Position numbers and translations under genes: made by a program. The notes below the pieces were generated by a model. It was not told the origin of the DNA. It made no database searches and worked only from the letters and a program-made list of their open reading frames with translations. A stretch of DNA of 64,000 nt from Mesostigma viride (taxonomy: Eukaryota > Streptophyta > Mesostigmatophyceae > Mesostigmatales > Mesostigmataceae), in the NCBI GenBank assembly GCA_009746045.1, contig RPFO01000065.1:4417785-4481784 (forward strand), in the 5' to 3' direction. Positions 1 through 64,000 of the stretch are shown here, in pieces. Position 1 is the first letter of the stretch, and every line of letters begins with the position of its first letter.

Positions 1-300
1 GATGGAGACACGTTTTTTCCTCCATGCACACCTGAAAAAAACTGCGCCGAGGTGCGGCACCGCGGCCTAAGGTAGCGATTACTGTCTACGACACGCCCGG
101 GGCTGGCTGCATCTACCTGTCGTCCACTTGTGACCCGTGGGGTACGCGAATTTGAATGCGGATTTCCCGTTAGTTGTGGCTCCATCGCTCCCGTTTTCTG
201 CTTTAGGCTGACATGAACCGACGGGGCTTCTTGGATTGAGGCACGTTTTTTTCTCCATGCACAGTTGAAAAAAAACTGCACCGAGGTGCCGCGGTGCCGC
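1..300 (+). repeat. Direct repeat ahead of the first retroelement
   Basis: A segment of about 65 bases at the window start recurs at 228-297: both contain a T-run, a CCATGCACA box, an A-run and CCGAGGTG. The spacing is about 230 bases. It lies immediately 5' of the retrotransposon coding region, so it may be a tandem 5' promoter monomer of that element or simply a truncated upstream copy. The left copy is cut by the window edge. Confidence 0.5.
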
Positions 301-459
301 CCCGCATTGGGGGGCTGCCGCCCCCCAACCCCCCCGTGTCCGCATCCCGCTCTCCACCCCGTGTCCGCTTCCCGTTCGGTTGTTTTCCGCACCTCCCCCA
401 TGCCTCCTTCACGACGCCGCACCTCCCGGGCGCGGAATGCGCAACCTAGTGGCGCCCCT

Positions 460-3073
460 GCGCTGCGTTAGTCCTTGCGCATCGCGGCACAACTGCAAGA
501 GATGGGAGACCTGGACGACGGCGGTCGTGGCGCCCCTGTGCCACTCTCGCTTGTATGTGAGGTCGGCCACAGTGGTGAGCTACTAGGATGCCCCCCGTCT
601 CCTAGTGTGTGATTCGTGCCAATGCGGCTGGCACACGCGCTGCTTGGTCCCGCCCCTCTTCCGGCTGCCTCCCCCGGGTCCTTGGGCGTGCCCTCATTGC
701 GTGGCCCCGCCTCCGCCGTCCCTAGGCTCCCAACGCGCGGCCGTGTCGACCCGAGGATCCCATTCGGCCCGCGCCCCCTCCCGCAGCCCCTCGCTGGACC
801 CTCTCCTGGGCCTTGCGGACCTCGTGGAGGGTTCCACACCGTGCTCCCGCTCTCCCCGCGCCGTCACGTCCGGCCCCTCCGCGGGGTCCCCTGGCCCTGC
901 CCGCCTAGCTCTGGGGATCCACCTCGGCCAGCACGGCGGTGGCCACTGACCTGCGTCCTCCTGTGCTTGAGGGGTCCCTGGCGGCTCTCCTCCCTGAGGC
1001 TGTGGGACACCCTGCGGCGACTCCTGTGGTGGGCCCCTGGTCGGCCGCGCTTGGGTCCCACGACTTCTCCGTTTGGCCCCCCACCAACATTGCGGGCGTC
1101 AGCGCGCTCCGGCACGCCACGTTCTCTTGGCTGTATTGCCCCTTGCTGTTGGACGCTGTCGGCTTGCACGCGGCGTTTCCTACGCTCCCACGGCCCCCTG
1201 AATTTAGTGCCCTTGTGGTTCGTGTCCGGCACATGCTGCAGGCAGCCTCCCCCCCTGTCCTTGCCTCCACGCTTTGGGGGTTTGTCCTCGAGGACTACCA
1301 TGCCGGCGGCCGCCTGCCTTGGCACCTGCCCGCGGTGCGCCAAGAATGGCTCCTGAATCTGGACGCTCAAGTGGCGCAGGCGGTGGTGCTCTTTGCTACA
1401 GGGCTTGCCGTGCAGGCCCAGCAGGCCGCCCGCGACATATCTCGCTGGGGGGGCCACCGACCACGCCTTGCTCGATCGCCCTCAGCTGCACACGTTTCTT
1501 GCCTCTGCCGGGCCCGGCTCGGCCGGCCTTGTTGCGCAGGCCCACGGGCGCTTGACTACGGCGGTCACCCCAGCGCAAGCCGCCCGCCTGCGCGTTGACT
1601 TCGGGGCTCCTGTCACCGTGCACGCCGGCGACCTGGTTCTGTACGATGCGGGGGGGGGGCGTGTTCTTGAGCTGAGCGCGGGTGCGGCCGTGCCCGCCAT
1701 CTTGCACGATGTGCTCGAGCTTGCGGGCATCCCCCATGTCTGGCACCCTGCTGGTCCGCGCCGCCGTCTTCTCTCCGCCGATGAGATCGCCCGACTGCCG
1801 AGCTGGGAGCTGGGGTGGGACGCGGCGCCCGCCCACTACGGGCCGGCCCACTTGGTGGATGTCACTGCCAGCGGCCCCTCCTGCCCCATCTGCTTGGACC
1901 TGCCTCGCCCTGGTGACGGTCTCTGCCGCCTCCCTGCTTGCGGCCACGTCTTCCATCAAGCTTGCATCGCCACGAGCTTGCACGCGACCTCCGCCACCTG
2001 CCCCCTTTGCCGGGCCGCGGTCCTTTCCCCCTTGCCTCCTGGCGTTCTCCCGCTGGGGCCCTCGCCCGTGTCCGTGCGCCGCCAGTCCCACGCGCCTGCC
2101 CCGACACCTGCCTCCCCTGTGCGTGGTCGTGGGTCGCGCGCCGGCTTGGCTGCCTCCTCCAGCGCCCCCCTCCCGGCCGTGGGGGCCGTCCCCGGCCGGT
2201 CTTGTCCTCGGCTGCCACGAGCCCTGCTGACCGCCCGGCGGCCGGCCCCGCCCTGGGCTCCGCGCGGCTGCCGCTGTCGTTCCTCTGGCTGAGGGTGCTC
2301 CCGAACCCTCACCCTCTCGGCCCGGGGCCGCCGGACCGGGTGGGCGCACCCCCTCAGATGGCTTCCATTATTGCCAAGTCGGTGGTCCCCTTGGTGCCCC
2401 GTGTGGCGCGCGCTTGCCCAACCGGAATTTTTGTTGGTGCACATTCGGGCTTCCCACCCCCACATCAAGGAGGCAGCCATGCGCGCCATGGACTGCTACC
2501 GCTGCCCGGCAGCCCATTGCCAGCGGATTTTTTCAATCCACGGGCGGTACCAGCATGAGCGGCAGTGCCGCCGCCAACCCCCCCAGAACGGCCTGCCCGG
2601 CGGCCCGGCGGCCGCACCGGCCTCCCGGTCAGGGGCGGCCCCTCGTTCGGCCCCCGCCCCTCCTCCGGCATCGCAGGGTACGAGCGATCCGGGGGACCTC
2701 TCGGCAGGCTGGGCATTCCTGGCCACGCTCCCTTTTGCCGCATGTGCGCGCAACCCTTGCATGACGCTCCCGGACGTCCCTCACCGCGCCCGGAGCTTGT
2801 TCACGCGCGGCGCCTTGCTCTCCCTGGCCCACATGCACAGTCATCCCCTCGACGAACTCGGCCACAAGCTGTTTCTCGTCACCCCCCGGCTCCTCCTAGC
2901 GCCGTTGGAGCGGGGCGTGCGTGGCGTATAGGGCGCGGTCATCGCTCGCTGCCCGCGGGTCCTCCTCGGTGATTGGGAAGGGCTGTGGGCGCTGCAGCAT
3001 CCGGCCTCCACCCGGGTGTCGGGGGCCGCCTCCTTTGCCCGGGTGGAAGCTGACGTCATGCGGTTGGTGAAGG
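460..3073 (+). pseudogene. 5' coding part of the retrotransposon (PHD-like, RING and C2H2 fingers)
   Basis: At 605-715 the frame encodes a PHD-finger C-terminal half (CDSCQCGWHTRCL, then PPGPWACPHC). The preceding cysteine pair sits in another frame (CEVGHSGE), so there is a frameshift near 600. In the frame open at 1393-2292 a RING-H2 domain is clear: CPICLDLPRPGDG, CGHVFHQACI, CPLCRAA. In the frame at 2371-2931 a C2H2 finger is seen (CYRCPAAHCQRIFSIHGRY, then QHERQC). The following stretch to 3073 (ARVEADVMRLV) resumes in the RT part after the inverted insert. Such fingers presumably bind nucleic acid or protein partners of the RNP. A RING domain hints at ubiquitin-ligase activity, but this is inference. 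Confidence 0.75.
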
Positions 3074-4015
3074 CAGGCGGCCGCCGGCATGGTAGTCCTC
3101 GAGGACAAAACCCCTTGAGCGTGCATGGAGGCCAGGGCAGGGGGGGAGGCTGCAGGTGCAGCATTAATGTGCCGGACACAAACCACAAGGGCACTAAATT
3201 CAGGGGGCCGTGGGAGCCTAGGAAACACCGCGTGCAAGCCGACAGCGTCCAACAGCAAGGGGCAATACAGCCAAGAGAACGTGGCGTGCCGGAGCGCGCT
3301 GACGCCCGCAATGTTGGTGGGGGGCCAAACCGAGAAGTCGTGGGACCCAAGCCCGGCCGACCAGGGGCCAACCACAGGAGTCGCCGCAGGGTGGCCCACA
3401 GCCTCATGCAATGAGGAGGGCCGCCAGGGACCCCTCAAGCACAGGAGGACGCAGGTCGGCCACCGCCGTGCTGGCCGAAGGTGGGTCCCCAGAGCTAGGC
3501 GAGGCAGGGCCAGGGGACCCCGCGGAGGGGCCGGACGCGACAGCGCGGGGAGAGCGGGAGCACGGTGCGGAACCCTCCACGAGGTCCGCAAGGCCCAGGA
3601 GAGGGTCCAGCGAGGGGCTGCGGGAGGGGGCGCGGGCCGAATGGGATCCTCGGGTCGACACGGCCGCGCGTTGGGAGCCTAGGGACGGCGGAGGCGGGGC
3701 CACGCAATGAGGCCACGCCCAAGGACCCGGGGGAGGCAGCCGGAAGAGGGGCGGGACCAAGCAGCGCGTGTGCCAGCCGCATTGGCACGAATCACACACT
3801 AGGAAACGGGGGGCATCCTAGTAGCTCACCACTGTGGTAGACCTTACACACAAGCGAGAGTGGCACAGGGGCACCACGACCGCCGTCGTCCAGGTCTCCC
3901 ATCTCTTGCAGTTGCGCCGCGATGCGTAAGGACGGACGCGGCGCAGGGGCGCCACTAGGCTGCGCATCCCGCGCCCGGGAGGTGCCGTGTCGTGAAGGAG
4001 GCATGGGGGAGGTGA
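3074..4015 (-). repeat. Inverted copy of the retroelement 5' region (matches 397-1319)
   Basis: Read on the minus strand, 4015 to 3074 repeats 397-1319 closely, including the PHD-like segment (CDSCQCGWHTRCL). Small indels such as an extra TTAA near 3165 separate the copies. It splits the retroelement ORF: coding sequence ending in RVEADVMRLV just before 3074 continues at about 4045 with AAADLAAGHLAPAARPW. The two arms are separated by about 1.75 kb and could fold back. Twin-priming inversion or insertion of a second 5' fragment are both possible origins. Confidence 0.9.
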
Positions 4016-5514
4016 GAAGATATATATTGCCTGGTTGAATCTTTGAGGCTGCCGCCGACTTGGCCGCGGGGCACCTGGCCCCAGCGGCGCGCCCTTGGCT
4101 GGTTGGGGCACGCCTCATTGCCCTCCTGAAAGACGACGTCCCCCCGCCTGCTGGCCGCGTTCGTCCCATTGCTTGCGGCGAGGTCCTACACAAGCTGGTG
4201 AGTAAGGTCATTTGTCGCCAAAAGGCCCCCAGGTTTCGCGCCTACTTCTGCCCCAACCGGAGTGATACTGAGGAGTCCGTCGCGGCCCAGCTTGGTGTCG
4301 CCACCAAAGGGCCGGGGCAGCGACATCATCGTGCACACAGTTCAGGCCTACCTAGAGACGCATCCGACCATGTGGCGCTGAAGGTGGATTGCCACAATGC
4401 GTTCAACGCTGTCACCAAGGCTAGCATCTTTGAGGCCGTCGGCGAGGCGTTCCCTGACCTTCTTGCGTGGACAGCAGCCTGCTACGGCGAACCCACTCAA
4501 CTCTCCCTCCTCATGGAGGATGGGACGTTCGCCGACGTTGCTCCCCGCACGGGGACCCAGCAAGGCGACCCCCTCGGCCCCTTTTACCTGTCCGCCCGGC
4601 TGCACAAGGCTCTCCAAGGTGTCCACGCTGCGCACCCGGATGTCGTGCTCCTCGCCTATATGGACGATATCCATGCCCTTGGCCCGGCTGACGCTGTAGT
4701 TGCCGCCTCGGCTGCCCTTGAAGTGGCCATGGCGGCCATCAACCTTCGGCTCACCCTCCCCAAGTGTGCAGTCTTTTCGCCCCAGGGGGACTGCTCTGGC
4801 CTCCCCGCGGCTATCCCGGGGGCATTGGCGCGGACGCGTGGTTTCTCGTGCCTGGGCGTCCCTGTGGGTGACCCTGACTACGTCGAAGAGGAGCTCCGGG
4901 CCACCGTGGAACAGCGCACCCATGTCCTCGAGACTTGGGCGCGCCTCAAGGACCCCCAGACCAAAGGGCTCCTCCTGTGGTTTTGCGCCCACCCGCGGGT
5001 GGTTCACTGGCTCCGTGGCGCTCCCCCCCACTTGGTGCGGCTTGCCGGGGAAGGCCACGACGAGCGCATTCAGGCCGCCTTGCAGGTGCTCCTCCCCGGC
5101 TCTAGCTTGCCAGCTCACTCCATGCGCTTGGCCACCCTCCCCTGCCGCATGGGCGGGTGTGGGCTCACCCGCGCCGCCCGCCTCGCCCCCGCCGCCGCCT
5201 TGGCTCTGTTGCTCAGGCCTGGGCGGAGATCCGCCGGTTGGTCCCCAGCGCCGTCAGCGCCATTCCCGACTTGGTCACCCCACCCCCCTTCCCCTTTGTG
5301 CAGGCTGTGCAGGATTCTTACCTCGGGATCCAGCAGGCCTGCGACCTTGTCCGCCCCGCCTAGGCCGTCCACCGTCGCCTGCCCCGGGGCACGCCCGGCG
5401 TGTCCACTGTCGTCAGTCCTAGTGTCTTCCCTGCCTGCTTTCATGAAAAACAACAAAAGACCTACGCGGGTATACTACACTGTGCCGACTGGATGGGTCT
5501 GCATGCGAGCTTGA
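4016..5514 (+). pseudogene. Reverse transcriptase domain of the non-LTR element
   Basis: The frame open at 4060-5514 shows the RT palm motifs in order: LKVDCHNAFN (motif A, aspartate 4387-4389), GTQQGDPLGP (motif B, about 4552) and AYMDDIH (motif C, YxDD, about 4656). This GTQQGDPLGP form is common in algal and protist LINEs. A thumb-like region with CRMGGCGLTRAA follows near 5143. The frame is lost near 5205, where homology moves to another frame (SVAQAWAEIRRLVPS), and stops occur at about 5361 and 5625. It would copy element RNA at a nicked target if intact; this copy cannot. Confidence 0.88.
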
Positions 5515-5627
5515 ACGATCAGGGGAAGGCTTGGCTTCACTCCGTTTCCCTTGAGGGGAGCGTGGGGGCCGCATTCCTGCGCGCCCTCCCCATGAGCCCT
5601 TTGTTCACGCTGGTTCCGGCCCCTTAG

Positions 5628-6303
5628 GCCATCGCCCTCCACCAGCTGTTTGCCCCGCAACCTCTGATCACGGTGGGCGCGTCCTGCGGCAGCTGCGGGC
5701 TTGCTCTCGATACTACTGGGACGCACTACATCGCGTGCATGGGTGGCCAGCAGAACCAGAACTGGTTCCTCTATCTCCAAACCGCTCTCCTCCGGGTGGT
5801 GTGTGCCATGGTTCGGTCGGTCTTTTCCCACTCCACCATCAAGTGCGAGGACGCGGATGGGGCCGCCCTCTACTCACCCAACCACCACCCCGACATTACC
5901 GTGCTTGACTACGATGGGCAGGGTTGCCACCTGCTCATCGATGTCTCCGTGGCTCGGCCGCTCTCCGGTCGCCACATCCTCGGGGCGGCTGTGGATGCCG
6001 GCGCTGCAGCCGCTGTGGCTGAGAGCGACAAGTTTGCCTCCTACGGCAATGTGGGGCCCCACCGAGTCATCCCCTCTGTCCTTGAGGAGTTCGGGGCCAT
6101 GGGCCCCAAGACGGCGGAGTTTTTCCACGAGTGCTGCCAGCGCCGTGAAGACCGCCTCGACCTCGAGGGTCAGACCGCCCCGTGGTCTGCCTGCACGTGG
6201 TCCTCGTATTGGCTGCAGCGCCTGTCACTTGCCCTCACTCGCACCGTGGCTGATGTTATTCCGCCGCACCCGGGCCGACTTTGTCGCGACCCATGCGGTC
6301 TAG
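5628..6303 (+). pseudogene. CCHC knuckle and PD-(D/E)xK endonuclease end of the non-LTR element
   Basis: The frame open from 5673 begins with a C-x2-C-...-H-x3-C knuckle (CGSCGLALDTTGTHYIAC) and then HHPDITVLDYDGQ...LLIDVSV, the PD...D core expected of the restriction-like nuclease in R2-type LINEs, with a conserved lysine in AESDKFASYG. FGAMGPKTAEFF and REDRLDLEG near 6090-6170 recur in the minus-strand fragment at 6.7-6.9 kb, confirming a family. After about 6260 the homologous ending (RRTRADFVATHAV, stop 6301-6303) is in a different frame, so there is one more frameshift. Confidence 0.8.
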
Positions 6304-6540
6304 ATTCCTCCCAGGCCTGCATGGTGGGCCGGCAGCGATTCTGCTGCGTGTCGTGGTTTTGGGATGTAGTTAGTTGTACCTTGTGCAGCTGGCGCGATCC
6401 TTGCATGCACGTGTCAGATTACAATCAATTTCTTCAGGGTTCTTCTTCTTTTCGGGGTTTTCCTTCTGTTGCATGCCAATCTCACCTCAGTAATTTATCA
6501 TTCTCAATGAATATATATGTATATATATATCAAAAAATAT

Positions 6541-6920
6541 AATTACTTACAGCAGAGTAAAGGCACCCGCGTAAAAATAAACAAAGCCAACGCTAACAAG
6601 AGATACCACGACAAAAAAACTATACAGCCGGCATGGGACACTCGATCCACACCGCGGAAAGCAGTAAAACAGCCTAATAACCGTGCTGTGCCGCAAAGTC
6701 AGCTCGTGTGCGGCGGAGCAAGATGTCAGCCATAGCCCGGGTAATCGCTACCGAAAGGTGTTGGCGTCAATACGATGTCCAGGTCCGCGCTGACCAAGGG
6801 GCCCACTGGCCCTCCAGGTCCAGGCGGTCCTCCCGGAGCCGGCAGCACTCCTTAAAGAAGCCAGCGGTCAGGGTCCCCATGGCCCCGAACCCCTCCAAGA
6901 CAAAGGGTACCACACGAATA
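6541..6920 (-). mobile_element. 5'-truncated fragment of a related retroelement, tail-to-tail with the first
   Basis: The minus strand from about 6917 encodes VVPFVLEGFGAMG, FFKECC and REDRLDLEGQWAPWSA, matching VIPSVLEEFGAMG, FFHECC and REDRLDLEGQTAPWSA of the plus-strand element. It ends in RRTRADFAAQHGY before a stop, then a 3' tail running to about 6541. An in-frame stop in TSY(stop)RQHLS shows it is dead. The two 3' ends abut in an AT-rich stretch at about 6500-6545. Confidence 0.8.
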
Positions 6921-7567
6921 AATATACATACACATACATATCAGGGGCACTCATGATTAGCGTGTTCCTGGTTGTCTGCGGGCTGCCATGCGAGCTGCTG
7001 CGGACCAGCAAAATGCCCATGCCTTCCATCAGTGGCGTGTGCGGTTTTGCCTGGTTACTGACCAAGAGCGGTCACTTGGCCTGGTGCGGTTGCCTTCACA
7101 TTTTTCCTTTAGTGGCCACGTTATGTATTTCCACACCTGTCACCACTCATATCCCAGTTGGCTGCTGCAGAGCCTTTTTTTCTTGGGTGTACCCACCGTG
7201 GTGGCAAGCTGTCTCCATGCAGCACTCCCCAGGCAAGCGGGTTGCAACCCTGACGAGGACCCTGGTCACTGTTGCCCAGAAAGTTAAGAGGTTGGGTCAT
7301 TGTCTGCAGCCAACCTGCGTGCGATCGCATGGCAGGACACACTAGCAGTAGTTGGATGCATCCGTCACATTGCATGCTGGACAAGCTGATGATGTCTAAT
7401 TTTGCAGTGGAAATATGAATTGTTTTGTTCGCAGGATCTTGATGCGGCGCTTATTTAGGCTATGCTTGCGTTCTCATCCTTACCCGCTTTCATCTTCCAT
7501 CTCATCCGCCCCGTTGACAAGCGATCCGCTGTCCTTCGGTCGTGTGCTGTACCCCCTTTGCTCACAG
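6921..7567. other. Unassigned stretch before the first recognised PITH exon
   Basis: No coding similarity was recognised. The stretch should contain the 5' exons and introns of the PITH-domain gene, but none could be identified. It ends with the pyrimidine-rich acceptor at 7561-7567. Confidence 0.4.
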
Positions 7568-9520
<1,953 letters not shown>

Positions 9521-11190
9521 GTGAGCTCACACCCGCTGGACGCACATTTCTCTCTCTGCATGCCGTCGACACAAGTCCGTAGCCAACCGGACCACTACTG
9601 AGTACCCGCAGAAGGCGCGCTCCTGGACGCCGTCACACTTCGAATACTGGGGCCACTCTCGCGTAGCAGCATGCAGGGCTAGGTTTGGTGGTGCCACGCT
9701 CGCGACACATGGGCTGTTGTTGGTGTGGTCGCATGGGCTGGGTTTCACTTCGCTAGTTGCTGGATGCCGTCGACGCATCACGCATGCCCGCTGCCTGTGT
9801 CGCGGCTTCAGCAGGCAGCCTTTGCACCGCTGTGGAACATGCTGTTGGCACTCCACGTGTCATCTTCTGGTGGACAGCTGTGGTGGGGATACCGGCACAT
9901 CGAGAGAGGAGTGGGGACACCTGTTCGGACACTAGTGAGGGCACATGCTAGTGGAAGACTTGAGTGGAGAGGATCTCAGTCTTGGTGACAGGTTGTGTGT
10001 ATGTGTGTATGTGCACCGCCCATACAAATTCTTCCTGTCCTGGCTGTGCGGCTCAACCAGCTGCTGCAACAAATATTCTTTTTCGGATTATGCGTACTTT
10101 TCACGGTTCACCCTTGAAGATTTCATGCAGCCTCTTGAGCTCCTGCCCCCTAGTGGCCCCTACTTTCCACCCATCATCTTGACCCACCCATTAGTCATAG
10201 CCTCTTGTGCATGTGTTTATTAAGCTTTGTCATGAGTTACCAGTATTTAGCTGCTCCAATGCTGCTCAAACCTGCTTAGCCAACATCTTCCACCCCATGT
10301 CCACACCTTAGCTGCTGGAATACATGGTAGTGCAGATGCACTTGTGCACCCAGAGTAGGTGGCAGTTTACACCCACCACCTGCAGGTTGTAGCTCATACT
10401 GTATTAAATACCATATGCCCCTTCTCAGGGATACGTGTTACATATCCTCCCCACAGATATATGTTCTTTATTAATTAATTAATTAATGAGCTGCCAGTGG
10501 TTGGTCTTGACTATCTGTGATCAGTACAAGTACTACGTTCCCTGTTGTGTGGTTTGCACTAGTGTGCTTGTACATTTGGCATATGGCGTGCAAGGAATGG
10601 CTGAATTTCTGTCTCCCAAGACATGTGAGCTGAAGAAAAATTTGATTTGAACTTGTCTGTTTATGGATCCGTGTTATGCAAGGCTTATCATTTTTAAAAA
10701 ATGGTGTGAACATGCTCAACGCCCCCTCATGCACTCTAAATTCCATGGTTTATGATGGATCCCGCAGGGTCCCTGGTGGCGAATCTGGTGCGTTCAACTT
10801 GATCCAGTAGTCGACTGCCCTGGAGAGCAGCCTGATCAGGACCGCTGCCAAGTCAGCCAGGCCATGCAATGAGCTACCTGGACACTCACTCATTATCTGG
10901 ATATCTTAATGGCCAGCAAACACGTCTGCGGGGCTCCTTGCTATGAGTGACAACCCGCCCTGCACACGGTTGTCTCATGATTCTCGGCGTGTTTATCTAC
11001 TTTGTGTTCATTGTTGATTTGAACTGAGACAACTATACTAGTATACAAGCCCGCCCAGCCTGGGTGTTATGTCCTCACCTGGCGTGCCCCAGGCCGCGCG
11101 CGGCAGGGGCGCCTCCCGTGGACTTTTCGTGATAGACTCGGCATGGACATGTGCTACCCTGGACGGGACGGGCTCACACCCGGGCAGCCT
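9521..11190. other. Intergenic, no gene recognised
   Basis: Short frames lack similarity or domain signatures. The stretch contains a TTAA-tailed dispersed repeat (10405-10495) and is otherwise AT-balanced spacer downstream of the PITH gene. Confidence 0.45.
10405..10495 (-). repeat. TTAA-tailed dispersed repeat (inverted relative to 51017-51095)
   Basis: CATATGCCCCTTCTCAGGGA at 10411 followed by a (TTAA)n tail at 10470-10486 is the reverse complement of 51017-51095. Both belong to the SINE-like family whose copies end in a TTAA/AATT tail next to a CTCCGTTGGGAG-like block. That block is weakly preserved here. Confidence 0.7.
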
Positions 11191-11239
11191 CCTGGTTTGT
11201 CTGTAATATCAAGGAGACAACCTGGTTTGTCTGTAATAT
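11191..11239 (-). mobile_element. Micro-insertion: 11-bp retroelement 3' end with 19-bp target duplication
   Basis: CCTGGTTTGTCTGTAATAT occurs at 11191-11209 and again at 11221-11239. The 11 bases between (CAAGGAGACAA) are the outermost end of the reverse-transcriptase element found at 59.8-62.2 kb, in its CAAGGAG variant. This is what an extremely 5'-truncated retroelement copy flanked by its target-site duplication would look like. Confidence 0.7.
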
Positions 11240-12014
11240 GGAGGCAAAGGGTACGCAAGGATAGATGGCAAGTAGTGATGAAGGAGACCACCCACTAGTC
11301 TTTGGGGGCTCCGCGTGTATGGCATTCATAGCGATTCGGGCCGTGGTGCCCACAACCCCGTAACTAGGACCTAGATAGCTTACATCATCCCGATTCCATC
11401 CCATGTTCCCCTCCCGCTGAGGACTTATGCTCACATAACGCAGTCGCGTGTCTATTAATTAATTAACTATACTAGTAGTATCTTTAATTTCTTACGGTTG
11501 CTTTCTTACCGGCAATGCAAACTTTGGGAGTGCATTCATGTAGATCGTAAAACAAAAAGCTGCATCCGGTTTGCATGGTGTCACCTGCTGGTAACAACAA
11601 GAACGGAAACCAGCGGCCCTTTGTCAGGGGGTTGCCTCGCAAAGCATTCGAACGAAACACTATGTATGTCCAGGAATAGATGTCTTGTGGTGTGCTGTGC
11701 CATGCCACCGGTCTATTCTCTATTGAATCTATCTAGAATGCCTAAACTAACAAGCCGAGCTAGGGACATGCCACGTAAGTAACATGCATGTCACGACGGT
11801 AATATAAACTTCATGCAGGGGAAAATGTTGGGTAAAAAGGTGAATTAGCCATGAAGGTCTTTATTAAATAAGAAAATTTAATCAACTGGTCGAAACCCAG
11901 CATCCTGCCTACCCCACCCAAAAGCCTGGAGCCCTAACTGCTATATCTTGGGTTGCCACGTTCCAGATGGCGCTAAATCTACAGCGGAACCGAGTGGCGC
12001 GATGTGGCAGCCAT
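11240..12014. other. Intergenic 3' flank of POR
   Basis: No convincing gene. A 94-residue plus-strand frame (11501-11782) has no recognisable motif. A (TTAA)n run lies at 11454-11465. The POR 3' UTR presumably lies in the last 200-300 bases. Confidence 0.4.
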
Positions 12015-13259
12015 TTACGCCCGGACGGGCGTCTTGAGGCCGACCAGCTTCTCGCTCAGCTCCCACAGGCGGCGGCCCTTGTTGTCGTCCTGCACCTCTT
12101 GGGATGGCTCATTGACGAAAGCCCCGGTCTCCTTGGAGTTGTAGTTGGCGTACAGGTTGTCGCCACTCTGCTTCCAGCTCCAGTAGGCTCCATTGGCGCC
12201 CATGCTTGGGTCGGACACGACGGCGGCAAGGCGCTTGCCCGCGTCCTCCTCGGAGACATAGCCCTTGGTCAGATTCTGCTGCAGCTTGGGGAAGGACCAA
12301 CGGAAGAAATCGTTGTGGTTGCGGAAGAGCTGGGTGTCGGCGATGCAGCCGGGGTAGAGCGACGAGAACGTCACGCCGCTGTCCTTGAAGCGGCGGCTGA
12401 ACTCACGCATCGTGAGCATGTTGCACACCTTGGAGTCCTTGTACGCCTTGGCGCCGTCAAACTTGCCACCGTTGATCATCGTGATCGGGTCCTTGAAGCC
12501 CTTGTCGAGGCCCTCCAGGTTGCCCAGGTCAGCCTTGGGCGGGATCTGGCCGGCCAGGGTGTTGGTGTTGCCCGTCACGGAGCCGACGATGACCATGCGC
12601 GGGTTCTTCTTCGACTTCTTCAGGTCCTCCAGCATCAGGTTGCACAGCAGGAAGTGGCCCAGGTGGTTGGTCGCCACGGACAGCTCGTAGCCGTCAGCCG
12701 TGAACGTCGGCTCCTTCGCCAGAGGCAGGTAGACGGCGGCGTTGGCGACCAGCGCGTCCACGGGCAGGCCGCTGGCGCGGAAGTTGTCGACGAAGTCACG
12801 GACGCTGTTCAGGGAAGCCAGGTCCAGGTGCATGATGGTGTAGGTGCCGTCGGCCATGCCCATCCTCTTAGCGGCCTTCTCGGCCTTAGCGTAGTCACGG
12901 CAGGCCATAACAACAAGCCACTCGCCAGATTTGGCCAGCTGCTTCGCGGCATTGAGCCCCAGGCCGGAAGAAGCGCCGGTAATGATGACAACCTTCTTTC
13001 CGGCAGCGTCGACCTTGCGGGCAACGACGGAGAAGGCAGCCGGGGTGGCCTGAACCCTCTGCTTAGCGGCTGTGGCCTCTAGGCTCATGCCTCCGAGCAG
13101 GCGGGACTCCTTGCCGAGGACGGCCTTCTTTGGTCCCGACGCACGGATAACAGCGCGCGCAGGCTCCGCCGCTGGGGCGGAGCGTGACGACAGCACATTG
13201 GTGTGGCTCGCGACGGCCGCACGGCTGAAAGCTACAGAGGCGGAAACAGTGGATGCCAT
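12015..13259 (-). CDS. POR: Light-dependent NADPH:protochlorophyllide oxidoreductase
   Basis: A single-exon ORF of 414 residues. It reduces protochlorophyllide to chlorophyllide with NADPH and light, in the plastid. Residues 1 to about 75 are rich in Ala, Ser and Arg with few acidic residues, as in a chloroplast transit peptide. The mature part is a short-chain dehydrogenase: TGASSGLG (94-101) binds NADPH, and the catalytic pair is Y273 and K277 in YKDSK. The POR-specific stretches [27 protein letters not shown] and YWSWKQSG are present, and it ends with [10 protein letters not shown]. Length matches algal and plant POR (about 390-410). The first ATG gives the expected transit peptide. Unlike its neighbours it has no intron. 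The long plus-strand frame opposite (11967-13082) is a GC-bias shadow. Confidence 0.98.
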
Positions 13260-13700
13260 GGCTACGAAATACTAGTGGTAAAATCGGTTGAATGGAGGTG
13301 GGAGTGGTGGTCGAGCGATGGCGACTGGGGAAGGAGTGGTGCAGGGGCTAGGAATCGAGAATTATCGAAATCTTGCACGACCCTTCGCACACTGTCACTG
13401 TGTCTCCGAGTAATCCACTCAAGGTAATTGACTATATCTGGTTGGCTGCTACTACATGCTGATACCTCGTTCGTTGCAGCTTTCAAGTCGCGAGTTCTGG
13501 TGTGGGCACGCGGCCGTATCGCCTTATAACACGCCGTTGAATTTCAGCCTCACGCCGGTGTCCCTGCCCTGATAATTTTTACTGTGCGCGCACAGTATTT
13601 CCCAATCGAGATCCTCCACGGAGAGGCGAGAAACGACAGCGTAGAGAGATTATTTACGCGCAAAGGCAATCCTGCGGCGACCGACTGACCCTGGACTGAC
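13260..13700 (-). promoter_or_regulatory. Presumed POR 5' UTR and promoter region
   Basis: The 440 bases between the POR start and a transposon-like element contain no ORF of note. A GATATAG box on the minus strand near 13430 could be TATA-like, but its distance to a start site is unknown. The role is inferred from position only. Confidence 0.35.
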
Positions 13701-14809
13701 TACAGTCATTCCCGCGTTAAGTTGCGTTTCTTAAGGTTGCGTTTCCGCGTTAAGTTGCGGCGCCGAAGTTTGGGGGGCGACCGCAACTTAAGCATGGAGG
13801 CCATCGCAACTTAACGCGGTAATGACTCAATTTGTAGGTGTCAGGCCATTTTTGGCCGCGCAGGAGGCCATTTTTTGCCATTGAGTCCGGACCCGCTACG
13901 TGATTTTAGGGGGCAAAATACGCAAGCCCCACTGGCGCGCAAATTTCCCCGCCTGCTGGCTTAGGTGAAAAGCGCGAATGCAACCTTACAAATCCAGCCG
14001 GTTTTGCAGCCTGCGGGCTGCGGTACATAAGAATCCACGACCATGCATGGTCATCTGTAATTGAGACATCTCAGTTGCCAGAAATTACCACCATTAAAAA
14101 TAAAATTAAATTAAATTAAATTAAATTAAATTAAATTGAATTATAACATGTCTCCGTTGGGAGATCATGTAGCACATATTCCAGGCATTTCTAGATCACT
14201 AGATATACTCTTAGAGTTAGGTTAGTTCGATTACGCGGCTTCCTCCACACCACCCATCCAACCTGGAATTACCACCATAGTCATGCCGAACTTGACCATA
14301 GTCATGCCGAATGCACCGCAGAAGGGCAAAGACAAGGTTGTTGAGGCCACAGGCAGTCTCCATCATGCGGCTGTTATTATTGTTTACATGCAGGCCATTG
14401 ACAGTAAATGAAGCTCATTCCCTCACGACTGTTCCCATGTTTTGTCACAGTCAAACGTGAAGCCGGCTGGCAATTAAGTAACCCACCAAAAAAAGAGCCG
14501 AAGTCGAAGGGTTAAACACACATTTGTGTTATAAAACGCAGGCACTGCGTGGCTGCCCACGGCGTGTTTTGCAGCCCGCCTTTCAGTTTGTCTGTCCACA
14601 ATATCTGGCCTGGAAAATGGACTTAGGCCGGCTTTGACGCTGCAGCTGGATCGGGCTTGACGAGAGCTGTCGAATGCCGTATAGAAGTCTGTCAGAGGAC
14701 CTGAGGTGGTGGGCTGCTAGCCTAATTCTACCGTTAAGTTGCGTTCCCGCGTTAAGTTGCGGCGCCAAGTTTTAGGGGGCGATCGCAACTTAACGCGGGA
14801 ATGACTGTA
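13701..14809. mobile_element. TA-flanked inverted-repeat element(s), Tc1/mariner-like MITE
   Basis: TA then CAGTCATTCCCGCGTTAAGT at 13701-13722 is mirrored by the reverse complement ending in ATGACTG then TA at 14809. CAGT ends with a TA target are typical of Tc1/mariner-group MITEs. The arrangement is nested: a second inverted terminus lies at about 13800-13828 and another inner start at 14735-14757, so a 128-bp and a 77-bp hairpin element bracket about 900 bases. No transposase frame is present. An (AAATT)n tract and a CTCCGTTGGGAG block (14095-14180) lie inside. Confidence 0.75.
14095..14250. repeat. AAATT microsatellite plus SINE-like CTCCGTTGGGAG block
   Basis: (AAATT)n at 14099-14140 leads into CTCCGTTGGGAGATCATG and TAGCACATATTCC, the same join of tail and hairpin block seen at 15829, 19716, 34249, 51030 and 53128. 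Confidence 0.75.
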
Positions 14810-15379
14810 CGTATCCATGGCTCCGCCCTGCCTCGCCGTCGAAGCGGCATCTTGCAGACCACGTAACTTAAGAACAGCAGGACAGCTCCGGCTGGCGCAT
14901 GCAGCTGCATGCGCAAAACCAGAACTGGCTGGCGCGGGGCTGGCGGGGAAGTGTGGGCGGTTCCGCTTACGGCACTGTAGATAGCAGCTGATGGGAACAT
15001 GCGGGGATGGCGGGGAAGTCCTTTTCCTACAAGTACTCTAGTTGTTGTAGCACAGTCTCCCGTCCCGGCTATACTCATTTTTACTTACATGTGCGGCGTG
15101 GGCACCACCAACAACAACAACAACTCAGTTTTTTTCAACGCTAGTTGACGGACTGTGTTTCTGAGAGTGGATCCAATGGCAACGTGACAGGCGTACAGCC
15201 GGGGATATCCGGGCTGTATAACCCCCGGGCCGGCGGGGCCACGTCCCAGGTTTAAGATGATGATATCCTGGATTTGACCTTTTAACTAGTACTGTATTAC
15301 TGTAGAAAAGAAAGAGAAACAATTATATATGATAGAATATATGGATATATGGAAGAAACGAATCATAGTAATAACCACC
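14810..15379. other. Spacer before the tandem unit
   Basis: No gene recognised. A short (CAA)n run lies at 15108-15122. Confidence 0.4.
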
Positions 15380-18300
15380 GACAAGAAAAAAGTGGGGGAG
15401 GGGGGGCTATCGCCCCCCCTCCCCGACTTGAGAGGACGTGACTCGCCGCTAGCGGCCCAGAGGCCGATAGTCGACCTTCTGGGCGCCAACCGCACCGGCC
15501 CGCGCGACGCGCCAAGACCCTTCCACGGAGGACGCGCGAGCGGACGATTCCGACCGGGACGAACCGCCGCCGTGCGCCACGCGCAACGGACCCTTCCCCG
15601 TGAACACCGTGGAAGCTCTCCGAGCGTGAGATACTTGGAAATTTCGTCACGTTCGTATCGAAAATGAAATTTCTGACAAATTTGTCAGCTCGGACAGAAC
15701 CACAATGAATTTCAGCATACCATTCGATACAACAATGATATTTCGGCATCGGATACTTGGAAATTTCGTTACGTTCGTATCGCCAGTGAAATTCTGACAA
15801 ATTTTATCCTGAACTATTTCGCATCATAACATGACTCCGTTGGGAGATCATCATGTAGCACTGGCTAACATATTCCCTTGCTGGATGGATGGAGGTAGGT
15901 GAAGAATTAAACCTTTTTGAATGACCTTATTTGTCTAATTGTAATTGCCTAGCACAGTCTACCTAGAGGAGGGCCCTGATTGGCACAATTGTGGCCATGT
16001 ACGTAATTATGCTACATGTCGTACATGATCTCCCAACTAGTCATGTTATAATTTAATTTCATTTTAATGCTAGCATGTCTTGTTGCATGCCCTCAAAGCT
16101 AAAATTGTTTATCACATGCAGAGAGAGCCCGCACAATGAATTTCAGCGTACCATTCATTAATTAATTATACCATGCGATATACTTTACAGATATTTCGCT
16201 GTCAAATACTTCGAAATTTGGGTACTGCTTTTTGCAAGCCAGCCATAAGGACCAAACACTCCCATGCAAACTCCCATTTTCATCATTAATTAATATTCAT
16301 TGAGTGGCAATCCTTTCATTCCTTTGTTCACACATGCACCATCCGTCATTCCCATTATTAAATTGAAAAAATTAAATCATAGCATGACTCCGTGGTGCCC
16401 ACTATGACTTCATGGGGGGGGGCTGGCATGCTTGCGTGGGTGTGGGGGGCCTCGCATGCGTGCGTGGGTGTGGGGGGGGCTCGCATGCGTGCGTGGGTGT
16501 GGGGGGGAGTGGCATGCATGCGTGGGTGTGGTGGGGGGCTGCCATGCATGCGTGGGGTTAGGGGGGGGCTGGCACGCGTGTGTGGGTTCGTGGGGTGGCT
16601 GCCATGCGTGCGTGGGTGTGTGGGGTGGCTGGCATGCGTACGTGGGTGTGGGGGGTGGCTGGCATGCATAAGTGGGTTTGTGATGGGCTGGCATGCGTGC
16701 GTGGGTTGGTGGGGTGGCTGGCATGCATGCGTGCATGTGGGGGGTCGCTGGCATGCATGCGTGGGTTTGTGGGGTAGCTGGCATGCAGGCGTGGGTGTGG
16801 GAGGGGCTGGCATGCATGCGTGGGTGTGGGGGGTGGCTGGCATGCATGCCTGCATGTGGGGTGGGGCTGGCATGCGTGCGTGGGTGTGTGGGGGGGCTCG
16901 CATGCGTGCGTGGGTGTGGGGGGGGCTCGCATGCGTGCGTGGGTGTGGGGGGGGAGTGGCATGCATGCGTGGGTGTGGTGGGGGGCTGCCATGCATGCGT
17001 GGGGTTAGGGGGGGGCTGGCACGCGTGTGTGGGTTGGTGGGGTGGCTGCCATGCGTGCGTGGGTGTGTGGGGTGGCTGGCATGCGTACGTGGGTGTGGGG
17101 GGTGGCTGGCATGCATAAGTGGGTTTGTGATGGGCTGGCATGCGTGCGTGGGTTGGTGGGGTGGCTGGCATGCATGCGTGCATGTGGGGGGTCGCTGGCA
17201 TGCATGCGTGGGTTTGTGGGGTAGCTGGCATGCGGGCGTGGGTGTGGGAGGGGCTTGCATGCATGCGTGGGTGTGGGGGGTGGCTGGCATGCATGCCTGC
17301 ATGTGGGGTAGGGCTGGCATGCGTGCGTGGGTGTGGGGGGGGCTGCCATGCGTGTGTCGGGGGGCTGGCATGCGTGGGTGGTTGGCGGGGGGAGTGGCAT
17401 GCATGCGTGGGTGTGGTGGGGAGCTGCCATGCATGCGTGGTTTTAAGGGGGGGCTGGCACGCGTGCGTGGGTTCGTGGGGTGGCTGCCATGCGTGCGTGG
17501 GGTGGGGGGTGGCTGGCATGCGTGCGTGGGTGTGGGGGTGGCTGGCATGCGTGCGTGGATTGGTGGGGTGGCTGGCATGCATGCGGGCATGTGGGGGGTG
17601 GCTGGAATCCATGCGTGGGTTTGTGGGGTATAGCTAACATGTGTGCGTGGGTGTGGGAGGGGCTGGCATGCATGCGTTGGTTGACATGCCATGGATGAAA
17701 AACGCCAAGAAGAGTATATGGCCCCGCTGCCACCAAAAATCACCTGGTTGATAAACCAAGGGGATAGCCTGCACAGTGAGACACAAACACAGCAGACCCA
17801 GCAAAGCAAAATTCAGGTTGTAAGCGAGTGGAGATTACTTTTGACATGCTTGATGAAGAAATATATAACACACCTTCTATTGTCACACCTTCTATAAACA
17901 AATGGTTGATTGATCACCTTATACACCACGTAAACATGCTACCAGACGCGCTCTTCAGTCCAGTCAAAATCCACGTGCGAAGCAAGTCAGCTTACGCAGA
18001 AAGCACCATGAATGTCATCCAGTACAGCAGTAAATGACGCCCCAAACCCGTGACCAGGCAAGCATCCAGAGGGGCTTTCACCGCCCAGTATATTCCAGAA
18101 AAAAGCATCACAGATCCTTGGGCAACGGACGTTCACACAGGACATGCGAAGGACCATGAAGATGGCGTCCTGCACGGCTAATCTGCGTTTTTAAAAACCC
18201 TTGCTACGCTATGTCTTTGCTGCGACTAGGTGGATTCGGCGAAATGGAAAGAACGCAACCATGAAAATGCATCAGAAAGAGAGCAGGTACTACCCCGGTC

Positions 18301-19266
18301 ATCGAAACAAACGCCTCACCATCGGCATCGCCGGTTACGTCCCGTGGCAAAAAATCCAGCGTTCTTTCCAATATGATGTGGCGACAGCAGAAGCTCGTTG
18401 GCCACACCCCAAGCCTTCCACGAACAGCAAACTGATTTCACTAGGCACCCAATACGTAAAGCAGTTAAGCATGATACTACAATACCTAAATCTACAACGA
18501 CATTCCATTTCCAGGTCGCCATAGCGACACGGACCTCTCCCACGCAGGTATCACTCCGTTGACGCACCTCCAGCTAATAAAATTTCGCACTTGCTCTTCA
18601 AACATAAAATTTTGACGTATAAAACCATGGCTGCGCATTCCCCATCCCAATTTTCTAGCCTACGTTGCCTGCCATCGCCAGCCAGCACAAGGAAAATTGC
18701 TCGCGCAGCACGTCACTTTGTTTTTCGCCCCGAGCATGCCGCACGCTTTGCCAATAATTCCCAGTTCCCACTGCCCAGCAAGAAAAAAGTGGGGGAGGGG
18801 GGGCTATCGCTAACTGAAAATTCCGTCTCGTTTGATTCTATTTCCCCTGTTCAGGCGCGAACGTTTCCGTTCAGCACATAACTGTCATTTCGTCTCGCTT
18901 GCTTATCAAATTTGACATCCCGCGTCCTGTGCGCCGAAAAGTTTTAGTACAGATATCAGTTCGCGACTTTTTGTTTGACGCTTAAAAGAGTCAACGCGCC
19001 GTACCGTCCTGAGGCCGCGCGGATTGGCGAGACGCCCCACCTGCCCGCGAAAGTCTGAACGTGTTCAGCGTTTCAGCACCCGTTCAGGAAAACACGACAC
19101 TCGATCTCCAAGGTTTGGGATTTCTTTGTACTACGCGATTGGCCATCTCGCTACGGTCCTGGACGTCGTCCGCTCCCGCGCTAGGGGGCGCGGGGGACGG
19201 CCCCACCTTCGGCCTACGGCCTCGGCCAAAGTTTTCGGGCTTCATAAATCGTAGTTACTAGTAGGG
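15380..19266. repeat. Tandem unit A, about 3.89 kb
   Basis: Unit A and unit B (19267-23153) are almost identical in order and sequence. Each starts with GACAAGAAAAAAGTGGG and a perfect G/C hairpin. Then follow a 415-bp segment with an internal 118-bp-offset direct repeat, an AT-rich segment carrying a CTCCGTTGGGAG block, a 1.3-kb minisatellite, about 1.1 kb of low-copy sequence, a second copy of the G-rich motif, and a GC-rich end (CTTCGGCCTACGGCCTCGG). Differences seen are single bases and G-run indels. Small frames inside (for example 17691-17897 and 18201-18524) show no recognisable domain. Confidence 0.95.
16414..17690. repeat. Minisatellite, about 33-bp GC-rich units (unit A)
   Basis: Iterated units centred on GGCTGGCATGCATGCGTGGG followed by TGTGGGG. 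A higher-order repeat is visible: about 16490-16860 recurs at about 16930-17300. Stop-free frames of up to 480 codons on both strands are by-products of the repeat. Confidence 0.97.
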
Positions 19267-22200
19267 GACAAGAAAAAAGTGGGGGAGGGGGGGCTATCGC
19301 CCCCCCTCCCCGACTTGAGAGGACGTGACTCGCCGCTAGCGGCCCAGAGGCCGATAGTCGACCTTCTGGGCGCCAACCGCACCGGCCCGCGCGACGCGCC
19401 AAGACCCTTCCACGGAGGACGCGCGAGCGGACGATTCCGACCGGGACGAACCGCCGCCGTGCGCCACGCGCAACGGACCCTTCCCCGTGAACACCGTGGA
19501 AGCTCTCCGAGCGTGAGATACTTGGAAATTTCGTCACGTTCGTATCGAAAATGAAATTTCTGACAAATTTGTCAGCTCGGACAGAACCACAATGAATTTC
19601 AGCATACCATTCGATACAACAATGATATTTCGGCGTCGGATACTTGGAAATTTCGTTACGTTCGTATCGCCAGTGAAATTCTGACAAATTTTATCCTGAA
19701 CTATTTCGCATCATAACATGACTCCGTTGGGAGATCATCATGTAGCACTGGCTAACATATTCCCTTGCTGGATGGATGGAGGTAGGTGAAGAATTAAACC
19801 TTTTTGAATGACCTTATTTGTCTAATTGTAATTGCCTAGCACAGTCTACCTAGAGGAGGGCCCTGATTGGCACAATTGTGGCCATGTACGTAATTATGCT
19901 ACATGTCGTACATGATCTCCCAACTAGTCATGTTATAATTTAATTTCATTTTAATGCTAGCATGTCTTGTTGCATGCCCTCAAAGCTAAAATTGTTTATC
20001 ACATGCAGAGAGAGCCCGCACAATGAATTTCAGCGTACCATTCATTAATTAATTATACCATGCGATATACTTTACAGATATTTCGCTGTCAAATACTTCG
20101 AAATTTGGGTACTGCTTTTTGCAAGCCAGCCATAAGGACCAAACACTCCCATGCAAACTCCCATTTTCATCATTAATTAATATTCATTGAGTGGCAATCC
20201 TTTCATTCCTTTGTTCACACATGCACCATCCGTCATTCCCATTATTAAATTGAAAAAATTAAATCATAGCATGACTCCGTGGTGCCCACTATGACTTCAT
20301 GGGGGGGGGCTGGCATGCTTGCGTGGGTGTGGGGGGGCCTCGCATGCGTGCGTGGGTGTGGGGGGGGCTCGCATGCGTGCGTGGGTGTGGGGGGGAGTGG
20401 CATGCATGCGTGGGTGTGGTGGGGGGCTGCCATGCATGCGTGGGGTTAGGGGGGGCTGGCACGCGTGTGTGGGTTCGTGGGGTGGCTGCCATGCGTGCGT
20501 GGGTGTGTGGGGTGGCTGGCATGCGTACGTGGGTGTGGGGGGTGGCTGGCATGCATAAGTGGGTTTGTGATGGGCTGGCATGCGTGCGTGGGTTGGTGGG
20601 GTGGCTGGCATGCATGCGTGCATGTGGGGGGTCGCTGGCATGCATGCGTGGGTTTGTGGGGTAGCTGGCATGCAGGCGTGGGTGTGGGAGGGGCTGGCAT
20701 GCATGCGTGGGTGTGGGGGGTGGCTGGCATGCATGCCTGCATGTGGGGTGGGGCTGGCATGCGTGCGTGGGTGTGTGGGGGGGCTCGCATGCGTGCGTGG
20801 GTGTGGGGGGGGCTCGCATGCGTGCGTGGGTGTGGGGGGGAGTGGCATGCATGCGTGGGTGTGGTGGGGGGCTGCCATGCATGCGTGGGGTTAGGGGGGG
20901 GCTGGCACGCGTGTGTGGGTTGGTGGGGTGGCTGCCATGCGTGCGTGGGTGTGTGGGGTGGCTGGCATGCGTACGTGGGTGTGGGGGGTGGCTGGCATGC
21001 ATAAGTGGGTTTGTGATGGGCTGGCATGCGTGCGTGGGTTGGTGGGGTGGCTGGCATGCATGCGTGCATGTGGGGGGTCGCTGGCATGCATGCGTGGGTT
21101 TGTGGGGTAGCTGGCATGCGGGCGTGGGTGTGGGAGGGGCTGGCATGCATGCGTGGGTGTGGGGGGTGGCTGGCATGCATGCCTGCATGTGGGGTAGGGC
21201 TGGCATGCGTGCGTGGGTGTGGGGGGGGCTGCCATGCGTGTGTCGGGGGGCTGGCATGCGTGGGTGGTTGGCGGGGGAGTGGCATGCATGCGTGGGTGTG
21301 GTGGGGAGCTGCCATGCATGCGTGGTTTTAAGGGGGGGCTGGCACGCGTGCGTGGGTTCGTGGGGTGGCTGCCATGCGTGCGTGGGGGTGGGGGGTGGCT
21401 GGCATGCGTGCGTGGGTGTGGGGGTGGCTGGCATGCGTGCGTGGATTGGTGGGGTGGCTGGCATGCATGCGGGCATGTGGGGGGTGGCTGGAATCCATGC
21501 GTGGGTTTGTGGGGTATAGCTAACATGTGTGCGTGGGTGTGGGAGGGGCTGGCATGCATGCGTTGGTTGACATGCCATGGATGAAAAACGCCAAGAAGAG
21601 TATATGGCCCCGCTGCCACCAAAAATCACCTGGTTGATAAACCAAGGGGATAGCCTGCACAGTGAGACACAAACACAGCAGACCCAGCAAAGCAAAATTC
21701 AGGTTGTAAGCGAGTGGAGATTACTTTTGACATGCTTGATGAAGAAATATATAACACACCTTCTATTGTCACACCTTCTATAAACAAATGGTTGATTGAT
21801 CACCTTATACACCACGTAAACATGCTACCAGACGCGCTCTTCAGTCCAGTCAAAATCCACGTGCGAAGCAAGTCAGCTTACGCAGAAAGCACCATGAATG
21901 TCATCCAGTACAGCAGTAAATGACGCCCCAAACCCGTGACCAGGCAAGCATCCAGAGGGGCTTTCACCGCCCAGTATATTCCAGAAAAAAGCATCACAGA
22001 TCCTTGGGCAACGGACGTTCACACAGGACATGCGAAGGACCATGAAGATGGCGTCCTGCACGGCTAATCTGCGTTTTTAAAAACCCTTGCTACGCTATGT
22101 CTTTGCTGCGACTAGGTGGATTCGGCGAAATGGAAAGAACGCAACCATGAAAATGCATCAGAAAGAGAGCAGGTACTACCCCGGTCATCGAAACAAACGC

Positions 22201-23153
22201 CTCACCATCGGCATCGCCGGTTACGTCCCGTGGCAAAAAATCCAGCGTTCTTTCCAATATGATGTGGCGACAGCAGAAGCTCGTTGGCCACACCCCAAGC
22301 CTTCCACGAACAGCAAACTGATTTCACTAGGCACCCAATACGTAAAGCAGTTAAGCATGATACTACAATACCTAAATCTACAACGACATTCCATTTCCAG
22401 GTCGCCATAGCGACACGGACCTCTCCCACGCAGGTATCACTCCGTTGACGCACCTCCAGCTAATAAAATTTCGCACTTGCTCTTCAAACATAAAATTTTG
22501 ACGTATAAAACCATGGCTGCGCATTCCCCATCCCAATTTTCTAGCCTACGTTGCCTGCCATCGCCAGCCAGCACAAGGAAAATTGCTCGCGCAGCACGTC
22601 ACTTTGTTTTTCGCCCCGAGCATGCCGCACGCTTTGCCAATAATTCCCAGTTCCCACTGCCCAGCAAGAAAAAAGTGGGGGAGGGGGGGCTATCGCTAAC
22701 TGAAAATTCCGTCTCGTTTGATTCTATTTCCCCTGTTCAGGCGCGAACGTTTCCGTTCAGCACATAACTGTCATTTCGTCTCGCTTGCTTATCAAATTTG
22801 ACATCCCGCGTCCTGTGCGCCGAAAAGTTTTAGTACAGATATCAGTTCGCGACTTTTTGTTTGACGGTTAAAAGAGTCAACGCGCCGTACCGTCCTGAGG
22901 CCGCGCGGATTGGCGAGACGCCCCACCTGCCCGCGAAAGTCTGAACGTGTTCAGCATTTCAGCACCCGTTCAGGAAAACACGACACTCGATCTCCAAGGT
23001 TTGGGAATTTCTTTGTACTACGCGATTGGCCATCTCGCTACGGTCCTGGACGTCGTCCGCTCCCGCGCTAGGGGGCGCGGGGGACGGCCCCACCTTCGGC
23101 CTACGGCCTCGGCCAAAGTTTTCGGGCTTCATAAATCGTAGTTACTAGTAGGG
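19267..23153. repeat. Tandem unit B, about 3.89 kb
   Basis: Second copy of unit A. The A/B junction reads TAGTAGGG then GACAAGAAAAAAG, whereas unit B runs out as TAGTAGGG then GAGGTTTCGAG into single-copy sequence, which fixes the unit boundaries. Differences from A include C to G near 22867, G to A near 22954 and an extra A near 23006. Confidence 0.95.
20300..21576. repeat. Minisatellite, about 33-bp GC-rich units (unit B)
   Basis: Same array as 16414-17690, with length changes confined mainly to G-runs. Confidence 0.97.
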
Positions 23154-23520
23154 GAGGTTTCGAGCCCTGGATAATGGATTGGTCGGACCCCAATCTTAAA
23201 CATGGAGGAGGGGGGTGTAGTCCACGTCCACGGACCACGGTCATGAGTCATGACTAACGCGACACAATTTGAGAATTTGCGACTGATCTGCCCCTGGATC
23301 TGCAACGTTTTATTATCATCGCTAACCCCCCCCGGCATCGTCTCTGGAAACTCGCAATTTCACAAAGAAACATCGTCGTATTTTGCGAGTAACTCCGCTG
23401 CAGCAGCCCTGAATACGTCGTTTAGGGTGTCGACAAAAATTAGGTTTCCTAGTTTTCTGGCATTAGATATCTTGGGTTTATTCACTCAAAATTGCGTTGT
23501 AGTTCGTCTCGGGTTTGGAA
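23154..23520. promoter_or_regulatory. 5' flank of the copper transporter gene
   Basis: Single-copy sequence between tandem unit B and the CTR start codon. No other gene is seen. A promoter must lie here or inside unit B. GTAC-type copper-response cores are present only singly, so no regulation is claimed. Confidence 0.35.
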
Positions 23521-24413
23521 ATGGCAGGTGTAGCTTCCGACATGGACATGGGCATGCCATCTTATTTTTCATGGGGAACGAAAGCCACTATCTTGTTTGA
23601 GTTTTGGAAAACGGAGGGGCTGACTTCCTACTTACTTTCTTGCTTCTTATGTGCGTTGCTGGCGTTTAGTCATCAATGGATCTCAACATTACGAACCGAA
23701 CATCGCCCACAGGGGAGTGGGGGCAGCCCACGGCAGGGATTGCTGAACAGGTACCGAGGATGACTGCCAACTGCCTCTTGCCGCATTGCTTTTCCTCTAT
23801 GCACGAATTTTTCGGTTTCGGGGAATTTTCTTTTGTTTAGAATGGTCATTTAGTAGTTATCATGGGACCTTTACGCGTAGGCATACCGCCCTCATACCTA
23901 TGTATAAAATGTCTATTCAGACTTACAGAAAATTCACACTTCCTCAGTGCAACGTACCGTGCACATCCCATACCAGCGCACCCGATCTGTAATTTCAAGA
24001 AAACAGTATAGACACTGCCTCTGACGGGTACGCATCTGCCTGCCGGTCGTTGCCCCAGTTCCCGTGGCCTGTCATTGTCCTTGCCGTGCCCATGCATCCC
24101 CATACCACGCTCTTTCTTCATCGCTACATATGCTGGCTGGCTCATGATCTTATCGTTGCTGTGTATTATATCATCGTTGTGTATCACATCCTTGTTTGTT
24201 GTATCAACTGCCAGCCGGCACATCCACCACGAGACGCTCACCCCGCGCGTCCAGTCGACCGTGGTGTACCTGGCGAACGCCACGCTGGGCTACGCGCTCA
24301 TGCTCATCGTCATGTCCTACAACGTCGGCCTCTTCCTCAGCATCCTGGCCGGCCTGGGCCTGGGCTATTTTGTGTTCACCAGCCACACGGCGAGCAGCCC
24401 GTACCTCTGTTGA
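23521..24413 (+). CDS. CTR-family copper transporter, two exons
   Basis: Exons 23521-23750 and 24215-24413 join in phase (AG|C) through a GT-AG intron and give about 143 residues. Ctr proteins form homotrimers that take up Cu(I). Residues 8-12 (MDMGM) are a short Met motif for copper capture. TM1 follows EFWKTEGLTSYLLS. TM2 contains the selectivity motif M-x3-M (MLIVM, then SYNVGLF) and TM3 has GxxxG (AGLGLGYFVF). The ectodomain is very short, typical of small plant and algal CTRs. The C-terminus SPYLC ends in a cysteine but lacks a clear HCH. The ATG at 23521 is chosen because it sits just before the Met motif. A TGTAA box lies 87 bases after the stop. Confidence 0.9.
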
Positions 24414-24499
24414 TGGCCCGCGCCCATGTCAGTGCTGACAACTGGAGCCCGCATCTGTGCTGACAGCTGCGCTGCCGCCGCTCGGACCCAGCTGAATGT

Positions 24500-24504
24500 T
24501 GTAA
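24500..24504 (+). terminator. Possible TGTAA poly(A) signal of the CTR gene
   Basis: TGTAA is the usual green-algal polyadenylation signal and lies 87 bases past the stop codon. It is short enough to occur by chance. Confidence 0.35.
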
Positions 24505-25599
24505 GCGAGCACCTGAGACTTTTCTCGGAGACATTGGTTCTTATTTCCTGTGATTTGATGGATGAGCCTCCAGTCTCATCGCCTGGGCAACAGAAAAATT
24601 GACGCTATCCGGAGGGCGCAGAATCGCGCTGGTGACAAGAGCCATTTGGGGGGGACAGTCGTGGAAGAGACAGCCAGGGTATCCAAGAGACAAGCAGCAC
24701 AGGCTTGACGTCCTGTGGATTCGTGCCACAAACATCCCATTGAGCCTGCCTCTGTACCCGCCACGTTACAACTCGTTCAGGTGGATGGAAATGGGCCAGG
24801 GTGGCTTGTTCAGTGTTGGATATGCCTGTTAAAGGAAACAAGGATGCCTGCGCAAGCTCTTTCACAGGTAGGCTCTGTCCTTTCCTCCTGCAGGGCAAGG
24901 CAGATCGCTCTTTAACCTCGTGTGGGCAAGATGTATGCAAAGCCAGGACAGTTGAGGGGCTGTATGCGCCACTGCTCCGGTTTCTATCTACGAGACGATG
25001 CAGCGCAATCTGGCTTCTGTGTCTGGAGGCATGTGGGCTCAGCAGTGCGCGCAAGTCTGCCCTCCAGGCGTTGCCACGGGGGGAATAATCACTCCATGTT
25101 GTGCAAACTTTTGTGCATCTGCATCGTGCCTGATATACCTGGGCATATCAATGGCAGCGCAGGTCTGGAGCAGGCCAACTGTTGCAACAGGCTGGGGCCC
25201 TAAAACCTAGCCACATCAATTTTGTCAACAGGTGTGTTGGCGGCAGCAGCTGCCAACTGGTTTGCGGTGAAATTGGAGCATGTTTTGCCTTGTTGGTGGA
25301 AAAGAGTTGAGAATGGGATGGCATGGAAGACATGTCATGCCAAAGAAATCATACAAACGTATGCTTTACTGCAAAAAGTTGCCACGGAGGTGAAAACTGG
25401 GTTTCAGCCTGAGCATGTTAGGATTCCGGTCTGAGTTTCGAGCGTGTTAGGATTTCTGTACATCTCTTGTCCATGTAGGTCAAAGTAAGATTCAACGTGC
25501 ATGCATGTTTCACATGCACTTGCCTGTACATTTCAATGACACATTTGCCTGTTGGCTTGATACTACAGAGCCAAATATTTTACCCCGACTCGATTGTCC
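24505..25599. other. Intergenic, no gene recognised
   Basis: Several small frames (for example 24801-25088) lack motifs. No obvious repeat structure. Confidence 0.4.
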
Positions 25600-26035
25600 C
25601 CAGTTCTCAAATTGTCTAATTGTCGCAAGCCCTATCTTACGCACTACCTTCGGACTACCTGCGGACTGACACGGTGTCGCCGGGCTCAGGTTCTGTAACT
25701 TATCAAATCACTCCACATTGCCGCGCCGAGCCATTTTCTACTTCTTTTCGTACATGGCTTGCGTTGGGTTCATCAACGAGCATGATCGACGCTCATCGAC
25801 GCTGCAATCTGACGCGGCGGAGAATAAGTTCGCCACAGCACAGCGCGACGCAACGGCTCTTTTCCATGTACAACGTGAGATGCAAGTCCGCATCGCTCCC
25901 CGGAAATTCCGTCCAATGTACATCGTCTTACAGTGTACTACCAATCAACCGCTTCTCATCCTTTTAACCGTCGAATGCGCAATCGATCTAGATCAACATC
26001 TCCGCAACACTTCCGCGACTTAACAGTACTTTCCG
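25600..26035 (-). repeat. Dispersed repeat family, inverted relative to 54.9-55.4 and 62.5-62.9 kb
   Basis: Contains reverse-complement matches to the family seen near the HUH element: ATCGACGCTCATCGACG, AACCGTCGAATGCGCAATCG and CAAGCCATGTGACG-related sequence. It is more diverged than the two direct copies and lacks their AT-rich left end. Confidence 0.8.
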
Positions 26036-26404
26036 CCACCGGCTGGCGGCCAAAACCGCTTCTCTGACCTGCAATTCCGTCCAATGCTTAACCACTCGGA
26101 CAATGTCCAACGCCAGCTGGAAAGAGCGCCATGTCGTATTCCGTGCCCTTATCGGTCGCCTTTCCGCGGTTCCGCGGACCCACGACCTTCCTTTTGCCTA
26201 GCTTTGAGACTAGCTTGGAAACTTTGACATTGGAAATACAAAACCATTTTTTCACTATCAAAATTTAGTTTAAAACTTAAATTTAGTTAAAATGGCCTAT
26301 CTGCCCCCAGAACTATTCCACCAGGCTTGGCCTAAGGGGAGAGTAATAACCCTTGATCGGTAAGAGGCGTGTATAACCCTTGATCGGTAAGCTAGACTCA
26401 AAGC
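26036..26404. other. 3' flank of CPSF73
   Basis: No gene. A 19-bp phrase ATAACCCTTGATCGGTAAG is directly repeated at about 26346 and 26373, immediately downstream of the CPSF73 stop. Confidence 0.5.
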
Positions 26405-29400
26405 TCAGCAGCCCGCGTCGATCGGGTACAGCGATGTCTCCACACGGCGCAAGGCCACCCGCAGGCGGTCCTTGAGCACCGGATCATCACACAATATCTC
26501 CTTACTCGAGTGGTTGATAACCACCACCCGGTCATCGATGGCCACCGTCCACGTCTTGGCATCGGCATCCGCCTGCACCTTCCCAAACATGCTTTCCAGC
26601 AGCGTGTAGATGGCCCGTTCCTCTACCATGTCGACATCAATCTTGCCGCCATCTCCACCCACCCCCCGGCCCTGCGCATCCCGAGGCGACAGAGCCTCCA
26701 CAGCGCCACCACCACCACCACCTCCACCACCACCATGCCTTTTCCCATCCTCCAGATCCGTGGCAGCACCATGGGGCATCCCTGCGCCGCCACGCTTTTT
26801 TTCGACCTGCTGAGCGGGCTCGCCTGGGGCGTCTGCCCTCGCAGACCCTTCCTGCGCATCCTCTCGCTTCACCGCTCCGCTCCCCGCCTCATCCGACTTG
26901 ACCGCTCCCTCAGCCCCACCGCCACCCGGTTGGTCACGCCCCCTTAGCTCCGCCGACACAGCACCGCTCGCCTCTGCGTCTGTTAGCGCCCACGATGCAG
27001 CACCTGCGACTCTCCCCTTCCCACCTGATGGCCCATGGCCGTGCCCTGCCCCGCGCACCTGCGGGTGGGATGGCATCTCTGCCTGCAACACGATGGCAAC
27101 AATCGCGTCGCTGATGGTGTCGCTCACCGGGTCGCTCTGCCACTCAAGGACCACGTGCGTCGGCGGCTGGTACCGCACCGTCACCGTGCCGTGCACGCGC
27201 ACGCCCACCACCTCGGCAGGCGCGCCGCCTTGGACGGGGACCACTGCCCCGCATGCCCCGCTGCCCTCCGTGCCCCCCCACAAACCATCCTCCCCCCCTG
27301 CAGCTTCCTTGCTGCCACCATCGTCGCTCCCTTGGGTGACGGGCAGGGGAGTCGCAGGGGACCCTGGCTGATGCGAACGACCGGGGGGCAGCCTGGGCAC
27401 CCCTTGCCCCCTTGGCTCCGCGGATGTCAGCGACGGTGGGGCGCCCCCTCCTCCCCCACCTCCAGCGAGGGCCAACTCTCGGCCCGCCACGATGGGCTCC
27501 ACCGCCTCGAACATGAGCTCGAGCCGCCGCTGCAGGGATGCCAACGGCTGCGTGAAGGGCACGTGCAGCCGCTGTGTGACATTTCCCGTGATGAGCTGCG
27601 TGTACACGTTCAGCTCCTCCCCCACCATCAGCGTGTGGGCAAAGTCCTTTTTGACCAGGAAGCCGGAGAGCGAATCGCCCTCAGAGACGCCGGCGGCTGC
27701 CAGCCGCCCCACAGCCTTTGCGGTCTTGTCTCGCCGGATGTGCATCTGCACGGTCTGGCAGTTCTTGGGGGTGAGCACCTGGCGGTGGGAGGGATGTGCG
27801 GAGATGGGGATTGGCGTGGGGAGGTGATTTTGCGTGGGGAGAGCGAGGCAGAGAGGGATAAGAAGTTGTGCGTGGGGGGAAGGAGGGCGAAGTAAACCGA
27901 GGGTGGCAGTCACAAGGGTGGCAGGAGAGGAAGATTGTGCGGGGAGGCCACAAGGGAGGAGGTGATAAGCCATCTATGGCTGAGCAGGAGATATGCCATT
28001 TAGGATGCGAGCACACGATTGGGTCGGGGTGAACCACGGGAGGAGCAAGGCATCCGCACCCACAGGGTGTGAGGCGCGAGATGCTAATGCATTCACGCTT
28101 TCAAGGCAAGGCGTCCAGGCATGGTTTCCAGAAGCAATAACACAGATCTCCCCCGCTATTCTCAATTGCTTCTACAACCATCCCCACCCATTCATCCGCG
28201 CGTCGCGTGCTCATGACCAAGCGCCCCCTTGCACCCATCCCCAGCTGCAACATGCCCCACCACTCCCCCTCCGCTCCCTCACCTGCACGGGCTGATGCGT
28301 TGGCCCCTCCACGCCCGCGCGGTTTGCAAACCGTGACGTGAGCGCGGCCTTGAGCCGGCCCATCTCCGTGGCCTCCCCGTGGACCAGGATGATGTTGGGT
28401 GGCCGCAGCTCGTCCAGAAACTCGCTCGTCTGCGTGAAGTCGGCATGTGCCGAGAAGGAGATGTAGTGGACCCGCATGTTGAGGGGCACGACGAGGCCGG
28501 AGGAGAGGGCCACCTCCTTGGGCTCGGACAGGATGTGCTTGGCGAGCGTGCCCTCCACGCAGTAGCTGCGGGCACCCGGCACGCACGCGGTTTGGGGGGG
28601 CACACGAGGGCCAACATGCGCGCATGCACGCGCACAGACACACACAAACAGACAAACAGACACGCACAGACACCCACAGGCACCCACAGGCACTCACAGG
28701 CACAGACAAACGAAAACCACCAACACTCACAGAAAACACGGAAACACAACAACGCAGGGGCACACAGGGACACAAACATACAAAAAGTAGATGCAAGGGC
28801 AAATGGCCAGCATGGATGTGAGTTTGATGCAAATGCAAATGCAAGGACAGGGCTCGGTTCCTTGCAGCCGACACCGCACGACGGGCCACGTCTATCAAAA
28901 TAATTACTATTACTATTATAAGTATCAGTTTGAATAATATTATTACTATTCAACACAAAGCGGAGACCCCGTGACACCAGGGGGTGTATGATAGTCCACC
29001 AGGGACCTGCCTGCAGGCGTCAACCATGTGTTCTGGCATAGACATATCTAAAGCGACCTTGCAACGCGACCATGAGTACAAGTCAAGTTGCGCAGGCTAT
29101 GTGCAGACTCAATGCAGGCTATGTGCAGATTCTATGAGTACGTCCGGTCATGAACAGCCGTCTTCTCAACTGACCGCACTTCTCGATAGGCAGCACATGT
29201 GGATGCACATACGCTCATGCCGGCAGGGAAATCATGCCAGCAGGAGAAATTAGATGCACGGGGGAGTGCTGGTGTGTGCGAGGAATCCCACCACGTCCCG
29301 CCACCCACCCAGGGATGATGCACGCGTTGCGCTTGTCCTGGCACCACATGTCGAACAGCTGCCGGCTCAACCCGCTCTGCAGCATGCCCGGGCTGGCCAT

Positions 29401-32400
29401 CACGACCGAGGGGCCCACGTCCGAGAAGTGATCCATGCTCTTCAGGTTGTCGATGTGCTTAAACACCCACGGGTTGGACACGTCAAACTGGGCGCGGATC
29501 TTGTCGTTCATCGCGCTGATGTAGGTCTGGTAGACGAGCATGCAGCGCTTGGCCAACGGCGACGCGTAGTATATCGGAACGTGCTGCACTTCGGGGTGGG
29601 CTTCCCAATACTCCTCGAGGATGAGAAGCAGCTCCTGCCGAGGGTGGCAATAGAACGCCGCAACTTAGGGAATGGAGCGTAAGGATAACAAGAAATGCGC
29701 AGAAGCTCCTGCAGGAGGACAGGTATAGGGCATAACAATACAGGTAAGTGAGAGTGATCATGAACACCAAAAAGATGCGCAGTAGCTCATGGAGGCACGG
29801 CATTAACATCGAAAACCGGATGTGTCCGCCCGCCCGCCCGCCCACCCGTCCGCCCGCCCACCCGCCCGCCCGCCCGCCCGCCCGCCCGCCCGCCCACCCG
29901 CCCGCCCGCCGCCCGCCCGCCCGCCGCCCGCCCGCCCGCCCGCCCGCCCGCCCGCCCGCCCGCCCGCCCGCCCGCCCGCCCGCCCGCCCACCCACCCATT
30001 CGCATGCAAGCACCCACCCATGCACGTGCCCCATCATGCAAGCACCCACCTGCGCGCGGCCGAGTGCAAACACCGGGATGAGCACGCGCCCGCCCGCGCT
30101 GACGGCCGAGACCACCAGGTCGGTGAAGCGGCGCTCGCGCTCCCGCCTCGGCTGGTGCGTCTGCACGCCGTACGTGCTCTCAATTATGCACACGTCGGGA
30201 GATACCTCTGGCATCTCCGCCGCTCGCAGGTGGCGGTCCTCCTCGCGTGAGTAGTCGCCCGTGTACAACACCTGTCAGGGTTGGTAGGTGTGTTCCAGGA
30301 AAAGGGGGAGGGGGCGATGGGCGCGTGCCACCGTGTGGCATCCGTGAGGCATATGAGCTGGGGCAAGGGCAGCTAAGGCATGCATCATAAATGATAAGTC
30401 ATTGAAAGTAATACATCGCAGGAATGAGTACAGCAGCATGAACGAAGGGCAATACTACTATAACTACTATAGGAACGAAACAAACTACCAGAAACAGCAA
30501 CAAGCCCCACCCGGCCTTATGCCCCCACCGGCAGACAACGTATTCCATGCATGCCTCACCCACCCGCATGCCCTCACCAACAGCCATTAATGTGTGCACG
30601 CCTCACCCACCCGCATGCCCTTGACAGCCATGACAACATGGGTGATGCATGACTACCCACCCACCCGCAGCCACATGTGAAGCCACCCACCCGGACATCC
30701 TCACCAACCATCGCAACAGCATGCTTTGTTTAGCCCTCACCCGCCCCGCACGCCCCCAACAACCATCAAAACATGGTCTGTTCCTCCAACTGTCGGCATC
30801 AATATCCACCCGTCCGCGTGCCCTTGACAAGAAATTGCAGGACCATCCACTCGCCAACAACCAACAACCATCAAAACATGACATGCTCCTCTCAGGCATC
30901 AACATCCACCCACCCACATGCCCTTGGGAAGAAGATGCATGACCACCCACCCGCATGCCCGCGATGTCCACCAGGAACATGGCGGCACCCAGCACATGCC
31001 CCGCCTGGTAGCACCAGAAGCGGATGCCATTCTCCTCCACCTGTGAGTGGAAGTCGATCACCTGCACACACGAGGAGGGCGCGCATGCGGCCGATAGGGA
31101 CCCCCGTGCACACTTAACCAGCCATAACATTCAAATGTCACGGCTACACATTTCCACACCCATTCCATTCCTTTCCATCCTCCTGAACGACTCGACAAAC
31201 ACGGCTAAGCGTACAGCAAGCTCGAGCTACCATGGTCCGGATTCTCCAGAATTCCGGCCTCCTCTGGTTGTCTCATGGGACATGGATACTACACTCATAG
31301 TGTCAGTAGAACATCACTGTAGTCAATGAGCAAGGATACGGCCACGAAGGATCCTTGCTCATTGTGCGGCAACAAAGGGCCATGGGTTTTGTGCGGCACG
31401 CACGGGGACAAGGGTCCTGTGCGGCCACAGGGGGGCGAGGGTGACATGCGGCGACAGGCAGCGAGGCAGACACCCGAGAGAAGATCAGCGTGGATGGTTA
31501 TTCCTCTCGGGACGGCCCAGAGGGATGGCAGGGCGGTCAGCACGATGCTGCCAAACGCATGAGGTTCTGCAACCACCATGGGTTGGGGGTCATTACCAAG
31601 ACGGAGGCGGCATGATGACCGGAGAACGATTCCTGCGCGATTTTATACATAACTAGTACTTCGTTGTTGTTTGTTGTTATCAACAGCGCCACTCCTTGTT
31701 GCAAACATACACCATTGCCAACAAGCGCCAACCAGCAAGCTCCATGTTCCCCCACATGCCTTGAGAGCACCACTCACCAGCACATGGCCCCCCCCTCTCA
31801 ACTTCATCTTCTTCCTTGTGGCCCCACCATCCCTTGCTACTCGATCTGGTGCCATCATCCACCACCCTGCGCCTTCTCCTCGCCTTCATCATCTGCACCG
31901 TGCTGCCATCATTTGTTGCAAGCAATCCTTGCTTCCGCACACAACCACATGTCCCTTGCCACCGCGCGTAACCACATGTCCCTTGCCACCGCACGTAACC
32001 ACATGTCCCTTGCCACCGCACGTAACCACATGTCCACTTGCCACCGCACGTAACCACATGTCTTGCCACCGCACATAACCACAATCATGTACCCTGCCCA
32101 CCCCTGTCTTCTCCATGGTGTGCTAATAAAACCCTTACTACGATCCTTAACCAGCACCGATCACCCTTATTGTTGCTTTTCTCCCCACCTTGATCTTCTC
32201 CACCGAGCGCTGCAGGTCACGCGGCCCTTCCTTGCACATCACCCTCCACCATCGACATGTGCCCCCACCGTCCCTTGCTATCAATCGTCACCATCAACAT
32301 TTGCCACCCCCCCCACCTCGATCTTCTCCATCGTGCGCTGCAGGTCACGCTGCCCTCCCTTGCCATCACCCGTCACCATCGACATGTGCCCCCACCCACC

Positions 32401-35400
32401 TCGATCTTCTCCATAGTGCGCTGCAGGTCCGCCTCGTCGTACAGCATGTCTTCCGACCCGACCTTGGACACCTTGACAAAGTCCGACAGCAGCATGCGGT
32501 AAATCGCCTTTGTCGAGTGCGTCATGTACACTTTGCCCTTGAAAGTGGTCTGGGGGTGGCAGAGGGGGCACGGCAACATACATGGACATGACAGCACATC
32601 ATAGCAGATCGATATGTTAATCAATAATGACAATAAATACTTAGATCATCAGGACCATGCAGGACAGACAGACCAACGGACATAGAAATCATGCGGTGGC
32701 CAAGGGGAAACGACAACGACGGTAGCAAGAGAAAGAACAACAGGGGTATGAGTTCTAACCAAAACAACAGGGGTCAGAATGGTGATGTAAGTCTAACCAT
32801 CCTCATGCGAGCGTGGATGGGAAGAGGGACAAGGGGGAGGCGGCAAGAGCAGATGCACTAGGGGTAACAGGAGAGCGAGGCCAAGGCAAGGGCAGACTGG
32901 AAGGGCAACCTCAGCGATGCTAGCTAACGGACAATCGCGGATCTCGAGAGCGAGACGGAACCTTGGGATCTATGCTAATTTTTCTCATCCAACCAGCCGT
33001 GGCTCAAGGGGCTTGAGCATCGTCCTGCGCTTCCCTCTCAGCCAATGCCAGGAAAAGAATCTAAGCGTTCCAAGGTTGCCTAGGGGAGGATAGCGAGCGT
33101 GCGCTGCAGACAATCCGACACTCTCTCGCTCTAGCTGACAATCGCACCCTGTACCAGGCCATGACAAGGCTCACCTGCGCTAGCGATCAGGGGCATTAAG
33201 AGGCCGCCGAGAGATGACAGCCAACAGGAAAAGTGTTGCCTCTGCATCTAGTAGGCACGTTTGCTATGGCCTCCCCCATGCCTGGCTCTTACGACACAGA
33301 ACAAACCCGGGGGGGGGGGGGCGGGAATACTGGACCTTGCTGCTGCTTCATGCAGGCCACGAGGACCATTTCCTTGACACACCTTGACTCTAATGCCTTG
33401 ACCAAGGCCACCGCCTGATTGACATACACTGCCTGCGCACGCCACACATCACACAGCATCTTGGTGAGCACACTCTTTACCGACACGCGACACATGGCGC
33501 ATGCTATTGATCCCTGTGACAACGCACGGCCCACACTGCTGATCCCGTGACGTGCGCTGGGTACATGCGATGCACCCCATGAAGCAACATGAGGCACGTG
33601 GGGCGCCACATGGCGACTCGGTCGCGCGGAAATGCGAGCATCACCGCGCACCTTCTCCAGGAAGTAGGGCAGTGACGCGCAGTGGTCCAGGTGGAAGCTG
33701 CACAAGCAGAGCGGGGAAACAGGAGCGGGGAACGGTGAGGGGAAGGGGGCAACAAGGGGGAGAGCGCAAGGAAGGGGCGGGGGGCGGTGAGGGGAGGGGT
33801 TGATTTCGGAACAAGAGGAACGAGGGGATTGTCGTCCAAGGGAGGAGGAAACAGCACAGGGAAGAACTTGTAAGCAACACCAAGCAGTCAGGGGAAGAGA
33901 AGGAGAAAAAGCCTTCAGGGGGGAGCGTGCACGATGGCCAGCAGTCAGGGGGTGTGGCAGAGGAGAAAGGCACACGGGCACCAAAATCCAGGAATGGAAG
34001 GGGCCCAAACTAAAAACCTCAGGAGCAGGCAGGATGGACGGGAGAGGGAAGCCAGGCCAGTGGCAGCTGACTCCTGACAACTGTCGCTGCCTGCCACGGC
34101 AGCCAGGAGCGAATAAGAGGGGTGATAAAAATACATGCAGATAGAAAAGGGAATCAATCAGTGACCATAACGAATAAGAGGGGTGATAAAAATACATGCA
34201 GATAGAAAAGGGAATCAATCAGTGACCATAAATTCATTATTTAGTCACGCAGCCCCGTTGGGAGCCGCGGAGCATTAACCCTTCAGTACCCATGTCTCCT
34301 ACATTGAATGGTGGGCACGCCGCTGGCGTGCGACCCGAATGGCTAGAATGACCCACAAGGGATGACAACATCGTGGCTCTGGGGGGATAAAAAGCAAGTG
34401 TGGCCGCGGGCGTAGCGCGCCGAGCGCGTAGTGTACTGGGAGCGTGGGGGCCAGGAATGGGGCGCAGTCGTGCTGCCCCAGGCACGGAATACCAGCGGCA
34501 CTACAAGTGGCACCAGAATATGCAGCACCGGGCGTAGGACCTATGGCACGGACATGAGGCCAACAAGCGCGATGGTAGTACGCGGCGCTCACGATATCTA
34601 ATGGGATGCCGACACGCGGCACTACTGGGACATGATGCCGTCACGCGGCACTACTGGGTAGCAGCTACAGTGCGCTTACAGACGCACCTATGGGGAAGGG
34701 GTGGGGGCGGAGATGGGGGAAGGGGTGGGGGCAGGGGTGGGGGCAGGGGTGGTAGCAGGGGCGGGGGCAGGGGGGCCACCATCGAGTCCAAGAAGCACCA
34801 AGAAACACCCCCATGCACGAGCGCCAGCATTACACACACTGCGGAACCAACACTGTGCCAGCCTTACACACGGCATGATGCGTGATCCGGCACAGTCAGT
34901 GCATGCCTAACACTCCAGGCCTTCCCCAATCAAGCACCCGTGTGTGCCGGCACCCACTCACTGCGACAATCGCGTGTGCCAGCAGCCACACTCTCTGCGA
35001 CAATCGCGTGTGCCAGCAGCCACACTTACTGCGACAATCGCGTAGGCCAGCAGCCACACATACTGCGACAATCGCGTGTACCAGCAGCCACACTTACTGC
35101 GACGATCGCGTGTGCCAGCAGCCACACTTACTGCGACAGCCGCGTGTACCAGCAGCCACACTTACTGCGACGATCGCGTGTGCCAGCAGCCACACTTACT
35201 GCGACGATCGCGTGTGCCAGCAGCCACACTTACTGCGTGATCAGCAGCAGGTCCACCGTGGACGGGTCGATCTCGTCGAAGAAGGGAAGTGCTGCCATGC
35301 CGCCATACGCCGGGTGGATTCCGCAATCGAACTGGAACGCAGGAGCGAGAGGCCACGAGATGGGATGGATGGGTGCCGGATTGGGATGGGTGGGTAGAGC

Positions 35401-36768
35401 GGGTGGGCAGATGGGTGGGTAGATGGGTGGGTAGATGGGTGGGTAGATGGGTGGGTAGATGGGTGGGTAGATGGGTGGGTAGATGGGTGGGTAGATGGGT
35501 GGGTAGATGGGTGGGTAGATGGGTGGGTAGAGCGGGTGGGCAGATGGGTGGGTAGATGGGTGGGTAGATGGGTGGGTAGATGGGTGGGCAGATGGGTGGG
35601 TAGATGGGTGGGTAGATGGGTGGGTAGATGGGTGGGTAGAGCGGGTGGGTAGAGTGGGTGGGTAGAGCGGGTGGGTCAGAGCGGGTGGATGCCACACATA
35701 GGTAGGTTCTTTGGAGGTGACGCATGGGTGCCACACACCCAATGTGTTAGTGTGGCCAGGGGACAAGGGCCAAGGTACCCAACGCAGGCCACATCAGCCC
35801 CTATGTGGGCCCCTTGCCACTGAGCAGGTAGGATACCAGAATTAGAGTACGCACAAACATGAATATCACAAGTATGTAGTGCCTGATAGTCAGAAACCAC
35901 CTGCACACCTTCAGTTGATTTCTAATGCATGCCATAGTCAGAAACCACCTTCAGTTGATTTCTAACGCACACGCTCGGCCGCCTAGCCAGGGCAAAGGCC
36001 ATTTTCGATTCTGTCATAGGTATGGAGAATTCCGGACAAGCACCGTGGCACGACACGTGGTCTAGGCGCAGTGCTGGTGCAGGTGAATGATAAAGCACGT
36101 ATGATAAATGCAGAAAACGCACGCTCACAGAAAACAGGGAGCCACCAGGTACAGGACAGGTCAGAGAACGCAGGACAGAGTGCTTACAAGGCACACCCAT
36201 GCACAGACCATCCCAAGCATGCATGACTGCACAGCGAGCATACATGGCACTGCAACAGCTGGTCGCTGACCCTTGCTAGGTAGACGTTTAGAGGAAGAGG
36301 CTTGTCCCGGCAGCCAGCTGGCAGCATGTGCACATCTTTGCCGTTGGCTGGCAGCAAATCGTAAGAAAAGCAAATTGCGCGTTGAAACTCCGGCCCGTAC
36401 GACCCAGACGGCAGACGCTAACTAAATAACTGTAGTCCAGCCCAGCATACACGCGTGCACTTGTGACAATAATACACACGGGGTGAGATGCAGTCTAGGA
36501 AATAACTAAACAGAAAAAAAGCGAAAGAAAGGGAGGGCCCGGAGACTTCATGGGAATATTCCGACGACGACCGGGAAACGGCGGGGAAATCCAGCAAACG
36601 CGCTGAACATTTTATTTTATTGCCCCGAGCAGAACGAAGGCGTACCATGACGGTTTTCCCCTGGTACGTGAGAACGACGCATGAGCGACCAACTTCATTG
36701 CCGGCACCCAGTGGGGTAATCTCCAGCAAATCACTGTCATCCCCAACAAGAGATTGGTTCCTTTTCAT
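26405..36768 (-). CDS. CPSF73: CPSF73 (CPSF3), pre-mRNA 3'-end processing endonuclease
   Basis: Nine exons join in phase with GT-AG borders: 36768-36646, 35331-35234, 33697-33652, 32549-32400, 31061-30951, 30271-30050, 29634-29309, 28565-28283, 27778-26405, giving 910 residues. It is the metallo-beta-lactamase/beta-CASP nuclease that cleaves pre-mRNA at the poly(A) site within CPSF. Zinc ligands are visible: H74-F-H76-L-D78-H79 (the first histidine codon split by intron 2), H161 ([10 protein letters not shown]), D182 ([12 protein letters not shown]), H399 (SFSAHADF) and H421 (LVHGE). The beta-CASP stretch [17 protein letters not shown] spans exons 6-7. Human CPSF73 has 684 residues; the excess lies in exon 9, in Gly/Ala/Glu-rich inserts within the C-terminal domain. 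Introns are large and repeat-filled. Confidence 0.96.
29818..29998. repeat. CCCG tetranucleotide microsatellite in CPSF73 intron 6
   Basis: About 180 bases of (CCCG)n with CCAC variants, ending about 50 bases from the exon 6 donor (30049/30050). Confidence 0.97.
31115..31280 (+). repeat. Diverged copy of the RT-element 3' tail in CPSF73 intron 4
   Basis: Runs from CCAGCCATAA through CTGAACGACTCGA and GAGCTACCATGGTCCGG to CTGGTTGTCTC, parallel to 61895-62036. Only the 3' tail is present, as expected of a 5'-truncated retrocopy. No target duplication was clear. Confidence 0.8.
31935..32085. repeat. About 27-bp tandem repeats in CPSF73 intron 4
   Basis: Five or six units of ACCACATGTCCCTTGCCACC plus GCACGTA. 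Confidence 0.9.
34110..34229. repeat. 60-bp direct duplication in CPSF73 intron 2
   Basis: Two perfect tandem copies beginning CGAATAAGAGGGGTGATAAA. Confidence 0.95.
34240..34320. repeat. SINE-like hairpin block in CPSF73 intron 2
   Basis: CCCCGTTGGGAGCCGCGGAG followed by CATTAACCC parallels 53128-53160 (CCCGTTGGGGGGTCACGGAG, then CATTAAACCC). Confidence 0.6.
34955..35233 (-). repeat. 34-bp tandem array repeating the CPSF73 exon-2 splice donor
   Basis: About eight 34-bp units directly downstream of exon 2. On the gene strand the recent units contain GCAGTAAGTGTGG, identical to the genuine exon 2 boundary (GCA|GTAAGTGTGG at 35234/35233). The more distal units mutate the box (TGAGTG, AGAGAG). 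The unit seems to have arisen by amplification of the exon-intron junction itself. Confidence 0.92.
35396..35690. repeat. 12-bp tandem repeat (GATGGGTGGGTA) in CPSF73 intron 1
   Basis: More than twenty units with AGCGGGTGGGTA and GATGGGTGGGCA variants, about 60 bases from the exon 2 acceptor. Confidence 0.96.
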
Positions 36769-38476
36769 GTTGAAGAAATAGATATACGACTTAAGTGACA
36801 CGTTGCCGGGAGGCAAAGTTTCGGTCCTACAAAAGGATTGGAGCTGTTCCGAATTTATTACGCGAGCAAGGTTCTAGCTGCATGACTTGTAGCTGCTGTG
36901 TACTGGTCAAACGAGGACGTAATCCCCATTACATCTTCGCATTTTTGACTGACTTTGCATACCCCGGGGCAGCAAACACGCAACCAACATGAACGCACTG
37001 CTTCTAATGATTGCAGGACAAATGCTCTATAAAATTGGTTCCTTCGTTGGTCTGTACGTGTGCACACATAACACATTCCGCAATGTGCTTTCTCTCAGCA
37101 GGCGCCAGGCTTCTGGTTTAATAATGACGGGCTCGACGGTTTTTATGCTGCCATAAGCCATTTGCAAGGTCCTGACCGTCCTGTTGTTGTTGTTGTTAGT
37201 TGTTACACAAGTTTTGCGGGCTTCGCCCGCGACATTAGAGCATGTACTTTTTGTGGCCGGTCCCCGGCCAGGGAGCCCCGGCTAGGGAGATGCGTGACAC
37301 CACGTACCGCCGCCAAGGGCCAGGTGGCGCTAGCCTCGCCAAGGAGCGCGCGCTAGTTGTAGGTTTTCCACCACAAGATTCATGGAGGTTGTCAAAAGGG
37401 TGAAGAAAAAAAAACCAAAACTCATAAACAGTCCAAGGTTTCGAATCCGCAACCTTGCGATTTCCACGCTGATGATGCAGTGTGCCTTGGCGCGTGAAGT
37501 CTACGCAACCAATTTTAGTGGAAGTTTAAGAATATGTATGTTGCTACAAAGGGAAAACTTGCGCAACCGCGCAGTGGACGGAGCTCGCGAACTACGTCTT
37601 GCGGAGTTCAACTAGCTACAGATTGGCTGCTACCTCTGCACGGGAGCGCGATGCGCGCGGGGATGAGTGACCTCGCCAACCCCGCAGACAGCAGGGGAAA
37701 ATCGCTTACAGGCTCTTACAGGCGGTGGAGCAGAGGAAAATCCACGTGTGCGCTTCCTGCGCGTTTGTAACTGGTTCGCCAACAGAAAGTTTGGTCCAAC
37801 AGCCCAAAAGTTTGCGACGGTTATATCTGGAGCTCGCAAACACAGGACATCGCAGAGTTTGGCTCCTGGCGCAATCTGGGCATACGGACCTCTGCCAAAT
37901 GGCTCATCTGGATGTAACGCACAAAAACCCTCATAATATGGACGCCGTGGTTTGACCTTTTCGTGATTGGTCGCAACGAAATTTCGCGCAGCTGATTCGT
38001 CAAGCGGACTGTAAGTCGCGCCGCTGAGTGGCTGGAGCCGAAAGCCGTTCGAAAGAGTGTTAGCTAAAATTGTGCCAAGGCTGCGTTTTACAAGCTTTAG
38101 TATATATGTTGACACAGGTAACACAGGTCAATAAGGTCATACATAGATACAGTACATATTGGACTATGGGGCCCAGAATGATTCCTTTCCCTGGCTACTG
38201 TACAGTATACTGCCAGCACGGCCAAGGCACGGCGGCCCATACATAGTGCACTGAGTATAATAAGGTCCCCAGGTCCCACCTCTTGGCTCCTCCAGGTTCG
38301 AAGGCGATGACCGGCCACTTGGACGGCACACCGGCAGGACCGGCTGAGACCGGCTGTGTGTTGCGGGCGAGGCAACCCTTGGGCAACCTGGAAAAAAGCA
38401 TGATTACAGTGACGAATATATCCGGCCCTCGGCCACTACTGTATAGACTCTCTGCTGCCCTTGGGCGGCGTGGGAC

Positions 38477-38512
<36 letters not shown>

Positions 38513-39027
38513 GTGACGACGCGATTCGTGGTTGACAAGTCAGAATCTCGGCAATTTACCCACGGGTCCCTGAATTCGCTGTAGTTGACAAGGTCTATCC
38601 ATAGATTCCAGAATTTCTGCGTACGGCCTTGCAGCGCATCGTACGTTGTAGGGTGTTCACAATATATTCCTTGGCAAATGGCCTTCCCTCGCACACTCGA
38701 ACTGCGATGACCTGTCTGAGCACAAAATATGATGATCAATGGCAAACTCGCGTTTCGGCAGTAAGGCAGCACAGTAAGCCACCGGGGATCAGCATGGAGT
38801 CGGTGACAGGAGGAAATATCTGAGCCCACGGGTTGACAGCAAAGATGAGCCTTACATTAATGCCTCCCGTGCACCCCGGAATTTCCGCTCTATGGTCTGC
38901 TGCACACCGAGAATGCTGTTGTAATGGCGGACGATATGTCGTCTCCTGCACGGACTGACGCATGGTTGGGAATTTTCCCGCACAAACTGCTCACAACAGC
39001 CTCCTTCTTACACACATTTGATCGGCC
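36769..39027. other. Intergenic between divergent CPSF73 and PP2C genes
   Basis: Must contain both promoters. It holds a (CAA)n run at 38477-38512 and another at 37181-37200. A minus-strand exon-like block at 38289-38388 (acceptor TTTTTCCAG, donor AGAGGTGGG) is discussed under findings. No confident gene. Confidence 0.4.
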
Positions 39028-50401
<11,374 letters not shown>

Positions 50402-52094
50402 GCTCACCTCGATGATGACCTCCAGTACATGGCAGTTTGGTTGGGATGGAATGCACACAGACTGCATCCCCACATGCAGGCCTGCGTGACCTGCATGATG
50501 CGGCCATTTGTGCGGGATCCATCGTTTCCCGCTCCTGGAATGTCATGCCCATGATGCCGAGCCACGCATACTGTAAAGTCATGCGCACTGTGGCAGTTTT
50601 GTGTGGGATGGATTTCTTCATCCGTTGGAACACGAGTGGACCTGTATGGAGACCCCAGCCTTCGGGCGGGAAGCAGCAGATGCTTGTTAAGAATGGTCCC
50701 CGCTTACGGACGAAGTCATGCAGACTGTGATGTCCAGTTTGTGGTGGATGGGCTGGTTTATTATCACCAAGTCCTGCAGGACTTGGTGATTGGTGTGTGA
50801 TGGAGCCCCAAAGTTACTACTACCTCGTGCACAACCTGCATGGCTGGGACCAGTGCAGGTAGCTTGAATTTTGATGGCGTAAACTGGCACTGAAGCGTCA
50901 ACATTGCTGGTAAGTAATGTTCTAAGTACTTGCGCAGGGGCATGCCACGAAGTACTATGCTGATCGCATTAGAAAAATAGTTACACAAAATTTACAAATA
51001 TCGTCTGCATCATTAATTAATTAGGAACATCACTCCGTTGGGAGTAAATGTAGCACATATCCCTGAGAAGGGGCATATGGCTTTTAATACATTCTAGGCT
51101 ACTTCATGCAAGGGTGGGAATGTAAGCTACCCTTGCTCTAGGTGCACCAGGGCACCTGCACCCTCATGATCTATCACGCTATGCCCAGCTAAGGGGGAGC
51201 ATGTCATGTGGGGGAAGATCATCATGGCTATACAAGAGCTAGGGCATGGCTCAACTACTATGCACAGGCACCCAGGGGGGCGGCTTGAGGAGAGGGCCTA
51301 GAAGGCCTGCATGACATATATGGGGTGGAAGGTCTGCTTCATGCCCCAACCATGTACTGCATGTAGTCACTAGAGGGGGATATTCATCCTCATCGGAGCT
51401 GTCCTCTACTGTAATGGCAGACGAGGCGGTACTGAAGCGGCTATATCCGCTCAGGGCCAATAACCTCCACCTGAAGACTTCTATCCTGCATTCTACCAAT
51501 GGGCCGTGGGGCCCGTGGGGAGAAAACAGAAGCATGCCCCGGCCACAGGAAGGTGCTTATCACAGACGGCAGCCCATTGCTCCTTGTCTATCATGCGGGC
51601 GCGGAGTACAGATAATCCCAGAAGCCCTGCATCCTCAAGCAATTGTGTCACATAGGTCCGGGTCGATCGCGCCGCGTCGATCCGTGCGGGGCGCGCGCAA
51701 GTTAATTTGCCTGTGTGGGGTTGCGACGGGTCAAGCTAGGCCGGGGACCCTGCCATAGGAGGTGTCTACCTGGCTGGCTGCAGTCCTAAGCCCGCCCGCA
51801 GTGCCCACATGCATCGGCCAGTATTCACCTGGTATGTGCGGGCAAGATGGCCGGCAAAGAGGAGGAGGCGGTACGTGTCGGATGGTATCCATGGGTGGCA
51901 AGAGGGAGCTCGCAGTAGACGGCTCGGCCCGGGTACGACGCTCTCGGTAGTGGACGCCGAGGATGTGGCGGAGCATTCGAGTGACTGATAGTCACTAGCT
52001 CGGTTCCACGCCCCCAAGCGCCGCGCCCCAGTACCGGGCCCGTCCTGACTGGTCTGCGCCGGCTACGCCCGGTCCGGGGGGATCCTGAGAACTC
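50402..52094. other. Intergenic after PP2C
   Basis: No gene recognised. A TTAA-tailed SINE-like fragment occupies 51010-51095. A partly palindromic CACCAAGTCCTGCAGGACTT lies at 50766. Confidence 0.4.
51010..51095 (+). repeat. TTAA-tailed SINE-like fragment
   Basis: ATTAATTAATTAGGAACATC, then ACTCCGTTGGGAG, GTAGCACATATCCC and AAGGGGCATATGG; the inverted partner is at 10405-10495. Confidence 0.75.
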
Positions 52095-52823
52095 TTGACG
52101 GACGCCGAGCACGAGCGGAACAGGTGCCGACCGGCCGGGGTGTACCTGGATCGAGGCCCTGGACGCCCAGGCGGACGTCGACGCGCTGGCCCAGGCGTGA
52201 GGGTGCTCCCAACGCTGCCATTTTTGCGCGCTTTACGGCCCGCGCCCCGTTGCTGGCGGCCCGGCACCTGCCGGTCATGCCCTGCCGCCGCCCCGGCCCG
52301 CTCTGCCGCCAGGACCCCAAGGTCTTGCCCGCCCGGCACCGCCTCCAGCGTAGCCGGGGCCCGCTGCTTAAGCCGGTGCTCAAGGCCGCCCTTGTGGAGG
52401 CCTACGCACATGCTCAGGACGCAGAGGCGGCCCAGACGTGCCTCGCAGATGCCAAGGCCTGCCAAGCTCGCAACCAGGGCAAGGACATGTGGTACCACCT
52501 CGACCGGCTCGGCGGCCGGCAGCAGCGCACCCCGGTGGAGCACACAGGGGAAGGCACGGCGCCGGTCAGCCTTGACCGCTGGTACGTTGGCCCATAATCT
52601 TTCCTTGACAGGTGGGGCTCACGCCCCCCCCCCCCGCCGCTTCACCCCGAGACGGCCGCCCGTCTCGGTGTTGCCTGACCCCCCCCGCCGCCTGCACCCC
52701 CGGCCCTCCTCGGCCGCGGACTACCAAGTCCCCGCCTTGCAGGAGGGCTGCCTTGCCACCGACGGCGTCGTCCACCCCTTCACTTTGAAGGCATTGGACG
52801 GCGCCCTTGCTCGCCTGCGGTAA
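52095..52823 (+). pseudogene. GC-rich degenerate coding remnant, probably transposon-derived
   Basis: A 242-codon plus frame and an overlapping 157-codon frame show codon-like GC3 bias and phrases such as VEAYAHAQDAEAAQTCLADAK and TDGVVHPFTLKALDGALARL, but no motif that fixes a family. Base composition resembles the retroelement at 1-6.5 kb. Frames switch near 52600, suggesting decay. Confidence 0.35.
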
Positions 52824-52826
52824 TTA

Positions 52827-53530
52827 ATTGGACGTTTGGAATCATGGCATGGCTAACGTAATGACTTACTAGCTAGACCTTTTCAGTGGTTTTCCATTTG
52901 CGGGTATTTCCTCGTAAATGGTGGGAGAGTGATCGCAGCAATGGTGCTCACCACAGACACCACTAGACACTGGTCCCGGCCAGTTAGGCTCGAAACACAC
53001 GCCCTGATCAAGCAAGCTGTTTCCGGCCCCACAGTCTAGGTCATCTACTCGCTCTAGACGTAAGCCAGCCATAATTTCAGTTAGTTAATTATAATTAATT
53101 AATTAATTAATTAATTAGACTCGTGCTCCCGTTGGGGGGTCACGGAGCATTAAACCCGATGGATGGATGAATGGGTGCAAACAGTCCTACCGGTCTACTC
53201 TATCTACATCATCTACCTACAACATCTATCTAAACAACATCACTAACTACAACATCTATCTAAACAACATCATGCTACCCTAGGGGAGATGTCTGGCGTG
53301 CCTCCCGCGGAATTCGGTACACGCGGGCGCTTCCCCACGGGGGCCGGTAGGCTCGTTGTCCTCTATGACCTATAATTTCAATGCACAAGGCTACACATTT
53401 CCATCACCATTCATATTCATCATCCTGAACGACTCGAACACGCGCGGACAAGATAACGGCAGGCTGGAGCTACCATGGTCCGGATTCTCCCGATTTCTGG
53501 CCTGCGCTCACTGGTTGGACATCTCCTTGA
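52827..53530 (+). mobile_element. 3'-tail copy of the RT element, split by a SINE-like insertion
   Basis: 52827-53079 is the reverse complement of about 60205-59960, the 3' UTR of the RT element. It resumes at 53372-53530 (CTGAACGACTCGA, GCTACCATGGTCCGG, GATTTCTGGCCTGCGCT). Orientation is plus, with the 3' end near 53529. Confidence 0.88.
53080..53371 (-). mobile_element. SINE-like element with 9-bp target duplication
   Basis: The 292-bp insert is flanked by ATAATTTCA (53071-53079 and 53372-53380), a phrase present once in uninterrupted copies of the host repeat. On the minus strand it runs from a GC-rich head (GGACAACGAGCCTACCGG) through ACATCTATC-type repeats to the block ACCCCCCAACGGGAGCACG and an AATT tail. 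The hairpin plus tail end is shared with several dispersed fragments in the window. It has no coding capacity. No clear A/B box of a tRNA promoter was confirmed. Confidence 0.7.
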
Positions 53531-53540
53531 TATCACGGAG

Positions 53541-53591
53541 AGCTCTGCCTATCAAGGAGACAACCAGCGCAGGCCAGAAAGCTCTGCCTAT
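53541..53591 (-). mobile_element. Micro-insertion: 27-bp retroelement 3' end with 12-bp target duplication
   Basis: AGCTCTGCCTAT at 53541-53552 and 53580-53591 flanks 27 bases (53553-53579) that match the last 27 bases of the RT element (CAAGGAGACAACCAGCGC, AGGCCAG). Confidence 0.75.
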
Positions 53592-53783
53592 GCACATGTT
53601 TCCAACTGAGATATGTTTCAATTTAATTTTAATTTAACACGTCGTCTGTAGCCACACCTATTTTTAGGACTGAGTTCAACTCAACAGGCGGAAAAAATGG
53701 TTTCGACTTAGGACTTGTTTTTTGCAAAACTTAGCCCTGATCGACCGGGAGAAGACAAGTCTGCGGCCTGCGGGGGCTGAGAT

Positions 53784-54375
53784 TAAATAAGAGGTACCTT
53801 GAAATTATATAAGAGGCGTGCATCTATGAATATATAGTTTTGGAGGCGAGTTTCTGTTGGCGTTAAGTCGTAGTATTGTACGATTGATAGATTGGTAGTG
53901 CATTGGTGGTACTGCACGACGGTATTGGACGGAGTTCCCGGAATCCCGGTCTGGCAAGCGGATTTTGCATCTCACGGGTACATCTCACGGGTACATCTCA
54001 CGGGTACACGACGCGGCACGAAAATGGCTCGCAGTAAAGCTAGGAACCTAGGCGACTACCTATTTGGCGCCGCGACGATCGTGACGTTGTTTACTCCGTT
54101 GGATCTGCATCTACGGCGTTCGTGGGTTGTTTCGAAACCCGGTCGATGAGATTTAACGGAGAAGTCGGGTATATAAATGAGCCCTTTTTGACAACTCACG
54201 TGAAATTGTTGACTTAATCTACATGCATACATGGCTTACATGTTGTCGACTTGTCGTCCAATACTACAAGTTAACGCCAATCGAAACTCACGTCCAAAAA
54301 TATATCTGGATAGAGGCATGTCTCTTATTTAATTTCAAGGTACCTCTTAATTAATCTCGGGCCCCGCCTCGGGGT
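53784..54375. repeat. Inverted pair of the AGGTACCTTGAAATTA family
   Basis: 53784-53900 (GAGGTACCTTGAAATTATAT ... GGCGAGTTTCTGTTGGCG) is mirrored at 54268-54365 (CGCCAATCGAAACTCACG ... TAATTTCAAGGTACCTC). The 370 bases between contain three tandem CATCTCACGGGTA phrases near 53970. Confidence 0.8.
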
Positions 54376-54439
54376 ATAAGTTTGCAAAAAAAAAGTCTGT
54401 AAGTCCGGGCAAAGGTGAACAGGAGGAAAAAAATGGTAA

Positions 54440-55395
54440 GGGTCAGTCGGGGTAAAATTGGCTCTTTTTTAGCAAATTTAGCAAATTAGCAAATTAGCGG
54501 AGGCCGGGGGGCGAGATTAATTACGAGGTACCTTGAAATTAAATAAGATGCATGCCTCTATCGAGATATATGTTTGGAGGCGAGTTTCTATTGGCGTTAA
54601 TTTGTAGTATTGTACGACAACTGTCAAGGGTGACGGCATGTACTGAAATCGCGGATACTTTCTAGATCGATTGCGCATTCGACGGTTAAAAGGCAGAGCT
54701 GCGGTTGAAAGTACTGTACGTGGGGGGGGACGGTGTTACAACGGGGGGGGGGACGCATTTATGGGGGGGGGGGGACGGTGTTACAACGGGGGGACGGTGT
54801 TACAACGGGGGGACGGTGTTACAACGGGAGGGCGAGATTAATTAAGAGGTACCTTGAAATTAAATAAGACGCATGCCTCTATCGAGATATATGTTTGCAG
54901 GCGAGTTTCTATTGGCGTAAATTTGCAGTATTGTACGACAACTGTCAAGGGTGACGGCATGTACTGAAATCGCGGAAGTGTCGCGGAGACGTTTCTACTT
55001 TCTAGATCGATTGCGCATTCGACGGTTAAGAGGCAGAGGTGCGGTCGACTGGCAGTACTGTACGACGGTGTTGGACGGAATTTCCGGTTAGCGATGCGGT
55101 CTAAAGCTTTGCATGTCACGTTGTCGGATCTTAGCCCTTGCGTCGCGCTGTGCTGTGGCGAACTTATTCTCCGCCGTCAGATTGCACCGTCGATGAGCGT
55201 CGATGCTCGTCGATGAACCCAACGCAAGCCATGTGACGAAAAGAAGTAAAAATTGGTGCGGCGGCCTCTACGGCTGAGTTTGGTCAAGTACGCAACTTGT
55301 AGCCCGGCGACTCCACGTAGAGCAGTCCGCAGGTAGTCCGCCGGCGTTAATTTGTTAATTTTGTTAATTTGTAAACTGGGGACAACCTAGTCGTT
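54440..55395 (+). repeat. Left direct copies of the repeat family flanking the HUH region
   Basis: Two partial copies, 54440-54720 and 54838-55395. Shared phrases with 62310-62935 are GGTAAAATTGGCTC, GAGGTACCTTGAAATTAAAT, GGCGAGTTTCTATTGGCG, ATCGATTGCGCATTCGACGG and GATGAGCGTCGATGCTCGTC. A satellite-like GGGGACGGTGTTACAAC repeat (54720-54835) separates the two copies. Confidence 0.9.
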
Positions 55396-55717
55396 GAAAT
55401 GTCGTTGAAATCCTGCTATTTTGCTAAAAAAATTTCTCGTTTCTGGGATTCCCGCCAATTTTCGACTGTGTGTGCAAGAAAAATTTTGCAAGCATTTCCC
55501 CTCAAAAATTGGACTCTGGCATAAAATTGGAGCTGCTTTAGTAAATGTGTCATGCTTCAACACTTATTTAATTTATTGCATAAAATACAGCCTTTGTAAT
55601 TCATGGAGCATTTGTAATTCGTTAATCATTCATTTGACAATATAATTTCAGGACAGACATTTTTCAATTAAATAAATAATAACACAGCAACATTTACGAA
55701 ACGCAATATCCAAAAAT
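55396..55717. other. Spacer left of the truncated Rep-like gene
   Basis: AT-rich, no gene; 3' flank of the minus-strand gene at 55718. Confidence 0.4.
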
Positions 55718-56410
55718 CTAACCACGTTGCCCACGCAGCGGTGGCAGGGGAGGGAAATGGAGATAGTCGAACTCAAACTCGGCGGAAAGGTCAGCAATGT
55801 CGAGCTGATCCCCGGGGAAATCCCCACGGAAAAAGTCAGCAGACAATGCGTACGCACCCGATTGCAACATGTGCAACAAGGTCAAGGTAAGGCAAGGCCA
55901 GGGGCCGATTACATCCATGTACTGCTCGTACCACGATATTGCGTGCCGGATTATATTAGCCCTATTAACAATGGCGGGTGGGAGCCGAGCAGCCCCTGCG
56001 GGTGGTGATGGGTGTGTGTACGGTTGGTTTGATGACGGCATGGTAGTCGTGATCTCCCCACGCCGGTAGCGTTCGGTGATGGTGGCCTCGTGGAGGTTAA
56101 GCGCCCTCCTAGAATGAAATGATCGCGGCAGAGGACAGCAAACACACAAAAATTCTGGCCGCCGTTCCCTGTATCGCATTGGTCCCGAGACACCGCGTTC
56201 TGGGGAAATCGCTGCATTGGTAGCACCTACAGGAGAGCGTTCGTCTGGCGGTGCAACGTCGTTGGGGGCAGCCATCGCGTTTGGGGCGTGAAGACAACAC
56301 GGATGGTCAGCTGCTGGGTGCGAACAGCAGCTGCACGTGTGAACTTCTACGTGCGACATGATGCGTGCACGTGTGGTAGACACGATACCTTGGTTCAACG
56401 CGTTATTCAA
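55718..56410 (-). CDS. CxCC-finger protein, core-less paralogue of the HUH Rep
   Basis: An uninterrupted ORF of 230 codons; a start at M18 (MSHVEVHTCSCC) is equally possible. Two cysteine clusters are seen: C26-S-C28-C29 and C89-V-C91-C92 followed by R101-R102, L104 and H107. The second cluster has exactly the spacing of the finger in the Rep at 58 kb (C96, C98, C99, R108, R109, L111, H114). Its C-terminal part (W160-Y161 ... TLLHM 177-181 ... SG 184-185 ... L189, A191, F193) aligns with Rep residues 344-376 (WY ... TLAHM ... TG ... L, A, F). The HUH endonuclease core between these parts is absent. The gene is divergent from the Rep genes. A role as DNA-binding partner or competitor of the Rep is inference; a relic of a second element is the main alternative. 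Confidence 0.75.
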   Translation of the reverse strand: MNNALNQGIVSTTRARIMSHVEVHTCSCCSHPAADHPCCLHAPNAMAAPNDVAPPDERSPVGATNAAISPERGVSGPMRYRERRPEFLCVCCPLPRSFHSRRALNLHEATITERYRRGEITTTMPSSNQPYTHPSPPAGAARLPPAIVNRANIIRHAISWYEQYMDVIGPWPCLTLTLLHMLQSGAYALSADFFRGDFPGDQLDIADLSAEFEFDYLHFPPLPPLRGQRG

Positions 56411-56509
56411 GAGAAACTCGACGCGTTTGCGCGAGGCCGCGTAGCTAGATACGATTGTGATTGGGTACGGGGTTTCTCGACATCGTAACCGGTACGAAAG
56501 GGTACATCA

Positions 56510-57332
56510 TGTCCACGTCAGTACGTAACGATGAACAAAAATATCTTTAAAAGGCATAAAATCGTATCCGGCAATAGTAGCATTCCATACGTGCAGCTGA
56601 AACACGGGTACGATGCATCACATGCGCTGGCAAAACTGTGCCCTTCGTAAATATCGCGTCCGTGGAAACATAACGTATCTTTACTACATCTTTTAACGTA
56701 ACCAATTACGGCTACAGAAAGCATGCCATTCGTCCCTTGTACGTACTGAATATTTACGTGGTTCAGTTTTGCCCTTATTTCACGCGGTGGTGAAATCTTC
56801 TGCAGATTTTTTTGTCCGAAAGCAGGTCTACACAGTGTCCTCTGTCCACATGTCCCCTTGCATGCTTGCGAACCGGTACATTTGGCAAACAAGCACGTCA
56901 GCATGCACGCAGACGCGTATTTTCCTGTAAGTTGTCCCGCCTTGTGAGGAGGAAGGTGACGAATCCCAACGAGTCAGCTATGACGTCTAAGTAAACACGT
57001 TGCAGGGGCTGTGGCCCATAGCGTCCTGAAATGCTAGGGAAAATCAGGACATGACAGAGAAACGGCATAAAATCTTATACTGCTCTAGTTGCGTCCCAAT
57101 TCCCATACGGGAAGCCCATACATGCGTAAGTCTCATGATATGCGCTGGCAAAACCGTCCTCTCTGTTAAAAGCGTGGCGTGCAAATACAACGCGGCTGAA
57201 AATCGTACGGTGTCCACCAGGTAAGTACATTGCAAGCTTGGCATTTTGACGCGGTTCATTTTGGCATATCTGATTTGGCAAACGGGCACGTCAGCGCCGG
57301 CCTGTTTTGGGTTGACTTGTCCGCTTTGGGGG
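56510..57332 (+). promoter_or_regulatory. Divergent intergenic region with duplicated promoter-like segment
   Basis: Two diverged direct copies, about 56540-56990 and 57060-57390, share GGCATAAAATC, ATGCGCTGGCAAAAC and ATTTGGCAAAC followed by GCACGTCAGC. The right copy leads straight into the coiled-coil ORF. The left copy continues into a decayed version of that ORF's first about 20 codons. ACGTCAG boxes (reverse CTGACGT) occur near 56515, 56893 and 57289 and could bind bZIP-type factors. Confidence 0.55.
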
Positions 57333-58181
57333 ATGGAGGAAGACGATGCCGAAAGGGTCAAGCTACGACGCCTTACCAAAGAAGCCACGGCCACCGTTTC
57401 CCGGTGGCGAAGTGAAGCTGCCAAAGAAAAACAGGACATGAGCGAGTTTCGAAAACTGGCCTCGCAGGGCCTCTTTCGGAATCTGGTAGAGTCTGTTAAC
57501 GAGAGGCGTGTCAAATTAGCGGACGCCATTAAGGAAAGGGGGGTGCAACTGGAGAAAGCAGCAAACAGTGTGGAGCATCAAAGCAATGTTGTAAAGGACG
57601 CCAAACAGGCCTACCAGAATTATAAGAACAGGATCCAGGAGGAATGCGACAAAAAGATTAACAAGGGTTACAGTGACCTTCTGGAGGAGCATCTGAACAC
57701 GTTGGAGAGATTGAAAACCATTTATGCCAGAAAGGAGGCCGCCTGGGACAAGGAGGTGGCCAAGAAGACACAGGAGGTCTTGTCGGTGCTAGAAACCGTT
57801 TGCCCCCTGCTCGGAGATGCTGTTTCAAGGGCATCCTCCTCTACCACTGTGCAAGAACTTGCTGCATCTCAAGATGATGATGACTTCCTTGATGCGTTCT
57901 GTCTAGGTAGGGCTGCTGTCGAGTCTCAAAATTCTGATGCTGTAACGCCCATTTCCAAGGACCTTGAGGAGGGGACCCCTGTCAGTACCAAAAATGGCAA
58001 AGGGAAAGACCCGTCTTCGTCCACTAAGAGGCAGCTGTACACAACCAACAGTGACGATGAGCGACCCAGCAAGCAGCCCGCCACCTCTGACACCGCCGTC
58101 GCCCTCTCCACCGGAGGACGACCTGCCTCCTCAGGCGGACAACCTCCCTCATGTGGAGGGGCGGACACTACGTCGTCATAA
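57333..58181 (+). CDS. Coiled-coil ORF1 of the Replitron-like unit
   Basis: The ATG at 57333 gives 282 residues (MEEDDAERVK...). Residues about 10-150 are charged and heptad-like, a long coiled coil (for example ERRVKLADAIKERG, LEEHLNTLERLKTIYARKE). The C-terminal half is Ser/Asp-rich and disordered. No cysteine finger or enzymatic motif is seen. The last 125 bases overlap the start of the Rep ORF in the +1 frame. It may be an oligomerising partner of the Rep; function unknown. A spliced fusion to the Rep is possible (GTAGGG donor-like site at 57906) but unproven. Confidence 0.75.
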   Translation: MEEDDAERVKLRRLTKEATATVSRWRSEAAKEKQDMSEFRKLASQGLFRNLVESVNERRVKLADAIKERGVQLEKAANSVEHQSNVVKDAKQAYQNYKNRIQEECDKKINKGYSDLLEEHLNTLERLKTIYARKEAAWDKEVAKKTQEVLSVLETVCPLLGDAVSRASSSTTVQELAASQDDDDFLDAFCLGRAAVESQNSDAVTPISKDLEEGTPVSTKNGKGKDPSSSTKRQLYTTNSDDERPSKQPATSDTAVALSTGGRPASSGGQPPSCGGADTTSS

Positions 58182-59700
58182 TCTGGTGGTGTGTGATGAC
58201 GAGGAGGAAGATGATACCCCTCTAGACCCCCTGACTTGTGAGGAAGACCTGGTGGATACCCCTCATGTGTCTCGCGCTGCATCAGTGCATGTGACATTTG
58301 AAGGAGAAGAGGCAAGTGCCGAAGCCGCCAACCCCCTGACGTGTGCGTGCTGCACGCCCCCTTGGACTGCAAAGACGAGGCGTGGGCTGAGCAAGCACGT
58401 CAACACTCAGATCAGAAAACGGTAAACGTTTTCAAGTCGTGTGTTTCCTCAGAATTTTTTCATTGCTGATTTTCTGTCAAGGATTGTGCCATTCACGTCA
58501 AATCACTCATACTTTCTGAGTTGTAATGTTTTTCCTTTTTTTTTGTGCAGGCAGCGCGCCCTTGAAGAGGAGCTAGATGCGGATGAAGCGCCGGAGGCAC
58601 CGGTTGACGACAATCCGGCTGAAGATGCGGCTGAAGATGCAGCAGCGGATGAAGACGACGGGGAGGACTTTGTTCCCCTGAAGCCCAAGAAGAAGCGCAA
58701 GGCAACAACCGTGCTGAAAAATTTTGTCGTGCACATAACCGTGTCCGGCGGAAGCCGTCACTTGACAGATGAGGAAATCGGCATTATAACAGCATTCCAT
58801 GATAAGAATGGTAAAAAGGGCCTGTCAATCATTGAGGAAGGCCAACTAGAGGATCACAAGCACGCCCATATGTTAATGGAAATTCAGGCCACGTCCACGC
58901 GGGCGTACAAGGCGGAACTAAAGGCCGCACTTGGGTGGGACAACCCAGTGGATGAACGAGGCAACTTTGATAAAAACAAACCGAGCATCAAAATTAGGGA
59001 GGTGAAGAGCAGCCACAAGATCAACTATTCAGGGATGATAGGCTACCTGCTCAAATCTGAGAACGAGCAAAGCTTTGAAATATTGTACCAGCATGACATT
59101 GACATGGATGAAATGGAGGAGGGTAGAATAGAGTACATGCTCCACGGATCGCCCACTTTGAAGGGCAGGCTGTGTTTGACTGCCTTCAACTTGCTAGAAC
59201 GGGCTGCCGTGTATTGGTACAAACACCACAATGAGATCAGCCGCGAGCCTAGCTTGATCAGGACTTTGGCGCACATGTTCAAAACAGGTCGCTTCTCTCT
59301 AGACGCAAAATTCCTAGTTGGAAGGGGTCTGGACTATCCCCGTGCCCAATCTGCATTTAGTGAAATCATGGTCGAGCCCAAGTTGGGTGACCACTCACTG
59401 CATGTGATTGCACGTGCCCTAGAGCCGCGCGAGCGCTACTTTGAGACAGATCAGTTGGCCCCTGTGTTTCCCAACGCACGTGCTGGGTTGCGGCAAGAAC
59501 GGGCTGCCGAGAGGGAGGCCATGGCAATTGACATGGACGCCATCCTCGATGAGGTGCGACGCCCTCCGCGTAACAACAATGACCTGGATGATGACACCCT
59601 CATTGAGAAAATCCTACAAGACCGCGATAACAAGGCGCGGCAGAAACGCCCTATCAGGGTGGACAGCGATAGCGAGTCTTATGAGTCGGAACTGGAGTAG
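58057..59700 (+). CDS. HUH (Y1) endonuclease, Replitron-like Rep protein
   Basis: Two exons, 58057-58421 and 58551-59700, join in phase (CG|G) through a 129-base GT-AG intron with a T-rich acceptor; 504 residues. Order: acidic Pro-rich N-terminus; CxCC finger (C96, C98, C99 ... R108, R109, L111, H114); acidic linker and a KPKKKRK nuclear-localisation-like patch; HUH nuclease with FVVHITVSGG (180-189) as first strand, H226-A-H228 followed by MLMEI as the metal site, and Y287-LL-K290 as the catalytic tyrosine motif; C-terminal helical domain (344-400) and acidic tail. There is no Walker A/B, so no helicase, unlike Helitron or CRESS Reps. Y1 HUH proteins nick and join single strands. Replitrons of algae are the best-fitting group. 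All catalytic residues are intact. Confidence 0.85.
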
Positions 59701-59824
59701 AAAACCCAGCACATGTGAATGCAGAAATGCGTGCCATGGGATGATGTGATTTCATGAGGTCCATGTGAAACCAGATATGCATGTTTGGATGTAGGGTGTT
59801 TTTATGAGACGTACAGCTTCAGCA
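59701..59824 (+). other. 3' flank of the Rep gene up to the RT-element insertion
   Basis: Carries a repeated phrase CATGTGAA...CAGA-ATGC (59712, 59760). The original sequence continues at 62171 once the RT element is removed. Confidence 0.4.
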
Positions 59825-61347
59825 TGACATCAAAGAGACAACCAGCGCAGGCCAGAAATCGGGAGAATCCGGACCATGGTAGCTCGAGCCTGCCGTTATC
59901 TTTTCCGCGTTTTCGAGTCGTTCAGGATGATGAAGATGAATGGTGATGGAAATGTGTATCCTTGTGCATTGAAATTATGGCTGGCTTACGTGTGGAGCGA
60001 CTAGATGACCTAGACGGTGGGGCCGGAAACAGCATGCTTGATCAGGGCGTGTGTTTCTAGCCTAACTGGCCGGGAGTGTCTAGTGGTGAGCACCATTGCT
60101 GCGATCGCTCTCCCACCATTTACGAGGAAATACCCGCAAATGGAAAACCACTGAAAAGGTCTAGCTAGTCAGTCATCACGTTAGCCATGCCATGATTCCA
60201 AACGTCCAAGAACTGCACACGGTGCAAAGGCAAAAAGCCGGAGGACAGCACTTTCAAATGTGCGGCGGGAACCAAAAGCCCGCGGATGCCAGAAAACATC
60301 GTGTTGCGGCAGCGACGCGACGATGTGGACAACGAATCCAGTGCCAAGCTCGGAACGGCCGCAAAGGAGATCTGGCATCACAGGGTTCAGATGTGCGGAG
60401 ATACTATGCGATCCAGCCGGTCCACGACCTGTTTGTAGAGCTTGTGCCAAGGGGCAGCACCGAACAGATGTGGGTGACGTTGCAAAAAACATCGGACTTG
60501 TCGGAGCATAATGGCTCGGTCATAGTCTTTGACCAATAAACGCTGCAAGAGTTCAACAAGAGTCGTGATGAAATCAACACGATAAGAACAAAGACGGGAA
60601 AAACGATGTAACTGAGAAAGAACAACACCATATTTTGCTGTGTGGGAAAGGAGACTGTGAATATCGGGGTAACGAATAAAAGGAATTTGCTGGTATTTAG
60701 GATCCTTGCGCTTATCATAGACAGCCGTACGCCAGCCCTTCTTGTTATGGGTAATGTTAAGATCGAGGTAATTGCAATGAGTATCCTCCGACGTGAGCTT
60801 TAATGTGAGGGACGCTTGCGGGTAGATGCCAGGCAGACCAGCGGTGATATACAAATGGGTTGCGAAATCAGGGTTGTCGAAAGCGATGACATCATCAATG
60901 TATCGACATGTATAGTGGATAAAACGCCTGATGAGAACATCATCGTTTGAGGCAATGAGATTCTCCATGAATGCAAGCTCATAAGTGTATAGATAGAGGT
61001 TTGCAAGGAGCCCGGCACAGTTAGTGCCCATAGGGATGCCGATAGCTTGTTGGTATACATTGCCCGCAAAACAGATGAAGGTGTTATCAACAAGATAAGA
61101 GATCCAATGGACAAGGTCAGCCTTCGTGATAATATAATTATAACCATCCCGCACGATAGCACCTGCCGCGATCCCTGAGAGCCACGTTGCCGTGGGCTTG
61201 GTCTGAGAAACACGCACGTGCAGGTGGTTGCGCCCGTGAGGCCTACGTGCATACAGACGAGTAAGGAGGCTATCTAGACGGGCTTTCAAATCGTGCAAAT
61301 CTAGTGTGGTATATAGAGTGGTGAAATCATAGGTGGCTATGGGCATA

Positions 61348-61380
61348 GGTATACCAAAGAGACAACCAGCGCTGGTATAC
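61348..61380 (-). mobile_element. Micro-insertion: 19-bp retroelement 3' end with 7-bp target duplication
   Basis: GGTATAC at 61348-61354 and 61374-61380 flanks 19 bases (61355-61373, CAAAGAGACAACCAGCGCT) equal to the end of the host RT element. It lies inside the RT coding region. Confidence 0.8.
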
Positions 61381-61765
61381 GTTTCTCTGCTGCTGTCTTA
61401 GAACGGCTAAGGGCGGCAAGGCGTAGGCGTACTTGGGCTGAGTCTATGACGATCCAACTACCAGCGCATTCATACCCGGCATTCGACAGCACCTCCACCC
61501 ATAATGCATTGGCTTCGGGGAGAAGAGCATTCAAAGCATGGCAGATGAGTTTCGAGAGAGGCATCAGTGGGGCTGAATGCGACGCAGCAATGGTGCGCAA
61601 AGCAACAGGAGTTTTGTGCAGCTTAAGAGTGAGATACAGATATGGGAACGTAGTGGTGGTGGCGCGTCGCTGCCGCTTAAGGAATGCCCGAGCAAAAATG
61701 TTTTGGCTGTGCAGAAAAGCCCGATGAGCAGCAGTGATACTGGCGGTGGACTGTGCACGCTGAAC

Positions 61766-62049
61766 ATAGGTAGACACTCCCGTCACCACTAGACACTCCC
61801 GGCCAGTTAGGCTAGAAACACACGCCCTGATCAAGCATGCTGTTTCCGGCCCCACCGTCTAGGTCATCTAGTCGCTCCACACGTAAGCCAGCCATAATTT
61901 CAATGCACAAGGATACACATTTCCATCACCATTCATCTTCATCATCCTGAACGACTCGAAAACGCGGAAAAGATAACGGCAGGCTCGAGCTACCATGGTC
62001 CGGATTCTCCCGATTTCTGGCCTGCGCTGGTTGTCTCTTTGATAGGTAG
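61766..62049 (+). mobile_element. 268-bp 3'-tail retrocopy inserted in the RT gene, 8-bp target duplication
   Basis: ATAGGTAG at 61766-61773 and 62042-62049 flanks 61774-62041. The insert is the reverse complement of the host element's own 3' region (59831 to about 60080). Only the 3' end is present and it ends exactly at CTCTTTG, as in a target-primed, 5'-truncated copy. Confidence 0.88.
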
Positions 62050-62309
62050 GGCTGGACGCCAACTCGTGTTGCAAAGTAGCAAGGTAGTGCTTCTTGCATA
62101 TGAAAGCAAAGTTGTTGGCACTCTTGTCAACACACGTGATGATAAAGTCCTGCTTGAAGTGGTCAAGAAGTGACATCTTTACCTAGGTGACTTAAAATTT
62201 CTGTGTAACTATTTTTTAATAAAAAACCAAGTTTTTTGGCGGGAAACGAGAAACGAGAAACGAGAAAAATGCACCTCGAGCCAATCGTAGAAAATAAGTA
62301 GTTGGGGTC

Positions 62310-62935
62310 GGGGTCGGGGTCGGGGTAAAATTGGCTCTTTTTTAGCAAATTAGCAAATTAGTGGAGGCGGGGGCCGAGATTAATTAAGAGGTACCTTGAA
62401 ATTAAATAAGAGGCATGCCTCTATCGAGATATATGTATGGAGGCGAGTTTCTATTGGCGTTAATTTGTAGTATTGTACGACATCTGTCAAGGGTGACGGA
62501 AAGTACTGAAATCGCGGAAGTGGCGCGGAGACGTTTGTACTTTCTAGATCGATCGCGCATTCGACGGTTAAAAGGCAGAGGTGCGGTCGACTGGCAGTAC
62601 TGTACGACGGTGTTGGACGGAATTTCCGGTCAGCGATGCGGTCTCAAGCTTTGCATCTCACGTTGTCGGATCTTAGCCCATGCGTCGCGCTATGCTGTGG
62701 CGAACTTATTCTCCGCCGTCAGATTGCACCGTCGATGAGCGTCGATGCTCGTCGATGAACCCAACGCAAGCCATGTGACGAAAAGAAGTAAAAATTGGTG
62801 CGGCGGCACTTGGTCCCGAGTTCGGTAAGTTACGGAACTTGCAGCCCGGCGACTCCGCGTACAGCAGTCCGCAGGTAGTCCGCCGGCGTTAATTTGTTAA
62901 TTTGTTAACTGGGGACAACCTAGTCAGTAAAAAAG
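62310..62935 (+). repeat. Right direct copy of the repeat family flanking the HUH region
   Basis: Same orientation as 54440-55395 and closely similar over 560 bases, ending at ACTGGGGACAACCTAG. Three GGTCGGG iterations precede it at 62306-62325. Confidence 0.9.
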
Positions 62936-64000
62936 AAGTAAAACAGTAAATTTAGGACTGAGATTTGGGGTTTCGTAGAAAATTTGCCCCGATCGGAAGG
63001 TTTGTCAAAAAAATTCCCTCAAAATTTATTCAAATACTACGTGAAAAGATCTTTCTTGGACATATTTTTGCGATTTTTTTGGATTTGGTATGAGCGGCTA
63101 AATGTACGGTCAAAGAACAGGTGGTAAGGGTACTTTTCCACGTGAAACGTGTGTTCCGGAAATGCACGACCTAGCCATGGCGGCTTGCGCCCATGCATGC
63201 AGTTTACGTTTTCCGACGATATAGCTGGCCAAACTCAGGAAATAGTTTTTATATATCATAGAGATGATACAAGTCAATTTTCAGCTCGCGGAAATGCGAT
63301 TTACTAGGTGTCGGCACCGTTCTTGCTGGAAAAAGCTGCGATCAGGCAGGCCGACGGAATTGATTACTACAACTGCTTTCCGGCGCAAGTCAAAGGGTTT
63401 ATAGGTTTCTTTCTACTTGTTATCATGCATGGTCATAGAATTGACTTAGTGGCAGTATAGATTTGATGATTTCGACCACTCTGTCACTTCATGGTGTGTG
63501 TGCCTCAAAGTTCCACTTTTGCGGGCACCGCCTGGGCCAAGGTAACGCCAGCCATGCAAGGTAAAGCCGGAATATCGTTGTCTCATCATTTCTTAATGTT
63601 CTTACATGAGTTTAAGCTTGCGAGGTGTTGCCAGTTTCGAGTCTTGATGCTCTTTCTTGACCGTTGCCTGCCCCTCTCCAAAACCCCCTTTTTAGATGAT
63701 GTTGCCAGGCATTTGCCTTGCCCTGGTGTAGTTGTGCAGGTTTTTAGGCGCTGTATGGGTTTAAACACCTTCATAGATGTTAGTTGTTCTTTTGCTACGT
63801 TCATACTGCATAATTGTGTGGCCATGGGCCTCGTCAAGGGTGCTTTCAAGCTTATATGGGTGAGTGAAAGATCTTGGTGGTAAACCACTGTCATCATGTG
63901 CCAGCAAGTATGTTGGCCATGCCATGGCAAGGCAAAACAGTTTCATCCATGTCCATTCTTGTTAGAGACACTTGAAATATGCTTAACCTGCCCAATACAT
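62936..64000. other. Right end of window, no gene recognised
   Basis: AT-rich to 63480, then a 130-codon plus frame (63491-63883) with no domain signature. It may belong to a gene continuing beyond the window. Confidence 0.35.

Follow-up and report, generated by a model that had tools for sequence, protein, structure and literature searches.

Organization of the locus

The window, i.e. the whole 64,000-nucleotide stretch of Mesostigma viride DNA that we analyzed, contains, as judged from its sequence, a three-gene Replitron: a Rep nuclease gene, an overlapping reading frame (ORF1) and, in divergent orientation, a shortened Rep paralogue, hereafter called the minus gene. The features are the following.

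about 55393..62294, plus strand: Replitron copy, ~4.56 kb once an insertion of ~2.35 kb (about 59832-62177) is excluded
55403: 5' terminus CGTTGAAATCC, with its own partial copy just before, at 55392
55718..56359, minus strand: minus gene, 213-residue nuclease-less Rep paralogue (ATG at 56359, stop at 55718)
55823..55957, minus strand: C-terminal block of the minus gene, common to Rep
56090..56146, minus strand: finger of the minus gene, CVCCPLPRSFHSRRALNLH
56549..56675, plus strand: direct repeat R1, ~127 bp, between the divergent genes
57060..57192, plus strand: direct repeat R2, upstream of ORF1
57333..58181, plus strand: ORF1, whose end overlaps the Rep start (57994) in another frame
57994..58421, plus strand: Rep exon 1 (MAKGK start, acidic region, finger at 58342-58398)
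58422..58550, plus strand: predicted Rep intron, GTAAAC...GTGCAG, of fitting phase and without codon-position signal
58551..59700, plus strand: Rep exon 2 (HUH, YLLK, C-terminal block)
58855-58875, plus strand: HUH motif of Rep, HKHAHML
59044-59046, plus strand: tyrosine of the Rep YLLK motif
59263-59280, plus strand: TLAHMF within the Rep C-terminal block
59825-59831 and 62171-62177: TGACATC duplication flanking the inserted element
59832..62177, minus strand: inserted element splitting the Replitron 3' end; no Pfam match for its ORFs
62286-62294: 3' terminus CGTAGAAAA, aligned in five copies and in locus L034

Removal of the intron, itself a prediction from the sequence, leaves the Rep exons at 57994-58421 and 58551-59700 in phase, giving a protein of 525 residues. 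P0003, an annotated Rep relative, corresponds to two exons at 100% identity in the window's own assembly (L016) and is split there near the same place; another protein, P0004, shares the MAKGK start. The assignment of Rep to the Replitron type, made in the initial annotation, was borne out: the protein scored 37.8 bits against the Pfam model Replitron_HUH (PF21859, cut-off 28.5) and carries both HKHAHML and YLLK. At least two relatives were found in the protein database at E ≤ 0.001 (7997 candidates scored), and the genome search for Rep gave at least 104 matches with 100 of 450 candidates scored. On contig C1513 (L030), two Rep copies lie in inverted orientation; their arms share 98% identity across 2 kb, and a further palindrome, of 95%, separates them. 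ORF1, which looks coiled-coil-like by eye, gave sub-threshold Pfam matches at best.

A second copy and the ends of the element

A colinear copy with inserts and the same gene order is present on contig C1904 (44778-52629 and beyond; L009) and is, piece by piece, 83-90% identical to the window. Immediately next to the element, the sequence is not the same in the two copies. They do have in common an 840-bp stretch some kb to the left (85%) and, close by on the right, a shortened Replitron; we rejected these flanks as evidence of a segmental duplication, because the former also occurs at L014 and L026 and the latter at many loci, so that both look like dispersed repeats. The simplest reading is that the copies are two insertions, with no clean target duplication at either: by eye, the window may have TAGT, L034 TCCAGT and C1904 none. 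The C1904 copy is decaying. Its Rep match contains four stops, and its minus gene carries frame-breaking indels (+4/+2 and +5/+1 nucleotides), the first pair of which puts the CxCC codons out of frame, as well as a 14-nucleotide insertion before the stop.

In the alignment of the two copies, homology starts at 55401 of the window. Two further loci, L033 and L034, join the 5' end of the window element to its 3' end around another interior with Rep remnants, which fixes both ends and shows that shorter relatives sharing them exist. The L034 element, with both ends in common with the window Replitron, is ~2.1 kb long. The 5' terminal 81 bp occur at 29 further places in the genome (29 of the 32 rows, with every one of the 32 candidates scored). 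The 3' part is widespread: scoring 40 of 173 candidates gave at least 75 rows. Terminal inverted repeats are absent, CGTTGAAATCC and CGTAGAAAA being in direct orientation; the 10-bp word TTTCTCGTTT is inverted between the two sides, but at ~30 bp from either end it is subterminal. The direct terminal repeats, CGTTGAAA and CGTAGAAA, are imperfect, with 7/8 positions identical and no chance estimate for the match.

The ORFs of the DNA inserted in the 3' end resemble, by eye, a Penelope-like reverse transcriptase; perfect 261-bp inverted repeats (59829-60089 and 61783-62043) lie around them, and an 840-bp part of this inserted element recurs in L033 at 99.8%. On either side, the window element is directly bordered by shortened relatives of the Replitron type found on contig C1801 (54446-55392 and 62300-62937). 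On C1801 itself (L017, 2452-9335), two 3442-bp Replitrons, 99.7% identical, directly abut head to tail, an arrangement that rolling-circle-type movement could leave.

Relationship of the minus gene to Rep

According to the initial annotation, the minus ORF repeats the cysteine finger of Rep with the same spacing, repeats its C-terminal block and has no counterpart of its nuclease part. All three statements withstood closer analysis: the exact finger pattern occurs only twice in the window, in the minus gene and in Rep; the block is related to that of Rep with E = 5e-5 among 556 ORFs, which is significant alone; and the HUH profile detected no HUH remnant around the minus gene. The finger is strong as an exact pattern, and a Pfam fungal C2H2 model touches it with E = 7e-4, below the model cut-off. 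Its profile match alone is not significant, as would be expected if the similarity between the two proteins arose by chance or convergence; we consider this most improbable, however, since two colinear matches lie in one ORF beside Rep and the block match is also found in the C1904 copy.

The block of the minus protein is 33% identical to that of the window Rep and 39% to that of the C1904 Rep, which indicates that the minus gene is an old paralogue. Identity to the blocks of other families is 34-36% (L015, L017) and, for the distant L026-L028, 26%; these stretches are short and leave the branching point of the paralogue unsettled. The minus protein gave no match at E ≤ 10 in the protein database among candidates of 0.55-1.75 times its length, a range that excludes full Reps. 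Viral contigs gave no matches, and searches of PDB and PHROGs yielded nothing of use. Predicted models of the two C-terminal-block proteins were too poor for a fold comparison (mean pLDDT 35 and 45). Thus, of the original interpretation, a divergent, nuclease-less Rep paralogue within one unit stood, and was found twice, whereas DNA binding, competition with Rep or its recruitment, and a shared C-terminal fold stay at the level of proposals. Separately, L026, which belongs to a distant Replitron family (~38% Rep identity), contains the stretch CDCC...RRRQH, possibly a finger of the same kind.

Selection on the minus gene

All dN/dS and codon-position results come from one pair of copies, the window and C1904, one of which is decaying. 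In the minus gene, dN/dS was 0.15 for the last third (7 synonymous and 4 non-synonymous changes), 0.18 for the linker, 0.18 for the three best-conserved stretches pooled and 0.42 for the N-terminal stretch, as compared to 0.7-3.2 in the other frames of the last third, linker and N-terminal stretch. Counter to this, the conserved stretch at 56359-56270, taken singly, shows 2 changes, both non-synonymous, and the ratios in its other frames are lower (0.36). Changes over the gene were distributed 15/10/29 by codon position, a third-position excess with P = 0.0016, and the controls were flat (7/8/7 upstream of the minus ATG and 8/7/5 in the Rep intron); a noncoding control, 56541-57200, leaned towards the third position, short of significance (P = 0.09). 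These counts support coding from the ATG at 56359. For Rep, dN/dS was 0.31 in the HUH part and 0.09 at the C-terminus; for ORF1, it was 0.21 before the Rep overlap, within which the ORF1 frame is little constrained (0.89) and the Rep frame more so (0.45).

The minus gene therefore evolves for the most part like a protein gene, which argues for selection and against a decayed piece of Rep. A functionless Rep fragment carried as a passenger, its nuclease lost by deletion, would fit the breakage of one of the two copies, the rarity of the gene (see below) and the absence of synonymous change from the conserved N-terminal stretch. The in-frame dN/dS of 0.15-0.18 in the later parts together with the third-position excess, an ORF open over 213 codons in the window and the age implied by the divergence from Rep make this unlikely. 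We rate as about equally unlikely that the gene is spliced and that the finger cysteines fall within an intron ending TTTCATTCTAG. Conserved segments (95-98%) do alternate with weaker ones (81-88%), in which all but one of the gene's five indels fall, and a pyrimidine-rich tract precedes an AG; but the less conserved segments also show a coding-type distribution (12/7/20 by codon position, P = 0.016), and of 6442 splice choices the 469 open in both copies include none that stands out. The comparison of the two copies supports a gene that travels with the element and has evolved under protein-level constraint.

Distribution of the minus gene and of ORF1

The whole-genome search with the minus protein returned 11 rows (15 of 15 candidates scored). 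One is the window itself, two that overlap each other are C1904, and the other eight, weak at E 0.07-0.45, fall within Rep matches, so that this search found no minus gene beyond the window and C1904. Over 20 Rep loci, a profile of the C-terminal block gave a match of the minus-gene type only in the C1904 copy, the others falling on Rep or Rep pieces, and no minus gene was found in the upstream stretches of C402 and C998.

ORF1 is more widespread, with relatives that precede Rep in other families: among the 20 Rep loci, 12 have a strong match, 2 a weak one near the overlap and 6 none. The window ORF1 is 32-36% identical to those of L015 and L017 (E 5e-35 to 5e-39). Its presence at most of the Replitron loci examined here points to elements with more than one gene. 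Eleven loci besides the C1904 copy have a strong ORF1, of which ten hold 2.8-3.7 kb of upstream sequence and L014 none. In these ten, ORF1 overlaps the start of Rep as in the window. The minus gene is absent from all ten and hence dispensable for Replitrons at large. The search for the divergent pair in other copies, which the initial annotation had proposed, located it twice, within a single subfamily of this genome; ten other loci lack it.

Possible role of the minus-gene product

Being apparently kept by selection, the minus gene may regulate or assist Rep. The reading that we favor, with a probability of roughly 0.45, is that its product, a Rep paralogue without the nuclease, modulates Rep, most likely by limiting it. 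The finger would bind element DNA and the C-terminal block would bind Rep or itself, and the product would thereby modulate Rep; limitation would most likely occur through occupation of Rep sites or formation of inactive mixed complexes. Candidate binding sites for the finger proteins are the repeats R1 and R2 or the 10-bp inverted word inside each end. R1 and R2, two 127-bp direct repeats that both lie between the starts of the divergent genes, are 69% alike (E = 3e-11 stretch against stretch, the best of 100 shuffles giving 0.016; E = 1.4e-7 against the whole window), and both are present in the two copies, with GGCATAAAAT and TGCGCTGGCAAAAC invariant.

Alternatively, the product could be an accessory factor that aids Rep in locating the ends, in nuclear entry or in assembly, in the manner of the Myb-like protein of PIF/Harbinger elements. 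The need for such a factor would explain the constraint on the minus gene as easily as restraint would, and the passages of PMC9710019 drawn on here describe PIF/Harbinger as requiring two proteins, the second of them DNA-binding. However, other Replitron families, some with near-identical copies (99.7% at L017), lack the gene where examined, and those same passages do not describe the second Harbinger protein as transposase-derived. We regard an accessory role as possible, at a lower probability than modulation of Rep. With modest confidence, restraint is more likely than help, although the data do not separate them.

Returning to limitation of Rep, a more specific and tentative version is that the separate, diverged, nuclease-free paralogue binds R1/R2 and restrains both the expression and the activity of Rep. 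If true, this would provide a eukaryotic class of HUH transposons with a built-in regulator. In any event, a separate Rep-derived gene that lacks the nuclease and is apparently selected offers a handle to test the finger and C-terminal block apart from catalysis.

Comparison with known systems

The founding Replitron paper is reportedly that of Craig (PNAS, 2023). We know of no work on the control of Replitrons. Among the papers listed by literature searches on Replitrons and HUH proteins, none described such a partner, an absence that carries little evidential weight. The gene X protein of filamentous phages and Rep52/40 of adeno-associated virus are forms of an HUH initiator that lack the nuclease; these come from the same gene through an internal start or promoter, whereas the minus gene is separate.

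The passages of PMC10741241 at hand give Replitrons no terminal inverted repeats, direct terminal repeats of 5-11 bp, a target duplication of 2-8 bp and a size of 0.9-4 kb. The window element resembles those described there in its Replitron-type HUH, its lack of inverted repeats at the ends, its short direct terminal repeats and its green algal host. It differs from them in its divergent, nuclease-less Rep paralogue, in the overlapping ORF1, common to other families of this genome, and in its ~4.56 kb without the insertion, the 0.9-4 kb being a reported range and not a definition.

Shortened transposase products also occur in the P element, where, in the part of PMC7776569 used here, the 66-kDa and KP proteins are repressors and the 66-kDa form retains DNA binding. 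As that part has it, the P element repressors owe their origin to intron retention in the transposase gene or to elements that have suffered deletions, and not to a separate, diverged gene. The P element transposase is unrelated to Rep. Finally, PIF/Harbinger elements, as presented in the cited passages of PMC9710019, likewise encode a second protein with a DNA-binding domain; this domain is Myb-like, whereas the minus protein corresponds to parts of Rep instead.
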